Assembly: GCF_000687915.1 (NCBI RefSeq)
Contig: NZ_JHZY01000004.1
Location: 2,242,001 to 2,306,000 of the forward strand
Direction: 5' to 3'
DNA length: 64,000 nt
DNA from: Leeuwenhoekiella sp. MAR_2009_132
GTDB taxonomy: Bacteria > Bacteroidota > Bacteroidia > Flavobacteriales > Flavobacteriaceae
The translations under genes and the position numbers were made by a program. The notes beneath the pieces are model-generated. The model did not search any database, was not told where the DNA came from, and was given only the letters and a program-made list of their open reading frames with translations. Shown here one piece after another: positions 1 to 64,000 of this stretch (position 1 is the stretch's first letter; every line of letters starts with the position of its first letter).

Positions 1-61
1 GGGTCAATTTGTAGCCTGGTATAATGGTAACGAATGTTTAGGGTCTGGAGTAATTTCATAA
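1..61 (+). CDS. mnmA: tRNA 2-thiouridylase MnmA, C-terminal end (partial)
   Basis: Reading from base 2, the frame encodes GQFVAWYNGNECLGSGVIS and stops at TAA 59-61. This matches the conserved C-terminal strand pair of MnmA (GQ-x-x-x-x-Y-x-x-x-x-x-LG-x-G-x-I). MnmA thiolates U34 of Lys, Glu and Gln tRNAs in the cytoplasm. Only 19 residues are inside the window, so the call rests on that short motif. The next gene starts 10 bases downstream on the same strand, which suggests cotranscription. Confidence 0.7.
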   Translation, partial: GQFVAWYNGNECLGSGVIS

Positions 62-71
62 ATAGCTTAGT

Positions 72-1010
72 TTGAATAGAATCACATCACTTTTCGGTAT
101 ACAATATCCCATAATTCAAGCCGGGATGATCTGGGCCAGTGGCTGGAAACTTGCCAGTGCTGTAAGTAATGCAGGAGGATTAGGGATTATAGGTGCAGGT
201 TCTATGTATCCTGAAATTTTAAAAGAACATCTTATAAAGTGTAAAAAAGCGACATCACAACCATTTGCCGTTAATGTGCCTCTTCTGTATCCTGATATAG
301 ATAAACTGATGCAAATCATTATTGAAGAAGAAGTCAAAATTGTATTTACAAGTGCAGGTAATCCTAAAACGTGGACTTCTCACTTAAAAGAAAATGGGAT
401 CACTGTGGTGCACGTAGTGAGTAGCGTAAAGTTTGCACTAAAAGCCGAAGAAGCAGGAGTAGATGCGGTGGTTGCTGAAGGATTTGAAGCCGGTGGTCAT
501 AATGGTCGCGAAGAGACTACTACATTTACCCTTATACCTATGGTAAAAGAACAATTGACAGTACCTTTAATTGCCGCAGGTGGTATTGCTACAGGAAGAG
601 GAATGCTCGCAGCTATGGTTCTAGGAGCAGATGCTGTACAAATAGGAAGCAGGTTTGTTGCTACACCTGAAGCAAGTAGTCACATTAACTTTAAAAATAA
701 GGTTATAGCAGCAAAGGAAGGAGATACAGAGTTGACTTTAAAAGAGCTTGCACCTGTACGCTTACTTAAAAATAAATTTTACGATGATGTAAAAGCTCTA
801 TATGCCACAGCCCCATCTAAAGAACAACTTGTTGAGCTCTTAGGGAGAGCACGCGCTAAGAAAGGTATGTTTGAAGGAGATTTGGAAGAAGGCGAATTAG
901 AGATAGGTCAAATTGCAGGACTAATACATAGTATCAAACCTGCCGCTAAAATCATAGAAGAATTAATGACTGATTTTGATCGTGCTAAAACGGAGTTGGC
1001 ATTGTTATAG
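72..1010 (+). CDS. NAD(P)H-dependent flavin oxidoreductase / nitronate monooxygenase family
   Basis: A 312-residue FMN-binding TIM-barrel protein of the nitronate monooxygenase/2-nitropropane dioxygenase family (FabK-like fold). The N-terminus (PIIQAGM) is the family's usual start. GGHNG at 141-145 carries the expected catalytic His143, and the phosphate-binding loops AAGGIATG (168-175) and GADAVQIGSRF (185-195) are intact. Members oxidise alkyl nitronates or act as enoyl reductases, so the exact substrate cannot be read from the sequence. The start is TTG at 72: an in-frame TAG lies three codons upstream and no ATG fits the conserved N-terminus. It sits 10 bases after mnmA and ends at a shared bidirectional terminator. 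Confidence 0.85.
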   Translation: MNRITSLFGIQYPIIQAGMIWASGWKLASAVSNAGGLGIIGAGSMYPEILKEHLIKCKKATSQPFAVNVPLLYPDIDKLMQIIIEEEVKIVFTSAGNPKTWTSHLKENGITVVHVVSSVKFALKAEEAGVDAVVAEGFEAGGHNGREETTTFTLIPMVKEQLTVPLIAAGGIATGRGMLAAMVLGADAVQIGSRFVATPEASSHINFKNKVIAAKEGDTELTLKELAPVRLLKNKFYDDVKALYATAPSKEQLVELLGRARAKKGMFEGDLEEGELEIGQIAGLIHSIKPAAKIIEELMTDFDRAKTELALL

Positions 1011-1028
1011 ATCAAAATGAGTTTTCAT

Positions 1029-1063
1029 AAAAAATCCGCTCTTACATTAAGAGCGGATTTTTT
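1029..1063. terminator. Bidirectional intrinsic terminator
   Basis: A perfect 15-bp inverted repeat (left arm 1029-1043, right arm 1049-1063, loop ACATT) has an A-tract on one side and a T-tract on the other. It lies between the convergent flavin oxidoreductase gene and the lipoprotein gene and can serve both strands. Confidence 0.85.
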
Positions 1064-1087
1064 GCTTTGTTTAATTAGATATTAAAT

Positions 1088-1675
1088 CTATGCAGCAGCT
1101 TTTTCCCACTGCATAGTTTCAAGAATATCAAGAATCATGGTATTGTATTCTTTGCTATCCTTTCCTTTTACAGCTAATGCCACATCTACATATGTGTTGT
1201 TAGCATCGTCTTCGGTATTAATTTTAACAAGATAATGATCTACTTGCATCCCTAAACTATTAGGAGCTTTATATTTAATCATTTCATAATTACCTATAAG
1301 TTCAGGAGTGGTATTTTGTACGTATTTTTGAGCGTCTTCATTGTTAATGATGCTTACGGTCATATTAAAACCATCTGTTAAACCACCGTAAAAAGAATTG
1401 TCTTCACCAGAATACTTAACCATTACCTGGTTACCTACCACATCTACTGAAGCTTTCTCAGGGTAAATCATAGAAAGTTTCCATTCTTTGTTTAAAGTAC
1501 CACTTTTGTAAAGTTCGTATCCTTCAGGAATAACTACAGCCGGAGGAACTGGTTTTTCTAATTCAACTTTAGTCTGCGCATTTGCAGCTACATCATTCTT
1601 TTTAATATCAGTATTACAAGCTGCTAAAGAAAGTCCTAAGATTGCCGTTGTTGTATATAAAAATAATCGTTTCAT
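1088..1675 (-). CDS. Hypothetical lipoprotein
   Basis: A 195-residue protein with a clear type II signal peptide: basic MKR, a hydrophobic core, and lipobox SLAAC with the acylated Cys at about residue 20. The mature part is soluble, has a proline-rich linker (KPVPPAVVIPEGY) near residues 42-54, and contains no catalytic motif I recognise. It is likely anchored in the inner or outer membrane facing the periplasm. It stands alone, with a terminator downstream and more than 500 bases of non-coding DNA upstream. The function is unknown. Confidence 0.75.
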   Translation of the reverse strand: MKRLFLYTTTAILGLSLAACNTDIKKNDVAANAQTKVELEKPVPPAVVIPEGYELYKSGTLNKEWKLSMIYPEKASVDVVGNQVMVKYSGEDNSFYGGLTDGFNMTVSIINNEDAQKYVQNTTPELIGNYEMIKYKAPNSLGMQVDHYLVKINTEDDANNTYVDVALAVKGKDSKEYNTMILDILETMQWEKAAA

Positions 1676-1904
1676 CTTATTTGATTTTTAATTGTTGAGC
1701 TAAACTAGCAGTATTTTGTACGCTACTTTGCCTATGATTTATTAAAAAACCTACTGTAAATGTTAAGCAGTGTTAATAATAAAATCAAAAAATTTAGATA
1801 AATTAATAATATAAAGTGCTGAAAATTAACAGCATAAATTTTTAAATCGTGATAATTTTTGAATGCGTTAAAGTTTTATTCCACGTGAATTAATCTTGCT
1901 TAAA

Positions 1905-1940
1905 AATAGAAAAGGTGCCTTTTAAGGCACCTTTTCTATT
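1905..1940 (-). terminator. Strong hairpin, terminator-like, no obvious gene
   Basis: A 17-bp perfect inverted repeat (1905-1921 with 1924-1940). On the minus strand it is followed by a short U-tract. No recognised gene ends here: the nearest minus-strand gene (2209-2889) already has its own terminator at 2096-2131. Confidence 0.6.
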
Positions 1941-2095
1941 GATGGCTAAATCAATTATTTTAAACAAACTTGTAATTAGAAATTCAATCTCAATTGATCG
2001 TTTGATATTTAATTATAAGCTTATTTAATAATAGTAATTACACTACAGATTTCTATCCTGTACTATACTGTTAATACAGTTTGTAATAATCTTCT

Positions 2096-2131
2096 ATAAA
2101 AAAAACGGATTGAAACTTAATTCAATCCGTT
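2096..2131 (-). terminator. Intrinsic terminator of the DJ-1/PfpI gene
   Basis: An 11-bp perfect stem (2104-2114 with 2121-2131, six-base loop) is followed on the minus strand by a run of eight or more T. It lies about 80 bases after the stop of the gene at 2209-2889. Confidence 0.8.
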
Positions 2132-2208
2132 AATTACGTTTTAGCTTTTAATTTTCACAACTTTAGGGAGAGTTGTAATTTATTAAGGCGAAAACTTATT
2201 TTAAATTA

Positions 2209-2889
2209 CTATGCTAAACGCTCTAGTAAAATTTCAGCAACTTTTTCTGAAGAAGCAGGGTTTTGCCCTGTAATTAAAAGACCGTCTTCTTGAGTATAAA
2301 CTCCCCAGTCATCACCTTTTGAATAAATACCACCGTTTTCTTTAAGCATATCTTCTACTAAAAATGGTACTACATCTGTAAGTTGCACAGCTTCTTCTTC
2401 AGTATTAGTAAATCCGGTAACTTTTTTACCTTTTACTAAAGAATTTCCGTCTGCACTTTTAGTATGTTTAAAAACAGCTGGAGCGTGACATACAGCACTT
2501 ACGGGTTTATTGTTAGCATAAAATGATTCAATTAAAGCAATAGAATCTTTATCTTCTGCTAAATCCCATAATGGACCGTGTCCACCCGGGTAGAAAATCG
2601 CATCAAAACCATCTTGATCAACTTCAGACAATTTTGTTGTAGTCGCTAATTTAGCTTGTAAAGCTTCATCTGCGTTAAAACGTTTAGTAGCTTCTGTTTG
2701 TGCATCCTCAGCAGAACTTTTAGGATCTATAGGTGGTTGACCACCTTTAGGAGAAGCAATTGTAATTTCAATACCCTTATCGTGAAGCGTATAATAAGGA
2801 GCAGCAAATTCTTCAATCCAGAATCCTGTTTTCTCTCCCGTATCTCCTAATTTATCGTGACTTGTAAGTACAAATAATACCTTTTTCAT
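2209..2889 (-). CDS. DJ-1/PfpI (Hsp31-like) family protein
   Basis: A 226-residue class I glutamine amidotransferase-like protein of the DJ-1/PfpI superfamily. The nucleophile elbow AVCHAPA carries the catalytic Cys, and the conserved Glu sits in GFWIEE near the N-terminus. The long insert resembles Hsp31/glyoxalase III proteins (methylglyoxal detoxification or protein deglycation), a likely but unproven activity. I place the start at ATG 2889 (MKKVLFV). A GTG eight codons upstream (2913) keeps the frame open but would add a non-conserved leader. It is a single-gene unit with its own terminator. Confidence 0.8.
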   Translation of the reverse strand: MKKVLFVLTSHDKLGDTGEKTGFWIEEFAAPYYTLHDKGIEITIASPKGGQPPIDPKSSAEDAQTEATKRFNADEALQAKLATTTKLSEVDQDGFDAIFYPGGHGPLWDLAEDKDSIALIESFYANNKPVSAVCHAPAVFKHTKSADGNSLVKGKKVTGFTNTEEEAVQLTDVVPFLVEDMLKENGGIYSKGDDWGVYTQEDGLLITGQNPASSEKVAEILLERLA

Positions 2890-3010
2890 AATCTTATATT
2901 TTAATTGCAGCACGTGCCGCTAGTTTATAATTATTTGAAACAAAGGTACTGGCGCAACTCTTTAAAAAAATTGATCTATGCTAAGAGGGTGTGTTAAATA
3001 AAAGTTGATA

Positions 3011-3538
3011 TTAATGTACTAAAACAATTTTATCGAGCTCAAGTTTAAAATCTTCTTGTTTTTTATTTCCTATTAAAAAAGTAAGTTGCTCTATCTGATT
3101 TTGATCAAACGCTTTCATCTGTAATTTGCGACCTCTAAATTGTGGAGTCATTTGACTTAGTTGAATACGTATAACTTCCCAATCTCCGGTTGTTTTAAAG
3201 GGATATACATAAGAGTGTGAATTTGAGATTTTGTCTTTTACTCTAAACTGATAATCTTTACCATCACCTTTTAAATAGAGTTCAATAACCTGTTTAGGAT
3301 TTACAGAAATAGTAGAAAACGGGTATTGCAGGGATGAAAAGCCACCATTATTTTCTAAAGATATATGCCCTGAAAATTCTCCATAGCCATCCTCATTGAG
3401 TTTAAATGTACCCGACGATCTACCTCCCATTACAACGTCGTCAACTACTTGCCATTTACTAATGTCTGCATCTTTTTTAAAATTGAATAGCGTGGTGTTC
3501 ATAAGTTGAATTATTAGTATAATGACGAACCATTTCAT
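3011..3538 (-). CDS. CIA30 (complex I intermediate-associated protein 30) domain protein
   Basis: A 175-residue protein of the CIA30/NDUFAF1 family. The hallmark segment WQVVDDVVMGGRSSG comes early, and the beta-sandwich continues to the C-terminus (LELDKIVLVH). Bacterial members are of uncertain function; the fold resembles carbohydrate-binding modules. The N-terminus MKWFVIILIIQL is hydrophobic and could be a short signal, but the Met at residue 13 (base 3502) gives the domain start seen in cytoplasmic homologues. It lies just after the terminator of the amylase gene, so it probably has its own promoter. Confidence 0.75.
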   Translation of the reverse strand: MKWFVIILIIQLMNTTLFNFKKDADISKWQVVDDVVMGGRSSGTFKLNEDGYGEFSGHISLENNGGFSSLQYPFSTISVNPKQVIELYLKGDGKDYQFRVKDKISNSHSYVYPFKTTGDWEVIRIQLSQMTPQFRGRKLQMKAFDQNQIEQLTFLIGNKKQEDFKLELDKIVLVH

Positions 3539-3560
3539 GGGAGTTAGGTCTTAATTCATA

Positions 3561-3608
3561 AAAAAAAATCTGATCTAAATCGTGTTATAGCCACCGTATT
3601 CAGATCAG
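3561..3608 (-). terminator. Probable terminator of the amylase gene
   Basis: A 7-bp stem (3570-3576 with 3602-3608) with a long 25-base loop is followed on the minus strand by eight T. The T-tract and position after the amylase stop support the call; the long loop weakens it. Confidence 0.5.
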
Positions 3609-3676
3609 TTTTGAATAAATATTTAAAGTAAATCGCTCAATAAAGGTGATAGCCTAAAGTCAATACTATAGACATT

Positions 3677-5347
3677 TTAAATCTTTTCAAGTAATACAAT
3701 TGTAAATGCGGTGTTTAAGTATATTTTACCATTTTTAACTGTAGCAGTATTCCCGGAATATCTATCTGTAATAGTCTCACCATCTTTGAAAACAGGAGTA
3801 ACCGGAATTTCTTTTTCACCTTCTGGTAAATCTAAGCCTACAACAACTGCATCATTGATTTCATTTTTAGAATAAGTTCTTGAAAACACGTACGGCTTTT
3901 CCTGAAGCATTTTATGGCGCCCGGCACCTACAGAAAGATGATCTCTTCTAAAAGTTCCCAGTTTTTGCCAGTGATTTAGGATGGCTTTAGTTTCGGTAGA
4001 ATCTAGTTGTGACCACGGCATCATTCCACGTAATGTAGCATCACCGTCTGCACCGGGAATCGTTAGATTGCGGGCAATCTCATCACCGTAATAAACCTGT
4101 GACAAACCGGGTGTAAGTAATAATTTAGTTCCGGTTTCGTAGGCTTTACTTCGGTCTTTATCAAAAGGTTGACCGTCGTCGTGCGACGTCGCATAATTAA
4201 GTACACTTTTACTCTTTAAAGCAGTGTGTAGTATAGAGTCATAGCTGGAGAACATCTGCTCATAATCTCCCGTGGCATCATACTTAAATTGAAAATTGAT
4301 TAGGTTGTCAAAACCGTGAGCAAAATAATCTACTTTCTGATCTCCAAAATCATAATCTCTACCACCGCCAATGTTATAATTATAGACTTCTCCTAACATA
4401 AAAAATGCATTATCGTCTAAGACTAAATCAGGATTTGTGTTTTTCCAGCTGGCAAATGCCAGGTCTGCCTGTGTTCTCATAACAGACCACGCTGCCTCAT
4501 CAACATGCTTTACAGTATCTACCCTAAAAGCGTCTATGCCTAAATCACGAATGTAATCTGTAAGCCATTTTATAATGTAATTCCGCGGAGTTTTAGCAAG
4601 CTCACTAGTTGCAAAAAACGAGTTTAACTCTTCTAATTCTGCATCGTAACGCCCTTCTTTTTTCCATTTTTCTATTAAAAAAGCAGGTAATTCAACTTCT
4701 TTTTCGCTTTCGGTTTTTATATCGGGTAGGTTTGCTACCAGCGTACATAGAGTTGTAGCGTCATAGCCATCATAGGTACACTGGGGTTGTTGCCGTGCCC
4801 AATCTTCACCCCAAAAAACATCAGTATCAGTAACTGGTCCTGTGTGGTTAAGTACAACATCCATCACGATGCGTATTCCATTTTGATGCGCTGTAGTAAC
4901 AAGCTTTTGTAATTCTTCATAAGTACCAAAGTTAGGATCAAGAGCAGTCCAGTCTTTAGTCCAATACCCATGATACCCATAGGTTACGCCTGTACCTTCA
5001 TCAACTGCACCATGTACTTGCTCAACAACCGGAGTAAACCAAATTGCATTAATACCTAAGTTTGTAAAATAGCCATCTTCAATCTTTTGCGTAATACCTG
5101 CAATATCACCACCTTTAAATCCACGTAAAACAGCCGTTTCTTTATCGCGTCCAAAATTGATATCGTTATTTGTGTTGCCATTATTGAAACGATCTGTAAG
5201 CAGAAAGTAAACATTGGCAGCTTCCCAGGCAAAAGGTTTTTTAGCTTCTGTTACTATGGTTTCAGAAATTTCTGCTGTATTTTCTGTTTTTGATTTACAA
5301 CTTAGAAGAGAACAACCTAAAAAGAAGTAGAGTAGTGTGTGTTTCAT
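3677..5347 (-). CDS. GH13 alpha-amylase family lipoprotein
   Basis: A 556-residue glycoside hydrolase family 13 enzyme that cleaves or rearranges alpha-glucans. It starts with a type II signal peptide (lipobox LLSC, Cys17), so it is membrane-anchored outside the cytoplasm. The (beta/alpha)8 motifs are visible: region I DVVLNH (163-168), region II AFRVD with nucleophile Asp277, region III acid/base Glu320 in MLGEVYN, and region IV SHDD (388-391), where Ser replaces the usual Asn before HD. A short beta-domain closes the C-terminus. No SusC/SusD pair is nearby, so it is not part of a visible polysaccharide utilisation locus. Exact specificity cannot be assigned. Confidence 0.88.
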   Translation of the reverse strand: MKHTLLYFFLGCSLLSCKSKTENTAEISETIVTEAKKPFAWEAANVYFLLTDRFNNGNTNNDINFGRDKETAVLRGFKGGDIAGITQKIEDGYFTNLGINAIWFTPVVEQVHGAVDEGTGVTYGYHGYWTKDWTALDPNFGTYEELQKLVTTAHQNGIRIVMDVVLNHTGPVTDTDVFWGEDWARQQPQCTYDGYDATTLCTLVANLPDIKTESEKEVELPAFLIEKWKKEGRYDAELEELNSFFATSELAKTPRNYIIKWLTDYIRDLGIDAFRVDTVKHVDEAAWSVMRTQADLAFASWKNTNPDLVLDDNAFFMLGEVYNYNIGGGRDYDFGDQKVDYFAHGFDNLINFQFKYDATGDYEQMFSSYDSILHTALKSKSVLNYATSHDDGQPFDKDRSKAYETGTKLLLTPGLSQVYYGDEIARNLTIPGADGDATLRGMMPWSQLDSTETKAILNHWQKLGTFRRDHLSVGAGRHKMLQEKPYVFSRTYSKNEINDAVVVGLDLPEGEKEIPVTPVFKDGETITDRYSGNTATVKNGKIYLNTAFTIVLLEKI

Positions 5348-5479
5348 TTTTCAATCAATTTTTAAAACCGAAAAATAGGAATTAAAGCGTTAACTATAAC
5401 GCTTTCGATATTGATTTTAAAAGTATCCTGTGATTTCCTACAACTTGTAGAGCTATTTTTAAATACCGCTAGATAAGTC

Positions 5480-5487
5480 TACTTTTG
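5480..5487 (+). promoter_or_regulatory. -7 promoter element for menA
   Basis: TACTTTTG matches the Bacteroidota -7 consensus TAnnTTTG, about 20 bases before the menA start. No clear -33 TTG is seen at the usual spacing, only a T-run near 5455. Confidence 0.45.
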
Positions 5488-5506
5488 CGATTAAATTATA
5501 AAATCT

Positions 5507-6409
5507 ATGACACGAGTTAAAGCTTGGATTTCTGCCGCACGGTTGCGTACGCTGCCCTTATCTGTTTCAGGGATACTTGTAGGTAGCGCACTGGCTTATA
5601 ATACAGGGGCTTTTAGATGGAGCATTTTTATCCTGGCTTTACTGGCAACTCTGGGTTTTCAAATTCTTTCAAACTTTGCTAATGATTATGGTGATGGTGT
5701 AAAAGGCACAGACAATCATGAACGTATAGGTCCTGCTCGTGCTATGCAAAGTGGTTTATTGACTGCTAATCAACTCAAAAGAGGTATTGTTTTTACAGCA
5801 GTATTAACCAGTTTATTAAGTCTGGCGCTTATTTACACAGCTTTTGGCTCTGATAAGTTTGTACAATCTTTAATCTTCTTTCTATTAGGTCTGTCTGCCA
5901 TACTTGCTGCAGTTAAATATACTGTAGGGCGTGGGGCTTATGGTTATAGAGGGTTAGGTGATTTTTTTGTCTTTATATTTTTTGGATTGGTTGCAGTCGT
6001 AGGTACTTATTATATGTACACCTTAGAATTACGTAGGGTAGTTTTTTTACCTGCTTTAACAATAGGCTTTCTAAGTATGGCGGTTCTTAATCTTAATAAT
6101 ATGCGTGATCGCCTGTCAGACTCACGCGTAAATAAGAATACGCTTGCGGTTATTTTAGGCGAGAAAAAGGCAAAAATTTATCATTATAGTTTAATAGGCG
6201 GTGCTTTTTTAGCGACTCTAATTTTCTTTCAACTCACAAATACGTTTAAATATTCTGCTATAGCATTTGTGGTTTTTATTCCGTTAGCAAAACACATTAA
6301 GGTCGTTAAAGAAAATCACAGCCCGGCGCTTTTAGATCCTCAACTTAAAAAAGTTGCCCTGGCGACATTTTTCTTTTCGATACTTTTTACACTGGGTTTT
6401 CTATTTTAA
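5507..6409 (+). CDS. menA: 1,4-dihydroxy-2-naphthoate polyprenyltransferase MenA
   Basis: A 300-residue UbiA-superfamily membrane prenyltransferase with about eight or nine hydrophobic helices. It joins a polyprenyl diphosphate to 1,4-dihydroxy-2-naphthoate to make demethylmenaquinone in the inner membrane. The first Asp-rich motif is NDYGDG (Asp60, Asp63) and the second is MRDRLSD (Asp201, Asp205), both needed for Mg2+-diphosphate binding. It opens a same-strand run ending with menE, with menC between, which supports MenA over other UbiA members. A candidate -7 element precedes it. Confidence 0.93.
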   Translation: MTRVKAWISAARLRTLPLSVSGILVGSALAYNTGAFRWSIFILALLATLGFQILSNFANDYGDGVKGTDNHERIGPARAMQSGLLTANQLKRGIVFTAVLTSLLSLALIYTAFGSDKFVQSLIFFLLGLSAILAAVKYTVGRGAYGYRGLGDFFVFIFFGLVAVVGTYYMYTLELRRVVFLPALTIGFLSMAVLNLNNMRDRLSDSRVNKNTLAVILGEKKAKIYHYSLIGGAFLATLIFFQLTNTFKYSAIAFVVFIPLAKHIKVVKENHSPALLDPQLKKVALATFFFSILFTLGFLF

Positions 6410-6491
6410 CAGAACCTTATAAGGTAAGGAGCTAGTGTGGTATGCGTGTTTTCGTAAATTTCAGAGATAGAAAAATGAAATTGAAAATACT

Positions 6492-7172
6492 ATGAAAATC
6501 ACCTATTACGGCCAAAATTGCTTTGGTTTTGAAACTGAAAAAGCAACACTTCTTACAGATCCTTTTATAACCGGAAACGACCTCGCAAAGGACAAAATTG
6601 ATATTAAAGATTTAAATCCAGATTTTATATTCTTAACGCATGCACATCAAGATCACACCTTAGATGCTGAAGCTATAGCGAAACAATCTGGCGCAACGAT
6701 TGTAAGCAATTATGAGATTGCAAATCATTATGCTGCAAAAGATTTGAAAACACACCCCATGAACCACGGCGGTAGTTGGGAATTTTCATTTGGTAAAGCT
6801 AAATATGTAAATGCAATACACACCAGCTCCTTCCCAGATGGAAGTTACGGCGGTCAACCCGGTGGTTTTGTTTTTAGTATAGATGGTAAGACTATCTATA
6901 TGGCCGGCGATACCGCGCTAACGATGGATATGAAGTTGATTCCGTTAGAGTTTGATCTTGATGTGGCTATTTTACCTATTGGAGATAATTTTACAATGGG
7001 AATAGGCGATGCAGTACGTGCAAGTGATTTTATAGAATGTAATAATATTATAGGTTGTCACTACGATACGTTCGGTTTTATAGAAATTGATCACGATGGC
7101 GCCAAAAAAGCATTTAGTTCTGTAGAAAAGAAACTTACATTACTTAAAATAGGAGAATCAATAGAATTATAA
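6492..7172 (+). CDS. UPF0173 metal-dependent hydrolase
   Basis: A 226-residue metallo-beta-lactamase-fold protein of the UPF0173 type. The metal-binding motif HAHQDH is at 50-55, AGDTAL supplies a later Asp ligand, and GCHYDTFGF a C-terminal His. The substrate of this family is unknown to me. It sits between menA and menC, 10 bases before the menC start, so it is cotranscribed with menaquinone genes. That position is the only functional hint and is an inference. Start ATG at 6492 gives the standard MKITYYG beginning. Confidence 0.85.
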   Translation: MKITYYGQNCFGFETEKATLLTDPFITGNDLAKDKIDIKDLNPDFIFLTHAHQDHTLDAEAIAKQSGATIVSNYEIANHYAAKDLKTHPMNHGGSWEFSFGKAKYVNAIHTSSFPDGSYGGQPGGFVFSIDGKTIYMAGDTALTMDMKLIPLEFDLDVAILPIGDNFTMGIGDAVRASDFIECNNIIGCHYDTFGFIEIDHDGAKKAFSSVEKKLTLLKIGESIEL

Positions 7173-7182
7173 TAAGCCATTT

Positions 7183-8217
7183 TTGAAAGCAACATATAAA
7201 AAATATATTCTAGACTTTAAACGCCCCAGTGGAACATCTCGGGGCGTTCTTAATCAAAAGGAAACCTGGTTTATAAAAATTGAAGAAGAACAAAAGATAG
7301 GAATTGGTGAGTGTGGTATTCTGCGTGGTTTAAGTATAGACGACCGTCCTGATTATGAAGAAAACCTAAAGTGGGCTTGTGAAAATATTCATCTGGGCGA
7401 GCAAACCCTTTACGACAGATTAGTAGATTTTCCTAGCATACAGTTTGGAGTTGAGATGGCTTTTCAATCATTTAATGCTGCAAACACTTTTGAGCTTTTT
7501 CCTTCTGCATTTACGCAAGGTAAAGATGCGATAGCAATCAACGGACTCATCTGGATGGGGACGCCTCAGTTTATGCAGGATCAAATAGCCGAAAAACTAG
7601 CTTCCGGTTTTGATTGTATAAAAATGAAAATTGGGGCTATTGATTTTGATGCCGAAATAAAACTTTTAGAAGGAATAAGAGAGCAGTTTTCCGCAGAACA
7701 AATAACTCTGAGAGTTGATGCGAACGGGGCTTTTAAACCTACCGAAGCATTACAAAAATTAGAACGGCTTGCAGCTTTAGAGCTTCACTCCATAGAACAG
7801 CCTATAAAACAACACCAAGTAAAAGAGATGGCAATATTGTGTGAGAAAACACCGCTGCCTATTGCTCTTGATGAAGAATTGATAGGTGTGTTTGGCTATA
7901 AGCGTCAAAAAGAATTACTTCAACAAATTAAACCGCAATACATTATTTTAAAACCCAGTCTTGTAGGAGGTTTTAGAGGTTGCGATACCTGGATTCAGCT
8001 TGCAGAGGAGCAAGGCATAGGCTGGTGGATTACATCAGCTTTAGAAAGTAATATAGGTTTAAATGCAATTGCACAATATACATTTTCAAAAAGTACAACA
8101 ATTCCTCAAGGCTTAGGTACTGGCGGTTTATACACAAATAATGTATCTTCCCCGTTAGAAATAAAGCAAGGGCAGTTGTGGTATTCTCAACATCAAAGCT
8201 GGAGCTTTCAATTTTAA
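7183..8217 (+). CDS. menC: o-succinylbenzoate synthase MenC
   Basis: A 344-residue enolase-superfamily enzyme that dehydrates SHCHC to o-succinylbenzoate in menaquinone synthesis. The active-site set is complete: KMK (Lys147/Lys149), metal ligands Asp179 (LRVDA), Glu205 (IEQP) and Asp230 (IALDE), and Lys257 (LKPSL). Enolase-superfamily dipeptide epimerases share this pattern, but the men neighbours decide for MenC. The start is TTG at 7183; the N-terminal capping strand begins there and no ATG is nearby. It ends three bases before the CPBP gene. Confidence 0.9.
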   Translation: MKATYKKYILDFKRPSGTSRGVLNQKETWFIKIEEEQKIGIGECGILRGLSIDDRPDYEENLKWACENIHLGEQTLYDRLVDFPSIQFGVEMAFQSFNAANTFELFPSAFTQGKDAIAINGLIWMGTPQFMQDQIAEKLASGFDCIKMKIGAIDFDAEIKLLEGIREQFSAEQITLRVDANGAFKPTEALQKLERLAALELHSIEQPIKQHQVKEMAILCEKTPLPIALDEELIGVFGYKRQKELLQQIKPQYIILKPSLVGGFRGCDTWIQLAEEQGIGWWITSALESNIGLNAIAQYTFSKSTTIPQGLGTGGLYTNNVSSPLEIKQGQLWYSQHQSWSFQF

Positions 8218-8220
8218 TTT

Positions 8221-9204
8221 ATGTTTATAGAATTAGCTTACAAGTCGCTGCATAATTTCTGGAGGTACCTCTTAGGTTCTGTACTTGTTATTTTTGCATC
8301 AGTGATAGGGCAATTACCGCTTACAATTGCAGTATTATTTAAGTTGGGGGTTTCTAATATGGACAATCCTGAAGAGCTGCAAAGTTCTATGGAAAATCTA
8401 GATCAAAATGCAATAATGGGCGTTCTCGATAAGAACCTTACTTTCTTTCTTATACTTATCTCTTTTGTTTTCGCCCTTGGCGGATTATTGTTTGTTATTA
8501 AATTTTTACATCAGCAAAAGCTCAAAGATCTGGTTACTACACGAGCAAAATTTGATTGGGGAAGAGTTTGGTTTGCTTTTGGTATGATTGCGATCTATAC
8601 CGTCACGGCGACACTAATCAGCTATTTTTATGCTCCTGAAGAACTGTTAGTTTCCTTTAATCTTGTACCATTTTTAATACTGGCGGTTATTGCAATTCTT
8701 TTTGTGCCCATACAAACAAGTGTAGAAGAATTAGTTTTTAGAGGCTATTTAATGCAGGGTTTTGGAGTACTGGCTAAAAACAGATGGTTTCCGCTGCTTA
8801 TGACTTCTTTTATATTTGGTGGCTTGCATTATTTCAACCCTGAGATAAGTGCGATGGGAGATATCGTAATGGTCTTTTATTTTGGTACCGGTCTTATTCT
8901 AGGTATTATGACTTTGATGGATGAAGGCATGGAGCTTGCCTTGGGATACCACGCAGCAAACAATCTTATAACTGCTCTATTAGTAACCGCAGATTGGACT
9001 GCCTTTCAGACCGATTCAATTTTCAAGGATATTTCAGATCCTACAGCAGGAATTGTTGATGTACTACCGGTATTTATAATTTATCCTATCTTTTTAGGAA
9101 TATTAGCCTATAAATACAAATGGACCGGATGGAAAGAAAAGCTATTTGGAGCTGTAAATGAACCGGAAAGTCCTAAATTAGAAGACCATTTTGTAGCAGA
9201 TTAA
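8221..9204 (+). CDS. CPBP family intramembrane glutamic protease
   Basis: A 327-residue multi-pass membrane protein of the CPBP (Abi/CAAX protease-like) family. The diagnostic motifs are present in order: EELVFRGY (Glu-Glu...Arg), FGGLHYF (Phe...His), and HAANN in a later helix. Related enzymes process prenylated proteins in eukaryotes; bacterial substrates are mostly unknown. The gene lies three bases after menC and 11 bases before menE, inside the menaquinone operon. A link to lipid or quinone metabolism is only inferred from position. Confidence 0.85.
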   Translation: MFIELAYKSLHNFWRYLLGSVLVIFASVIGQLPLTIAVLFKLGVSNMDNPEELQSSMENLDQNAIMGVLDKNLTFFLILISFVFALGGLLFVIKFLHQQKLKDLVTTRAKFDWGRVWFAFGMIAIYTVTATLISYFYAPEELLVSFNLVPFLILAVIAILFVPIQTSVEELVFRGYLMQGFGVLAKNRWFPLLMTSFIFGGLHYFNPEISAMGDIVMVFYFGTGLILGIMTLMDEGMELALGYHAANNLITALLVTADWTAFQTDSIFKDISDPTAGIVDVLPVFIIYPIFLGILAYKYKWTGWKEKLFGAVNEPESPKLEDHFVAD

Positions 9205-9215
9205 AACAGCTTACG

Positions 9216-10292
9216 ATGTCTAAATATGAAGTACATCCTGAATTTAAACTCAACGGTAAGCCGCTAAAGGCAGCAGGTTTAAAAGTACTCGCTGCAGATT
9301 TAATTGACAGTGGCGAATTGTATGAGCAGGAGCTTGCTTCATTTATTCTTGACTGGCTTAATGATAAAGATTATGTATTTGTAAATACCTCGGGATCTAC
9401 AGGTGTTCCTAAAAGCATAAAGCTTCTTAAAAAGCACATGATTAATAGTGCAAAAGCCACCGGTAAACAGTTTAAGTTAGACGCAGGTACTTCTGCTTTG
9501 CATTGTTTGCCTACCCGGTTCATTGCCGGTAAAATGATGTTTGTACGTGCAGTTATTTTAGGTTGGAAATTAGATGTGGTTCCTCCTAAATCTAATCCGC
9601 TTGATCAGGTTTTTAAGCGTTACGATTTTTCTGCGATGACGCCATTTCAGCTTGATAACAGTATTGCACGTTTACATTTATTAAGCAAGCTTATAATAGG
9701 TGGTGGGGTATTTTCTGAAACGCTTAAAAACTTAGTAAAAGACAGTCCCGCAAAAATCTATGAGACTTACGGGATGACAGAAACCATTACACATATAGCA
9801 GTGCGTAGGGTCAATTCTAAAAAAGCCAAAGATGCAGAGCCTCCTTTTAAAACGTTAAATAAAGTTACCGTAAGCCAGGATGACCGCGGTTGCCTCATTA
9901 TAAAAGCGCCTAAGGTTACAACAGATCCTATTGTTACAAACGATTTGGTTGATCTCGTCTCCTATAAAAAATTTCACTGGCTAGGTCGCATAGACAATGT
10001 TGTAAACAGTGGTGGTATTAAATTGTATCCAGAGAGTATTGAGAAAAAACTTACGCTTCAGATAGATGTAAATTTTCTTGTCGCGGGTATCCCTGATGAT
10101 AAGCTGGGAGAGCGTTTAATTCTTATTATGGAATGTGACAGTTTTGATGCTTCAAAACTCAATTTTGAAGTTTTAGAAAAGTATGAGGTTCCTAAAGAGT
10201 TATACTGTGTTCCTAAATTTGCACGTACTCCTAATGGAAAAATCAAGCGTAGTGAAATTATAACGGGCTTAAAACCAGAATACAAAATTTAA
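9216..10292 (+). CDS. menE: o-succinylbenzoate-CoA ligase MenE
   Basis: A 358-residue ANL-superfamily adenylating enzyme, shorter than typical 450-500-residue MenE, as is common in flavobacteria. The P-loop NTSGSTGVPKSIKL begins near residue 58, A5 motif YETYGMTE near 187, the hinge GRIDNVVNSGGIKLYP near 256, and the catalytic A10 Lys in PNGKIKRSEI near the C-terminus. It activates o-succinylbenzoate with ATP and CoA. It is the last gene of the men run and is followed by about 70 bases before the next gene. Confidence 0.9.
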   Translation: MSKYEVHPEFKLNGKPLKAAGLKVLAADLIDSGELYEQELASFILDWLNDKDYVFVNTSGSTGVPKSIKLLKKHMINSAKATGKQFKLDAGTSALHCLPTRFIAGKMMFVRAVILGWKLDVVPPKSNPLDQVFKRYDFSAMTPFQLDNSIARLHLLSKLIIGGGVFSETLKNLVKDSPAKIYETYGMTETITHIAVRRVNSKKAKDAEPPFKTLNKVTVSQDDRGCLIIKAPKVTTDPIVTNDLVDLVSYKKFHWLGRIDNVVNSGGIKLYPESIEKKLTLQIDVNFLVAGIPDDKLGERLILIMECDSFDASKLNFEVLEKYEVPKELYCVPKFARTPNGKIKRSEIITGLKPEYKI

Positions 10293-10363
10293 ATTAAGGG
10301 TTGAATCAGATTCTTGGCAGGGAACTTGATATTTCATTTATCAAATTCTAAAGCTCACCTCTG

Positions 10364-12187
10364 ATGAAAAAAATTACACTCTTAATTATGCTCCTTTTTA
10401 TAACAGGAGCAAGTCTTGAAGTTTCAGCACAAAATAAAATTATGTTATCTGGTCAGGTAACAGGCGAAGGTCAACCACTTGCCGGTGTTCGTGTCTTAAG
10501 TAAGATAGGTGGTCACAAAAGTATCACAGATTTTAATGGAAATTTTACCATTAAAACACAGATAGGTGATGTCCTGACTTTTAAGTTTATTGGGTATACT
10601 ACGAAAACTATAACAGTTAAAAACACCCAATTTTTAAATGTCGTTTTAGAATCTTCTGAGGCTTTAGAGAAAGTTATTGTACGTGAGAATGAACCTGTAG
10701 AAGAAATTGCTTTTATAAGTTACTCGCAAGGCTTTCACTCAAAAATCGCTCCTGCTCATGGTATTTACAACCATCAAAATAATTCCGAAAGCTACGCCAG
10801 AATAGACGAAAATCAATTTAAGCATGTAAGTACGAGTCCGCTTTCTACATTTTCAATAGATGTAGATCGTGCCGCCTATAGTAACATACGTAGAATGATT
10901 AATAATGGTCAGGATATCCCGGCAGATGCTGTGCGTATTGAAGAAATGATCAATTATTTTAACTATGACTATGAGCAACCTAAAAACGCAGATCCTTTTA
11001 TGATGAATGCTGAGGTTGCTAACACTCCCTGGAATAGTGTTACCCAATTGATTAAAATAGGAATTAAGGGAAAAGAAATTCCGTTAGGTGATTTACCAAG
11101 TTCGAATCTTGTTTTTCTTTTAGATGTATCCGGGTCTATGAATAATCCTAATAAATTACCCCTTTTAAAAGCAGCGTTTAAAATACTGGTAAATCAACTA
11201 AGGGAACAGGATAAAGTGGCTATTGTTGTTTATGCCGGTGCAGCAGGCACGGTATTAGAACCTACAAACGGGTCTAATAAAACAGAAATTTTAAATGCCC
11301 TAGATAAGCTTGAAGCAGGCGGAAGCACAGCAGGTGGCGCGGGTCTTAAGCTTGCGTATTCTTTAGCTGAAAAACACTTTATAGATGGCGGAAATAACCG
11401 CATTATATTAGCGACAGACGGGGATTTTAATGTAGGTCTAAGTAGTGATCGCGAGATGGAAGATTTAATCGAAGAAAAAAGAGCTTCGGGTATCTTTCTC
11501 ACGGCATTAGGTTTTGGGATGGGTAATTATAAAGATTCAAAACTAGAAACACTGGCAGATAAAGGCAATGGTAATTATGCCTATATAGATACGATGCAGG
11601 AAGCCCGGAAAGTATTGGGTACCGAGTTTGGTGGTACTTTATATACCATAGCAAAAGACGTTAAAATACAGGTAGAATTTAATCCAGCTTTGGTAAAAGG
11701 GTATCGTCTTATAGGCTACGAAAACCGCTTGTTAAATGATGAAGATTTTAATGATGACACTAAAGATGCAGGCGAAATAGGAAGTGGGCATACCGTTACT
11801 GCGCTTTACGAAATTTTACCGGTAGGTAAAGATTCTCTATTTTTAAAGGCTGTAGACGAATTAAAGTATACAAATACGACAACAACTAGTACTACAAATA
11901 AATCTAATGAGTTAGTGACGGTTAAAATTAGATATAAAGAGCCTAATAGTGATGTGAGTAAGCTCATTCAACAGATTGTTAAATCAGACTCGATGAATAT
12001 AAGTAACGCTTCAGAAGATTTTAATTTTATAGCAAGTTTGGCGCTATTCGGTATGCAACTAAGAGACTCACCATTTAAAGGTGATGCGTCTAAGTCTATG
12101 ACACTGAGTCTTGCTGAACGTGGTCGCGGAAAAGACAAGGAAGGATTTAGAGCAGAATTTATAAGGCTGGTTAAGGCCGCTAATTAA
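10364..12187 (+). CDS. von Willebrand factor A domain protein with carboxypeptidase-regulatory-like N-domain (YfbK-like)
   Basis: A 607-residue exported protein. Order: signal peptide (ends near ISAQ-like SAQ at 23), a carboxypeptidase-D regulatory-like beta domain (about 28-97), a linker, the conserved segment typical of YfbK-type proteins (about 155-240), a VWA domain with an intact MIDAS (Asp254-x-Ser256-x-Ser258, later ATDGDFNVG), and a C-terminal DUF3520-like region. The MIDAS implies metal-dependent ligand binding at the cell surface or periplasm. Partners are unknown. A small Gly-rich secreted protein follows 37 bases later, probably in the same transcript. Confidence 0.87.
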   Translation: MKKITLLIMLLFITGASLEVSAQNKIMLSGQVTGEGQPLAGVRVLSKIGGHKSITDFNGNFTIKTQIGDVLTFKFIGYTTKTITVKNTQFLNVVLESSEALEKVIVRENEPVEEIAFISYSQGFHSKIAPAHGIYNHQNNSESYARIDENQFKHVSTSPLSTFSIDVDRAAYSNIRRMINNGQDIPADAVRIEEMINYFNYDYEQPKNADPFMMNAEVANTPWNSVTQLIKIGIKGKEIPLGDLPSSNLVFLLDVSGSMNNPNKLPLLKAAFKILVNQLREQDKVAIVVYAGAAGTVLEPTNGSNKTEILNALDKLEAGGSTAGGAGLKLAYSLAEKHFIDGGNNRIILATDGDFNVGLSSDREMEDLIEEKRASGIFLTALGFGMGNYKDSKLETLADKGNGNYAYIDTMQEARKVLGTEFGGTLYTIAKDVKIQVEFNPALVKGYRLIGYENRLLNDEDFNDDTKDAGEIGSGHTVTALYEILPVGKDSLFLKAVDELKYTNTTTTSTTNKSNELVTVKIRYKEPNSDVSKLIQQIVKSDSMNISNASEDFNFIASLALFGMQLRDSPFKGDASKSMTLSLAERGRGKDKEGFRAEFIRLVKAAN

Positions 12188-12224
12188 TATTATTTTTATT
12201 CCTTTGTAACACAAATTAAGAATT

Positions 12225-12692
12225 ATGAAATATATTTTTTTCATTGCTACAGTGGTTTTAATGGGAGTTTATGATGCATCAGCACAGTATGGTTACGGTG
12301 GTGGGTATGGTGGTAATGGTTACGGCCGCAGTCGTATGGGAAGTAGTATGATGGGAGCGGGTGCTACACAACAGGGGCCTAAAGAAGAGCCTAAAACTTC
12401 AGCAGAACTTGTTGATGAGCGCATAGATGAATATGTAACAGAGTTTGAGTTAGATCCTTTTGAGACTGAAGTATTGCGTACGTATCTAGAAACGCATTTT
12501 GACAATGTAATGGGGCTTCAAAAAGACAAAACTAAAGATGCAGAAACCATGCGCAAAGATTTTGAACGTATGCAAACTGAATTTAAAACCAACTTGAAGT
12601 CTATTCTTTCTGAAGAAGAAATAGAAAAATTTATCACCATGGATTTTACATCCTCCGCAGTGCGTAAGCGAAAGAAAAACAGAGAGAATTAG
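12225..12692 (+). CDS. Gly-rich N-terminus secreted protein, unknown function
   Basis: A 155-residue protein with a Sec signal peptide (cleavage after ASA near residue 20). The mature N-terminus is a low-complexity Gly/Tyr/Met-rich stretch (about 21-48). The rest is charged and helical, ending in a very basic tail (RKRKKNREN). I recognise no enzymatic motif. It follows the VWA protein and ends at a strong terminator, so the two likely form a two-gene unit. A periplasmic or surface partner role is inferred only from this pairing. Confidence 0.75.
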   Translation: MKYIFFIATVVLMGVYDASAQYGYGGGYGGNGYGRSRMGSSMMGAGATQQGPKEEPKTSAELVDERIDEYVTEFELDPFETEVLRTYLETHFDNVMGLQKDKTKDAETMRKDFERMQTEFKTNLKSILSEEEIEKFITMDFTSSAVRKRKKNREN

Positions 12693-12696
12693 TTTT

Positions 12697-12722
12697 AAAA
12701 GGTGCCTTGAGCACCTTTTTTT
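12697..12722 (+). terminator. Intrinsic terminator
   Basis: A 9-bp stem (12697-12705 with 12711-12719, loop CTTGA) runs directly into a T-tract, five bases after the stop of the Gly-rich protein gene. Its stem shares AAAAGGTGC with the orphan hairpin at 1905-1940. Confidence 0.85.
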
Positions 12723-12768
12723 ATTGGGGGTTAATGCGTATTTTCGACTATCAATTTTATTCTTTTTT

Positions 12769-14088
12769 ATGCGTTATTTAATACTCTTCTCCATTTCTTT
12801 ATTTTGTTTTTACAATACTGCTCAGTCGCAAATTTTACCAGAGCGCGACCGCGCTGTTTTAGTAGATAGAATACTTGCCGATCGTTTTGAAAATGTACTG
12901 CCTAATCTTATGTACCGCACCGGTATAGACATGTGGGTGCTCATTTCAAGAGAATATAATGAAGATCCTGTAATGCGAACGATGTTGCCGGCTACTTGGC
13001 TAAATGCACGCAGACGCACGATTTTAGTGTTTTATTGGAATGAGTCTAAAAATAAGCTAGAGAAACTTGCCGTTGCCAGATACAATATAGGTGATAGTAT
13101 AACATCTGCCTGGGATAAGGAGCAGGAGCCAGACCAGTGGAAAGCCTTAATTAAAATCATAGAAGAGCGTAATCCTAATAAAATAGCGCTTAATTATTCT
13201 AATGATTATGGTATTGCAGATGGTCTTGTAAAAACAGATTACGAGGCATTTATGAATGTTTTACCAGAAACGTATAAATCTAAAGTAGTATCGGCAGAAC
13301 CATTAGCTGTAGGCTGGGTAGAAACGAGAAGTCCGTTAGAACTTCAACTTTTTCAAGAGCTTGTAGGCATCACGCACAATATCATTAGAGAAGCATTTAG
13401 TAGTAGCTTTATAAAGCCGGGAAAAACCACGACAGAAGATGTAGTCTGGTTTTTAAGACAAAAAGTTACAGATTTAGGGCTGGAGACCTGGTTTCACCCT
13501 ACAGTAGATATACAGCGGGCAAATGAAAAGTTAGAAAGTCACCTTACTGCTTTCACAAACCATAATGAGGCACAGGTAATTTTACCCGGTGATTTAATTC
13601 ACTGTGATTTTGGTATATCTTATTTACGTCTCAATACAGATTGCCAGCAGCATGCCTATATTTTAAAGGACGGGGAAATGACAGCTCCTCAGTTTTTAGT
13701 AGATGCATTTGCTAAAGGAAACCAACTTCAAGACATTCTTACTTCAAAATTTGAAACCGGGAAAACCGGAAATACAATCCTAAAGGAATCTCTTACCGAG
13801 GCGAAAGCAGCAGGTTTAATACCTTCAATTTACACCCATCCGCTAGGTTTATACGGCCACTCTGCAGGTACCACAATAGGTATGTGGGATGCACAGGACG
13901 GTGTTGAAGGGTCTGGTGTTTACAAACTGTTTCCCAATACAGTTTATGCAATAGAATTAAATACAACAGTAAATTTACCAGAATGGAATAAAGACATACG
14001 AATAATGCTTGAAGAAGCCGGTTTATGGACTTCTAAAGGCTTTAGCTATGTTAATAAGCGCCAGCAAGAGTTAATATTGATAGATTAA
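12769..14088 (+). CDS. Exported M24 family metallopeptidase (Xaa-Pro aminopeptidase-like)
   Basis: A 439-residue protein with a Sec signal peptide (MRYLILFSISLFCFYNTAQS) and an N-terminal creatinase-like domain, then a pita-bread M24 domain. Metal ligands can be traced: Asp in HCDFGI, Asp in LNTDC, His in LYGHSAG, and Glu in IELNTT and MLEE. The family removes N-terminal residues before proline; exported members probably use environmental peptides. I place the start at ATG 12769, which yields a clean signal peptide. A longer frame from TTG 12724 would begin inside the upstream terminator. It shares four bases (TTAA) with the convergent downstream gene. Confidence 0.85.
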   Translation: MRYLILFSISLFCFYNTAQSQILPERDRAVLVDRILADRFENVLPNLMYRTGIDMWVLISREYNEDPVMRTMLPATWLNARRRTILVFYWNESKNKLEKLAVARYNIGDSITSAWDKEQEPDQWKALIKIIEERNPNKIALNYSNDYGIADGLVKTDYEAFMNVLPETYKSKVVSAEPLAVGWVETRSPLELQLFQELVGITHNIIREAFSSSFIKPGKTTTEDVVWFLRQKVTDLGLETWFHPTVDIQRANEKLESHLTAFTNHNEAQVILPGDLIHCDFGISYLRLNTDCQQHAYILKDGEMTAPQFLVDAFAKGNQLQDILTSKFETGKTGNTILKESLTEAKAAGLIPSIYTHPLGLYGHSAGTTIGMWDAQDGVEGSGVYKLFPNTVYAIELNTTVNLPEWNKDIRIMLEEAGLWTSKGFSYVNKRQQELILID

Positions 14089-14792
14089 AACGTGTAGGCT
14101 ATACCTAATCCCGTTCTAATACCTGACCAATTTGTTCGAACAGCAGAACCTCTATTGTTTTCTAAATAGGCTTCCTTATTTTCAGAAAAAATAAGCTTAC
14201 CGCCAAACACATAGTCATAACCTGCTTTAATTCTCAAACTAAATATTGAAACTGGTTGTTCAAAGAGTAAAAAACTTCCTAAACCAATATCTCTTGAAGA
14301 GAATTTATAAGATTCTTCGGTTGTCGTATTATTAAATTTTGAATAGTTGTCAATCTCAAAGAATGAGAATGTATTTATAGATTTTAAACCTAGTTTTAAT
14401 TTACTAGGAGATTCTTTAATTAAATCAATATGGTAAATCCCACCAATAGAATAACCTGTTACAGGTTGTAAAATTCGTATTTGTCCAGAGTAATCACCGT
14501 ATGAAATCTTTCCTCCTGTAGTGTTATAGCTAAAATAAATCGCAGTTTTTATATTCACAAATTCATAGCCTAACGTAAATCCTACATTTGCGGGGAAGTT
14601 ATCTACAGTTTTAACATTAACGGGTTCTAAATCCTGTACAAATTCCTCTTGAAACTGTTTTAACTTTGAATGGCTAAATGTATTGTAGTCAATATCTAAA
14701 AATAGCTTACTTTCCTGTAAGTATGCGTGTTGACTGCACCCCAATACAACTATATAGGAGATTATCTTGTATATCTTTTTAAAAATAGCCAT
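14085..14792 (-). CDS. Hypothetical outer-membrane beta-barrel-like protein
   Basis: A 235-residue protein with an N-terminal hydrophobic signal (IISYIVVLGCSQHAY) and alternating hydrophobic/polar strands with aromatic girdles through to the C-terminus, which ends in Phe (GIAYTF) as many outer-membrane barrels do. I recognise no named family. Its start overlaps the 3' end of the large lipoprotein gene by 14 bases, so translation is probably coupled and the two products may work together at the outer membrane. Confidence 0.6.
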   Translation of the reverse strand: MAIFKKIYKIISYIVVLGCSQHAYLQESKLFLDIDYNTFSHSKLKQFQEEFVQDLEPVNVKTVDNFPANVGFTLGYEFVNIKTAIYFSYNTTGGKISYGDYSGQIRILQPVTGYSIGGIYHIDLIKESPSKLKLGLKSINTFSFFEIDNYSKFNNTTTEESYKFSSRDIGLGSFLLFEQPVSIFSLRIKAGYDYVFGGKLIFSENKEAYLENNRGSAVRTNWSGIRTGLGIAYTF

Positions 14793-16617
14793 CTAGATAA
14801 ATACCGTTATTTGAAATTATTACATCGTTTATAAACTCAAATGATCTTCCGTGATGCGTTTCAGCGCAGTTGAGTGATTTTTTTGTTGAAGTGTTAAAAT
14901 CATAGACAATTATTTTTTCAGGGTAGTCTTGCGAGTTATCGTTTTGATGCACATATACTTTATTACTACCTGAGTCGTAATTAATATAGCTTATTTCTGT
15001 GGCGAGGTCGAAATAACTTCTAGTACCGCTATCTACGTTGTAAACAATTGATCGTTTGTCTGAATAGAAATCACCATAAATAACTTCATTTCTTTCAGGT
15101 ATAAAATCGACATAATGCAGCTGAGCCCCGTTATTTAAAGATTCAACAAATTCTACTTTTTGATTTATTAAACTATATAGTTTGTCTCCATTGATGAAGT
15201 TTTTACCATCATCAGAAAAAAAGAAGCGATAATCTGTTGTAAAGCTCTTTATAAGTGTGCTGTTTTCAGCATCATATATTTCAATTAATCCCCGGCTTAG
15301 ATACCTTATAATTGTGCCATTGCGGTAATATGATCTATAACCTTGGTATATAGTTTCAGAAACCGGAATTTTTAAAGTTTCAGTAATTGTTAAATTGTTT
15401 AAATCAACAAATAGTATCTCTGAGTTTGTACTAACTACTAATTGATTTTTCTGAACAATTAAATCGCCAGTAGTATTTCTTACGGTTTTTAATTTATTTG
15501 AGCTAATAATTGAAAAATCTTCGGGATCTAATTTATAGATGATGAGGTCTAATGAAGCATTGTAATAACTATCTCCTATTAATTGAAGTGCATAGTATGC
15601 ATTAGATACTTTATCAAATGTAATACTGTTTATTTGCTTTAAAGACATCTCCTTACCAAGGAAATATTTTACTTCTAAATTATCAATCCAGGCATCAGAA
15701 TCGTTCTTGTATAATGAGATTTGAATGTAATTTTTTTGTCCAAAAATAAGTGATTCATTTACAATAAAAGATCCGCCATTTTTGTTGAATTTATCATCAA
15801 ACCTACTATTAATATTAAAGCTTAGTTCATCAAAGTTCCCATATAGTGGGTGTTGGGTATATGTAAACTGGTAACTGTTCTCATTGATTATATCAACAGA
15901 AATTTTAGGGGGTGGTAATGTTTTGCCTAGGGTATTACTGGTAGTCTCTCCGTAATTATTAGAAAGTGTAATCGTGTAAGAAAAATCTAATGTTGTGGTT
16001 TGTTTATCTATAAAGGATAATGATTCTATTTCTTCCCGGGTTAAAGCTAGTTTTTCTGAAAAATACCCGTGCGTATAAATAGTTAAATAGCCTGTTTCAA
16101 AATTAGCATCTTTAGACAACTCCCATTTTAAAACCGGTTTTCCATCATTTATTTCAATTGATGAAAGCGTAATGTTTTTTGGTAAAGATTTATCTGTCGT
16201 AAATGTATATTCTCGTTCGGCTTGATAAACTTCAAGGTTATTTGCATCAGCAATACTACCCGTACCTGATGAAAATTGAAATATAACTTTTAAACTATGT
16301 TGGTCACCTTGCAGTTCGTCTATGTTTAGAAGAAAGGTACCTGTAGGTTCATTGGAAAAGTGTATTTGGTTTCCATCAACGAGTATTTGAATCCCAAAGA
16401 GGCGATGAATATTATTAGAATTAAATACAAACTCAATATTTTTAGATTTTCTAAGAACCTCATTTGAAGTTAAACTTAAATCAAAAGTAGCTGAAGGTTC
16501 TATTTGTTCTAATTCTATAAAATAATCCTCGCCAAATTCATAGGAACATGAATTACAAGAAAGTATTAATAGAATGTATGTAAATAATATATTCCTTTTG
16601 TAGTTATTTGCTCTGAT
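14779..16617 (-). CDS. Large surface lipoprotein with propeller-like C-terminus; no canonical start codon
   Basis: The frame is open without a stop from 16626 to 14779. At its 5' end it encodes a convincing lipoprotein signal: KRNILFTYILLILSC, with Cys at bases 16557-16555. Between the upstream in-frame TAA (16629-16627) and that Cys there is no ATG, GTG or TTG. The best guess is ATC at 16617 (about 612 residues); ATA or ATT codons are alternatives. The first in-frame TTG (16119) lies deep inside the protein and would remove the signal and about 165 residues. The middle has Ig-like strands and the C-terminal half has repeated D-G/N-turn strands like WD/YVTN propellers. It may be expressed from a rare start or be silenced by start-codon loss. 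Confidence 0.6.
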   Translation of the reverse strand: MRANNYKRNILFTYILLILSCNSCSYEFGEDYFIELEQIEPSATFDLSLTSNEVLRKSKNIEFVFNSNNIHRLFGIQILVDGNQIHFSNEPTGTFLLNIDELQGDQHSLKVIFQFSSGTGSIADANNLEVYQAEREYTFTTDKSLPKNITLSSIEINDGKPVLKWELSKDANFETGYLTIYTHGYFSEKLALTREEIESLSFIDKQTTTLDFSYTITLSNNYGETTSNTLGKTLPPPKISVDIINENSYQFTYTQHPLYGNFDELSFNINSRFDDKFNKNGGSFIVNESLIFGQKNYIQISLYKNDSDAWIDNLEVKYFLGKEMSLKQINSITFDKVSNAYYALQLIGDSYYNASLDLIIYKLDPEDFSIISSNKLKTVRNTTGDLIVQKNQLVVSTNSEILFVDLNNLTITETLKIPVSETIYQGYRSYYRNGTIIRYLSRGLIEIYDAENSTLIKSFTTDYRFFFSDDGKNFINGDKLYSLINQKVEFVESLNNGAQLHYVDFIPERNEVIYGDFYSDKRSIVYNVDSGTRSYFDLATEISYINYDSGSNKVYVHQNDNSQDYPEKIIVYDFNTSTKKSLNCAETHHGRSFEFINDVIISNNGIYLDGYF

Positions 16618-16710
16618 AGTGTATGATTAAATTATTTAAAATTCAATTATACAATAAAACTCTTTACTATAAAATATTGATAAGTAATAATTTATTAAAT
16701 CTGAAGATAA

Positions 16711-17886
16711 CTAAGCTCCTTTTAAGAGTTTTTTCTGTTGCCTTTTTCGGTAATATATTACGCTTATAGATAAGCCTACACCACAAAATGCTAAAACTGC
16801 ACCTACTAGTTCTGGTGAAGTATAGCCGTAACCTGCTGCTATAGGAAGTCCGCCTAAAAATGCGCCAATCGCATTAGCAACATTAAAAGCAGCCTGATTT
16901 ACAGAAGAGGCTAGCATTTCAGACTCTTTAGCAGATTTTATCATTAACATCTGTATAGATGGAGCCGTAGAAAAGGCAAAAGCTCCAGTTACAAAAACCA
17001 TGATAAGCATCATCCATTGTATAGGTGCTATAAAAGATATGGTGATTAAACAAATGGTCATTGCTCCCAGAAGTATTGCAGTCGCTTTGATAGGCGAAAA
17101 TTTATCTGCTAATTTTCCTCCTAAAACATTTCCAAACGTCATACCTAAACCAGCTAGCATTAAAATGAAGATAACCATCTTGTTGTCAAACCCGCTTACT
17201 TCAGTAAGTAGGGGAGTGATATAACTATACCAGGCAAAGAAGCCACCGGTCCCTATTGCGGTAATTCCCAGAATAAGCCAAAGTTCGGTACGCTTAAAGA
17301 TTTTAAGAGCATCTTTTATGGGGATAGGTTTGTTTTTTTCAATTTTTGGTAACCAGAATGTAATTGCTAAAAGAGTAAGTAAACCCACTGCTACGACAAT
17401 CATAAAAGTGTACCTCCAGGAGATGTTATGTCCTACATATGTACCTAAAGGAATACCTATAATATTAGCCACTGTTAAACCGCTAAACATCATAGCCACA
17501 GCGCTTGCAGCTTTTTCTTTAGGAACTAACCTACTTGCTACTACAGCACCTACACCAAAAAAGGCACCATGTGGTAAGCCAGAAAGTAACCGAGATATAA
17601 ACATGAGGTTGTAACTTGTGGCAAATATAGAAAGAGCGTTAAATGCGGTAAATGCCAGCATCAAGGCTAATAGTATTTTTTTAGGTGAATAGTTTCCTGC
17701 AATAGCCACTAAAATGGGAGCACCTATAACTACTCCCAAGGCATAAGCCGAGATAAAATGCCCCGCCTGCGGTATACTTATATTGAGATCTTTAGCGACA
17801 TCAGGTAATATTCCCATCATCACAAACTCGGTCATTCCTATTCCAAAACCACCTATAGCTAAGGCAATTAGACTCTTCTTAAACAT
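16711..17886 (-). CDS. MFS transporter, AraJ/YdhP-like exporter
   Basis: A 391-residue major facilitator with twelve predicted transmembrane helices in two halves. The N-terminus (MTEFVMMGILPDVA...) is characteristic of the DHA1 AraJ/YdhP/chloramphenicol-resistance-like group, whose members export sugars, purines or drugs by proton antiport. The substrate cannot be deduced here. It is monocistronic, and a candidate -7 promoter element lies about 50 bases upstream. The upstream lipoprotein on the same strand is separated by under 100 AT-rich bases. Confidence 0.85.
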   Translation of the reverse strand: MFKKSLIALAIGGFGIGMTEFVMMGILPDVAKDLNISIPQAGHFISAYALGVVIGAPILVAIAGNYSPKKILLALMLAFTAFNALSIFATSYNLMFISRLLSGLPHGAFFGVGAVVASRLVPKEKAASAVAMMFSGLTVANIIGIPLGTYVGHNISWRYTFMIVVAVGLLTLLAITFWLPKIEKNKPIPIKDALKIFKRTELWLILGITAIGTGGFFAWYSYITPLLTEVSGFDNKMVIFILMLAGLGMTFGNVLGGKLADKFSPIKATAILLGAMTICLITISFIAPIQWMMLIMVFVTGAFAFSTAPSIQMLMIKSAKESEMLASSVNQAAFNVANAIGAFLGGLPIAAGYGYTSPELVGAVLAFCGVGLSISVIYYRKRQQKKLLKGA

Positions 17887-17937
17887 AAAATAGTGTTTTG
17901 AATTACCATTTAAATATGCTTAAACGATAATTTCGCG

Positions 17938-17945
17938 CAAAGATA
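17938..17945 (-). promoter_or_regulatory. -7 promoter element for the MFS gene
   Basis: The minus strand reads TATCTTTG, a full match to TAnnTTTG, about 52 bases before the MFS start codon. No TTG is visible at the -33 position. Confidence 0.4.
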
Positions 17946-18048
17946 GGATAGATAGATGTACTACTGTAATGTTTACTTAACCGATTTAGTTATTGAATTG
18001 AGGGAATATAATATTAGTAATCTTATAAGGAGATGATCTTTTTAAGAT

Positions 18049-19155
18049 TTAGTGAGAAGTTGTTTTCTTAAAAGTTATTATAAATGTTGTACCCGCATTA
18101 GGGGTACTCGTTACTTCTATTGTTCCGCCCAGACTTGTAATATGATTATAAACGAGATATAAGCCTATACCATTGCTATCTTTTTGAGACGTGTTGTGAA
18201 AGCGCTGATGCAGTTTAAAAATGGAATCTCCTGCTTTATCCATATCTATTCCTATACCGTTATCCTTATAGATAAGCTGTACAGTACCGCGCATTTGCTC
18301 TGTATGAATTTGTATTTCGGGAGTTTGGTTTGGTTTTGAATACTTGATAGAGTTGGTAATCAAATTTAGAAAAACACTCGTAAGATAATTGGGAGAGAAA
18401 ACAACTGAAGGAGCTTTCTCAAAATTCGTTTTAAACTTTACGTTATCTCGTAGTATGAGTTGGTGAATAGATGCTTTTGCTTCATTCAATACAGTTTCAA
18501 AATCAACTTCTTTTAGTTGTAATGCTAACCGGTCTTTTTTGATCCAGTTATTCATGTAGGAGTTAATGACCTCATTGAGATTTTCGGTAGCAATTTTAAG
18601 TAAGCGTATATATTCTGCAGCTTCGGGGTTATCAATATTTGTAGTTTCTAACAATTGATGTAAAGCCATAAGGTTACTCAGCGGTGATCTTAAATCGTGA
18701 GAACTTGAGTAATTAAAAAACTTAAGGTCCTTATTACTTTCATTTAAATTTTGCAAAAGGTGATTACGCTCAATTTCAATATTTTTCTTAGCGGTTATAT
18801 CTTTTGCAATTGCATAAACTATTTGTTCTTCTTTTAAGGCTATTGAAGACCAACTCAACCATACGGTACTTCCGTTTTTATGAACATAGCGATTTTCAAA
18901 TTGAGTTAAGAGAGTGCTTTGTAATAGGTTTTTTCGTTTATTTCTAGTGAGAACTCTATCTTCTTCAAAAATGAATTCTGAAATAGGTTTAGAAAATAAC
19001 TCTGTTTCAGTATAGCCTAATGTATTTATAAATGCCGGATTTACCTTTTTAAAATAACCGTCAAAACCCGCTACGCACATTAAATCTGGAGATAGCTCAA
19101 AAAAGAAATCTAGATTGTAGATTTCAGACGCTATATTGTGCTCATTAGATAGCAT
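18049..19155 (-). CDS. Soluble PAS-domain sensor histidine kinase
   Basis: A 368-residue kinase without transmembrane segments. An N-terminal PAS domain with PAC extension (about 15-125) precedes a HisKA-type dimerisation helix with phospho-acceptor His153 (SSHDLRSPLS) and a HATPase domain with N box (LITNSIKYS), G1 (DNGIGID) and G2 (NGIGLYLV). It probably senses a cytoplasmic ligand or redox state and phosphorylates an unlinked response regulator; none is adjacent. It starts three bases after the small membrane protein gene in an operon led by an acyl-CoA carboxylase subunit. Confidence 0.88.
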   Translation of the reverse strand: MLSNEHNIASEIYNLDFFFELSPDLMCVAGFDGYFKKVNPAFINTLGYTETELFSKPISEFIFEEDRVLTRNKRKNLLQSTLLTQFENRYVHKNGSTVWLSWSSIALKEEQIVYAIAKDITAKKNIEIERNHLLQNLNESNKDLKFFNYSSSHDLRSPLSNLMALHQLLETTNIDNPEAAEYIRLLKIATENLNEVINSYMNNWIKKDRLALQLKEVDFETVLNEAKASIHQLILRDNVKFKTNFEKAPSVVFSPNYLTSVFLNLITNSIKYSKPNQTPEIQIHTEQMRGTVQLIYKDNGIGIDMDKAGDSIFKLHQRFHNTSQKDSNGIGLYLVYNHITSLGGTIEVTSTPNAGTTFIITFKKTTSH

Positions 19156-19158
19156 AGT

Positions 19159-19587
19159 CTAATTTTTATAAAGTTCTGGTGTTATCTTTAAGGTTGCCGC
19201 TGGCAAACCATCATATCCTAAGTAATGGTAGTAAAGGGTTACATCATTATCTCTAAAATAATCCATTTCAGGATTACTTTTTAAACGGGCTATTATTGTA
19301 GGTTTTACATATTTAGCTACGGTATCTTTATTTACAGAATCGGCTTTATATATAAGTGTGTAATAGTAATCAAAACTTTTTTCACCACGAGCCACAGCGC
19401 TATCTAAAGTGGTCTCTTCATCTAATTTAATGGGAGTTTGCTTATTGATTTTAATAGCTTCTTTTTTTAATATACTATATACATTATCTTTTTTAAAAAA
19501 GAAATAGTGAACAGCATAATAAGATAGCGCCGCTGTAACTAAAAATACAATTGCAGTAAGAATAAGCTTAGAGACCTTAGTATTCAT
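19159..19587 (-). CDS. Hypothetical membrane-anchored protein
   Basis: A 142-residue protein with one N-terminal transmembrane segment (about 8-28) and a soluble domain rich in Tyr/Lys, likely periplasmic. I recognise no family. It lies 11 bases after the carboxylase beta subunit and three bases before the histidine kinase, so it is almost certainly cotranscribed. A role as a sensor input for the kinase is possible but purely positional. Confidence 0.7.
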   Translation of the reverse strand: MNTKVSKLILTAIVFLVTAALSYYAVHYFFFKKDNVYSILKKEAIKINKQTPIKLDEETTLDSAVARGEKSFDYYYTLIYKADSVNKDTVAKYVKPTIIARLKSNPEMDYFRDNDVTLYYHYLGYDGLPAATLKITPELYKN

Positions 19588-19598
19588 AAGTTAGAAAA

Positions 19599-21227
19599 CT
19601 AAACCTGTATTATTCCTAAATTAAACTTCTTTTCAATAGGTGCGTGGTTAGCAGCTTCAATACCTGTAGAAATCCAATTGCGTGTTTCTAAGGGGTCTAT
19701 AATAGCATCTGTCCAAATACGTGATGCAGCATAATACGGTGAAACCTGCTCATCATAACGAGCTTTTATACGGTCGTACAGCTCTTTTTCAACTTCTTCA
19801 GTAATCTCTTTACCTTGTTTTTTAAGTGAAGCAGTTTCTATTTGTAATAAAACTTTTGCAGCACTATTACCACTCATAACAGCAAGCTCTGCAGACGGCC
19901 AGGCGACTATTAGGCGTGGGTCATATGCTTTTCCGCACATAGCATAATTACCGGCACCATAAGAGTTACCTATTACAATGGTAAATTTTGGCACTACCGA
20001 ATTACTAACGGCATTTACCATCTTTGCACCATCTTTAATAATACCACCATGTTCACTTTTGCTTCCTACCATAAAACCGGTAACATCTTGTAAAAAAACC
20101 AGAGGAATTTTTTTCTGATTACAGTTAGCAATAAAACGTGTGGCTTTATCTGCACTGTCGCTATAGATCACACCACCAAACTGCATTTCGCCATTCTTAG
20201 TTTTTACAATTTTTCGCTGGTTAGCAACAATACCTACTGCCCAGCCATCTATACGTGCGTATGCTGTAATAAGTGTCTGCCCGTAGCCCTCTTTATATTC
20301 TTCAAATTCAGAATTATCAACAAGACGTTTGATGATATCTTTCATGTCATATTGATCACTGCGCTTGGCAGGTAAAATCCCAAATATATCTTTAGGGTCT
20401 TCGGTAGGTTTTGAAGCGGCAATTCGGTTAAAACCTGCCTTATCAAAATCACCTATTTTGCCCATTATATTCTTTATTCTGGTAAGTGCATCTTTATCGT
20501 CTGTAGCTTTGTAATCTGTTACGCCACTTATTTCACAATGTGTTGTAGCGCCACCCAGCGTCTCATTATCTACACTTTCACCTATAGCAGCTTTGACCAA
20601 ATAACTGCCGGCAAGAAAAATACTACCTGTTTTATCTACAATCATTGCCTCATCACTCATAATGGGCAGGTAGGCACCACCGGCAACACAACTTCCCATT
20701 ATAGCACTAATTTGAGTAATGCCCATACTACTCATTACCGCATTGTTTCTAAAAATGCGTCCAAAATGTTCTTTGTCTGGGAAAATCTCATCCTGCATAG
20801 GTAAATAAACTCCGGCACTGTCAACTAGATAAATGATAGGCAGTCTGTTCTCAATGCTTATTTCTTGAGCTCTTAAATTTTTCTTACCTGTAATAGGAAA
20901 CCACGCTCCGGCTTTTACAGTGGCGTCATTCGCAACCACAACGCAAAGTTTACCGCTTACCTTTCCTATTTTAACAACTACACCGCCACTTGGGCAACCG
21001 CCGTGTTCTTCATACATACCGTCACCGGCAAATGCAGCTATTTCGATAGCCTTTTCGGGTTTGTCAAGTAGAAAATTTATGCGTTCACGTGCAGTAAGTT
21101 TACCTGCAGCGTGTTGTTTAGCGATACGTTGCTCACCACCTCCCAGCTTAACTTTAGCAAAACGTTGTTTAAGGTCTGAGGTAAGTAGTTTATTGTGATC
21201 TTCGTTTTTGTTGAATTTGATGTCCAT
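19599..21227 (-). CDS. Acyl-CoA carboxylase beta (carboxyltransferase) subunit
   Basis: A 542-residue biotin-dependent carboxyltransferase, closest in pattern to methylcrotonoyl- or propionyl-CoA carboxylase beta subunits. It has two crotonase-fold halves: ARERINFLLD and GGCPSGGV early, the oxyanion-forming MGSCVAGGAYLP and later GNSYGAGNYAMCG. It transfers CO2 from carboxybiotin to an acyl-CoA, in leucine or odd-chain/propionate metabolism. I choose ATG 21227 (MDIKFNKN); an upstream in-frame Met at 21251 adds eight residues and abuts the repeat element. No biotin carboxylase alpha subunit is in the window. It heads a three-gene operon. Confidence 0.85.
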   Translation of the reverse strand: MDIKFNKNEDHNKLLTSDLKQRFAKVKLGGGEQRIAKQHAAGKLTARERINFLLDKPEKAIEIAAFAGDGMYEEHGGCPSGGVVVKIGKVSGKLCVVVANDATVKAGAWFPITGKKNLRAQEISIENRLPIIYLVDSAGVYLPMQDEIFPDKEHFGRIFRNNAVMSSMGITQISAIMGSCVAGGAYLPIMSDEAMIVDKTGSIFLAGSYLVKAAIGESVDNETLGGATTHCEISGVTDYKATDDKDALTRIKNIMGKIGDFDKAGFNRIAASKPTEDPKDIFGILPAKRSDQYDMKDIIKRLVDNSEFEEYKEGYGQTLITAYARIDGWAVGIVANQRKIVKTKNGEMQFGGVIYSDSADKATRFIANCNQKKIPLVFLQDVTGFMVGSKSEHGGIIKDGAKMVNAVSNSVVPKFTIVIGNSYGAGNYAMCGKAYDPRLIVAWPSAELAVMSGNSAAKVLLQIETASLKKQGKEITEEVEKELYDRIKARYDEQVSPYYAASRIWTDAIIDPLETRNWISTGIEAANHAPIEKKFNLGIIQV

Positions 21228-21238
21228 ATGCAATGTTT

Positions 21239-21330
21239 GGGCGTTCCCCACACTAAGGTGTGGGGCGGGCTCGCAGCGCTACACGCCAGCCGTTGGCTTT
21301 GGCGGGGTAACTGCTTTGATCCCTAACGCA
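21239..21330 (+). repeat. Structured repeat element, copy A (three-way-junction fold)
   Basis: GC-rich element in an AT-rich genome. It folds as a closing stem GCGTT (21241-21245) with AACGC (21325-21329), hairpin 1 of 8 bp (CCCCACAC 21246-21253 with GTGTGGGG 21258-21265), the conserved block CGGGCT, then CGCTA, hairpin 2 (CGCCAGCC with GGCTTTGGCG, two-base bulge), and the block ATCCCT before the closing strand. Copy B shares all blocks with different stem sequences. It lies immediately upstream of the carboxylase gene. Confidence 0.8.
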
Positions 21331-21419
21331 GGATTGAATTGTAACGAAAATACGAAATCGACATCGTAATCTTCAGTTATATTTATATGAAAAAAACGAT
21401 ATTTGTTTTTTACATTACT

Positions 21420-21521
21420 TGCGTAAGGGATAGCAGCGGCATCCTGCTCTGAAACTTAAACGAAAGAGCAGATATAGCGAATAGCCCGACTCTATTAGTT
21501 TTTACTAATAGAGTTACGCCC
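21420..21521 (-). repeat. Structured repeat element, copy B (inverted relative to copy A)
   Basis: On the minus strand it begins GGGCGTAA and folds as a closing stem GCGTAA/TTACGC, hairpin 1 of 10 bp (arms at 21490-21499 and 21504-21513, four-base loop), CGGGCT, TTCGCTA, hairpin 2 of 7 bp (CTGCTCT with AGAGCAG), and ATCCCT before the closing strand. The architecture equals copy A, while every stem sequence differs. It lies 15 bases upstream of the small membrane protein gene. Confidence 0.8.
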
Positions 21522-21536
21522 TAAATCTAAAAACCA

Positions 21537-21716
21537 ATGATGAATAAAAATACAGTACTAAGCTGGGCAACCTTTATTATGATTGTTGTAGGTCTGGCAC
21601 TTATAGCATTAGGTGCTTTTAGATATAACGAAATCGCCGGTTACGGTTTTGCCGCAGTGGGAGTTGGTTTTTTTGCAATTGCCTGGGTATTTAATGCATT
21701 AAAGGGTCGTGTCTAA
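21537..21716 (+). CDS. Small two-helix membrane protein (CAL67264-like family)
   Basis: A 59-residue product starting MMNKNTVLSW with two hydrophobic helices separated by a short polar turn (RYNEIAG) and a basic C-terminus (LKGRV). I associate it with the flavobacterial family of small membrane proteins named CAL67264, from memory. The start may be either of two adjacent ATGs (21537 or 21540). Its stop overlaps the start of the DinB gene by one base (TAATG), which is strong evidence for a real, translationally coupled gene. Function unknown. Confidence 0.8.
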   Translation: MMNKNTVLSWATFIMIVVGLALIALGAFRYNEIAGYGFAAVGVGFFAIAWVFNALKGRV

Positions 21717-22186
21717 TGTCTAAAGCACAACTTAAATCTCATTTATTAAGACACTTAAAAGGTGGGGAGGCATTTATGCCTATAGATGATTTGCTTGACA
21801 AAATTAGTTTTAAAAATATAGGGGATCGCCCCGTAGGATTGCCTTATTCTTTTTATGAGATTTTTTATCATATAAATTATGCTCAGAAAGACATTTTAGA
21901 CTTTTGCACTTCAGAGCATTATACATTACCTAACTGGCCTGCAGATTACTGGCCATTAGAGAAAACAGCTGAAACTAAAAAAGAATGGAAACTTCTTAAA
22001 GAGCATTTTTTTACAGACAGAATGCTATTAACAAGTTTTATCGAGAATGAGGAAACAGATTTAATGGCTGTAGCAAAACATGGCGAGAAGCAATCTGTAT
22101 TGCGGGAATTAATGCTCGTTATTGAACACAATGCCTATCATACAGGGCAGCTCGCCATTATTTTACGACTTTTAGGTTTACATTAA
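21716..22186 (+). CDS. DinB superfamily protein
   Basis: A 156-residue four-helix DinB/YfiT-like protein. The metal-binding triad is visible as His52 (FYHINYAQ) and the C-terminal HNAYH (His138, His142). Family members include thiol-S-transferases (bacillithiol, mycothiol) and many of unknown role. It is coupled to the upstream small membrane protein by a one-base overlap. It converges on paoC with a four-base gap. Confidence 0.85.
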   Translation: MSKAQLKSHLLRHLKGGEAFMPIDDLLDKISFKNIGDRPVGLPYSFYEIFYHINYAQKDILDFCTSEHYTLPNWPADYWPLEKTAETKKEWKLLKEHFFTDRMLLTSFIENEETDLMAVAKHGEKQSVLRELMLVIEHNAYHTGQLAIILRLLGLH

Positions 22187-22190
22187 AGTA

Positions 22191-24368
22191 TTAAGCGACT
22201 TCAACTGGTGTAGTAATTATTTTTTCAGGAGTGATAGGCAAATCGCGTACACGCTTACCGGTTGCATTAAACACAGCATTAGAGATCGCTGCTGCAATAC
22301 TTGTAATTCCTAATTCTCCTATACCTTTCACACCCATCGGGTTAGCGATATAATCCTCCTCGGGTAGAAAAATAACATCTATTTTACCTAAATCTAGATT
22401 TACAGGTACATGATAATCTGCAAATGAACGTGTTATAAAATTACCGTGATTAGGCTCTATTTGCGAGTGCTCTGTTAAAGCCTGACCTATTCCCCAGGTA
22501 ATACCGCCTATTATTTGCCCGTAAGCTGTTTTTGGATTTAAAATTTTACCAGCAGAGCCCACATTTACAAAATGCTTAAGACGTATCATCCCGCTATATT
22601 TATCTACCCATACCTCACAAAAGTTTGCACCAAAAGAATATACCGAGTATTTATCAAATTCAGCAGTAGGTCCTGCTGTACCTTCGGCTTCAAATTCTTT
22701 AAGTTTTGCTTTTTTCATAAGCTCTGCAATACTTAAATCTTCGCTGGTATTTGCCAGGGTTTTTAAGGAGGTAAAAGCATTATCGCAAGCAGCTTTAGCG
22801 CCATTTGTATACGAGGCTGCACCCCATGACCCACCCGAACCCGGTGTTTTTGGAAATTTAGAATCCCCTAATTCTACACTTATTTGCTCAATAGGAATTT
22901 TTAAATATTCTGCAACCGTTTGTCCTATAATAGTATAACTGCCGGTTCCTATATCTGTAGCATCAGATTGTACGGTTGCAAGTACTTTTTCTCCCTCTAG
23001 TTTCAGGCTAATTTTAGCCGAACTTTCCATATATGGAGCCTGTCGTGATGATGCGCTCATGCCGTAACCTACCAGCCAGTTTTCCTTTTTGGTATGACCG
23101 GGATTTGGATTCCATTTATTTTTCCAATCAAACTTTTTTGCACCTATGCGTATACATTCTACGAGTTGTCTTGAAGAAAACGGTTTGTCAACACTCAAAT
23201 CGTGTTGTGTATCATTTTTAATGCGAAGTTCTGCAGGATCCATTTGCAATTTAAATGCAAGCTCATCCATGGCAGATTCTAAAGCAAAGCTACCCGGCGC
23301 TTCACCCGGTGCACGCATCCATCGTGGTGACGGTAAGTTAAGCTTCATTAATTTATGCGTAACTAGCGAATTGGGTGTGTTGTATAACATACGCGTCATC
23401 GCGCCACATTGTTCCTGAAATTCTTCATAAACAGAAGTTGCTGCAGTAGTTTCGTGAGCTACGGCGGTAAGTTTACCCTCTTTGTCTGCACCCAATCGCA
23501 TATGCTGGCGGTTGTGTTGTCTAAAACCTACAGCAGTAAACATTTCATGACGGGTTACGGTAAGCTGCACCGGTCTGCCGGTCATTTTTGCTGCCATGAT
23601 TCCTAAAATACCGTGCTCTCTAAGCTGTAGTTTAGAACCAAATCCTCCTCCAACATAAGGAGTAATTACACGTACATTATCTTCAGAAATCTGAAAGGTA
23701 TCTGCAATGGTTTTTACTGCGTGCGCAACAATTTGAGTAGATGCATAGGCAGTTACTTTGTCACCTTCCCAGGTTGCAATTATATTGTGCAACTCCATAG
23801 GGTGGTGATGTTCTATAGGTGTGTTATAGGTGACATCTACTGTTTTAAAGGCTTCGTTCATACCTTTTTCAACATCTCCCCATTGCGTATTTGTATGAGA
23901 ATCCCCATTAATTTTTTTGGGCATGTAGAGTTCGTCTGTATGCTTATCAAAATCTATTTTAGGGTTCTCCTGATCGTATGTAACTTTAACAAGATTTGCT
24001 GCATAACGTGCCTGCTCAAAGGTTTCTGCTACTACAACACCTATGTACTCACCATAATAATGAACATCTGTTGTTTGTAAACTGGGAGAAATACTTTTTG
24101 TATCTGGAGATTCGAAGCGACCGCCATACCCTTTAAGTTTCATAGCATTTTCATGCGTAATAATTTTGAGAACGCCTTCTTGCTTTTCGGCTTCAGTAGT
24201 ATCTATACTAAGTATTTTACCTGCTGCAATAGTACTTTGTATTCCCTGAGCAAATGCCAAATTATCTATGGCAAATTCTGAAGAATATTTTGCTTTCCCC
24301 ATTACTTTTAAAGTCCCTTCCAAGCGACTTATAGCATTGCCTGTTCCTGATTTTTTTTGATCTTTCAT
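22191..24368 (-). CDS. paoC: Aldehyde oxidoreductase molybdenum-binding subunit PaoC
   Basis: A 725-residue xanthine-oxidase-family large subunit that binds the molybdenum cytosine dinucleotide cofactor and oxidises aldehydes to acids. Features: an N-terminal alpha/beta hammerhead (KYSSEF...), the cofactor-binding GGGFGSKLQLREH segment, and the catalytic Glu685 in GVKGIGELG near the C-terminus. It has no signal of its own; like E. coli PaoC it should be exported with the Tat-tagged small subunit. It is the last gene of a tight three-gene operon (10-base gap to paoB). Specificity within aromatic or aliphatic aldehydes is not deducible. Confidence 0.9.
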   Translation of the reverse strand: MKDQKKSGTGNAISRLEGTLKVMGKAKYSSEFAIDNLAFAQGIQSTIAAGKILSIDTTEAEKQEGVLKIITHENAMKLKGYGGRFESPDTKSISPSLQTTDVHYYGEYIGVVVAETFEQARYAANLVKVTYDQENPKIDFDKHTDELYMPKKINGDSHTNTQWGDVEKGMNEAFKTVDVTYNTPIEHHHPMELHNIIATWEGDKVTAYASTQIVAHAVKTIADTFQISEDNVRVITPYVGGGFGSKLQLREHGILGIMAAKMTGRPVQLTVTRHEMFTAVGFRQHNRQHMRLGADKEGKLTAVAHETTAATSVYEEFQEQCGAMTRMLYNTPNSLVTHKLMKLNLPSPRWMRAPGEAPGSFALESAMDELAFKLQMDPAELRIKNDTQHDLSVDKPFSSRQLVECIRIGAKKFDWKNKWNPNPGHTKKENWLVGYGMSASSRQAPYMESSAKISLKLEGEKVLATVQSDATDIGTGSYTIIGQTVAEYLKIPIEQISVELGDSKFPKTPGSGGSWGAASYTNGAKAACDNAFTSLKTLANTSEDLSIAELMKKAKLKEFEAEGTAGPTAEFDKYSVYSFGANFCEVWVDKYSGMIRLKHFVNVGSAGKILNPKTAYGQIIGGITWGIGQALTEHSQIEPNHGNFITRSFADYHVPVNLDLGKIDVIFLPEEDYIANPMGVKGIGELGITSIAAAISNAVFNATGKRVRDLPITPEKIITTPVEVA

Positions 24369-24378
24369 GAGGGTTGTT

Positions 24379-25368
24379 TTAACTTCTGGAAGTTGCTTGA
24401 AGAAGAGCTCTTACGAGTGTTTTCTTAGCTAATTCAATTTTATATTCGTTCTGGTCTAACGGTTTTGCATCTTGAAGCGCAAGATCTGCCGCTGCTTCAA
24501 AAGTTTCTTTTGTTGCTTTTTTGCCAATTAGAAATTTTTCGACTTTGTCTAATTTCCAAGGTTTGTGAGCAACCTTACCTAATGCTAAACCGGCTTTTGT
24601 GATGGTATTATTTTCAATTTGTAAACCCACTGCTGCAGATACTAATGCAAATGCATAGCTTGAGCGTTCTCTTACTTTTAAATAATAATAATGTTTAGGA
24701 TAAGCAGATTTAGGTAAATCTATAGCTGTGATTAACTCACCAGTATTTAAATTGGTGTCTTTTTCCGGTTGATCTCCCGGTAATCTGTGAAATTCTGAAA
24801 ATGGAATGGTACGGGTTTTTCCTTCCTGATTTTGAACAGTGACTGTCGCATCAAGAGCGGCAAGCGCCACACTCATATCTGAAGGATGCGTTGCAACGCA
24901 TGATTCACTCCACCCAAAGATTGCATGTTTACTATTAATACCGTTAAGTGCTCCACACCCGGTGCCGGGCTCTCTTTTATTACAAGGCATTGAAGTCTCA
25001 TAAAAATAAGGACATCGTGTGCGCTGTAAAAGATTGCCGCCATTTGTAGCCATATTGCGTATTTGCTCTGTTGCAGCGGCAAGAATAGCCATTGATAGCA
25101 GGGGATAATTTTCTTTTACTAAAGGATTATTTGCGGTATGGGTGTTACTTACCATAGCTCCTAGCGAAAGGCCTCCCGAAGCATTTTTTTGAATCTCTTT
25201 AAAAGGAAGATCTGCAACTTCTACGATATGATCTGGGCGTTCTACATCTTCTTTCATTAAATCAAGAAGATTAGTACCGCCACCTAGATAATGCGTTTTT
25301 TTATTCTGCTTGTGTTGTGATACAGCTTCTGAAGCAGATTGCGGACTGTGAAATTGAAAAGGTCTCAT
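24379..25368 (-). CDS. paoB: Aldehyde oxidoreductase FAD-binding subunit PaoB
   Basis: A 329-residue FAD subunit of the xanthine dehydrogenase family. The FAD-binding loops are LGGGTNLLDLMK (28-39) and ATNGGNLLQRTRC (107-119). Cys119, Cys129 and Cys138, with Cys157 in ESCVATHPSD, fit the extra [4Fe-4S] site characteristic of PaoB-type subunits and absent from classical xanthine oxidases. The Tyr/Phe-rich C-terminal domain is complete. It transfers electrons between FeS centres and an acceptor. Gaps of 16 and 10 bases to paoA and paoC show cotranscription. Confidence 0.9.
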   Translation of the reverse strand: MRPFQFHSPQSASEAVSQHKQNKKTHYLGGGTNLLDLMKEDVERPDHIVEVADLPFKEIQKNASGGLSLGAMVSNTHTANNPLVKENYPLLSMAILAAATEQIRNMATNGGNLLQRTRCPYFYETSMPCNKREPGTGCGALNGINSKHAIFGWSESCVATHPSDMSVALAALDATVTVQNQEGKTRTIPFSEFHRLPGDQPEKDTNLNTGELITAIDLPKSAYPKHYYYLKVRERSSYAFALVSAAVGLQIENNTITKAGLALGKVAHKPWKLDKVEKFLIGKKATKETFEAAADLALQDAKPLDQNEYKIELAKKTLVRALLQATSRS

Positions 25369-25384
25369 TGTGTTAGTTCTTTAA

Positions 25385-26185
25385 TTAGTCTGCAGATCTA
25401 CTGCTGTTAAGTTCTTCTTGGGTAGCAAAGCTCCAGCTAGGGTCTTTACCTTCTCCTAGATGCACTTCTTTAATAGCTTCAACAATATTGTTATAGGCCC
25501 CGCATCTACAAATGTTACCAGACATACGCTCACGTATTTCTTCATCAGAAAGCGTGGTTATCTTATCCTGTACATTAGGAGTGACATAACTTACTTCGCC
25601 GCGTTTTGCTTCATCTAAAAGGGCAACAGCAGAGCAAATTTGCCCTGGTGTGCAGTAACCACATTGAAAACCATCGTGTTTTAAAAAGGCTTCCTGTATG
25701 GGATGCATTTTATTGTTTTGAGCAAGACCTTCTACCGTGGTAATCTTTTTGTCTTTACATGTAGCAGAAAGCGTTAAGCATGAAAGTTTACGCTCACCGT
25801 CAATAATCACAGTACAGGCGCCGCATTGACCGTGATCGCAACCTTTTTTAGAACCGGTTAAATCTAATCGTTCGCGTAGCGCATCAAGTAATGTCATTCG
25901 GGAATCAACCATCAGCGGATGGATGTCACCGTTAATTTGAAGATTAACTTCAATAGCGTTTATTAAAGCTTTTGAATCCAATGGTGCTAAGTTTTTAGTT
26001 TTTTGAGCGAATAAATCTGATGTAAAATGCGGAAGCGCCATAAGGCTAATTCCTGCTGCAGACATTTGACCTAAAAAAGAACGGCGTGCGTTACCAAAAA
26101 TTCCTAATTCGTCAAGTATTTTTTCTTCATCTTCGTGCATTCGTTTATTGGCATAGTCGCCAGAACTGTTTTTTGAATCATCCAT
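25385..26185 (-). CDS. paoA: Aldehyde oxidoreductase [2Fe-2S] subunit PaoA, Tat-exported
   Basis: A 266-residue iron-sulfur subunit. A twin-arginine signal (ARRSFLG, Arg34-Arg35) precedes a hydrophobic stretch, so the folded complex is exported to the periplasm. The plant-type cluster ligands are Cys116, Cys121, Cys124 and Cys136; the second cluster ligands are Cys175, Cys178, Cys226 and Cys228. The N-terminal extension before the Tat motif is long and acidic. It is the promoter-proximal gene of paoABC. No PaoD-type maturation chaperone is adjacent. The similarity to E. coli PaoA is high throughout, as I recall it. Confidence 0.9.
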   Translation of the reverse strand: MDDSKNSSGDYANKRMHEDEEKILDELGIFGNARRSFLGQMSAAGISLMALPHFTSDLFAQKTKNLAPLDSKALINAIEVNLQINGDIHPLMVDSRMTLLDALRERLDLTGSKKGCDHGQCGACTVIIDGERKLSCLTLSATCKDKKITTVEGLAQNNKMHPIQEAFLKHDGFQCGYCTPGQICSAVALLDEAKRGEVSYVTPNVQDKITTLSDEEIRERMSGNICRCGAYNNIVEAIKEVHLGEGKDPSWSFATQEELNSSRSAD

Positions 26186-26496
26186 CTACAATCGTTTTAT
26201 TGATTAGCTACTAGTATTGTGAATAGTTCTAAATCTTGTAGTTACAAAAATCAGAGAACACTATTCGGCTTTGTTTCTTGGCATTTTTATAAAATTGAAT
26301 AATATTTTTAAAAGTGTTGTTTTTCGGCTTGTTATATTTTTGCCAAATAACTTAAATATGGGAAATCGGCTATTTTTAAATACACGGAATTCAGGTTAAT
26401 TAGGTGTTTTCTAACACAAGCCTTTTCAATACCTTTGCACGGCTATACGACAACCTATTAAAGGTCTTAAAGCATTAATTTAAAAGAGAAACGCAT
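26186..26496. promoter_or_regulatory. Divergent intergenic region paoA / ettA
   Basis: A 311-base AT-rich region between divergent genes. For ettA, the plus strand has TTTTC at 26407-26411 and a perfect -7 element TACCTTTG at 26430-26437 with 18-base spacing, about 60 bases before the start. A second match, TATTTTTG at 26335-26342, has a TTG 15 bases upstream. I found no clean -7 element for paoA on the minus strand. Confidence 0.5.
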
Positions 26497-28188
26497 ATGA
26501 GCGACGATAACAAAATAATTTTTTCAATGTCTGGGGTGAGTAAAACCTATCCCGGTGCAAATACTCCAGTATTAAAAAAGATATACCTGAGCTTTTTCTA
26601 CGGAGCAAAAATTGGTATTCTAGGTCTTAACGGATCTGGTAAATCTACCTTGATGAAAATTATTGCAGGTTTAGATACTAATTTTCAGGGAGATGTAACT
26701 TCAGATAAAGAATTTTCGGTAGGCTACTTAGAGCAAGAGCCTAAACTTGATCCTGAGAAAACCGTTCTTGAAATCGTAAAAGAAGGAGCTGCGGAAACCG
26801 TAGCAATACTTGATGAGTATAATAAAATAAATGATTCTTTTGGTCTTGAAGAAGTGTATTCTGATGCAGATAAGATGGATAAGCTTATGGCTCGTCAGGC
26901 TGTTTTACAAGATGAGATAGATGCACGTGGTGCGTGGGAGCTAGATAACAAACTTGAAGTTGCTATGGACGCATTACGCACGCCACCGGCAGATCAAAAG
27001 ATAGGAGTACTTTCTGGTGGTGAAAAGAGACGTGTTGCTTTGTGTCGTCTGCTATTACAGGAGCCAGATGTATTGCTTCTTGATGAGCCTACTAACCACT
27101 TAGATGCAGAATCTGTACACTGGTTAGAACATCATTTAGCTCAATATAAGGGTACTGTTATCGCTGTAACTCACGACCGTTATTTCTTAGATAATGTCGC
27201 AGGATGGATTCTTGAATTAGATCGCGGCGAAGGTATCCCCTGGAAAGGAAATTACTCATCCTGGCTAGATCAAAAATCTAAGCGAATGGCTCAGGAAAGT
27301 AAAACGGCTTCTAAACGCCAAAAGACGCTTGAGCGTGAGTTGGAGTGGGTGCGTCAGGGAGCTAAAGGTCGCCAGACAAAACAAAAAGCCCGTTTACAGA
27401 ACTATGACAAAATGATGAGTCAGGATCAGAAACAGGTTGATGAGAAACTTGAGATTTACATACCTAATGGACCTCGTTTAGGTACTAATGTAATTGAGGC
27501 TAAAGGAGTAAGTAAAGCTTTTGGAGATAAGTTATTGTATGAAGATTTAAACTTCAATCTTCCTCAGGCAGGTATAGTAGGTATTATAGGGCCTAACGGT
27601 GCTGGTAAAACAACCATTTTCAAAATGATTATGGGTGAATTGCAGGCAGATAAAGGGGAGTTTGTGGTAGGAGATACAGCGCAGATTGCTTACGTAGATC
27701 AGAGCCATAGCAATATAGATCCCGAAAAAACAATTTGGCAGAACTTCTCAGACGAGCAGGAGCTTATTTTAATGGGAGGTAAAGAGGTAAACTCTAGAGC
27801 ATATTTAAGTCGTTTTAACTTTAGCGGAAGCGAGCAAAACAAAAAAGTATCTACACTTTCTGGAGGAGAGCGCAATCGTCTACACCTTGCCATGACTTTA
27901 AGAGAAGAAGGTAACGTACTGCTGCTTGATGAGCCTACAAACGACCTTGACGTTAATACATTAAGAGCGCTTGAAGAAGGGCTTGAGAATTTTGCAGGTT
28001 GTGCTGTGGTTATTTCTCACGACCGCTGGTTCTTAGACCGTATCTGCACACATATTTTAGCATTTGAAGGGGATAGCCAGGTTTACTTTTTTGAAGGTGG
28101 TTTCTCTGAATATGAAGAAAATAAGAAAAAACGTTTAGGTGGGGATTTAATGCCCAAGCGTATTAAGTATAAAAAATTAGTTCGCTAA
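26497..28188 (+). CDS. ettA: Energy-dependent translational throttle protein EttA (ABC-F)
   Basis: A 563-residue soluble ABC-F ATPase with two nucleotide-binding domains. The first Walker A is GLNGSGKST and the first signature is LSGGEKRRVAL with LLLDEPTNHLD; the second half has GPNGAGKTT, LSGGERNRLHL and LLLDEPTNDLD. The length and the arm region in domain 1 match EttA (about 555 residues). EttA binds the ribosomal E site and tunes elongation with the ATP/ADP ratio. It is monocistronic, with a promoter upstream and a strong hairpin downstream. Confidence 0.93.
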   Translation: MSDDNKIIFSMSGVSKTYPGANTPVLKKIYLSFFYGAKIGILGLNGSGKSTLMKIIAGLDTNFQGDVTSDKEFSVGYLEQEPKLDPEKTVLEIVKEGAAETVAILDEYNKINDSFGLEEVYSDADKMDKLMARQAVLQDEIDARGAWELDNKLEVAMDALRTPPADQKIGVLSGGEKRRVALCRLLLQEPDVLLLDEPTNHLDAESVHWLEHHLAQYKGTVIAVTHDRYFLDNVAGWILELDRGEGIPWKGNYSSWLDQKSKRMAQESKTASKRQKTLERELEWVRQGAKGRQTKQKARLQNYDKMMSQDQKQVDEKLEIYIPNGPRLGTNVIEAKGVSKAFGDKLLYEDLNFNLPQAGIVGIIGPNGAGKTTIFKMIMGELQADKGEFVVGDTAQIAYVDQSHSNIDPEKTIWQNFSDEQELILMGGKEVNSRAYLSRFNFSGSEQNKKVSTLSGGERNRLHLAMTLREEGNVLLLDEPTNDLDVNTLRALEEGLENFAGCAVVISHDRWFLDRICTHILAFEGDSQVYFFEGGFSEYEENKKKRLGGDLMPKRIKYKKLVR

Positions 28189-28210
28189 CTACAACTAATC
28201 AAAATCTTTT

Positions 28211-28246
28211 AAAGCCTCTTAATTCTGTAAAGAATTAAGAGGCTTT
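28211..28246 (+). terminator. Intrinsic terminator of ettA
   Basis: A perfect 16-bp stem (28211-28226 with 28231-28246, loop GTAA), followed by a T-rich tail, 22 bases after the ettA stop. Confidence 0.8.
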
Positions 28247-28353
28247 TCTCTTTATACGTTATAGAACAATTGATTTAGTGTAGCCCTTCAAAATTGCTAA
28301 TAAAATAATTCTATTTTTATTAATTCTAAATAGAGTAAAATCATTTGGATTTT

Positions 28354-28361
28354 TATATTTG
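28354..28361 (+). promoter_or_regulatory. -7 promoter element for the PepSY gene
   Basis: TATATTTG is a full match to TAnnTTTG, about 90 bases before the start. No TTG lies at the -33 position. A 7-bp inverted repeat (TCTATTT 28310-28316, AAATAGA 28328-28334) lies upstream and could be an operator. Confidence 0.4.
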
Positions 28362-28451
28362 CACTCAATTTAAAAGCAGTCTAAATAAAGAGAATTAAAT
28401 TTTATAAATCCTGCTGATTAATTTTTAGATATAACCCTTTGATTACATAAA

Positions 28452-29576
28452 ATGAAGAAAAAAAAGAAGTATACCCTTAGAAAGTTAATAAATGACGTTC
28501 ACCTCTGGTTGGGTTTGGGAAGTGGCATTATTTTATTTTTAGTATGTCTAAGCGGTACAATACTGGCTTTTGAACACGAGATTAAAGCTGCCTTTTCACA
28601 GAATTTAGTTGTAGAGCCTAGCGGGGAGAAACTAAATATAGAAGAACTAAAGACTACACTTGCTAAAACGCATAAAGGTATTCTTACAAGTATAACGATA
28701 CCTGAAAAATCAAATGAGCCTTATACATTTACGATTAAAGAAAATCCTAGAGAACGTCGCGGTACAAATCTTCAGGTTAATCCTTATACAGCTGAAACCT
28801 TAATTCCTGAAGCAAATCCTGCTGATGCATTCTGCTTTTTCTTTTTTAAAATGCACCGTTGGTTACTTTTAGACTCTGCAATAGGAAGGCCTATTGTAGG
28901 TGTAGCGACAATTTTATTTTTAATTCTCTCCATAACCGGATTAGTACTGTGGTTTCCGAAGAAGTTAAAATGGAAAAATTTAAAATCGGGTTTCAAAATA
29001 AAAACTAAAGCAAATTGGAAACGTGTTAACCATGATTTGCATAATACTCTTGGCTTTTATGCATTAATTTTTATAGTTATAATGGGCATAACTGGCTTAT
29101 GCTGGTCATTTGAGAGTTATAAAAACGGATTGAGCGATTTAATAGGTGCAGAAATATTTAATAGGTCATCGCCAAAGTTTGATTATGAAGAAAACACTAA
29201 CGATATCACTGCTAGTTTAGCAGAAGTTATAACCACTGTCAATGCAACTCTTGATTATCCCGGAGAATTATCTGTTAATTTACCTGGCGAGCGTTCTGCC
29301 TATTACAGTATTAGAAAATATAATGCTTCTAATTTTTCACCGGTAACCTATGATGCGGTTTATATATCTAAAGCAGGTGCTGTTTTAGGAGTAGAAAAAT
29401 TTAGTGAAAAACCATTCAATGTGCAGGTAGCATCTCTCATTAGGCCTATACATACAGGAGAAGTGTATGGCTTTTTTTCAAAGCTTATTTATTTTATAGC
29501 GTGCCTTATCGCTACAAGTCTTCCGGTTACGGGAACGTTGATCTGGCTTAATAAAATGAAGAAAAAGAAAAAATAG
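28452..29576 (+). CDS. PepSY-associated transmembrane protein
   Basis: A 374-residue inner-membrane protein of the PepSY/PiuB-like family with four main transmembrane helices. The first is in WLGLGSGIILFLVCLSGTI and the last near the C-terminus (LIYFIACLIATSLPVTG). A PepSY-like periplasmic domain sits after helix 1, and membrane-embedded His residues (H in MHRWLL, VNHDLHN) resemble those of ferric-siderophore reductases. Members often reduce or release iron from siderophores and are iron-regulated. No TonB receptor is adjacent, so the iron link is from family knowledge. The C-terminus is a Lys run. Confidence 0.82.
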   Translation: MKKKKKYTLRKLINDVHLWLGLGSGIILFLVCLSGTILAFEHEIKAAFSQNLVVEPSGEKLNIEELKTTLAKTHKGILTSITIPEKSNEPYTFTIKENPRERRGTNLQVNPYTAETLIPEANPADAFCFFFFKMHRWLLLDSAIGRPIVGVATILFLILSITGLVLWFPKKLKWKNLKSGFKIKTKANWKRVNHDLHNTLGFYALIFIVIMGITGLCWSFESYKNGLSDLIGAEIFNRSSPKFDYEENTNDITASLAEVITTVNATLDYPGELSVNLPGERSAYYSIRKYNASNFSPVTYDAVYISKAGAVLGVEKFSEKPFNVQVASLIRPIHTGEVYGFFSKLIYFIACLIATSLPVTGTLIWLNKMKKKKK

Positions 29577-29698
29577 TTTTCTCAGTTTAAGAAAAGGGGT
29601 TTTTTCCCTTAGTTCATAATGCAGAAAGGGTGTTTTACGTAATTATTTAATATTCAGTTTCTTATAATTTTAGATTCAACTTAAAATCTTTTATTATT

Positions 29699-31135
29699 AT
29701 GAAACCACTAAACCATCACGGGCTTAAGGAAATGCCGCAATTGCGCTATATGTGCTCGCATCAATCTATACACGAAGAGCGCATAGGTCGTTTTGGACGT
29801 ATCTTTCAAGACCATCCTGCAATGATGCTAAATCCTTCATCATTAATAGAAATGGGTAAAAAAGGAGGACCTATGGATGGTGGAACTTCTGATGATCTTA
29901 CTCAAAATGTTCCTTTGGGTATGGTTTATCTGGGGCAATTTATTGATCACGATATAACCTTAGACACGACTTCTTCTTTTAATACAGCTAATGAAGCGAC
30001 AGAGATAGAAAACTTTAGAACACCGGCTTTAGATCTTGATTGCATTTTTGGAGAAGGTCCTGAAGATGAGCCATTTTTATATGAATCTAATAGTTTACGT
30101 CTCTTAACCGGAAAAACGAATAATAATATTGGTCAGGGGGTTAGTTTAGAAAGTGAAGATCTGGCGCGTAATGGTCAGGGAAAAGCAATTATAGGAGATC
30201 CTCGCAATGATGAAAACCGAATAATATCACAGCTACAACTTGCTTTTATACGTTTTTACAATGCGATTTACACAGATATAGAGTCTCATAATCCTACTGC
30301 AGAAGCGAAACATATTTATGAGGAAGCTCGTAAACTAACAACCTGGCACTATCAATGGATTGTTATTTATGAATTTTTGCCTACGATGTGTGGGGAAGTT
30401 ATTGTAGATAAAGTTTTGGGTAGAGGGCGTCAATATTACAAACCCTATGAGCGGGCGTTTATTCCCGTAGAATTTTCAATAGGTACGTATCGATTTGGAC
30501 ATTCTATGATTACTCAAAAAGTAAAATTGAAACAAGGAGGTTCTACGTTTGATTTATTTTCTAATAATATAGGCGGAGGCTTCAGTAAAATTACGAGTCT
30601 CAATCAGGTAATTGATTGGGAATGTTTTTTCGATTTTGACGGTAGCTATCAACGTGCTGCAAAATTAGATATGAAATTAGCAAGTACATTATTAGAGCTT
30701 CCCTTTGTGCAGCCTGTTTCGCATCTAAGTTCACTAGCAACACGTAATTTATTGAGAGGGCAATCATTCTTTATGCCTTCGGGAGAAGTGATAGCAGAAT
30801 GTATGGGAAGAGAGGCTTCAGAAATTGCAGATGTACGCAGTCATATTTTAAACACAATTAACGGTCACGATATTGATTTTGATGCGGGAAGCCCATTGTG
30901 GGCATACGTTCTTGCCGAAGCAGCAGATATAGGGCGTCACGATAAAGATGGTTTTAAACTGGGAGAAGGTATGGGACCCGTAGGAGGAACAATAACGGCA
31001 GAAGTTATAATTGGTTTGATGGAGCTCGATGCAAATTCATTTATGGGAAGTGATCGCAACTGGCAACCCACTCTAGGAACCGGCGGAAAATTCACAATCA
31101 AAGATTTACTTACGATATCAAAAAACGGTATTTAA
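29699..31135 (+). CDS. Animal-type haem peroxidase family protein
   Basis: A 478-residue protein of the animal haem peroxidase (peroxidase-cyclooxygenase) superfamily. GQFIDHD carries distal His84 with the adjacent Ca-site Asp, and YRFGHSM (near 262-268) carries the proximal His that ligates haem. The length is that of the minimal bacterial catalytic domain. No signal peptide is visible, so it may be cytoplasmic or use a non-classical route. Family members oxidise halides or organic substrates with H2O2; the substrate here is unknown. It is monocistronic with a strong terminator after it. Confidence 0.85.
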   Translation: MKPLNHHGLKEMPQLRYMCSHQSIHEERIGRFGRIFQDHPAMMLNPSSLIEMGKKGGPMDGGTSDDLTQNVPLGMVYLGQFIDHDITLDTTSSFNTANEATEIENFRTPALDLDCIFGEGPEDEPFLYESNSLRLLTGKTNNNIGQGVSLESEDLARNGQGKAIIGDPRNDENRIISQLQLAFIRFYNAIYTDIESHNPTAEAKHIYEEARKLTTWHYQWIVIYEFLPTMCGEVIVDKVLGRGRQYYKPYERAFIPVEFSIGTYRFGHSMITQKVKLKQGGSTFDLFSNNIGGGFSKITSLNQVIDWECFFDFDGSYQRAAKLDMKLASTLLELPFVQPVSHLSSLATRNLLRGQSFFMPSGEVIAECMGREASEIADVRSHILNTINGHDIDFDAGSPLWAYVLAEAADIGRHDKDGFKLGEGMGPVGGTITAEVIIGLMELDANSFMGSDRNWQPTLGTGGKFTIKDLLTISKNGI

Positions 31136-31153
31136 AATAAAAGCTGAACGGAT

Positions 31154-31190
31154 AAAGGCATCTTCAAATATTCTTGAAGATGCCTTTTGT
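31154..31190. terminator. Terminator between peroxidase and Lacal_2735-like gene
   Basis: A 14-bp perfect stem (31154-31167 with 31174-31187) is followed on the plus strand by TTTTGTTTTT. It lies between convergent genes and may also stop the small minus-strand gene. Confidence 0.8.
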
Positions 31191-31207
31191 TTTTAATGAT
31201 GCCGTGT

Positions 31208-31372
31208 TTAAGGTAATTTTTCAATTTTTTTCATGATTATATCAGCTTCAGCATACTTATCATCACTGGCAGAGCGGTTACTTGTAGAAAGATGAAAAGC
31301 TTCTTTCATAAGCTTTTCATACTGCTGTTGTAATTTCTCTTTTTCAGTTTTCTTTTTAAATAATCCAAACAT
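31208..31372 (-). CDS. Lacal_2735 family small protein
   Basis: A 54-residue protein beginning MFGLFKKKTEKEKLQQQYEK, too short for standard ORF cut-offs. It is highly charged and helical, with an N-terminal amphipathic FGLFKKK patch and a conserved middle (STSNRSASDDKYAEAD). From memory this matches the flavobacterial family called Lacal_2735, of unknown function. The ATG at 31372, the lack of internal stops and the terminator immediately downstream support it as a real gene. Confidence 0.8.
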   Translation of the reverse strand: MFGLFKKKTEKEKLQQQYEKLMKEAFHLSTSNRSASDDKYAEADIIMKKIEKLP

Positions 31373-31512
31373 GGTTCTTAATTTAAGTGAGCAATTTTTT
31401 CTTAAAGTTACTAAAGAAAAAGGGTAAGGCTAGGTATTAAGGTGTAAAGTATTGTTATTACTAAGCAGCCTGGTGTACTTGAATTATACTTTTAAGCGGC
31501 TGTTAGTTTGAG

Positions 31513-31520
31513 TACTTTTG
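31513..31520 (+). promoter_or_regulatory. -7 promoter element for the HAD hydrolase gene
   Basis: TACTTTTG matches TAnnTTTG. A TTTA at 31491-31494 lies 18 bases upstream as a weak -33. The element falls inside the longest open frame and therefore argues for the downstream TTG start at 31547. Confidence 0.45.
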
Positions 31521-31546
31521 TTTTCAAACTTAAATTGTATTCTATT

Positions 31547-32239
31547 TTGAATTTAAATCAGATAAAAGTCATCGCATTTGATGCAGATGATACGCTTTGG
31601 GTCAATGAGACTTTCTTTAGAGATGCCGAAATCGCTTTTGCAAAACAACTGTTAGATTATGGTGAGGAAGATGATATTGTAAGAATGCTTTTAGATACCG
31701 AAATTAAAAATTTGGATACCTATGGTTATGGAATTAAAGGTTTTACCTTATCTATGCTAGAAACCGCTCACCAGCTTATGGGAGACCGTATGAATTCTGA
31801 AATTACTGCATTTATTCTTGAAAAAGGAAAGCAAATGCTTGCCGAACCGGTAGAAGTATTGCCGCATATTGAAGAGGTTTTAGCGCAGCTTTCAAAAAAA
31901 TATAAACTGGTCGTTGCTACTAAAGGAGATTTACTCGATCAGGAGCGAAAGCTTATTAAAAGCGGACTTATAGACTACTTCCATCATGTAGAAATTGTTT
32001 CAGACAAAAAGGAAACCCAGTATAAAAAGCTGGTGAGGCACTTAGATATAAATGCTGATGAATTTTTGATGATTGGAAACTCGCTAAAGTCAGATGTTAT
32101 TCCTGTGCTTGCGATGGGAGGATATGCAGTTCATATTCCATTTCATACTACGTGGTCGCATGAACAGGTAGATGAAGATATTAATCACTCAAAATTTAAA
32201 GCCCTTAAAAGTGCTAAAGAATTATTAGAATTGCTTTAA
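31547..32239 (+). CDS. HAD family hydrolase
   Basis: A 230-residue haloacid dehalogenase-superfamily phosphatase. Motif I is FDADDTLW (nucleophile Asp and acid/base Asp), motif II is VVATKGD, motif III a Lys in SDKKET, and motif IV GNSLKSDVIP. A helical cap lies between motifs I and II. The substrate is unknown. The frame is open from TTG 31508, but a -7 promoter element at 31513-31520 overlaps that region. I choose TTG 31547 (LNLNQIKVIAFDADD), which puts motif I at the usual distance. TTG 31535 is also possible. Confidence 0.8.
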   Translation: MNLNQIKVIAFDADDTLWVNETFFRDAEIAFAKQLLDYGEEDDIVRMLLDTEIKNLDTYGYGIKGFTLSMLETAHQLMGDRMNSEITAFILEKGKQMLAEPVEVLPHIEEVLAQLSKKYKLVVATKGDLLDQERKLIKSGLIDYFHHVEIVSDKKETQYKKLVRHLDINADEFLMIGNSLKSDVIPVLAMGGYAVHIPFHTTWSHEQVDEDINHSKFKALKSAKELLELL

Positions 32240-32240
32240 A

Positions 32241-32405
32241 TCACTGTCTTTTAGGTAAAAAACTACGCAGAATATATATTAGAGCAGCGATACCTAAGCC
32301 TAGTAATAGACCTTTACCAAAGCTGGCATTAAACAGCCATGTGATGATAGCAATTATGGCGAGAGCTCCAAAAAGAATGATTGCACGTTTATGTTCTTCC
32401 TTCAT
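32241..32405 (-). CDS. Small two-helix membrane protein, unknown
   Basis: A 54-residue product (starts MKEEHKRAIILFGALAI) with two transmembrane segments separated by a FNASFGKG turn and a basic C-terminus (LPKRQ), fitting a helical hairpin with both ends in the cytoplasm. It converges on the HAD gene, stopping one base after it. A -7-like element (TATCTTTG on the minus strand, 32411-32418) is only five bases before the ATG. I know no named family. The clean composition and topology support it being real. Confidence 0.7.
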   Translation of the reverse strand: MKEEHKRAIILFGALAIIAIITWLFNASFGKGLLLGLGIAALIYILRSFLPKRQ

Positions 32406-32482
32406 AAAAACAAAGATACATATATGCAGAATATTACTTAATTCATTTTAATAATAATAAACAAACGTGTTTTTCTTTTTTG

Positions 32483-32490
32483 TAAGTTTG
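32483..32490 (+). promoter_or_regulatory. Candidate -7 promoter element, coiled-coil gene
   Basis: TAAGTTTG fits TAnnTTTG, but it would give a leader of about 145 bases and there is no TTG at -33. The 236-base gap it lies in (32406-32641) holds nothing else I recognise. Confidence 0.3.
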
Positions 32491-32641
32491 CTCGCTTTTT
32501 AAGGGCAGAAATCTAGTGGTTTCATTTAAAAACAGTAAATTAAAGTCGCTGTTTTATTAACGGTTACACACTTTTGAATCTTGAAAAGCGTTAACAGTAA
32601 ATTAGCCAGATAAGCTTAACACTAATCAAATTTAGAATTTT

Positions 32642-33526
32642 ATGGAAAATGAGAATAAAAACAACGGTATTAAGATCATAACGGGTATTCTAGCCGTTCT
32701 TCTTATCATAGCCGGTGCTTTTGCAATTAAACTGTACAACCAGGAAAAAAACACAAAAGCAGAATTAACTGAAGAAAAAGAGCTTGTACTTAATGACCTT
32801 AAACAAATGGTTACCAAGTATGATGCTGTTATTGAAGAAAACAATCTTAAAGATACAGAGCTTAACCAGGCTAGAGATCGTATTCAAACTTTAATTGATT
32901 CTGTACAAAAAATGGAAGCTAATGTTTCTGTTTTACGCAAATACCGCGATGAGGTTTATAAGCTTAAAAAAGAACGCGATTATTTATTTGCTCAGAACGA
33001 CAGTTTAAAAGGTATGAATCGTGTTTTAGCTATGCGAGTAGATAGTACTACTTATGAGTTAGAGGTATCACAGATGAAGCGTGATAGTCTTACTTTAGCA
33101 AAAGACGCTCTTGCTGAAAAAGTTGCTTTAGGTTCTACTCTTGCAGCAAATAAACTGGTAGGTACCGGTGTCATCGTAAGAAACAGTGGTAAACTTGTAG
33201 AAAATGATAATGCACGTCGTGTAGATCGTATTAGAGCTTGTTACACAGTACCTCAAAACAGAATTGCTGAAGCAGGTGATAAAGAACTTTATGTGCAGGT
33301 TTTAGATCCTCAGAATAATATTCTAGGAGATAATAAAACTGTTACTATAGATAATACAACAAGTATTACATATAGCACAATTTCTAAGTTCTACTATGAG
33401 AATACAGCTCTTGATATCTGTGAAAATATTGCTCCTAAAGGAAGAGATTTTCCTAAAGGATTATACAAAATCAATGTTTTTGATGGTGGTAAGGTAATTG
33501 CTACAACCAGTCTGGTTTTAGATTAA
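32642..33526 (+). CDS. Membrane-anchored coiled-coil protein
   Basis: A 294-residue protein: short cytoplasmic N-terminus, one transmembrane helix (about 10-30), a long coiled coil (about 35-160, heptads rich in E/K/L), then a beta-rich C-terminal domain (about 170-294) with two Cys (ACYTV, DICEN) that could form a periplasmic disulfide. I recognise it as a type common in flavobacteria but not by a functional name. It might be an envelope scaffold. It is monocistronic with a bidirectional terminator after it. Confidence 0.75.
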   Translation: MENENKNNGIKIITGILAVLLIIAGAFAIKLYNQEKNTKAELTEEKELVLNDLKQMVTKYDAVIEENNLKDTELNQARDRIQTLIDSVQKMEANVSVLRKYRDEVYKLKKERDYLFAQNDSLKGMNRVLAMRVDSTTYELEVSQMKRDSLTLAKDALAEKVALGSTLAANKLVGTGVIVRNSGKLVENDNARRVDRIRACYTVPQNRIAEAGDKELYVQVLDPQNNILGDNKTVTIDNTTSITYSTISKFYYENTALDICENIAPKGRDFPKGLYKINVFDGGKVIATTSLVLD

Positions 33527-33542
33527 GTTATCAAACTTCTCT

Positions 33543-33587
33543 AAAAAAAAGCGACCGTTTTAGATTTCTAAAACGGTCGCTTTTTTT
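33543..33587. terminator. Bidirectional intrinsic terminator
   Basis: A perfect 13-bp GC-containing stem (33551-33563 with 33568-33580, loop ATTT) is flanked by A8 and T7, so it extends to over 20 bp. It separates the coiled-coil gene from the convergent metalloprotease gene. Confidence 0.9.
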
Positions 33588-33604
33588 ATGTAGTACAATG
33601 AAAT

Positions 33605-34396
33605 TTATTTTCCGCCATTGGCTTGTAAATCTGCGAGACAGAATTCGTCAAAAGTAGGCAGGCTATTCATAACACCACCTACCGCATTGCCTACTGTCTG
33701 AAAGTACATTAAACAATCTTCTTGATTACAATGTTTGTTTAATTTGTCTACGCCGGCATCATCAGGTTGCTCATCTTCATGTGGGGTTACCATAGCTGTA
33801 CCTAAATTAACCAGGCCAAAAAGGTGTCCAAATTCGTGCTGAGTTGTAATGCTTTCGAGTAGGGTTAGATTAGCACCTCCTATACGATTGCTAAATTCTT
33901 TTAGAGTTTTTTCAAAAATAATACACGACGTGTTTAGGTATGCGGTACCTAGAATACGACTATTTCCCTCATCACTCTCTGAGTTTTGGTCAGCAAAAAA
34001 AATCCAGACAGCAAGCTCATCTCCCGCATTAAAAATAGTTCTGTTATCTTTCTCAATCTTTACATACTCTTCTCTACTTAAACTACCTACTGTTGTGGCG
34101 GGTACAACTGTTTCGGTGATGGTGATGCCATCTGGTTTATTAAGGCGTGCGTTAAAGAAGGCTCTCAAGTTATTAATTGTAGTTGCAGATGGTTTGAAAC
34201 CGTTAACATAAGCGATCTCAACGTGCAATCCAGTAAAACTTTCAGCGCTCAAAAAGTCTCGTGCAGCTGTTCCTAGGCTTTTATTATTTGCTGCTTTAGG
34301 ATCTACCGTGACTTCATTGCCACTGTCGCTAGAACAGGATATAGTAAGGAATACGAATACTAGTATTAAGTAGGGGGTAATTGATTTTAAGTTCAT
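33605..34396 (-). CDS. Zincin-like metalloprotease lipoprotein
   Basis: A 263-residue lipoprotein: signal with lipobox SCSSD (Cys at about 21), then a domain with the zinc motif HEFGHLFGLVN. The first two His and the catalytic Glu are present and the metzincin Gly is kept, but the third-ligand position is Asn rather than His or Asp. A downstream His (TPHEDE) could substitute. Two Cys pairs (HCNQEDC and later) may form disulfides. Such small surface metalloprotease lipoproteins occur in flavobacteria; substrates are unknown. It is single, with a terminator after it. Confidence 0.75.
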   Translation of the reverse strand: MNLKSITPYLILVFVFLTISCSSDSGNEVTVDPKAANNKSLGTAARDFLSAESFTGLHVEIAYVNGFKPSATTINNLRAFFNARLNKPDGITITETVVPATTVGSLSREEYVKIEKDNRTIFNAGDELAVWIFFADQNSESDEGNSRILGTAYLNTSCIIFEKTLKEFSNRIGGANLTLLESITTQHEFGHLFGLVNLGTAMVTPHEDEQPDDAGVDKLNKHCNQEDCLMYFQTVGNAVGGVMNSLPTFDEFCLADLQANGGK

Positions 34397-34540
34397 TTTT
34401 TTGTTTTAAAAGGTGCTAAAAGTAACTAAACGTAGATTTATTAGCTCTTGTTGTATTGGGTTTAATACAGTTTTAGCACTTTTGAATATTAAGGTTTTGT
34501 AATTGTAATCTTCTTCAAATAATTTACGTAACTATTCTAT

Positions 34541-35266
34541 TTAAGGTTTCGTAAGCTTCGCGAGGTATTCAAAATGTGGCCCGTCTGCAATTTTCTCACA
34601 TACTAAACCTATTGATAAAGCTTCTTTTTTTAAGGTTTCAAAATCAAGATAGAGCCAGTCAAATGATTTAGAGGTTTTATTTTTATAAGATATTTTAAAA
34701 GTTACTTCGCCATAGTAATCCCGAGTTGCATCGCGCCAGTAACTCCCGTCTTCCTCTTCATACATAAAAGCGATGTCTGAAGAATCTACCAGAATTTGGC
34801 CAGAATCATTTAAAAGAAGCTCCAAATGTTTGAGATAGTCCTGTACAAATTCTAACCGCTGAAAAATACCGGTACCATTCATCATTAAGAGCAGCGTGTC
34901 AAATTTTTCTTCAGAATAGTTACGTATATCGGCCTGTATTGTTTTATGTATGCCCCTTTTCTTACATACTTCAATAGCTCCTGTAGATTGATCTAGCGCT
35001 ATTACATCAATACCTTTCTCCTGTAAGTATAGCGCGTGACTCCCTGCACAGGAGCCTATATCAAGAGTTTTTCCTGTAGTCAGATCTAATGCCTTTTGTT
35101 CGAGTTCGGGCATTTCTGCATACGATCTAAAAAGATAGGGTACAGGTATCACGTCATCTTCGGTTAATGAAGAAATTACTGTGATGTCTTCTGTATAGTT
35201 ATTATTGTAAAAATCAAGTAGCGCCCTGCCAAATATATCAGGGTTTTCAGAATCTTTTTTCAGCAT
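34541..35266 (-). CDS. Class I SAM-dependent methyltransferase
   Basis: A 241-residue Rossmann-fold methyltransferase. Motif I is TLDIGSCAGSHALYL (about 91-105), followed by VIALDQS with the acidic ribose-binding residue, and LLLMMNGTGIF as motif IV. The N-terminal 80 residues form a helical cap. The methyl acceptor is unknown. It is divergent from the Cys-cluster gene with a 34-base gap, so the two promoters must overlap or lie within the opposing gene. Confidence 0.82.
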   Translation of the reverse strand: MLKKDSENPDIFGRALLDFYNNNYTEDITVISSLTEDDVIPVPYLFRSYAEMPELEQKALDLTTGKTLDIGSCAGSHALYLQEKGIDVIALDQSTGAIEVCKKRGIHKTIQADIRNYSEEKFDTLLLMMNGTGIFQRLEFVQDYLKHLELLLNDSGQILVDSSDIAFMYEEEDGSYWRDATRDYYGEVTFKISYKNKTSKSFDWLYLDFETLKKEALSIGLVCEKIADGPHFEYLAKLTKP

Positions 35267-35288
35267 ATAATGAGGCCGTTTATTTACT

Positions 35289-35296
35289 TATTTTTG
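35289..35296 (+). promoter_or_regulatory. -7 element immediately before the YkgJ start
   Basis: TATTTTTG matches TAnnTTTG, but it ends four bases before the ATG at 35301. If used, transcription would start at or within the start codon. Confidence 0.3.
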
Positions 35297-35300
35297 TGGT

Positions 35301-35798
35301 ATGGATGAATTTATTGAGCAGTTACCCAATCTTGCCAAAGATAAGCATAAAGAAAATGCTGCCTATTTTAAAAAACTGAAGCGTAAGCCGCCAAAGGATT
35401 TAGATTATCAAATGCAGGAATTGCACGAAGAGGAATTTAAGCAAACAGATTGTCTTGAATGTGCAAACTGCTGCAAAACTACCGGTCCGCTTTTTACAGA
35501 TAGAGACATAAGCCGCATTGCAAAACATTTTAGAATGAAAGATGTGCAGTTTATAGATACCTATTTGCGCATAGACGAAGACAAAGATTATGTCTTACAA
35601 AGCGTGCCGTGTACCTTTTTAGGTGCAGATAATTACTGTATGATTTACGATGTTCGGCCAAAAGCCTGTGCCGAATTCCCGCATACAGATCGAAAGAAAT
35701 TTCAACAGATTACAAATATCACACTTAAGAATATTCCGGTATGTCCCGCAGCCTATAATATTGTCGAGAAAATGAAAGAACGCATTAAATTGAAATAA
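35301..35798 (+). CDS. YkgJ family cysteine-cluster protein
   Basis: A 165-residue protein of the YkgJ/UPF0153 family, predicted to bind zinc or an iron-sulfur cluster. The pattern CLECANCCKTTG gives the first Cys set; CTFLGADNYCMIYDVRPKAC and a later CPAAY give the rest. The N-terminal QLPNLAKDKHKEN helix is conserved in flavobacterial homologues as I recall them, so the start is well placed. The exact role is unknown. It is followed 11 bases later by the DUF1028 gene and they are probably cotranscribed. Confidence 0.85.
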   Translation: MDEFIEQLPNLAKDKHKENAAYFKKLKRKPPKDLDYQMQELHEEEFKQTDCLECANCCKTTGPLFTDRDISRIAKHFRMKDVQFIDTYLRIDEDKDYVLQSVPCTFLGADNYCMIYDVRPKACAEFPHTDRKKFQQITNITLKNIPVCPAAYNIVEKMKERIKLK

Positions 35799-35809
35799 AA
35801 ATAGAAGCT

Positions 35810-36796
35810 ATGAAAACAGTATTTACCTTTTTAATTTTACTACTAACAGCAGTTGGGTATAGTCAAAATATTCCAGCAGATAAAAGTGCATTTGCGCACA
35901 CCTTTTCAATAGTAGCCAGAGATGCAAAAACCGGTGAGATGGCAGTTGCTGTGCAAAGCCACTGGTTTAGTGTAGGCTCTTTAGTCTCCTGGGGAAAGAG
36001 TGGGGTTGGCGTAGTAGCGACCCAGTCTTTTGTAAATCCTGCATATGGGCCTAAAGGATTAAAGTTAATGCAGGATGGCCTGTCTGCAGAAAAAGCACTA
36101 GAGCAACTTATTGCCGAAGATGAAGGCAAAGCCTACCGCCAGGTGGCTTTTCTAGATGTAAACGGAACAGCATCAGCATACACCGGTGCAAAATGTGTGA
36201 TGTATGCAGATCAGATTACCGGTGATAATTTTTCGGTACAGGCAAATATGATGTTGACCGATAAAACGGTTCCTGCGATGGAAAAAGCCTTTAAAGAAAA
36301 TGAAACTCTGCCGCTGGCAGAACGTATGGTTGCGGTTTTAAAAGCGGCAGAGCAGGCCGGTGGGGATATCCGCGGAAAGCAAAGTGCAGCATTAATCGTA
36401 GTGGGTCCTGATTTAGTTGAAAACCCGTGGGAAGAATATAAGATTAATTTACGTGTAGATGATCACGAGAATCCTATTGAAGAACTAGATCGTTTACTGA
36501 AAGTGGCTCGTGCTTATGAGTATATGAATAATGGAGATCTGGCCGTTGAAGCAGGCGATATGCCCGAAGCGTTGAAACAATACGGTACTGCTGAAACCTT
36601 GTTTCCTGATAATCTTGAAATGAAATTCTGGAAAGCAGTTGCTATGGCAAATGACGGTCAGTTAGAAGAATCTAAGCCTATATTCAAAGGTATTTTTGAG
36701 CAAAATGAAAACTGGAGGGAGATGATAGGCCGTTTAGTTAAACCGGGACTGCTAACGGTGAGTGAAGAACAGGTTAAGGAAATTCAAAACCTGTAG
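35810..36796 (+). CDS. Exported DUF1028 domain protein
   Basis: A 328-residue protein with a Sec signal peptide (cleaved near GYSQ, residue 19). The DUF1028 domain (about 28-230) has an Ntn-hydrolase-like start (HTFSIVARDAKTGE) and conserved AVQSHWFSVG and GVVATQSFVNP. The C-terminal 90 residues are helical and TPR-like. It is thought to be a hydrolase of the Ntn fold, without a proven substrate. It is cotranscribed with the YkgJ gene and ends at a bidirectional terminator. Confidence 0.85.
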   Translation: MKTVFTFLILLLTAVGYSQNIPADKSAFAHTFSIVARDAKTGEMAVAVQSHWFSVGSLVSWGKSGVGVVATQSFVNPAYGPKGLKLMQDGLSAEKALEQLIAEDEGKAYRQVAFLDVNGTASAYTGAKCVMYADQITGDNFSVQANMMLTDKTVPAMEKAFKENETLPLAERMVAVLKAAEQAGGDIRGKQSAALIVVGPDLVENPWEEYKINLRVDDHENPIEELDRLLKVARAYEYMNNGDLAVEAGDMPEALKQYGTAETLFPDNLEMKFWKAVAMANDGQLEESKPIFKGIFEQNENWREMIGRLVKPGLLTVSEEQVKEIQNL

Positions 36797-36846
36797 ATTA
36801 AATACATTAATGTTCAACTGAAAAAAAATTAGTAGATAATTAAATT

Positions 36847-36879
36847 AAAAATCCCCGGAGAATTCTCTTCGGGGATTTT
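36847..36879. terminator. Bidirectional intrinsic terminator
   Basis: A 10-bp stem (36848-36857 with 36870-36879) has an inner palindrome GAGAATTCTC in the loop, with A and T runs outside. It lies between the convergent DUF1028 and M28 genes. Confidence 0.8.
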
Positions 36880-36910
36880 ATTATAAAAAAATAGGTCTTT
36901 GATTTAGAAC

Positions 36911-38461
36911 TTAATCATCTAGTCCGCCACGGCGTGTACTATCTCTAGCCTCAGGCCAGGTCATTTGCTCTCCGGTTCTTTTGTTTATAGGCAAAACAAT
37001 TTGTTCACGGGAAGTCTTATCTTCATCTTCACTTGCCATATAGGCTAAAACTGCAGTAAGGATTACATTATTTTGCACATCGTCCCAAACGATTTTGTCA
37101 TAGGTGTCACGGTTAGTGTGCCACGTATAATTCCAGTAATCCCAGCTTAGCGAGCTTAGATTAAATGCCGGTGCGCCAGCAGCTACAAAGGAAGCGTAGT
37201 CAGAACCTCCACGCCCCGGAGCTCCAGGAAAATTAGTTTCTATACTCGCAACTTCATCAGGTACTGCATTTAACCAGCTTCCCAAATAATCATAAGCGTT
37301 TAAAAAACCGTTGCCTGAAATCGTTGCAACACGACCAGTCCCGTTATCCTGATTAAATACGGCTTGTACACCTTCAACAATCTCTGGGTGGTCTTTTACA
37401 AATGAACGAGAGCCGTTAAGACCTTGTTCTTCGCTTCCCCAATGTCCTACGAGTATAGTACGTTTTGGGTTAGGGTATACTTTTTTAAGAATACGCATAG
37501 CTTCCATCATAACAAGTGTACCGGTTCCATTATCTGTGGCTCCCTGGGCTCCATCCCAAGAATCAAAATGTGCTGATAGAATTACATATTCCTCTGGTTT
37601 TTCAGTTCCTTTAATTTGAGCAATTGTATTAAAAGTAGGCGCTTCTCCCATATTCTTGGATTCTGCTATCACCTTTATAGTAGGTTTGTCACCATAATCT
37701 GCAAGACGGTACAATAGGCCATAATCTTCTAATGCGATATCAACCATAGGTATTTTATCAGTATAAGCAGAAAATACTTTGTTTACACCAAAACCTCTAG
37801 ACCAGTTGCTTGTAATTACACCTACAGCCCCTGCTTTCTCAAGTATTTTAGGTAGTTCGCGAGAAGAATATCCGGTTGTTTTAATACGTGTATTCCACGC
37901 ATCGTTTTGAGCTTCTCTATCTTTTTTCATTTTTTCAAATGATTCTGGTGTTGCCCATTTTTCCCAGTTATCATCTGGTCTTCCGGTAGGCTGTGGCATA
38001 GAAATTAAGACAAATTTTCCTTTTACCTGAGAAAGCATATTTTGAAAACTAATCGAGTCTTTTGCCTCTGGAAGTATTACGACTTCGGCTTCTACACCTT
38101 TTGACGATGTCGAAGGACTCCACGCAAGTTGCATACCTTCGAGACTTACGCTACGCGGGCTTACTAAATCTATATGTGTGATACCGCGGTCCCAGCCTTT
38201 CCATACTCCCCATTGCTCATTTTCTGCAGGGATGCCCCAATCTGTATAGGTCTTTACTGCCCAGTCGTGAGCTTGTTTCATTTCTGGAGAACCTACAAGT
38301 CGCGGTCCTACCACATCAAGTAATTGATGGGCTAGTAATTTGAGTTGCGAGTTTGTTGTAGCTTCATCTACAATACTTTTTACAATTTCCTGCTGATTTT
38401 GAGCAAAAATACCTGTACTCATCATTAGACCTAAAACTGGTAGATAAAAGTTTTTTTTCAT
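36911..38461 (-). CDS. Exported M28 family zinc peptidase with PA insert
   Basis: A 516-residue exported peptidase: signal peptide (cleaved near IFAQ), a PA-like insert (about 110-270), and an M28 catalytic domain. Two-zinc ligands are visible: HFDSWDGAQGATDNGTG (His, Asp), GSEEQG (catalytic Glu and ligand Glu), NQDNGTG (Asp) and YTWHTNRD (His). The family comprises amino- and carboxypeptidases related to plasma glutamate carboxypeptidase. It likely degrades peptides in the periplasm. It follows the serine hydrolase gene on the same strand but is separated by a large terminator hairpin. Confidence 0.88.
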   Translation of the reverse strand: MKKNFYLPVLGLMMSTGIFAQNQQEIVKSIVDEATTNSQLKLLAHQLLDVVGPRLVGSPEMKQAHDWAVKTYTDWGIPAENEQWGVWKGWDRGITHIDLVSPRSVSLEGMQLAWSPSTSSKGVEAEVVILPEAKDSISFQNMLSQVKGKFVLISMPQPTGRPDDNWEKWATPESFEKMKKDREAQNDAWNTRIKTTGYSSRELPKILEKAGAVGVITSNWSRGFGVNKVFSAYTDKIPMVDIALEDYGLLYRLADYGDKPTIKVIAESKNMGEAPTFNTIAQIKGTEKPEEYVILSAHFDSWDGAQGATDNGTGTLVMMEAMRILKKVYPNPKRTILVGHWGSEEQGLNGSRSFVKDHPEIVEGVQAVFNQDNGTGRVATISGNGFLNAYDYLGSWLNAVPDEVASIETNFPGAPGRGGSDYASFVAAGAPAFNLSSLSWDYWNYTWHTNRDTYDKIVWDDVQNNVILTAVLAYMASEDEDKTSREQIVLPINKRTGEQMTWPEARDSTRRGGLDD

Positions 38462-38494
38462 TAAAATAGTGTGTTAGTTATGTCTTAAAAATAA

Positions 38495-38550
38495 AACAAC
38501 CGTTTTTAATAAAACACTTAGCAGCTAAGGTTTTATCAAGAACGGTTGTT
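38495..38550 (-). terminator. Three-tier hairpin terminator of the serine hydrolase gene
   Basis: AACAACCGTT (38495-38504) pairs perfectly with 38541-38550; inside it ATAAAAC pairs with GTTTTAT and CTTAG with CTAAG, giving about 22 bp in three tiers. On the minus strand a T-rich tail follows. It lies 20 bases after the serine hydrolase stop. Confidence 0.75.
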
Positions 38551-38569
38551 CTTTAACAGATTTACAAAC

Positions 38570-39856
38570 TTAATTTGCTATTGAGGAGAATACAATGTTT
38601 CTAAACTTCCACGGGGTTTCATCTTTAGCATTTACGGTTTGCTTCATTATAATACCAATTATATTCTCTACAGGATCTGCAAAATATTGTGTGTTAAAAT
38701 AGCCGCCCCATTCAAAAGTCCCGGCACTTCCCTGACCACCTTTTTTAGAACCGGCTTCTTCAATTACTTTAAAAGCCAGGCCGTGACCCGCTCCCTGATC
38801 TGCCCAGATATCACCCATTTGATTACTTAAGATAACAGCTACTGTAGAAGGGCTTAGAATGCGTTTTCCGTTTAAAGTTCCGCCGTTGAGATACATTTGT
38901 AAAAATTGTGCATAGTCTGTTATAGTACTTGAAAGTCCTGCTCCACCCGCAAAGAAAGTCTTAGCACCTTTTATAGGGTAATCTGGTTCAAAAAAATCTG
39001 TAGCCTTAGCGTCTACCCAATTGTTATTCTCGTCAAGAGATTGTATTGCAACGAGACGATCTTGTTTGGCTTTTGGTAAATAGAACCAGGTGTCGTGCAT
39101 ACCTAAAGGGTCTAGAACTTCTTTTCTTAAAAACTCATCTAAGGGCTGGCCGCTTAATAGTTCAATCAAATAACCTACAACATCAACGCCTTCGCTGTAT
39201 ACCCAGTTTTCACCGGGATTATGATGCAAGGGTAGTTTTGCCAATTTTGGTTCGTTTTCTGCAAGTGTTACCGGTTTTGTAGTAAAACCATCTATAATAC
39301 CTGCATCTGCATAAATTTTTCTAAATCTGGGGTCACTGTCTATACTGCCATAACCTATGCCCGAAGTATGGGTTAATAAATGTCTTATTGTAATGGGATT
39401 TGAAGCAGGATATGTGGTATAGCTGCCATCTGGTAATAAACTATCTAATACCTGAGCATCTTTAAATTCTGGAATGTATTTGCTTATAGGGTCGTCTAAT
39501 TGAAATTTACCACGTTCCCATAAAATCATTGCTCCTGTAGAAGTGATTGCTTTAGTCTGTGAGGCAATTCTAAAAATGGCGTCTTTCTTAAGTTCTTTAT
39601 TATCTGATGTTGAAGTACCGAAGGCTTTGTGATAAACAAGCTTACCATTTCTAGCAACCAGAGCTACAATTCCAGGTATTTTATTATTCTTAATAGCAGA
39701 AACAGCCATAGAATCTATATAAGATAAATGTTGTGCACTCATCCCTTCTTTGTCGGGGTTGGCAGTAGGTAAGAGGATCTGATTTTGTTGAGCTGCCAGA
39801 TTAAGGCAAAAAAATAACGCCCCATAAAAGGCGTATTTGTGTATTTTAAATTTCAT
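38570..39856 (-). CDS. Exported serine hydrolase, class C beta-lactamase fold
   Basis: A 428-residue protein of the beta-lactamase/D-alanyl-D-alanine peptidase-like serine hydrolase family (esterase EstB group). The signal peptide ends near LAAQ. The SxxK motif is Ser99-Gln-Thr-Lys102. The second motif is Tyr220-Ser-Glu where classical enzymes have Tyr-x-Asn, a common esterase-type variation. A C-terminal GGYFNT segment takes the place of KTG. It probably acts on esters or peptides in the periplasm; true beta-lactamase activity is not implied. Confidence 0.85.
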   Translation of the reverse strand: MKFKIHKYAFYGALFFCLNLAAQQNQILLPTANPDKEGMSAQHLSYIDSMAVSAIKNNKIPGIVALVARNGKLVYHKAFGTSTSDNKELKKDAIFRIASQTKAITSTGAMILWERGKFQLDDPISKYIPEFKDAQVLDSLLPDGSYTTYPASNPITIRHLLTHTSGIGYGSIDSDPRFRKIYADAGIIDGFTTKPVTLAENEPKLAKLPLHHNPGENWVYSEGVDVVGYLIELLSGQPLDEFLRKEVLDPLGMHDTWFYLPKAKQDRLVAIQSLDENNNWVDAKATDFFEPDYPIKGAKTFFAGGAGLSSTITDYAQFLQMYLNGGTLNGKRILSPSTVAVILSNQMGDIWADQGAGHGLAFKVIEEAGSKKGGQGSAGTFEWGGYFNTQYFADPVENIIGIIMKQTVNAKDETPWKFRNIVFSSIAN

Positions 39857-39899
39857 ATTATATAATTGAAAGCATTACTATTAAGTCGAAAAATAAGTT

Positions 39900-40274
39900 T
39901 TATTTAGAGGTTTTGTGCGATGATGCGCCTAAGGTTATTATTTTTCCTGAAGAGCTTGAATTTTTAGTGTTTATTTTTTCTTGAGATAATTTTATCTCAT
40001 TATTTTGGGATTGATATTCTCTCAATGTAAGACTCAATGTTTGATATCCTACCATATTAAAAAGAATTGTGTCTTCCTGCTTAACCCCATTTGCTTGCTC
40101 AAAATAGAATACTCCGTTATTTTTTGAGGTAACACCTTTCTTAATAGATTTTATAAAAACATTTACCCCTGCGATGGGTTTTTCTGTTTTAAGATCTGTT
40201 ATGGTGCCATACAAACGTTGTCCATAAAATGTAGACGTAAATACTAAACAAATAATGACTATAAACGATTTCAT
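39900..40274 (-). CDS. Carboxypeptidase-regulatory-like domain protein
   Basis: A 124-residue exported protein: signal peptide (about 1-19) and one carboxypeptidase-D regulatory-like beta-sandwich (GTITDLKTEKPIAGVNVFIK to LREY), the domain found at the N-terminus of many SusC-type receptors and surface proteins. Here it stands alone with a Ser/Lys-rich tail. The small size suggests a surface accessory protein rather than a truncated receptor, since no barrel remnant follows in any frame. It is monocistronic. Function unknown. Confidence 0.75.
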   Translation of the reverse strand: MKSFIVIICLVFTSTFYGQRLYGTITDLKTEKPIAGVNVFIKSIKKGVTSKNNGVFYFEQANGVKQEDTILFNMVGYQTLSLTLREYQSQNNEIKLSQEKINTKNSSSSGKIITLGASSHKTSK

Positions 40275-40426
40275 TTCTGCTTTACTTTTAAACTTAAATG
40301 TGCTTCATTAAGAAGCTTTTAAAAAATTAGATATTAAAAATACAGAAATATATATCGTTTGCGTAATTAATATTGAAAATAATTAAGTTAAAATAGGATT
40401 GAATTTTAAAATTAAAAGTTCAAAAT

Positions 40427-41710
40427 TTACTCTTTGTAAAGCAAATATTTAGAACGTATTTGTTTGAAATGTTCTAAATCTTGTGACCACCCGGCTTTAA
40501 TTTCACTAAATGAAACGCCGCTTTCTATTTGCTTCTGAAGTTTTGCGGTACCTGCGTGGGCAGTGAAATTGGCTGTGTTAAAGAATGCATCTTTCTTTGA
40601 GTAATTTGCATACGCGTCAATAATATAAGTAAGGTTTACCTCGCGTAAATTAGAAATTTCTCTTAGGTCTAAACCATTACAAACCTCACCATTAAATTTT
40701 GGGCTTTTAGAGCCAAAGTTAGGTGCAGGCTTATAGCTCAGCTTGTATTTTGAAGCAGGTAAATACGGTGAACCTATAATTTGAAATTGCATTTCGGTGC
40801 CACGACCCGCATTGAGTGCAGTACCCTCACATAAACCAAGGCTGGGGTACAACATAACAGATTGATCGTTAGGTAAATTAGGTGATGGTCGTACTGGTAA
40901 TGAATACGGCAAGCTATGACTGTAATCTTGCATGGGAATAACGGTGAGTTTTACTGGTTTGGTGGTTTTTAACCAACCTTCTTGAGTCATCATCGTGGCA
41001 TACTCACCTATGGTCATGCCGTGTACTAATGGTACTCCTGCGTGCATACCCAGAAAACTGGTGTGCGCCGCTTCCATAACAGGGCCATCTACATAACTTC
41101 CGTTAGGATTAGGCCGGTCTAAAACCAATACCTCAATACCCGCATCTGCAGCAGCTTCTAAAACATAATGCAATGTGGCTATATAGGTATAAAAACGAAC
41201 ACCCACATCCTGAATATCAAAAACAAGAATGTCTATACCCGCTAACTGTTCTGGTTTTGGCTTTTTATGGTTTCCATATAATGAAATAACCTCAAGACCT
41301 GTTTTAGGATCTCTTCCATTTTTAACTGCTTCACCGGCGTCTGCGGTACCTCTAAAACCATGTTCTGGAGAAAATACTTTTATAATATGTTGATTAAGAC
41401 TTAGTAGTGAATCAACAAGATGTGTATAGACTTGAGTACCATCCTGTTGTTCTCCTTTTAAGATAAGTGAGCTTGGATTCCCCACTATGGCAATTCGTTT
41501 GTTTTTAAGGAGTGGCAGATAAGCTTCTGTACGATTAGCTCCTAAAACAAGTTTTGATGTTTCGGTAGGAGTGAGGGTAGTCAAAGCAGGCGCTGACGTA
41601 TTTTTTAATTCTAATGGGGTTGTGTTTGTTTTTGATTGTTGACCGTTTCCACAGGAAATTGCAAACACAAAAACTAAAAAAAGGGTACTTTTGAGCGAAT
41701 AAAACGCCAT
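40427..41710 (-). CDS. namZ: Exo-beta-N-acetylmuramidase NamZ-like lipoprotein (DUF1343)
   Basis: A 427-residue DUF1343 protein. The characterised member NamZ removes terminal N-acetylmuramic acid from peptidoglycan fragments (family GH171). It begins MAFYSLKSTLFLVFVFAISC, a type II signal with lipobox AISC, so it is a periplasmic lipoprotein. Conserved segments visible are FSPEHGFRGTADAGE, DIQDVGVRFYTYIATL and LDRPNPNG. I set the start at ATG 41710; the frame stays open to 41914, but that stretch is antisense to the permease gene and encodes no sensible leader. Its start is four bases from the divergent permease start. It likely serves wall recycling. Confidence 0.85.
   Translation of the reverse strand: MAFYSLKSTLFLVFVFAISCGNGQQSKTNTTPLELKNTSAPALTTLTPTETSKLVLGANRTEAYLPLLKNKRIAIVGNPSSLILKGEQQDGTQVYTHLVDSLLSLNQHIIKVFSPEHGFRGTADAGEAVKNGRDPKTGLEVISLYGNHKKPKPEQLAGIDILVFDIQDVGVRFYTYIATLHYVLEAAADAGIEVLVLDRPNPNGSYVDGPVMEAAHTSFLGMHAGVPLVHGMTIGEYATMMTQEGWLKTTKPVKLTVIPMQDYSHSLPYSLPVRPSPNLPNDQSVMLYPSLGLCEGTALNAGRGTEMQFQIIGSPYLPASKYKLSYKPAPNFGSKSPKFNGEVCNGLDLREISNLREVNLTYIIDAYANYSKKDAFFNTANFTAHAGTAKLQKQIESGVSFSEIKAGWSQDLEHFKQIRSKYLLYKE
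41686..41693 (+). promoter_or_regulatory. -7 element for the FtsX-like gene, inside namZ
   Basis: TACTTTTG matches TAnnTTTG, 21 bases before the TTG start of the permease, within the region encoding the NamZ signal peptide on the other strand. The nearest -33 TTG (41659-41661) has a long 24-base spacing. Confidence 0.4.
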
Positions 41711-41714
41711 ACGA

Positions 41715-42944
41715 TTGAATTTTGAATATTTTACAGCTAAACGCATAATTGGCGCAAAGAAGTATAAAAGTACTGCTTCAACTCCTATTATAAAAATCGC
41801 CATAATTGCAATTATTTTGGGGATGGTGATGATGATGATAACCATCGCTACCGGAGTAGGTCTGCAACAAAAGATACGAGAAAAAGTTTCGGCCTTTAAT
41901 GGTGATATTATCATCTCTCAGTTTGATGGTAATAACAGTGATATTACTTTAAATCCTATACCTAAAGATCAACCTTTCTATCCTCAATTTACAGCCGTGC
42001 CCGACGTAAGCCACATTCAGGCTACAGCAACAAAAGCAGGGGTAATACGAACTCCTACAGATTTTGAAGGAATAATCGTAAAAGGCGTAGGAGCAGATTA
42101 TCGCTGGGATTATATGAAAGATTTTCTTATAGAAGGGCGAATACCAGATTATAATGCAGGGCTAAACACAGAGATTTTAGTAAGTAATTACCAGGCTAAA
42201 CGTTTAGGGTTTAAAAATGGAGATAAAGTAATCGTGTTTTTCTTAAAAGAAGATGGCGGATTTTTAAATCGACGTTTTGATATAGTAGGAATCTACGATA
42301 GCGGTTTTCAGGAATTTGATGAGAGTTTCTTGTTTGCAGATATACGACACGTTCAAAAACTAAATAAATGGGATGACAACCAAGTGGGAGCATTTGAAGT
42401 ATTTGTTTCAGATTTTGATCGTCTTGATGCTATAGGAAACGAGGTGTTTGAGAATACGGGTTCGTTCTTAAATTCTATGACAATCACAAAAAAGTACTAT
42501 TCTATTTTTGAATGGTTATCGTTATTTGATTTTAATATCGCACTTATTATCGTAGTGATGATTATTGTGGCCGGTATTAATATGATAGTCGCTTTACTCG
42601 TACTTATCTTAGAGCGAACACCTATGGTAGGTATTCTTAAAGCTTTAGGAGCCAGCAATTGGAGCATACGTAAAATATTTATGTACAATGCACTTTATTT
42701 GGTAGGTATAGGTTTATTCTGGGGTAACATTATTGGTATAGGTTTACTACTGCTTCAAAAATATTTGGGTATTATAACATTAAATCCCGAAACATATTAT
42801 GTGAGTGAAGCTCCTGTTTATATAGACTGGTACTATATTGTTCTTCTTAACGTGGGCACGTTTATTTTATGTGCTGTAATGCTTCTGGTACCATCTTATG
42901 TAATCACACGTATTTCTCCTGTAAAGACTATAAAATTTAATTAA
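41715..42944 (+). CDS. FtsX-like ABC transporter permease (LolC/LolE type)
   Basis: A 409-residue inner-membrane permease: an N-terminal transmembrane helix (about 26-48, KIAIIAIILGMVMMM), a large periplasmic MacB-like domain (about 50-265), and three C-terminal helices with the FtsX-type motif ERTPMVGILKALGAS. This layout fits the LolC/LolE lipoprotein-release permeases. The ATPase partner is not adjacent, which is usual in Bacteroidota. The start is TTG at 41715 (LNFEYFTAKRI); no ATG precedes the conserved N-terminus. It is divergent from namZ with a four-base gap. Confidence 0.85.
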   Translation: MNFEYFTAKRIIGAKKYKSTASTPIIKIAIIAIILGMVMMMITIATGVGLQQKIREKVSAFNGDIIISQFDGNNSDITLNPIPKDQPFYPQFTAVPDVSHIQATATKAGVIRTPTDFEGIIVKGVGADYRWDYMKDFLIEGRIPDYNAGLNTEILVSNYQAKRLGFKNGDKVIVFFLKEDGGFLNRRFDIVGIYDSGFQEFDESFLFADIRHVQKLNKWDDNQVGAFEVFVSDFDRLDAIGNEVFENTGSFLNSMTITKKYYSIFEWLSLFDFNIALIIVVMIIVAGINMIVALLVLILERTPMVGILKALGASNWSIRKIFMYNALYLVGIGLFWGNIIGIGLLLLQKYLGIITLNPETYYVSEAPVYIDWYYIVLLNVGTFILCAVMLLVPSYVITRISPVKTIKFN

Positions 42945-43085
42945 GACCTTTTTTACTTTCGCATTCGCGGAAATTTTCTAGAGATATTACAATCGGGTGG
43001 TTGTTTTTGACAACTGAGTAATTTCTAATTTTCAAACTGTGATTAGTGATACATCTTTGACACGCTAATCAATACATTTATAAAA

Positions 43086-43733
43086 TTGGAAACTACAATT
43101 ACAATCGCTATTTACATTCACGCTTTTTTCGGAGCTATAGGTTTAATCGCCGGGACGCTAAGTTTTGTGGTTAAGAAAGGAAGTAAACTTCACAAAAAAG
43201 CAGGCAACTGGTTTGCGATAGGAATGCTTGTGAGTTCAGGAATATCATTGCCTGTAGCGTGTATGCCGGGTCATAAAAATCAATTTTTGTTTTTAATAGG
43301 TTTGTTTACTATTTATATGGTAATCGTAGGTAAACGGGCATTAAGATTCAAATCAATTAAAGTTGAGGTGTCTAAGGTAGACTGGCTAATTACGGGTCTT
43401 ATGATTTTAATTTCGCTTTTTATGATGGTTTATGGGAGTTTAGCATTTGCTGAGGTTTCCTTTTTATATGTCTATTTTGGTATAATAGGGCTAATAATAT
43501 GTACTACAGATATCCGTTTTTTAAAAAATCCAAGAAAGACCAAAACTGCCTGGCTTGTGCAACATATAGGAAAAATAATGGGAGCTTACATCGCTTCAGT
43601 AACGGCATTTCTAGTTGCCGGTTTAAGTATTCCCGGTGTTGCGGTATGGGTTTTACCTTCAGTATTAGGAACGTTTAGTATTCTATATTGGATACGTAAA
43701 ACTAAGAAAAAGAAGGTCTTAACAATAAAATAA
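43086..43733 (+). CDS. Multi-pass membrane protein, DUF2306-like
   Basis: A 215-residue membrane protein with about seven transmembrane helices. The early segment IYIHAFFGAIGLIAGTLSF with a following KLHKKAGNWFAIGM resembles DUF2306-type predicted membrane proteins that carry conserved His residues (H12, H35) and may bind haem. The match is from general pattern, so I keep the name loose. The C-terminus is strongly basic (RKTKKKK). The start is TTG at 43086; the first helix begins right after it. It is monocistronic. Confidence 0.65.
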   Translation: METTITIAIYIHAFFGAIGLIAGTLSFVVKKGSKLHKKAGNWFAIGMLVSSGISLPVACMPGHKNQFLFLIGLFTIYMVIVGKRALRFKSIKVEVSKVDWLITGLMILISLFMMVYGSLAFAEVSFLYVYFGIIGLIICTTDIRFLKNPRKTKTAWLVQHIGKIMGAYIASVTAFLVAGLSIPGVAVWVLPSVLGTFSILYWIRKTKKKKVLTIK

Positions 43734-43908
43734 CTTAGTCGCCTCAAAGAATTACAATCCTAAAAGCTCAAAATTTAGTAGTTAAAAAGTCTTGTAAATT
43801 CTCATTTTAAATGATTTTCTCTCTTTATTTTTTTCGGAATAAATAGTGTGAGTGAGTAATATGTAGAAATTTATTAAAATTATAACTTGCGACCCTAAGT
43901 AGATTTTT

Positions 43909-44889
43909 ATGCAATACGCCCAGAATATTCTTGAAACAATAGGTAATACACCGCTTGTAAAACTCAATAAACTTACTGCAGAACTCCCCTGTTTGGTTTT
44001 AGCCAAATACGAGACTTTTAACCCCGGGAATTCTGTAAAAGATAGAATGGCTCTTAAAATGGTTGAAGATGCAGAAGCAGCCGGGATTTTAAAACCGGGA
44101 GGTACAATTATTGAAGGTACTTCTGGCAATACAGGAATGGGGCTTGCGCTTGTAGCTATTGTAAAAGGCTATAAAATGATTTGCGTAATCTCAGATAAAC
44201 AAAGTAAAGAGAAAGTAGATATTTTAAAAGCTGTAGGGAGTGAGGTAATTGTTTGCCCTACAGATGTAGAGCCAGATGATCCCAGGTCTTACTACAGTAC
44301 TTCAAAACGTCTTGCCGAGGAAACACCCAATTCCTGGTACGTAAATCAATATGACAATCCCAGCAATTGTAAAGCGCATTTTGAATCTACAGGACCCGAG
44401 ATATGGGAGCAAACTGCTGGTAAAATCACTCATTTTGTAGTAGGAGTAGGTACAGGTGGTACCATTTCTGGTGTAGGATCTTATCTAAAAATGAAAAACC
44501 CAAACGTAAAAGTTTGGGGTGTTGATACTTATGGCTCCGTTTTTAAGAAATACCACGAAACCGGAATATTTGATAAAAATGAGATCTACCCTTACATTAC
44601 GGAAGGGATAGGCGAAGATATTCTGCCGCTAAATGTGAATTTTAATGTTATTGACGGTTTCACAAAAGTCACAGATAAAGATGCTGCAGTTTACACACAA
44701 CGCTTATCTAAAGAAGAAGGTTTCTTTTTAGGTAATTCTGCCGGTGCAGCTATAAAAGGATTGCTTCAACTGAAAGAGCATTTTACAAAAGATGACGTGG
44801 TAGTAGTCCTTTTTCACGATCACGGTAGCCGCTATGTTGGTAAAATGTATAATGACGACTGGATGCGTGAAAAAGGATTTATTGATTAA
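43909..44889 (+). CDS. PLP-dependent cysteine synthase / cystathionine beta-synthase family
   Basis: A 326-residue fold-type II PLP enzyme. Lys44 (NPGNSVKDR) forms the Schiff base, GTSGNTG (70-76) binds the substrate carboxylate and GTGGTISG binds the PLP phosphate. The segment YVNQYDNPSNCKAHFESTGPEI resembles cystathionine beta-synthase cores more than CysK. No regulatory CBS domains follow. It makes cysteine or cystathionine in sulfur amino acid metabolism; which one cannot be settled here. The stop shares TTAA with the convergent lipoprotein gene. Confidence 0.85.
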   Translation: MQYAQNILETIGNTPLVKLNKLTAELPCLVLAKYETFNPGNSVKDRMALKMVEDAEAAGILKPGGTIIEGTSGNTGMGLALVAIVKGYKMICVISDKQSKEKVDILKAVGSEVIVCPTDVEPDDPRSYYSTSKRLAEETPNSWYVNQYDNPSNCKAHFESTGPEIWEQTAGKITHFVVGVGTGGTISGVGSYLKMKNPNVKVWGVDTYGSVFKKYHETGIFDKNEIYPYITEGIGEDILPLNVNFNVIDGFTKVTDKDAAVYTQRLSKEEGFFLGNSAGAAIKGLLQLKEHFTKDDVVVVLFHDHGSRYVGKMYNDDWMREKGFID

Positions 44890-45413
44890 ATATCTTCTTT
44901 AGATGCGTTTAAACGTTCTATTTTATAATCTTCATCTTCTCCATTTTTAGAGATGGTTGCATAGCCATTATAGGTTTCAGAATTACCATCTTTAGTTTTA
45001 ATTGTATACCGTAGCGGCAACTTGATGTTTGTACCATTATCTTGAGTTGTAACTGTGGCTTTTTCGGTTTCTGTAAAAGTTACCGTTACGGTCTCAATAT
45101 TAGCATGCTTATCTGAAAAATCACTTCTAGTACCTCGATCACTAGTGATTGACATTGCTTCATAAGCTTTCATATCATCTCCTTCATTTAAGGCATCAAA
45201 GTATTTATTTATCTGATTTTTAGCGCTATTTATTTCAGCGAGGTCTTTTTGATTAGTTGACACATCACTTAGTTCAACCTGGGTGGTGCCGTCTTCAGCT
45301 ATTTTTTCGGTTTTGTCTTCAAGCCTCATTTCATCGCTATTTGTTTTTCGGTTTACACAAGATGAAATAACTAATGTTGTAGCCAGACTAAGTATAAAAA
45401 TTGATTTTTTCAT
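44886..45413 (-). CDS. Hypothetical lipoprotein
   Basis: A 175-residue lipoprotein with lipobox VISSC (Cys at about 19). The N-terminal third is a charged linker rich in Asp/Glu/Lys/Thr; the rest (about 65-175) looks like a small alpha+beta domain of the NTF2/DUF4878-like kind (helix NQINKYFDALNEGDDMKAYEAM followed in pieces by strands), a tentative fold guess. It overlaps the convergent PLP enzyme gene by four bases at their stops. Function unknown. Confidence 0.65.
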   Translation of the reverse strand: MKKSIFILSLATTLVISSCVNRKTNSDEMRLEDKTEKIAEDGTTQVELSDVSTNQKDLAEINSAKNQINKYFDALNEGDDMKAYEAMSITSDRGTRSDFSDKHANIETVTVTFTETEKATVTTQDNGTNIKLPLRYTIKTKDGNSETYNGYATISKNGEDEDYKIERLNASKEDI

Positions 45414-45504
45414 AGTATTGTTTCTTTGATTTTTTTTTAAAATTAAGAAGCACGAGCGGTTGATGTTATTAAGGTTATGCTAAATTTTAATTACATTTAT
45501 AAGA

Positions 45505-46797
45505 ATGAAAGAAGCATTACTTCATTACTTATGGAAATTTAGAAAGTTGGGTAATGCCGCAACGTCGCAATCTCTTTTTACAACTTCTAATGAGAGTATT
45601 GAAATTATAAATCCCGGAACCCACAATCAGCTTTCTGGTCCAGATTTCTTTAATGCTCAAATACGTATTAATAATCAGCATTGGGCAGGTAATATTGAAA
45701 TTCATGTACGCTGTTCAGATTGGTTTCTGCACAATCATGAGCAAGATTCTGCCTATAATAATGTGATTTTGCATGTTGTCTGGGAGGCAGACTGTGAAGT
45801 TTATGATGTTTCTAATCAACCCATACCTACGTTAGAGCTGAATAATATTATAGACAAGCAGATACTATTAAATTATCAAAAACTTTTAGAGACTAAGAAT
45901 TATAAGTTTATTAACTGCGAAGCAGACTTTGCTGAGGTTTCTGACCTCCTAGTACAGAATTGGCTCGAGCGAATATATTTTGAACGGTTAGAACGAAAAG
46001 TTTTAGAGGTAGAGCGGTTATTAATGCTTCAAAAGGGTGATTGGGAAGCTGTTCTTTTTGCTATGCTCGCCCGCAATTTTGGGACTGTTGTAAATGCGGA
46101 TGCTTTTGAGGAAATCGCATTGATAATTCCGTTTAAAACAATACGTAAATTGGCTGTCGCTAACAATCAGTTAGAAGCTGTATTTTTAGGTATATGTGGT
46201 CTTTTAAACACTCCCGGTGAACGCGATGCGCAGACAGAAAGCTGGCTTAATGATTTTGAATTTAATAAAAGTAAGTTTGATTTAAAAGATTCGTTACACC
46301 ATGCAATTCAGTTTTTTAAGTTGAGACCTCCTAATTTTCCTACAATACGCTTATCACAACTTGCGCAATTGTATGAGAAACATACTACTATTTTTGCTCA
46401 GATAAATGCAGCTAAAACCCGTAAGGAATTTCAGTCTCTATTCACTATTGAAACTTCAACATATTGGCAAACGCATTACAATTTCAATAAAACACATAAA
46501 AAACGTATTAAAAAATTAACGCCGGCTTTTGTAGATTTATTAATTATAAATTCTATTATACCCGTCAAATTTGCTTTTGCAAAAGCTCAGGGAATTGCAA
46601 TTGAAGAGAACCTTTTAGAATTAATTACGGCAATTCCTAGTGAGAAAAATTCAATTGTCTCAGGTTTTCATAGTTTAAAGCCTCTAAAGCATAATGCGTT
46701 GAACACTCAGGCATTTATTGAACTCAAGAAAAATTACTGTAACCTCAACAGATGTCTTTCGTGCCAAATAGGGAATTCTATACTCAACAGAGGATAA
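45505..46797 (+). CDS. DUF2851 family protein
   Basis: A 430-residue protein of DUF2851, widespread in Bacteroidota and of unknown function. Recognisable parts: the start MKEALLHYLWKF, the conserved NPGTHNQLSGPDFFNAQI, GNIEIHVRCSDW and NVILHVVWE in the first 100 residues, and a helical remainder ending with a four-Cys-like tail (CNLNRCLSC). The HVRxSDW segment recalls nuclease-like folds, but I would not assign an activity. It precedes the PspC-channel pair by 54 bases and may share a transcript. Confidence 0.82.
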   Translation: MKEALLHYLWKFRKLGNAATSQSLFTTSNESIEIINPGTHNQLSGPDFFNAQIRINNQHWAGNIEIHVRCSDWFLHNHEQDSAYNNVILHVVWEADCEVYDVSNQPIPTLELNNIIDKQILLNYQKLLETKNYKFINCEADFAEVSDLLVQNWLERIYFERLERKVLEVERLLMLQKGDWEAVLFAMLARNFGTVVNADAFEEIALIIPFKTIRKLAVANNQLEAVFLGICGLLNTPGERDAQTESWLNDFEFNKSKFDLKDSLHHAIQFFKLRPPNFPTIRLSQLAQLYEKHTTIFAQINAAKTRKEFQSLFTIETSTYWQTHYNFNKTHKKRIKKLTPAFVDLLIINSIIPVKFAFAKAQGIAIEENLLELITAIPSEKNSIVSGFHSLKPLKHNALNTQAFIELKKNYCNLNRCLSCQIGNSILNRG

Positions 46798-46851
46798 GCT
46801 AATCTTACACGGTTAATTTTAGTAATTTGCACGTACTACAGAACTTTTAAA

Positions 46852-47079
46852 ATGAAGTTAATATTTAATATTAGGCACTTTTTTGAACGCAACGGGTTTT
46901 ATGTTTCATCTCGTCTCGCAGATCGAATGGGTATTAGAGCAAAAAATGTGCGTTTGTTTTTCATCTATTTATCATTTGCCACAGCAGGTTTAGGATTTGC
47001 TGTGTATTTAGTTTTAGCTTTCTGGTTAAAATTAAAAGATCTCGTCTATACAAAACGCACTTCTGTGTTTGACTTATAA
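46852..47079 (+). CDS. PspC-domain small membrane protein
   Basis: A 75-residue protein with a PspC domain: an amphipathic N-terminal half (RHFFERNGFYVSSRLADRMG) and one transmembrane helix (about 38-60, FFIYLSFATAGLGFAVYLVL). PspC proteins belong to envelope-stress (phage-shock) responses, though lone flavobacterial members need not. It ends two bases before the potassium-channel gene, so the two are tightly cotranscribed and may act together at the inner membrane. Confidence 0.8.
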   Translation: MKLIFNIRHFFERNGFYVSSRLADRMGIRAKNVRLFFIYLSFATAGLGFAVYLVLAFWLKLKDLVYTKRTSVFDL

Positions 47080-47081
47080 GA

Positions 47082-48089
47082 ATGGGAAGTATATTAAAAA
47101 ATAGATTTTACGTAGCTATATTACTGGTTATAGGTACGCTGTGTTTAGGAATATTGGGCTTCCGGTTTTTAGCGCTTTACACTTGGGTAGATGCGGTTTA
47201 TATGACTATAATAACCATAAGTACAGTAGGATTTGGAGAAGTGCAACCCTTAAATGATACGGCAAAATTATTTACGGTAGTTTTAATTTTAGTAAGTGTA
47301 GTAGTACTGGGTTATGCCATTTCGGTAATTACAGAATATATTTTAAAACGTAGTAATGTAGAATTATTAAAAAAACGCAGGGTGCAAAAGATAATAGATA
47401 ATTTGAAAGATCATGTTATAGTAGTAGGTTATGGTCGTAATGGTAAACAAGCTGTTCAAAAACTTACAACCTATAAAAGATCTTTTGTCGTAATAGAGCG
47501 GGATGAAGAGATCGTTAACAGATTTCAATCTGAAGAAATGCCGTTTATTTTAGGAAATGCTAATGAAGATGAGGTGCTTATAGAAGCAGGGGTTAAGCGT
47601 GCTTCTACATTGATATCTGCATTGCCAGATGATTCTGATAATTTATTTGTGGTGCTTTCTGCGCGTCAAATGAATACCGCTATGAAAATTATTAGTCGTG
47701 CTTCTGAAGAAACCACATATCGAAAACTAAAGTTTGCCGGAGCCGATAATGTTATTATGCCCGATAAAATAGGCGGTGACCACATGGCATCTTTAGTGGT
47801 TGTGCCAGATTTAGTTGAATTCTTAGATAATTTACAGGTAACAACCGCTGGGAGAGTCAATGTTCAGGAGATAACCTATGAAGCTGTTTGCCCAGACCAC
47901 GTAACGCGTACCATTAGAGACATTGACCTGAGAAATAGGACTGGATGCTCAATTATAGGCTATAAATCTCCTCAGGGAGATTATGTTATCAATCCTGAAG
48001 CTTCTATGCTTTTAGAAAAAGATTCAAAATTAATTGTAATTGGAAGACCTGAACAGATTGAAAATTTACATAAAGAATTTGCGATTTAG
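47082..48089 (+). CDS. Two-helix potassium channel with RCK (TrkA-N) domains
   Basis: A 335-residue ligand-gated K+ channel-like protein. Two transmembrane helices flank a pore loop with filter TVGFGE (48-53), a GFG variant of GYG. A TrkA-N Rossmann domain (VVGYGRNGKQAV, about 115) and a TrkA-C domain follow, giving the MthK-like layout in which eight RCK domains gate the pore. It handles K+ homeostasis at the inner membrane. It is coupled to the upstream PspC gene (two-base gap). A 10-bp hairpin overlaps its stop codon. Confidence 0.88.
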   Translation: MGSILKNRFYVAILLVIGTLCLGILGFRFLALYTWVDAVYMTIITISTVGFGEVQPLNDTAKLFTVVLILVSVVVLGYAISVITEYILKRSNVELLKKRRVQKIIDNLKDHVIVVGYGRNGKQAVQKLTTYKRSFVVIERDEEIVNRFQSEEMPFILGNANEDEVLIEAGVKRASTLISALPDDSDNLFVVLSARQMNTAMKIISRASEETTYRKLKFAGADNVIMPDKIGGDHMASLVVVPDLVEFLDNLQVTTAGRVNVQEITYEAVCPDHVTRTIRDIDLRNRTGCSIIGYKSPQGDYVINPEASMLLEKDSKLIVIGRPEQIENLHKEFAI

Positions 48090-48108
48090 TAGTATGTTTA
48101 CTAAATCG
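48082..48108 (+). terminator. Hairpin overlapping the channel stop codon
   Basis: CGATTTAGTA (48082-48091) pairs perfectly with 48099-48108 around a seven-base loop; the TAG stop (48087-48089) lies in the left arm. No T-tract follows, so termination is uncertain. Confidence 0.35.
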
Positions 48109-48180
48109 TGAAGAGTAATTAGATAAACCTGTCAAATACTTGATAGTACTCTATTTTTAATTTAATGTTTTTTCCAATTT

Positions 48181-49865
48181 ATGAAACACCTTTCCATAGC
48201 AAGTTTCTTGCTTTTATCTGCATTTAACATGTCTGCTCAAGAAGTAACCGAAGTAGGTATAGACCAGCAAATTGATCAGGCATTTGCACCCATATCAGAT
48301 TTTTTCTTCAATATCATTTTCTTCAATGTTTTTGGGATTCCTTTTGTACTTATTCTTTTAGTATTTAGTGCAGTATTCTTTACATTATATTTTGGTTTTC
48401 CAAATTTCAGATACTTTTGGAGAGCCATACAAACTGTACGTGGTAAGTATGAAGATATTGAAAATCACGGGGCTAAATTACTCTATGGTGAAGATGGTAT
48501 AGCAAACGGGGTTGACTTAAATAAAGTTAATCTTGAGGAGCATATAGAAAATCTGGACGGCGATCTAGCTATAGACGGTGATATCGTAGATACTATTCGC
48601 GACGAATCTTCCGCTGGTGAAGTAAGTCATTTTCAGGCTTTAGCAACTGCGGTCTCAGGTACCGTAGGTAACGGTAATATTGCCGGTGTGGCATTAGCAA
48701 TTGCTTTAGGTGGTCCCGGTGCAACTTTCTGGATGGTTGTTTGCGGTCTTCTGGGTATGTCAACAAAATTTGTTGAATGTACCTTAGGTGTTCAGTACAG
48801 AGATGTAGGTGAAGATGGTACCGTTTACGGTGGTCCAATGTACTATCTGACTAAAGGTTTGAAAGAAAAGGGCTTTGCAACTTTAGGAAAGATAGCAGCA
48901 GTAATATTTGCTATTTTTTGTGTAGGTGGTTCTTTTGGTGGGGTAACGCTGCTCAGAGCAATCAGGCAACAATAGTTTTAAAAGAACTTTTTAATTTAGA
49001 AAGTACAGGTGCAGGATTCACAATAGGTATTGTAATTGCAATTCTTGTAGGTGTTATAATCATAGGAGGTATTAAGCGAATTGCTCAAGTTACTGAAAAG
49101 GTTGTGCCATTTATGGCCATTATGTACTTAGTAGCGTGTCTATATATTATTGGTTCAAATTTTTCACTTTTAGATGACGCTATCGCCTTAATTATTCAGG
49201 AAGCTTTTAATCCTACCGCGATTGGAGTAGGTAGTGTTATTGGGGTTTTATTAGTGGGTTTTAAAAGGGCTGCATTTTCTAATGAAGCAGGAGCAGGTTC
49301 TGCTTCTATTGCTCACTCGGCCGTACGTACAAAATATTCTGCAAGTGAAGGTTTGGTAGCTTTATTAGAGCCATTTATTGATACAGTGATTATTTGCACA
49401 ATGACTGCTTTAGTTATTATAATTTTTAATTTTGGAGGCTATTTTGAGTATGGGGGTGATGGATCAGGGGCTGTTATTATTGATGGTCTTTCCTATGAAG
49501 GTGCAGGTATCACTTCAAAGGCATTTCATGAATATATTCCTTTTTCAAATATCTTTTTAACTATTGCTGTAGTGTTATTTGCAGTTTCAACGATGATCTC
49601 ATGGTCGTACTACGGCTTACAATCCTGGAAGTTTCTCTTCGGAAGAGGGAAAGTAGCAGATATAGTCTATAAAATGTTATTCTTAAGCTTTATTGTAATA
49701 GGTGCTGCAGCAAATATGGGCTCTATTTGGCAATTTTCAGATGCTATGATTTTTGCAATGATTTTTCCGAATATGGTAGGTTTATTCTTTTTATTCCCGG
49801 TTGTTAAAAAGCAACTCAACCGTTATTTAGCCGCTATTAAATTAAAAAAGGAAGCCATTAGTTAG
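48181..49865 (+). pseudogene. Alanine/glycine:cation symporter (AGCS), frameshifted
   Basis: An AGCS-family sodium:amino-acid symporter split over two frames. Frame 1 runs 48181-48975 (signal-like start MKHLSIASFLLLS, GTVGNGNIAGVALAIALGG, then off-frame at SFGG). The correct continuation is in the next frame (GNAAQSNQATIVLKEL...) to 49865. The neighbouring paralogue reads SFGGGNMFQANQSF at the same place, so one G is missing in the run at 48940-48943. Restoring it gives 561 residues. A hydrophilic insert of about 50 residues (around 95-145) is unusual. It is either a recent pseudogene or a sequencing error in a homopolymer; no other damage is seen. Confidence 0.8.
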
Positions 49866-49888
49866 AAAAAATAGATTGAAGTATCTGT

Positions 49889-49928
49889 AAAAACACCCTC
49901 TTTAATTAATTTTAAAGAGGGTGTTTTT
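49889..49928 (+). terminator. Intrinsic terminator of the first symporter gene
   Basis: A perfect 17-bp stem (49889-49905 with 49912-49928, six-base loop) runs into a T-tract, 24 bases after the stop. Confidence 0.9.
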
Positions 49929-50066
49929 TATTGAATAAATCCTTAATAACTAAGAGATTTGTTTGAAGTATTCTTTGTAGAATGTAGAAACATCAACAGT
50001 TTTAACGGCTGTAGCCTTTGTAATAGACTATTTTTTTAGCATCTTGCAACTTCTGACTAAATCTAT

Positions 50067-52163
50067 ATGAACTTAATAAAAGCTATGAAAGAAAAATTAT
50101 TTTTTTTAGTCTTCGTATTGCCTGTTATGGTATTTGCGCAGGATCTAAAAGTAACAGCAGAAATCCTTAACCCTACTTCAAAAATTAATGATGGTGTTGC
50201 TAAAATAGTAGTTTCTGGAGGCCAGTCGCCTTATAGTTATAAGTGGAGTGATCAAAGTACATCGCTTACTTCAAACACTGCAGAATCTCTTACCGAAGGT
50301 GTTACCCATCAAGTAATGGTGACTGATGCTGCAGGAACTTCTATTACAAAGGAATTTAAAATAGAAGCAGAGTCTATAACCGAAATTTTTAATGGTACGA
50401 TGACTCCTGCTGTGGCAGCTATGGGCTCTGTTTTATTTTGGGACCCTTTTGCAGCTTTAAATTTGTATGATCCTGTAATTTATGCAGATTTAAAAATGGT
50501 GTCTATACCGGGATGGACTGCAGATACTGAAGATATTTTCACGTTAGAAAGATGGCTTGTCGAAGACGGTGCAAAAGTTAAAAAAGGTCAGGAAATTGCC
50601 ATAATTTCAGAAAGCAACGGTACTGAAATTAAAATTATCGCCGATGCAAATGGTGAAATTAAACACTTAGAAGAAGAAGGCGGGATCATATATAATCCCA
50701 ATAATCAAAAGCATTTAATTGAAACTAATGCAGATGTTTTTGCAGAAATAATATATGATGATCCGGTACCATTAGTTTATGCTAATGGTGATAAACAAAC
50801 AAATAGTATCCCATTTATAGTGGTGTGGCTAATTTTTGGAGCTGCATTTTTTACTGTGCGTATGGGCTTTATCAACTTTAGAGGCTTCAAACATAGTTTA
50901 GAATTAGCAAAAGGAAAGTACGACGACCCTAATGCTCCAGGTAGTATTACACACTTTCAAGCATTGGCAACTGCAGTATCAGCTACCGTAGGTTTAGGAA
51001 ATATAGCAGGTGTGGCAGTAGCAGTATCATTAGGTGGTGCAGGTGCTACGTTCTGGATGATTGTTGCAGGTTTACTAGGGATGTCTTCAAAATTTGTGGA
51101 ATGTACTTTAGGGGTAAAATACCGTGATATTTTACCTGATGGTCGTGTCTTTGGAGGGCCTATGAATTATTTACGTTACGGTCTCGAAAAACGCAATATG
51201 GGCGGTTTTGGAAAAGTATTGGCGACAGCATTTGCCGTATTAGCGATTGGGGCTTCTTTTGGAGGTGGAAATATGTTTCAGGCAAACCAGTCTTTTGAAA
51301 TATTAAGTGGTCAATTTCCAGGATTAGAAGGAAACGGATTTTGGTTTGGAGTTATAGTAGCTGTGCTTGTAGGTATCGTTATTATAGGAGGTATAAATAG
51401 TATCGCTAAGGTTACGGGAAAAATTGTACCGTTTATGGCAGGTATTTATGTTTTAGGAGCTCTTACGGTTATTTTTATAAACATTGAAAATATTGGACCG
51501 GCATTTACCGCAATTATTGATGGTGCATTTAGTCCAAGTGCTTTAAAAGGTGGTATACTGGGAGTTTTAATTGTAGGATTTCAACGAGCTGCATTTTCTA
51601 ATGAGGCAGGTGTGGGTTCTGCAGCTATAGCACATAGTGTGGCAAAGACAAACCATCCTCCTTCAGAAGGTTTTGTTGCACTTTTAGAGCCTTTTATTGA
51701 TACAGTTGTGGTGTGTACATTAACAGCACTAGTTCTAATATTTACAGGTATGCATGAGGTGACAGGTGTTGCAGGTGCAGATCTAACTTCAGATGCATTT
51801 GGTAGTGTGATATCGTGGTTTCCATATGTTCTTGCTGCGGCTGTATTTTTATTTGCATTCTCTACGATGATTTCCTGGTCGTATTATGGGATGCGTGCAT
51901 GGACTTATCTTTTTGGTAAAAGCAAAAAGATGGAATTATTATATAAAGTATTATTTTTATTCTTCGTAGTTGTAGGAGCTTCTGTAAGTTTAGGTGCAGT
52001 GCTCGACTTCTCTGATATGATGATATTAGCTATGTCTTTTCCTAATATTATAGGATTGTACATACTTAGTGGAGAGGTTAGAAGTGATTTACGGGAGTAC
52101 TTCAGGAAATTAAAAGCAAACGAGTTGTTTAAAAAGCAACGTGTAGCTAAACAGAAAAGTTAA
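50067..52163 (+). CDS. AGCS symporter fused to N-terminal SprB-like and lipoyl-like domains
   Basis: A 698-residue protein. Order: signal peptide (cleaved near VFAQ, residue 25), an SprB-repeat-like beta domain (about 27-105; GGQSPYSYKWSDQS is typical), a short hydrophobic linker, a biotinyl/lipoyl-like barrel (about 148-230; LERWLVEDGAKVKKGQEIA), then a complete AGCS symporter (about 245-690; TVGLGNIAGVAVAVSLGG, SFGGGNMFQANQSF, NEAGVGSAAIAHS). The lipoyl hairpin tip reads SESNGTE with no lysine, so it is probably not modified. The transporter half imports alanine or glycine with Na+. The extra domains lie outside the inner membrane and could bind a partner or ligand. It is paralogous to the frameshifted gene upstream. 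Confidence 0.85.
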   Translation: MNLIKAMKEKLFFLVFVLPVMVFAQDLKVTAEILNPTSKINDGVAKIVVSGGQSPYSYKWSDQSTSLTSNTAESLTEGVTHQVMVTDAAGTSITKEFKIEAESITEIFNGTMTPAVAAMGSVLFWDPFAALNLYDPVIYADLKMVSIPGWTADTEDIFTLERWLVEDGAKVKKGQEIAIISESNGTEIKIIADANGEIKHLEEEGGIIYNPNNQKHLIETNADVFAEIIYDDPVPLVYANGDKQTNSIPFIVVWLIFGAAFFTVRMGFINFRGFKHSLELAKGKYDDPNAPGSITHFQALATAVSATVGLGNIAGVAVAVSLGGAGATFWMIVAGLLGMSSKFVECTLGVKYRDILPDGRVFGGPMNYLRYGLEKRNMGGFGKVLATAFAVLAIGASFGGGNMFQANQSFEILSGQFPGLEGNGFWFGVIVAVLVGIVIIGGINSIAKVTGKIVPFMAGIYVLGALTVIFINIENIGPAFTAIIDGAFSPSALKGGILGVLIVGFQRAAFSNEAGVGSAAIAHSVAKTNHPPSEGFVALLEPFIDTVVVCTLTALVLIFTGMHEVTGVAGADLTSDAFGSVISWFPYVLAAAVFLFAFSTMISWSYYGMRAWTYLFGKSKKMELLYKVLFLFFVVVGASVSLGAVLDFSDMMILAMSFPNIIGLYILSGEVRSDLREYFRKLKANELFKKQRVAKQKS

Positions 52164-52180
52164 TCGAATAGTAAATATTT

Positions 52181-53047
52181 ATGAAACTAAAATCCCACTT
52201 GATGCTTGATTCTAAAAAGCGCAGTGGGATTTTACTTTTAGTTATAATTCTTAGTGCCTGTTGGATTTTTTATTTTTGGACTATTCAAAAAGAAAATTCG
52301 TTAGAATCTATTGATGATATTGCAATTTATCAGGCGCGCATAGATTCTTTAAAAGAAATAGAAACTTTAAAAAGCACACCAAAAATATATCCTTTCAATC
52401 CTAACTTCATAACAGATTACAAAGGATATACATTGGGATTGAGTACACAAGAACTCGATAAACTTTTCAGTTTTCGTAAAGAAGGTAAGTGGATTAACTC
52501 TTCTGAAGATTTTCAAAAAGTTACTGGTGTTTCAGATTCTTTACTTGCGGCGATCTCTCCATATTTTAAATTTCCAGATTGGGTTAATAATCCCAAGAAG
52601 ACAATTAAAAAAGAATCCTACAATGCGTTTAAATCGTTTAATGATCAGAAAGATTTAAATAAAGCCACATTTGAAAACTTAATAAATTTGCCAGAAATGA
52701 CTGAAGAGAGTGCAAGGCTTATTTTAGCATACAGAAAGAAAATAGGAGGTTTTATAGAAGACAATCAGTTATACGATATATATAATGTTAAGCGCAATCA
52801 AGTTATTGAAGTAAAAAAAGAATTCACAGTTAAATCGAAACCGGTTATTGTTTTGATAAACGTCAACAAGGCTAATGCTTCAGACCTCGCAACGGTGCCT
52901 TTTTTGACATTTGATATAGCGCGATCAATTATAGACTACCGAATACTTAATGAGGGAATTAAAAATCTTGATGAACTTCTTAAAATTGAAGGCATAACCC
53001 CTTACAAATTAGATCGAATTAAATTATATTTGTCAACCAGCCAGTAA
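52181..53047 (+). CDS. ComEA-like helix-hairpin-helix protein
   Basis: A 288-residue protein with one N-terminal transmembrane helix (about 15-32) and three helix-hairpin-helix units: about 85-125 (KLFSFRKEGKWINSSEDFQ...), 155-205 (LNKATFENLINLPEMTEESA) and 228-285 (VNKANASDLATVPFLT). ComEA family proteins bind double-stranded DNA in the periplasm during natural transformation; related flavobacterial proteins carry this triple arrangement. A role in DNA uptake is possible but no other com gene is near. It lies 17 bases after the symporter gene. Confidence 0.8.
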   Translation: MKLKSHLMLDSKKRSGILLLVIILSACWIFYFWTIQKENSLESIDDIAIYQARIDSLKEIETLKSTPKIYPFNPNFITDYKGYTLGLSTQELDKLFSFRKEGKWINSSEDFQKVTGVSDSLLAAISPYFKFPDWVNNPKKTIKKESYNAFKSFNDQKDLNKATFENLINLPEMTEESARLILAYRKKIGGFIEDNQLYDIYNVKRNQVIEVKKEFTVKSKPVIVLINVNKANASDLATVPFLTFDIARSIIDYRILNEGIKNLDELLKIEGITPYKLDRIKLYLSTSQ

Positions 53048-53131
53048 TACATAGGTTTATTTGAGAATAATGCAATTTCTCCTTGCAAAACTTCCTTTCC
53101 AATGACCTATTAACAATATAAAGCTTAATAA

Positions 53132-54301
53132 ATGAAAAATGTAAACTTTTCAGAAGAGCATGAGCTCTTTAGAGAAAGTCTTAGAGAATTTCTACAAAAG
53201 GAAGTTGTTCCTCATATTGAGAAATGGGAGAAGACAGGCCAGATAGAGCGTTTTATCTGGACAAAAATGGGAGAGATGGGTTATTTTGGCTTAGCCTCTC
53301 CTGAAGAATATGGCGGCCTGGATCTTGATATTTTTTATACGGTAATTTTTCTTGAAGAATTGCAACGTGTAAACAGTGGCGGTTTTGCTGCAGCAATGTG
53401 GGCTCACGCGTATTTAGCGATGACGCACTTAAAAGCTGAAGGTTCACCAGCTATTAAAGAAAAATATTTAACATCAAGTGTAACCGGAGAATTAATAGGG
53501 TGTCTGTGTATTACAGAACCATTTGGAGGATCTGATGTTGCTGGGATGCGAAGTACCGCTATTCTTAATGGAGATCATTATATTTTAAACGGATCCAAAA
53601 CTTTTATTACTAATGGCGTTTATTCAGATTATTTAATAGTAGCTGCTAAAACAGATCCTGAAAAAGGTAATAAAGGTCTTAGTATTTTTATAGTAGATAG
53701 AGACACACCAGGTATTAGTGCTACAAAACTTGACAAATTAGGATGGCGAGCGTCAGATACCGGTGAGATTGCTTTTAGTGATGTAAAAATCCCAAAAGAA
53801 AATCTTATGGGAGAAGAGAACAAAGGATTCTCATATATAATGCAGCATTTTGCTTTAGAGCGCCTTATAATGGGGGTTAATGCACATGCTCGTGCAGAGT
53901 ATGCATTAGACTATACAATGGGTTATATGGCAGAGCGTACAGCTTTTGGGAAAACCATAGATAAATTTCAAGCGCTTAGACATTCAGTAGCAGAAATGGC
54001 AAGTGAGATTGAAATGGTAAAATCTTTTAATTACACTATTGCTAATAGTCTGAATACAGGTGAATATGTGGTTAAAGAGGCAAGTATGTCTAAATTGCTT
54101 TCTACTAAAATAGCAGATGAAGTTATTTATAAATGTCTTCAAATGTTGGGAGGTTATGGTTATATGGAAGAATATCCATTAGCAAGAATGTTTAGAGATA
54201 GTAGGCTAGGGCCTATAGGAGGGGGTACATCTGAGATATTAAAAGAGATAATAGCTAAGATGATTATCGATAAAAAAGAATACAAGCCGGCAGCAAAATA
54301 G
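53132..54301 (+). CDS. Acyl-CoA dehydrogenase, isovaleryl/long-chain-type catalytic Glu
   Basis: A 389-residue FAD flavoenzyme of the acyl-CoA dehydrogenase family with N-terminal helical, middle beta (CITEPFGGSDVAGM) and C-terminal helical domains. The usual catalytic Glu position near the C-terminus is Gly (IGGGTSEI, Gly365). Instead Glu243 in FALERLIMG sits where isovaleryl- and long-chain acyl-CoA dehydrogenases keep their base, so the enzyme should be active. It probably serves branched-chain amino acid or fatty acid breakdown. It is monocistronic. Confidence 0.88.
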   Translation: MKNVNFSEEHELFRESLREFLQKEVVPHIEKWEKTGQIERFIWTKMGEMGYFGLASPEEYGGLDLDIFYTVIFLEELQRVNSGGFAAAMWAHAYLAMTHLKAEGSPAIKEKYLTSSVTGELIGCLCITEPFGGSDVAGMRSTAILNGDHYILNGSKTFITNGVYSDYLIVAAKTDPEKGNKGLSIFIVDRDTPGISATKLDKLGWRASDTGEIAFSDVKIPKENLMGEENKGFSYIMQHFALERLIMGVNAHARAEYALDYTMGYMAERTAFGKTIDKFQALRHSVAEMASEIEMVKSFNYTIANSLNTGEYVVKEASMSKLLSTKIADEVIYKCLQMLGGYGYMEEYPLARMFRDSRLGPIGGGTSEILKEIIAKMIIDKKEYKPAAK

Positions 54302-54330
54302 GTTGTTATAATATTTAAATAAAAACAGGC

Positions 54331-54360
54331 TTGTTAGTTTTAAAGTTTAGATTATATTTG
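54331..54360 (+). promoter_or_regulatory. Promoter of rpsU (-33/-7 type)
   Basis: TTG at 54331-54333, a 19-base spacer and TATATTTG at 54353-54360 form a near-ideal Bacteroidota promoter, about 45 bases before the rpsU start. Confidence 0.7.
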
Positions 54361-54390
54361 CAGCCTGTAAACTGAAAAGAATTTTAAAGA

Positions 54391-54398
54391 AAGGAGGT
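54391..54398 (+). promoter_or_regulatory. Strong Shine-Dalgarno of rpsU
   Basis: AAGGAGGT ends seven bases before the ATG, a near-perfect complement of the 16S 3' end. Other genes in the window lack such a sequence. In Flavobacterium, ribosomes normally hide the anti-Shine-Dalgarno with S21, S18 and S6, and rpsU is reported to respond to free S21 level through such a site. Confidence 0.8.
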
Positions 54399-54404
54399 AC
54401 CACT

Positions 54405-54599
54405 ATGTTAATTATACCAGTAAAAGACGGAGAAAATATCGATAGAGCGCTGAAGCGTTTTAAAAGAAAATTTGATAGAACGGGAACAATGCGTAAGCTG
54501 CGTGATCGTCAAGCTTTCACTAAGCCTTCTGTTTCTAGAAGACGTGAGATTCAAAAAGCTTCTTATATTCAAGGACTTCGCGATCAAGAGAATATTTAA
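54405..54599 (+). CDS. rpsU: 30S ribosomal protein S21
   Basis: A 64-residue bS21 protein (MLIIPVKDGENIDRALKRFK...) rich in Arg/Lys, with the conserved LRDRQAFTKPS middle. It binds the small-subunit platform near the 16S 3' end. In Bacteroidota it helps occlude the anti-Shine-Dalgarno. It has its own promoter, an unusually strong ribosome binding site and a terminator, so it is an independently regulated unit; the likely mode is autoregulation by S21-lacking ribosomes. Confidence 0.95.
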   Translation: MLIIPVKDGENIDRALKRFKRKFDRTGTMRKLRDRQAFTKPSVSRRREIQKASYIQGLRDQENI

Positions 54600-54670
54600 T
54601 AATTTCCGTCTGTAAGATTTTATTCTTACATAGGATTATTAACAGAGAGACTAACCCTCTTTCACAAAAT

Positions 54671-54706
54671 AAAAAATCCGTTAAGATTTATCTTAGCGGA
54701 TTTTTC
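54671..54706 (+). terminator. Intrinsic terminator of rpsU
   Basis: A stem of about 15 bp including one G-U pair (54672-54686 with 54691-54705, loop TTTA) is followed by T-rich sequence, about 70 bases after the rpsU stop. Confidence 0.8.
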
Positions 54707-54739
54707 TTGTTTTAGTATCTTTCTCTCCTTAAGTATATC

Positions 54740-55636
54740 ATGAACACAAAAGCCTTTTTAGATTATTTAGAATTTGAGTGTAATTACAGTTCGCATACAA
54801 TCTTGGCTTATAGTGGCGATATAAATGATTTCTTTCAATTTATAGCCATTCAATATGGTGTTGAAGATGCTAAAGATGTTGTTTATTCTTATGTTAGAGC
54901 CTATGTCGCGCATCTTTCGGAAAGGGATTTAACTCACAGGAGTATTAATAGAAAAATAGCCTCGTTAAAGGCGTATTTTAAATTTCTACAAAAAATAGGT
55001 GATGTTGAAATTTCGCCATTGGCAAAACATAAATCTTTAAAAATAAAAAAAGAGATTCAGATTCCGTTTTCTCAAAGTGAAGTTAATGCTGTTCTCCAGG
55101 GTTTAGGTGAAGCAGATGATTTTAAATCAATCAGAGATTTTACAATAATAACGCTCTTTTATGCTACTGGAATGCGTAGAAGTGAATTAATAAATTTGAA
55201 ACTTTCTGATATAGATTTTTCAACGGGCACAATTAAAGTACTTGGTAAAAGAAATAAAGAGCGATTAATACCTTTAATAAATTGGCTGGAGAATATTTTA
55301 AAAAAATATTTAAGTGTAAGGTTAGTAAGCTGGGGTTCAGTTGATTTGCCTTATTTGTTACTTACAGATAAGGGCGATAAATTGTATGAAACCTTTGTTT
55401 ACCGAATTATAAATCGCTACTTTAGTGAAGCGTCTAAAAAAACAAAAACGAGTCCTCATATGCTTAGGCATACATTTGCAACTCATTTGCTTAATAATGG
55501 CGCAGATTTAAATGCTGTAAAAGAATTGTTAGGGCATTCTAGTCTGGCTGCAACTCAAGTTTATACACACTCAAGTATTGCAGAACTAGGTAAGGTTTAT
55601 AAAAATGCACATCCTCGCAATATTAAAAAGCAGTAA
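54740..55636 (+). CDS. xerC: Tyrosine recombinase XerC
   Basis: A 298-residue site-specific tyrosine recombinase with an N-terminal SAM-like core-binding domain (about 1-95) and a catalytic domain. All active-site residues are present: Arg146, Lys170, His240, Arg243, His266 and Tyr275 (HMLRHTFATHL, LGHSSLAATQVYTH). Length and position between rpsU and hpf match the chromosome-dimer-resolution XerC/XerD of Bacteroidota rather than a mobile-element integrase; C versus D cannot be told with certainty. It is followed 36 bases later by hpf. Confidence 0.88.
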   Translation: MNTKAFLDYLEFECNYSSHTILAYSGDINDFFQFIAIQYGVEDAKDVVYSYVRAYVAHLSERDLTHRSINRKIASLKAYFKFLQKIGDVEISPLAKHKSLKIKKEIQIPFSQSEVNAVLQGLGEADDFKSIRDFTIITLFYATGMRRSELINLKLSDIDFSTGTIKVLGKRNKERLIPLINWLENILKKYLSVRLVSWGSVDLPYLLLTDKGDKLYETFVYRIINRYFSEASKKTKTSPHMLRHTFATHLLNNGADLNAVKELLGHSSLAATQVYTHSSIAELGKVYKNAHPRNIKKQ

Positions 55637-55672
55637 TTTATTTCTAAATAAGTAACTTTTAAACCCAAACCT

Positions 55673-55975
55673 ATGAAAGTAAATGTTCAAACCCCAAACT
55701 TTGTAGCAGATCAAAAATTGATCAATTTTATTCAAAAGAAGATGGATAAGCTCGAACAATTTCACGATCAGATAATTTATGCTGATATTTTTTTAAAAGT
55801 TCAGAAAACTAGTGGTAGGGATAACAAAATTGTAGAAATTTTACTGAGTATTCCCGGTAACGAGTTGATTGTTAAAAAACAAGCTAAGTCTTTCGAGGAA
55901 GGTGCTTATAATTGTGCGAGCTCTTTAGAGCGTTTATTAATTAGAAATAAGGAAAAAAATAGAGCAGTTGCGTAA
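55673..55975 (+). CDS. hpf: Ribosome hibernation-promoting factor (short HPF/RaiA family)
   Basis: A 100-residue beta-alpha-beta-beta-beta-alpha protein of the HPF/RaiA family. It binds the small subunit at the decoding centre to inactivate ribosomes in stationary phase. The conserved early helix (LINFIQKKMDKLEQF) and basic second helix (EGAYNCASSLERLLIRNKEK) are present. It is the short form, without the dimerisation tail of long HPF. It is downstream of xerC on the same transcript and followed by the tRNA promoter. Confidence 0.88.
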   Translation: MKVNVQTPNFVADQKLINFIQKKMDKLEQFHDQIIYADIFLKVQKTSGRDNKIVEILLSIPGNELIVKKQAKSFEEGAYNCASSLERLLIRNKEKNRAVA

Positions 55976-55993
55976 AAAAAAATGAAAAAAGGT

Positions 55994-56023
55994 TTTGTCA
56001 ATCTAAAATTTGTTTTACATTTG
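55994..56023 (+). promoter_or_regulatory. Promoter of the tRNA-tuf operon
   Basis: TTTG at 55994-55997, an 18-base spacer and TACATTTG at 56016-56023: the best -33/-7 match in the window, about 50 bases before tRNA-Thr. Confidence 0.75.
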
Positions 56024-56024
56024 C

Positions 56025-56050
56025 ACTCCGTTAGAAATAGCGGAGTTTTT
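56025..56050 (+). terminator. Terminator-like hairpin overlapping the tRNA promoter start site
   Basis: ACTCCG (56025-56030) pairs with CGGAGT (56041-56046), ten-base loop, then six T. It can end hpf transcripts. Because the tRNA transcript should start near 56030, it would not contain the full left arm. Confidence 0.5.
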
Positions 56051-56072
56051 TACACTTGAAAAAGTAATAAAA

Positions 56073-56146
56073 GCCGATGTAGCTCAGCTGGCTAGAGCAG
56101 CTGATTTGTAATCAGCAGGTCGTGGGTTCGAGTCCCTCCATCGGCT
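56073..56146 (+). tRNA. tRNA-Thr (anticodon TGT)
   Basis: A 74-base cloverleaf: acceptor GCCGATG/CATCGGC, D arm AGCTCAGCTGGCTAGAGC, anticodon stem GCTGA/TCAGC with loop TTTGTAA, T arm with GGTTCGAGTCC. CCA is not encoded. Confidence 0.95.
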
Positions 56147-56240
56147 CTTTTAAAACTAAGTTTTTTAATTCTCTTAGGATTTATTAAACTTGCGCTAAGC
56201 GCGGTAAAAGCGTTTTTTGAAATATTGATTTACCAATATT

Positions 56241-56323
56241 GGGGAGATACTCAAGCGGCCAACGAGGACAGACTGTAACTCTGTTGTTTTACGACTTCGC
56301 AGGTTCGAATCCTGCTCTCCCCA
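56241..56323 (+). tRNA. tRNA-Tyr (anticodon GTA)
   Basis: An 83-base class II tRNA: acceptor GGGGAGA/TCTCCCC, anticodon stem ACAGA/TCTGT with loop CTGTAAC, a long variable arm, and T arm AGGTTCGAATCCT. Discriminator A; CCA not encoded. Confidence 0.95.
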
Positions 56324-56361
56324 CATTTAATGCAAAACTTTTAATTTATTTAAAAGTTTAT

Positions 56362-56434
56362 GCGGGAGTAGCTCAGTTGGTAGAGCGTCAGCCTTCCAAG
56401 CTGAATGTCGCCGGTTCGAACCCGGTCTCCCGCT
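56362..56434 (+). tRNA. tRNA-Gly (anticodon TCC)
   Basis: A 73-base cloverleaf: acceptor GCGGGAG/CTCCCGC, D arm AGCTCAGTTGGTAGAGC, anticodon loop CTTCCAA, T arm CCGGTTCGAACCCGG. Discriminator T. Confidence 0.95.
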
Positions 56435-56612
56435 CTAAGTTGTGATTGATTAAATTAATCACAATTAAAATTGAAGAATATTTTTCAATTTTTATTAAAC
56501 CAAATCTGATAGGCTTTGGTTGTAGTCATTTATGGCTTTTATGAGCCCTTTAGCTGAGAAGGTCAGCCCTGGGTAATTCAGACTTCGGTCTTGTTTATAG
56601 GGTATATTCTAA
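56435..56612 (+). other. Hairpin-rich spacer between tRNA-Gly and tRNA-Thr
   Basis: This 178-base spacer holds six simple hairpins in series: 56440-56464 (8 bp), 56467-56492 (9 bp), 56498-56521 (7 bp), 56534-56547 (4 bp), 56553-56567 (GCTGA/TCAGC) and 56580-56591 (AGAC-TTCG-GTCT tetraloop). It has no tRNA fold and no open frame of note. It may be a processing or stability region, or contain an unannotated RNA. Confidence 0.55.
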
Positions 56613-56684
56613 GCCGACGTAGCTCAGGGGTAGAGCGTTTCCTTGGTAAGGAAGAGGCCACGGGTTCAAATCCCGTCGTTGGCT
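56613..56684 (+). tRNA. tRNA-Thr (anticodon GGT)
   Basis: A 72-base cloverleaf: acceptor GCCGACG/CGTTGGC (one G-U pair), D arm AGCTCAGGGGTAGAGC, anticodon loop TTGGTAA, T arm CGGGTTCAAATCCCG. It is a second Thr isoacceptor. Confidence 0.95.
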
Positions 56685-56708
56685 CAATAGCAGTCGCTGC
56701 TAATTAAA

Positions 56709-56735
56709 CGAGTGTATTTTTACGCTCGGTTTTTT
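56709..56735 (+). terminator. Terminator/attenuator between tRNA-Thr and tuf
   Basis: CGAGTGT (56709-56715) pairs with ACGCTCG (56722-56728, one G-U), followed by six T. It probably reduces tRNA transcript read-through into tuf. Confidence 0.65.
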
Positions 56736-56822
56736 GCGTTTAGTAAAGAATCTATAATCAGCGTGTCAGGTAAGTTTAAAAATTAAACACTAATAATAAC
56801 TAAGATTAAAATTATTTAAATC

Positions 56823-58007
56823 ATGGCAAAGGCAACATTTGATCGTTCCAAACCTCACTTAAATATTGGTACTATAGGGCACGTTGACCACGGTAAAACT
56901 ACCTTAACTGCTGCTATTACTACTGTACTTGCTAACGCAGGTCTTTCTGAAATGAGAAGTTTTGACTCTATTGACAACGCTCCTGAGGAAAAAGAAAGAG
57001 GTATTACTATTAACACTTCACACGTAGAATATTCTACAGCTAACCGTCACTATGCTCACGTTGACTGTCCAGGTCACGCGGATTATGTTAAGAACATGGT
57101 AACTGGTGCTGCTCAAATGGATGGTGCTATTCTTGTTGTTGCTGCAACAGATGGTCCTATGCCACAAACTCGTGAGCACATCCTTTTAGGTCGTCAGGTA
57201 GGTATTCCTCGTATCGTTGTATTCATGAATAAAGTGGATATGGTTGATGATGAAGAATTACTTGAATTAGTAGAAATGGAAGTAAGAGATCTTCTTAGTT
57301 TCTATGACTATGATGGTGATAATGGTCCTGTTGTACAAGGTTCTGCTTTAGGTGCTTTAAATGGTGAGCAAGTATGGGTTGATAAAGTTATGGAGCTTAT
57401 GGAAGCTGTAGATAGCTGGATCGAACTTCCTGCTCGTGATGTTGATAAGCCTTTCTTAATGCCTATCGAAGATGTATTCTCTATTACTGGTCGTGGTACT
57501 GTTGCAACTGGTCGTATTGAAACAGGTGTAGCTAATACTGGAGATCCTGTTGAGATTATTGGTATGGGTGCTGAAAAACTTACTTCTACTATTACTGGGG
57601 TTGAAATGTTCCGTAAAATATTAGATAGAGGTGAAGCTGGTGATAACGTAGGTATCCTTTTAAGAGGTATTGAAAAATCACAAATAACTAGAGGTATGGT
57701 TATTGTGAAGCCAGGTTCTGTTAAGCCACACGCTAAGTTTAAGGCAGAGGTTTATATCTTGAAAAAAGAAGAAGGTGGTCGTCACACTCCATTCCATAAT
57801 AACTACCGTCCACAGTTCTACGTTCGTACTACTGATGTAACTGGTAACATTGCTCTTCCAGAAGGAGTAGAGATGGTAATGCCAGGAGATAACTTAACAA
57901 TTACTGTAGAGTTAATTCAGCCAATCGCTATGAGTGTAGGTCTACGTTTCGCTATCCGTGAAGGTGGTAGAACTGTAGGTGCTGGTCAGGTAACTGAAAT
58001 ATTATAG
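56823..58007 (+). CDS. tuf: Elongation factor Tu
   Basis: A 394-residue translational GTPase that delivers aminoacyl-tRNA to the ribosome. G1 [10 protein letters not shown] (about 18-27), G2 RGITI, G3 DCPGHADYV (about 80), G4 NKVD and G5 SAL are intact, followed by domains 2 and 3 ending in GAGQVTEIL. Length is standard. Codon use is strongly biased, as for a highly expressed gene. It sits between tRNA-Thr and tRNA-Trp, the usual Bacteroidota order. It has no Shine-Dalgarno but an A-rich leader. Confidence 0.98.
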
Positions 58008-58034
58008 TAATTACGGATTATAATTTATAAGATT

Positions 58035-58066
58035 AAGGCGTCCGTTTCTACGGATGCCTTGATTTT
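58035..58066 (+). terminator. Terminator after tuf
   Basis: A 10-bp stem (58035-58044 with 58051-58060, one G-U) is followed by GATTTTTATT, about 27 bases after the tuf stop and before tRNA-Trp. Confidence 0.75.
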
Positions 58067-58103
58067 TATTAAGAGGATAGGAGTTGATTTTATTCTTTTA
58101 AAT

Positions 58104-58176
58104 ACGGGCTTAGCTCAGTTGGTAGAGCACTGGTCTCCAAAACCAGGTGTCGGGAGTTCGAGCCTCTCAGCCCGTG
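58104..58176 (+). tRNA. tRNA-Trp (anticodon CCA)
   Basis: A 73-base cloverleaf: acceptor ACGGGCT/AGCCCGT, D arm AGCTCAGTTGGTAGAGC, anticodon stem CTGGT/ACCAG with loop CTCCAAA, T arm GGGAGTTCGAGCCTC. Discriminator G. Placed between tuf and secE as in most bacteria of this phylum. Confidence 0.95.
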
Positions 58177-58285
58177 CAAAATCATTAGAAATTTAGAGCA
58201 TTTTTTAATGAAATTTAAGCTATCGTAATATAATAGCGGTAGTTAGTTTAAAAGGTATAAAGCCTTATAAATCACAAATAATAAT

Positions 58286-58483
58286 ATGGCTGGATTAATT
58301 AATTACATTCAAGAGTCTTATAACGAATTGAAAAATCACGTAACCTGGACTCCACTTTCTGAGGCACAACGTTTAACTGTTGTGGTTGCTGTTTTTACAA
58401 TAGTTTTTTCGTTAGCGATTTGGGGTGTTGATACTGTTTTTAGTAGAGCTATCAAGGCATATTTTAATCTGGTAGGAGCTTAA
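58286..58483 (+). CDS. secE: Preprotein translocase subunit SecE
   Basis: A 65-residue single-helix SecE. The amphipathic segment (INYIQESYNELKNHVTWTPL) lies on the cytoplasmic face and one transmembrane helix (about 35-58) clamps SecY. This short form is standard outside Proteobacteria. It ends 10 bases before nusG, in the conserved secE-nusG-rplK order. Confidence 0.93.
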   Translation: MAGLINYIQESYNELKNHVTWTPLSEAQRLTVVVAVFTIVFSLAIWGVDTVFSRAIKAYFNLVGA

Positions 58484-58493
58484 AACAATCACA

Positions 58494-59054
58494 ATGGCTA
58501 TAGCAAACAATACCAAAGATAAAGACTGGTACGTGGTAAGGGCCGTAAGTGGTCAAGAAAATAAAGTAAAGGGTTATATAGAACAGGAAATTTCTAGATT
58601 CAACCTTGAAGATTACATTGAGCAAGTACTCGTTCCTACAGAGAAAGTAATTCAAATTCGTAACGGAAAGAAAATTAATAAGGAGCGTGTTTATTTTCCT
58701 GGTTACATAATGATTCACGCAAATCTTGGTGGTGAGGTGACTCACATGATAAAATCTATAAATGGAGTTATCGGCTTTCTGGGTGAGACTAAAGGAGGAG
58801 ATCCTGTGCCACTTAGAATTTCTGAGGTTAATAGAATGCTAGGTAAAGTAGATGAGTTATCTGTTAAATCTGACAGTGTAGCTATTCCTTTTGTAATAGG
58901 AGAAACGGTAAAAGTAATTGATGGTCCTTTTAATGGCTTCAATGGTACTGTTGAGAAAGTGAATGAAGAAAAACGTAAGCTTGAAGTTATGGTTAAGATT
59001 TTCGGAAGAAAAACACCATTAGAATTGAGTTACATGCAAGTTGAGAAAGTATAA
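58494..59054 (+). CDS. nusG: Transcription termination/antitermination factor NusG
   Basis: A 186-residue NusG: the NGN domain begins WYVVRAVSGQENKVKGYIE, and a C-terminal KOW domain has VKVIDGPFNGFNGTVEKV. It binds RNA polymerase and couples transcription to Rho or the ribosome. Length and gene order (secE upstream, rplK downstream) are typical. Confidence 0.96.
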   Translation: MAIANNTKDKDWYVVRAVSGQENKVKGYIEQEISRFNLEDYIEQVLVPTEKVIQIRNGKKINKERVYFPGYIMIHANLGGEVTHMIKSINGVIGFLGETKGGDPVPLRISEVNRMLGKVDELSVKSDSVAIPFVIGETVKVIDGPFNGFNGTVEKVNEEKRKLEVMVKIFGRKTPLELSYMQVEKV

Positions 59055-59123
59055 GTGTTACACATATATTAGATATTGTTCTACTGCTTCCACTAAAGAA
59101 CGTATCAAACTAAATTTTTAAAA

Positions 59124-59561
59124 ATGGCAAAAGAAATAAGTAAGGTTGTTAAGTTGCAAGTTAAGGGAGGTGCTGCAAACCCTTCCCCACCTGTTGGACC
59201 AGCTTTAGGTGCTGCCGGAGTTAACATCATGGAGTTCTGTAAGCAGTTTAATGCTAGAACACAAGATAAGGCCGGTAAAATATTGCCTGTAGCTATCACT
59301 GTTTACGGTGATAAGTCTTTTGACTTTGTGGTAAAAACACCACCAGCTGCCATCCAATTAATGGAAGCAGCTAAGATCAAAGGAGGTTCTGGTGAGCCTA
59401 ACCGTAAAAAAGTTGCTAGCGTAACATGGGATCAAATTAAAGCTATCTCAGAAGACAAGATGCCAGACTTAAACGCTTTTACAATTGAAAGCGCAATGAA
59501 GATGGTTGCAGGTACTGCAAGGTCTATGGGAATAACTGTAAAAGGACAAGCTCCTTTTTAA
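59124..59561 (+). CDS. rplK: 50S ribosomal protein L11
   Basis: A 145-residue uL11 with the proline-rich N-terminal domain ([20 protein letters not shown]) and the C-terminal 23S-binding domain ([12 protein letters not shown]). It forms the GTPase-associated centre. It starts 69 bases after nusG and lies 21 bases before rplA. Confidence 0.97.
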
Positions 59562-59582
59562 CATCCAAAAAAGCAATTTAAA

Positions 59583-60281
59583 ATGGCAAAAGTAACAAAA
59601 AAGCAAAAAGAGGCTCGCGCTAAAGTAGACAGTAGTTCTACTTATACATTAGCCGAAGCATCTGCTTTAATAAAAGAAGTAAGCAAAGTTAATTTTGATC
59701 CTTCTGTTGATTTGGCTGTACGTCTTAACGTAGATCCACGTAAAGCGAACCAAATGGTTCGTGGTGTGGTAACGCTTCCTCATGGAACTGGTAAAGATGT
59801 TAAGGTTCTTGCTCTGGTAACTCCAGATAAAGAAGCAGAAGCTAAAGAAGCTGGAGCTGACTTTGTAGGTCTTGATGAATATCTTGAGAAAATTAAAAAC
59901 GGTTGGACAGATGTTGATGTTATCATCACTATGCCAAGTGTTATGGGTAAATTAGGTCCATTAGGACGTGTATTAGGTCCTCGTGGTTTAATGCCTAACC
60001 CAAAAACTGGTACTGTAACTATGGATGTAGCAAAAGCTGTATCTGATGTGAAAGCTGGTAAAATAGATTTTAAGGTTGATAAGACTGGTATTGTACATGC
60101 TGCTATAGGTAAGGCATCTTTTGATGCTGAAAAAATAGCTGATAATGCAAGAGAATTGATAACCACATTAGTAAAATTGAAACCTACTGCAGCAAAAGGT
60201 GTTTATATAAAAAGCATCTTTATGTCTAGTACTATGAGTCCTAGCGTTCAAGTAGATTCAAAACGTTTTGCTGAGCAGTAA
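59583..60281 (+). CDS. rplA: 50S ribosomal protein L1
   Basis: A 232-residue uL1 of the L1 stalk, with [19 protein letters not shown] conserved. In other bacteria L1 represses its own operon by binding an mRNA mimic of its 23S site; I did not identify that site here. It is 10 bases before rplJ. Confidence 0.97.
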
Positions 60282-60291
60282 AAGTTAAATT

Positions 60292-60813
60292 ATGACAAGA
60301 GAAGAAAAATCACAAGTAATAGAAGATTTGACTGCGCAGTTAGCTGATAGTGCTCATATATATTTAGCAGATATTTCTGGCTTAAATGCAGAAAGTACTT
60401 CTAGATTAAGAAGAGCTTGCTTTAAAGCAAACGTTAAGCTAGCCGTGGTTAAAAATACATTGCTTGCAAAGGCAATGGAAAGTTCAGATAAAGATTTTGG
60501 TGAATTACCTTCTATCTTAAAAGGTAATACATCTATAATGCTTGCTGAAACAGGAAATGCACCAGCAAAGGTAATCAAAGAATTTCGTAAGAAATCTAAA
60601 AAACCTTTACTTAAAGGAGCATTTATAGAAGAAGCGATTTACATAGGTGATGATCAATTAGATGCTCTAGTTGATATTAAATCTAAGGAAGAGCTTGTAG
60701 GAGAGATTATAGGTCTTCTTCAATCACCTGCTAAGAATGTAATTGGCGCTCTTAAGTCAGGAGGTCAAACAATCGCAGGTCTTCTTAAGACTCTTTCTGA
60801 GAAGGAAGGTTAA
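60292..60813 (+). CDS. rplJ: 50S ribosomal protein L10
   Basis: A 173-residue uL10, the base of the L7/L12 stalk: an N-terminal 23S-binding domain (LADISGLNAESTSRLRRACF) and a C-terminal helix that binds L12 dimers (ALKSGGQTIAGLLKTLSEKE). It precedes rplL by 56 bases. Confidence 0.97.
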   Translation: MTREEKSQVIEDLTAQLADSAHIYLADISGLNAESTSRLRRACFKANVKLAVVKNTLLAKAMESSDKDFGELPSILKGNTSIMLAETGNAPAKVIKEFRKKSKKPLLKGAFIEEAIYIGDDQLDALVDIKSKEELVGEIIGLLQSPAKNVIGALKSGGQTIAGLLKTLSEKEG

Positions 60814-60869
60814 TAATTACGTACGCACAAATAATAATAATAGAATAATTTTTTTTTAAAACGATAGAA

Positions 60870-61244
60870 ATGGCAGATTTAAAAGATTTCGCAGAACAAC
60901 TAGTTAACTTAACTGTAAAAGAAGTAAATGAGTTAGCTACTATTTTAAAAGACGAGTATGGTATCGAGCCTGCAGCAGCTGCTGTATCTATGGCTGGTCC
61001 TGCTGGTGGTGGTGAGGATGCCGCTGAAGAGCAAACAGAATTTAATGTAATTCTTAAGGCAGCTGGTGGTTCTAAACTTGCAGTAGTAAAATTAGTTAAA
61101 GAATTAACTGGTGCTGGTCTTAAAGAAGCAAAAGAATTAGTTGACAATGCTCCTAGTCCAATAAAAGAAGGTATCGCTAAAGATGAAGCTGAAGCTATTA
61201 AAGCTCAGTTAGAAGAAGCTGGTGCTGAAGTTGAGCTTAAGTAA
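60870..61244 (+). CDS. rplL: 50S ribosomal protein L7/L12
   Basis: A 124-residue bL12: helical N-terminal dimerisation domain, an Ala/Gly-rich hinge (about 34-52) and the C-terminal factor-binding domain ([20 protein letters not shown]). It recruits translational GTPases. It is followed by a large hairpin before rpoB. Confidence 0.97.
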
Positions 61245-61266
61245 GCTTAGCATTTATAATTACAAG

Positions 61267-61305
61267 GGTTTAGGTCTTTTCGATTTGTCGAAATAGACCT
61301 AAACC
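61267..61305 (+). promoter_or_regulatory. Large hairpin in the rplL-rpoB gap
   Basis: GGTTTAGGTCT (61267-61277) pairs with AGACCTAAACC (61295-61305), and inside it TTTCG pairs with CGAAA, giving a 16-bp stem with one bulged base and a small loop. No T-tract follows. By position it parallels the attenuator and RNase III site between rplL and rpoB in E. coli. Confidence 0.7.
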
Positions 61306-61432
61306 ATTTGTCGTATATAAGGTTTTCCTATTATTTACGACTATTATTGCCTTAGATTTCTTATGTTAAGAGATCAATAGATCTGATTTTACAGATCTTT
61401 AATTTATTTTAATTAAATTCCGTTCGTTGAAG

Positions 61433-64000
61433 ATGCAAGCAAAACAAGCTGAAAGACTGAATTTCTCATCGGTAAAGAACAGACCTGAGTATCCTGACTT
61501 TTTGGATATCCAGATTAAATCCTTCCAAGATTTCTTTCAATTAGAGACCAAGTCTGAAGAAAGAGGAAATGAAGGACTTTACAACACATTTCTAGAGAAT
61601 TTCCCAATTACGGATACCCGTAATAACTTTGTACTAGAATTTTTGGATTACTTTGTAGATCCGCCTAGATACTCTATTCAAGAATGTATCGAACGAGGCT
61701 TAACGTATAGCGTTCCTTTAAAAGCCCGTTTAAAATTATACTGTACTGATGATGAGCACGAAGATTTTGAAACTATAGTACAGGATGTATATCTGGGTAC
61801 TATACCATACATGACGCCAAGTGGTACTTTTTGTATCAATGGAGCTGAGCGTGTGGTGGTTTCTCAATTACACCGTTCACCTGGTGTTTTCTTTGGCCAG
61901 TCTTTTCATGCTAATGGTACCAAGCTTTATTCAGCTCGAGTAATTCCTTTTAAGGGTTCTTGGATTGAATTTGCTACAGATATTAATAGTGTAATGTATG
62001 CTTACATTGATCGTAAGAAAAAATTACCTGTTACAACACTTTTCCGTGCAATTGGATTTGAACGTGATAAAGATATTCTTGAAATATTTGACCTTGCAGA
62101 AGAGGTTAAAGTTTCAAAAACCGGTCTTAAGAAATACTTAGGTCGCAAACTTGCTGCTCGTGTTCTTAATACTTGGCATGAAGATTTCGTTGATGAAGAT
62201 ACTGGAGAAGTGGTATCTATAGAACGTAATGAAATTGTTTTAGATCGTGATACAATTCTTGAAAAAGAACATGTAGATGAGATTTTAGATGCTGGTGCTA
62301 AAACTATTCTTCTTCATAAAGAAGATAATCAACTAGGTGACTATGCGATTATCCATAATACTTTACAAAAGGATCCTACTAACTCAGAAAAAGAGGCAGT
62401 AGAACATATATACCGTCAACTGCGTAATGCCGAGCCACCAGATGAGGAAACAGCTCGTGGTATTATAGACAAGTTATTCTTTAGTGATCAACGTTACAAT
62501 TTAGGTGAGGTAGGTCGTTATAGAATGAATAAGAAACTAGGTCTTGATATAGGGATGGATAAGCAAGTGCTTACCAAACAAGATATCATTACTATAGTTA
62601 AGTATTTGATTGAGCTTATTAACTCTAAGGCAGAGATTGATGATATTGATCACCTTTCTAACCGTCGTGTACGTACTGTAGGTGAACAATTATCAACTCA
62701 ATTTGGTGTTGGTTTAGCACGTATGGCTCGTACAATTCGTGAGCGAATGAATGTACGTGATAATGAGGTTTTTACTCCTATTGATTTGATTAATGCGAAA
62801 ACACTTTCGTCTGTAATCAATTCATTCTTCGGTACAAACCAGTTATCTCAATTTATGGATCAAACTAATCCTCTTGCAGAGATTACGCACAAGCGTCGTC
62901 TTTCGGCATTAGGACCCGGTGGTCTTTCTCGTGAGCGTGCAGGTTTTGAGGTTCGAGATGTACATTATACGCATTATGGTCGTCTTTGTCCTATTGAAAC
63001 TCCTGAAGGGCCAAACATTGGTTTGATCTCTTCTTTAGCTGTTTATGCTAAGGTTAATAATATGGGATTCATTGAAACACCATATCGTACAGTTACTAAT
63101 GGAAAAATTGATTTAGAAACTGAACCGAGATATTTAAGTGCAGAGGAAGAAGAAGGTATGTTGATTGCGCAGGCAAACAACCCAATGACTGATGATGGGT
63201 CAATCACTGAAGAGAAAGTTATTGCTCGTATGGAGGGTGACTTCCCGGTTGTTGAACCTAATACAGTTCATTATGCCGATGTATCTCCTAACCAGATTGC
63301 TTCTATTTCAGCATCTTTAATTCCATTCCTGGAACATGATGATGCAAACCGTGCGTTGATGGGATCAAACATGATGCGTCAGGCAGTACCACTTTTACGA
63401 GTAGATTCTCCTATTGTAGGAACAGGTCTTGAGCGTCAGGTAGCTTCTGATTCACGTGTATTGATAAATGCAGAAGGTGATGGTGAGGTAGAATATGTAG
63501 ATGCAAATGAAATTACTATCAAATATGATCGTACCGAAGAAGAGCGTATGGTTAGTTTTGAAGGTGATAGCAAAACATATCAGTTAATAAAATTCCGTAA
63601 GACAAACCAGAGTACTTCTATTAACCTGAAACCTATTGTAAGTAGAGGTGATCGTGTTAAAAAGGGTCAGGTTCTTTGTCAGGGATATGCTACCGAAGCC
63701 GGGGAACTAGCTTTAGGTCGTAATATGAAAGTAGCCTTTATGCCTTGGAAAGGGTATAACTTTGAGGATGCAATCGTAATTTCTGAAAAAGTAGTACGTG
63801 AAGATATATTTACATCAATTCACGTTGATGAGTATTCACTTGATGTACGTGATACTAAATTAGGTAATGAAGAATTAACTAATGACATTCCTAACGTTTC
63901 TGAAGAGGCTACTAAAGACCTCGATGAAAACGGAATGATACGTATAGGTGCAGAAGTGAAGCCTGGAGATATTTTAATAGGTAAGATTACTCCTAAAGGA
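61433..64000 (+). CDS. rpoB: RNA polymerase beta subunit RpoB (3' truncated by window end)
   Basis: The first 856 codons of rpoB, open to the last base. The start [20 protein letters not shown] and the following [19 protein letters not shown] match flavobacterial RpoB. The rifampicin-binding region is intact ([25 protein letters not shown] in pieces, near residue 465-487) and carries wild-type-looking residues. The remaining third, including the active-site lysines and C-terminus, lies outside. I chose ATG 61433; an in-frame TTG two codons upstream is less likely. It belongs to the rplKAJL-rpoBC unit. Confidence 0.97.

What the first reader, a model, noticed from the sequence alone, without database searches (positions are those of the whole stretch)
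21239..21521. Inverted pair of a covarying three-way-junction element
Two elements of about 92 and 102 bases, in opposite orientation with their closing ends about 90 bases apart, share short conserved blocks (GGGCGT, CGGGCT, CGCTA, ATCCCT, ACGCA) in the same order. Between the blocks lie two hairpins. The stem sequences differ completely (8 bp CCCCACAC type versus 10 bp CTCTATTAGT type; 7-8 bp second hairpin), yet pairing is kept, and the closing stem also covaries (GCGTT/AACGC versus GCGTAA/TTACGC). Such compensatory change between two copies shows selection on structure, as RNA or as single-stranded DNA. Copy A abuts the carboxylase gene, copy B the small membrane protein gene. It could be a REP-like palindromic element mobilised by a tyrosine (RAYT-type) transposase, or a structured RNA family. 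I faintly remember similar intergenic repeats in flavobacterial genomes but know no name.
Basis: partly seen in the sequence, partly recalled or inferred. Interest (0 to 1): 0.75.

Follow-up and report, generated by a model that had tools for sequence, protein, structure and literature searches.

The report
Flavo-1 repeat, three-way-junction type
Two copies of a known but unexplained bacterial repeat (Flavo-1) sit here head to head; they fold into a three-armed shape that the reference model only half describes, and the same shape turns up in some bacterial viruses, in a few of them right after the DNA-packaging gene.

Summary
Copy B (21419-21522, +) is a Flavo-1 RNA (Rfam RF01705, 42.9 bits, cut-off 42). 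Rfam misses copy A (21238-21331, -), but a model I built from 13 copies without A finds it. Rfam models one hairpin. The full element is a three-way junction: closing stem, conserved core stem, variable third hairpin. All five helices covary (265 two-sided changes). The genome holds at least 25 copies; one congener at least 104, with tandem arrays. Pairing is almost purely Watson-Crick with no clear strand excess of G-U. Copies lie between genes in all orientations. This fits a folded DNA repeat better than a regulatory RNA. The proposed RAYT transposase is absent from this genome and the 104-copy one. The same type occurs in phage contigs. Where a terminase gene of one family was in view, the element lay 1-25 bp from its 3' end, antisense, in 16 of 19 contigs (13 of 16 without duplicates). 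That tally is partly circular (3 of 6 in contigs new to it), and 5 isolated phages lack the element. Mobiliser and function are unknown.

The parts
21238..21331 (-). Copy A, whole type II element, 5' end at 21331
   Evidence: R1 31.6 bits, E 5e-5; orthologues in five congeners
21241..21329 (-). Copy A closing stem P1: arms 21329-21325 (GCGTT) and 21245-21241 (AACGC)
   Evidence: fold
21267..21323 (-). Copy A core hairpin P2 (GGGAT...AGCCC)
   Evidence: fold
21246..21265 (-). Copy A third hairpin P3 (8 bp, CCCCACAC/GTGTGGGG)
   Evidence: fold
21419..21522 (+). Copy B, whole type II element
   Evidence: R1 77.2 bits (B is one of the 13 sequences in R1); RF01705 42.9 bits over 21416-21495
21421..21519 (+). 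Copy B closing stem P1: arms 21421-21425 and 21515-21519
   Evidence: fold; absent from the Rfam model (structure line)
21427..21487 (+). Copy B core hairpin P2, the part that Rfam models
21489..21514 (+). Copy B third hairpin P3 (11 bp stem, 4 nt loop in the computed fold)
   Evidence: absent from the Rfam model
21345..21352 (-). TATTTTCG, promoter -7-like box of the carboxylase gene, 13 nt before A; a like box is seen in the congener leaders printed (promoter reading is inference)
21398..21405 (+). GATATTTG, promoter -7-like box of the small membrane protein gene, 13 nt before B (inference)

Best explanation
A and B are two copies of a dispersed, non-autonomous DNA repeat, the three-way-junction (type II) form of Flavo-1. 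The conserved thing is the fold that one strand takes when single: stem P1, a core stem P2 with symmetric G-N-A internal loops, and hairpin P3, ending in the unpaired tail CCCA. The unit of about 90-100 bp is copied to new intergenic sites by an enzyme not yet identified, multiplies locally as tandem element-plus-spacer arrays, and is lost by deletion across its own fold. Shown: the fold, the family, copy number, intergenic location, a lineage-specific burst, one near-clean loss. Inferred: that the folded molecule is DNA, and that an outside enzyme moves it.
For: Covariation in all five helices. By one measure (RF01705, at most 65 candidates scored) G007 has 65 matches, this genome 11 and the other eleven congeners 1-17; with R1 G007 has 104 and this genome 25; arrays. 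Matches between G007 copies span the element plus at most 29 bp for one query copy (element 893-980, matches 875-1009) and 36 bp for another (element 630-717, matches 594-739), so the mobile unit is close to the folded unit. The orthologous site of one G007 copy lacks it in G012. G005 lacks the body of B by a 99-nt gap with the outer ends kept. Of 22 G007 sites 21 lie outside my ORF calls, in all four orientations. G-U cells 21 and A-C cells 12 of 1878, against G-U 10 of 168 and A-C 0 of 168 in 14 tRNAs (Fisher p 1e-4 for G-U). Predicted G-U share is no higher on the + strand than on the - strand for P3 (2.4 and 3.1%) or outer P2 (6.4 and 8.2%). A published transcriptome found Flavo-1 hits in sense or antisense indistinctly and many untranscribed (PMC9723704, passages read).
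Against: The + strand fold is slightly more stable as RNA (-28.9 and -27.7 kcal/mol, p 0.004); G-U exceeds A-C a little (21 to 12, p 0.16; 21 to 9, p 0.04, without the mostly unpaired last P1 pair); and G-N-A loops suit the + strand, as for an RNA. No mobilising enzyme was found. A and B both sit in the leaders of their genes, in sense. A is found at one place in 6 of 13 genomes of the genus, this one included, so some copies behave like fixed sites rather than movers. The tRNA control is small. The site compared in G012 is not a clean junction: G007 carries about 240 extra bp there. Copy counts are lower bounds, because only 65 or 150 candidates per genome were scored.
Confidence: 0.5

Rival explanations
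1. Flavo-1 is a structured RNA, as Rfam files it: either a small RNA or, here, a 5'-leader structure that steadies or tunes the mRNAs of the carboxylase and the small membrane protein.
For: A ends 10 nt before the carboxylase start and B 14-17 nt before the small ORF; each begins 13 nt after a promoter-like box. A and B orthologues in congeners keep their pairing through two-sided changes (the computed fold of B in G003, G002 and G009 differs). The + strand is the slightly stabler one. In F. psychrophilum several transcribed 5' regions coincide with Flavo-1 hits (PMC9723704, passage read).
Against: Only part of the copies lie upstream of a sense gene: in G007 the 3' neighbour is antisense at 15 of 21 sites, in this genome at 11 of 19 sites (my tally). 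Seven of 13 genomes of the genus show no A. G-U pairs are rare. The same paper reports hits in sense or antisense indistinctly, many not transcribed.
Confidence: 0.27
2. The pairing is kept by mutation, not by function: template switching at replication forks copies one arm of a hairpin onto the other, so palindromes repair themselves in otherwise dead repeats.
For: Pairing is nearly all Watson-Crick and close to strand-symmetric; P3 changes in whole blocks between orthologues.
Against: Unpaired core positions are as conserved as the stems (columns 13, 16, 18, 168, 172, 176 at 93-100%), which arm-to-arm copying does not explain. P1 arms are about 80 nt apart.
Confidence: 0.13
3. Type II elements are phage-linked: in one phage group they mark or flank the packaging start beside the terminase gene, and chromosomal copies descend from, or imitate, that site.
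For: Of 19 contigs with a terminase-family ORF, 16 have the element 1-25 bp from its 3' end, antisense in all 16; 13 of 16 without duplicates. Nine of these contigs have 1-10 gaps of 60 bp or more in the stretch held, the element's own gap sometimes among them. In Polaribacter phage Leef_1, same terminase family, the record ends 83 nt after the terminase stop and PhageTerm predicted Cos 3' ends, not verified by experiment (PMC8776804, passages read).
Against: The terminase profile was built from nine of these contigs, so the tally is partly circular; among contigs that played no part in noticing the pattern, 3 of 6 are adjacent. Of 47 loci that encode relatives of one such terminase only two, both with the identical protein, have the element. 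Zero of 5 isolated phages have it. In one search, 72 of 88 phage-contig elements are not beside an ORF of this family, often with none in the stretch held.
Confidence: 0.1

Closest known systems
Flavo-1 RNA (Rfam RF01705; Weinberg et al. 2010, PMC2864571)
   Same: Same core hairpin P2; B and 7 other matches in this genome pass the cut-off. Table 1 of the paper lists it as RNA 'y', cis-reg 'n', switch 'n', Bacteroidetes (passage read).
   Different: The Rfam model is one hairpin with unpaired ends (structure line). The type II element adds a covarying closing stem and a third hairpin. Rfam-like copies (type I, TAGCCCCGAT...GCGGGAAATAGCT) have a short linker instead of P3.
REP/BIME/REPIN elements with RAYT transposases
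   Same: Short, palindromic, intergenic, high copy, arrays, opposite-orientation pairs.
   Different: About 90-100 nt three-way junction rather than a 20-40 bp palindrome (start of the abstract of PMC3733652, seen in the listing) with a tetranucleotide tag (its title, and recall); no RAYT gene in G000 or G007.
Integron attC sites, IS200/IS605 ends
   Same: DNA recognised in folded single-stranded form (recalled).
   Different: No Y1 transposase in G000 or G007; integrases were not searched for. Array spacers repeat each other rather than carrying different cassettes.
phi29 packaging RNA (recalled)
   Same: A three-way junction linked to a packaging motor.
   Different: No sequence or genomic correspondence was tested; a comparison of shape only.

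Membership tests
Flavo-1 RNA RF01705 | Scores over the curated cut-off of 42 bits | tested here: met
   B 42.9 bits; A not found even at E<=10; 8 own-genome matches over cut-off
Flavo-1 RNA RF01705 | Core hairpin with its internal loops | tested here: met
   copy A keeps the outer stem but in the computed fold pairs through part of the loops
Flavo-1 RNA RF01705 | Acts as an RNA | not testable with these tools
   indirect: G-U rarity speaks against, slight + strand stability for
REP with RAYT | Y1_Tnp/RAYT gene in the genome | tested here: not met
   0 in G000 and 0 in G007
REP with RAYT | Repeats flank the transposase gene | tested here: not met
   20 Y1_Tnp loci, no RF01705 match at the curated cut-off and no R1 match at E<=1
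MITE | Fixed terminal inverted repeats | tested here: not met
   the ends pair, but two of six P1 pairs show all four Watson-Crick types
MITE | Target-site duplication | tested here: inconclusive
   A-rich flanks on both sides in G007, no constant duplication by eye
cis-regulatory leader RNA | Constant sense position before a gene class | tested here: not met
   mixed orientations
Phage packaging site | Physical genome end at the element | not testable with these tools
   only position beside the terminase ORF and the record end of one relative that lacks the element

The most novel reading that the evidence does not exclude
Flavo-1 type II is a folded DNA recognition site shared by Bacteroidota chromosomes and some of their phages. 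In a phage group it sits at the packaging-start region directly after the terminase gene, and the dozens to hundreds of chromosomal copies are packaging-site mimics or decoys that spread by being packaged, or that divert packaging.
Probability: 0.08. Interest if true: 0.88.

Novelty: new variant of a known kind. Interest (0 to 1): 0.55.

Why it matters
A 2022 review lists Flavo-1 among the most abundant bacterial small RNAs and gives no function for it (PMC9029176, passages read). Showing that many copies are a larger three-way junction, paired almost purely by Watson-Crick rules, expanding as discrete units and shared with phages, turns the question from 'which gene does it regulate' to 'which enzyme handles the folded strand'. 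The terminase neighbourhood gives a concrete, testable place to look.

Tried and rejected
RAYT link: rejected in cis. Listeria rli45, Rev13, RUF20 and mir-7637 matches at 21319-21558: far below cut-offs, chance.

Cis-regulation as a general role: rejected by orientation, kept as a rival for A and B.

Direct DNA similarity of B to named phages: none at E<=1. Type I pattern in viral contigs: 55 stretches; a regular expression kept 3, of which two look real by eye, so the phage link seems confined to type II.

A second word, CATATWTCACC, lies 6-55 bp after the terminase stop in 21 of 39 related loci (whose script stopped with an error after this table; its own line says 22, one of which lies 1.4 kb away). 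I tested it as a host repeat: 0 of 198 genomes hold AAGGTGATATATGGCG exactly.

No clear orientation bias: 3' neighbour antisense 15 of 21 in G007, p 0.08; 11 of 19 here, p 0.65.

Rows dropped: viral pattern 1 gave 62 stretches; 34 of these loci carry R1 matches at E<=0.1, 36 matches in all. Pattern 2 gave 51 stretches, nine of them already held; R1 was run on the other 42 and gave 54 matches in 38 of them. The terminase tally used 88 of these 90 matches, in 71 contigs; two weak ones (in L382 and L394) were left out. The context list covers 66 rows and omits a few others. Site 2 of the empty-site test aligned too poorly to use.

Full report
Observation. The two elements are real and at the stated place: A 21238-21331 (-), B 21419-21522 (+), 5' ends facing each other across 87 nt. 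Both fold as P1 closing stem, P2 long stem and P3 hairpin.

Identity. Rfam matches B to Flavo-1 (RF01705), 42.9 bits against a cut-off of 42; A is missed even at E<=10. The own genome has 19 RF01705 matches at E<=1, 8 over cut-off; at that loose limit 5 of 14 control genomes also ring, none over cut-off. The nearest named carboxylase in the scan is Leeuwenhoekiella parthenopeia, 92% identical, so the genus is probably Leeuwenhoekiella (inference). Rfam's structure is a single hairpin with eight unpaired bases at each end.

Structure. I aligned 13 own-genome copies (B included, A excluded) and built model R1 with P1, P2 and P3. On those 13, 95.9% of cells pair and 9 of 19 pairs change on both sides; no shuffle of 500 reaches the score. 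R1 then found A. On 113 matches (102 distinct rows) from this genome, congeners, other families and phage contigs, 95.3% of cells pair, 16 of 19 pairs change on both sides in 265 cells, against 66 in shuffles and 12-43 with slid partners. That alignment was fitted to R1 and leans towards it. A3, 45 copies of one young burst, varies little and shows only 7 two-sided cells. The core internal loops read mostly G-N-A opposite G-N-A; that these form sheared G-A pairs is recalled knowledge.

Two types. Rfam-like copies in other genera and in some congeners read TAGCCC-GAT...GCGGG-AAATA-GCT, without P3 (type I). Type II, as here, has P1 GCGTNA/TNACGC and P3. R1 matches at E<=1e-4 in 28 of 198 genomes drawn across the phylum: members of the same family, order and class, and two from outside the class with one match each.

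RNA or DNA. G-U makes 21 and A-C 12 of 1878 cells. In 14 tRNAs from the window and the G007 stretches, acceptor and T stems, G-U is 10 of 168 and A-C 0; Fisher p 1e-4 for G-U. Separately folded P3 and outer P2 show no G-U excess on the + strand. So the compensations are nearly pure Watson-Crick, as expected if DNA pairing is what is kept. Against this, the + strand is slightly stabler as RNA (p 0.004), G-U exceeds A-C a little (21 to 12, p 0.16; 21 to 9, p 0.04, leaving out the mostly unpaired last P1 pair), and the tRNA control is small.

Dynamics. R1 finds 25 copies in G000 and 104 in G007, each a lower bound since 150 of over 1000 candidates were scored; A is not among the 25, probably for that reason. 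With RF01705 the other eleven congeners have 1-17 matches, G000 11 and G007 65, the cap. An 800-kb sample of G007 has 45, in 22 sites, with arrays of up to 8 copies. Similarity between G007 copies stops within 36 bp of the element for the two query copies tried. One copy's site lacks it in G012, though the G007 gap holds about 240 further bases. At the window's own locus, R1 finds A in 6 and B in 6 of 13 genomes of the genus, this one included. The nearest, G008 (96% identical carboxylase), has neither. G005 lacks the body of B by a 99-nt gap relative to G002 and keeps the outer ends GCGTCTT and GCATCG; I read this as loss. A orthologues keep P1, P2 and P3 through two-sided changes, P3 being altered in G007 and G012.

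Location. Of 22 G007 sites one overlaps an ORF call; the other 21 show relations to the 5' and 3' neighbours of +- 8, -- 7, ++ 4, -+ 2. In this genome the 3' neighbour is antisense at 11 of 19 sites (tally, arrays as one site, A added by hand). A and B lie in the leaders of their own genes, 13 nt after promoter-like boxes; promoter consensus recalled. A published F. psychrophilum transcriptome reports that several transcribed 5' regions coincide with Flavo-1 hits, but that hits lie in sense or antisense indistinctly and many are not transcribed (PMC9723704, passages read).

RAYT. No Y1_Tnp in G000 or G007, and none of 20 fetched Y1_Tnp loci has a Flavo-1.

Phages. Of 62 viral stretches with the type II 5' half, 34 carry R1 matches; of 51 with the 3' half, 42 were new and 38 of these carry 54 R1 matches. 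Genes beside them include a prohead protease. In ten contigs a gene of about 510-570 aa ends at the element. One of nine scanned matches terminase large subunit in PHROGs, none matches Pfam, and two named phage homologues (Microcystis phages, 30-34% identical) are annotated terminase large subunit. A profile of nine found 19 of 71 contigs with such an ORF; in 16 the element is 1-25 bp from its 3' end, antisense. L246/L291, L255/L289 and L269/L298 are duplicates or near so, giving 13 of 16. Of contigs that played no part in noticing the pattern, 3 of 6 are adjacent (L296, L369, L378 yes; L257, L367, L387 no).

Verdict. A known family, seen more fully than Rfam shows it, behaving like a mobile folded-DNA repeat with an unexplained phage link. 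Literature searches for 'flavo-1' and 'RF01705' gave 3 and 4 papers, and 'Flavo-1 RNA' none. I saw passages of three of them (PMC2864571, PMC9723704, PMC9029176) and only the listing of PMC3765529 and PMC7682815. None of the passages describes P1/P3, the phage link or a function; only open-licence papers are held.

Noticed in passing
L074-L113 and G007: A congener (G007) has at least 104 similar type II copies with weakly conserved flanks (GAAAAC upstream, A-run downstream) and tandem arrays.
   Followed up: partly
L021 / G000:C2:44123-45083: Tandem array of seven type II copies on one strand in the window's own genome, with a partial copy visible in the flank of L016.
   Followed up: partly
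L245, L246, L254, L255, L259, L269, L274, L280, L289, L291, L294, L296, L298, L299, L369, L378: In these phage contigs the element lies 1-25 bp from the 3' end of a terminase-large-subunit-family ORF, antisense in each.
   Followed up: partly
L335-L365, just after the terminase stop: A different conserved word, CATATWTCACC, follows the terminase stop at 6-55 bp in 21 of 39 related loci; a 16-mer from it is not found exactly in 198 Bacteroidota genomes.
   Followed up: partly
L376, L379, L388, L389: Some viral contigs hold three type II copies within 5-10 kb, in both orientations in L376 and L379 and in one orientation in L388 and L389.
   Followed up: no
L578 (Polaribacter phage Leef_1): The record ends 83 nt after the terminase stop, and the phage was predicted to have Cos 3' ends (PMC8776804); the record is marked circular, so its origin may be arbitrary.
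   Followed up: no
window 21338-21419: Divergent promoter-like boxes 13 nt before each element make the A-B spacer look like a symmetric double promoter.
   Followed up: no
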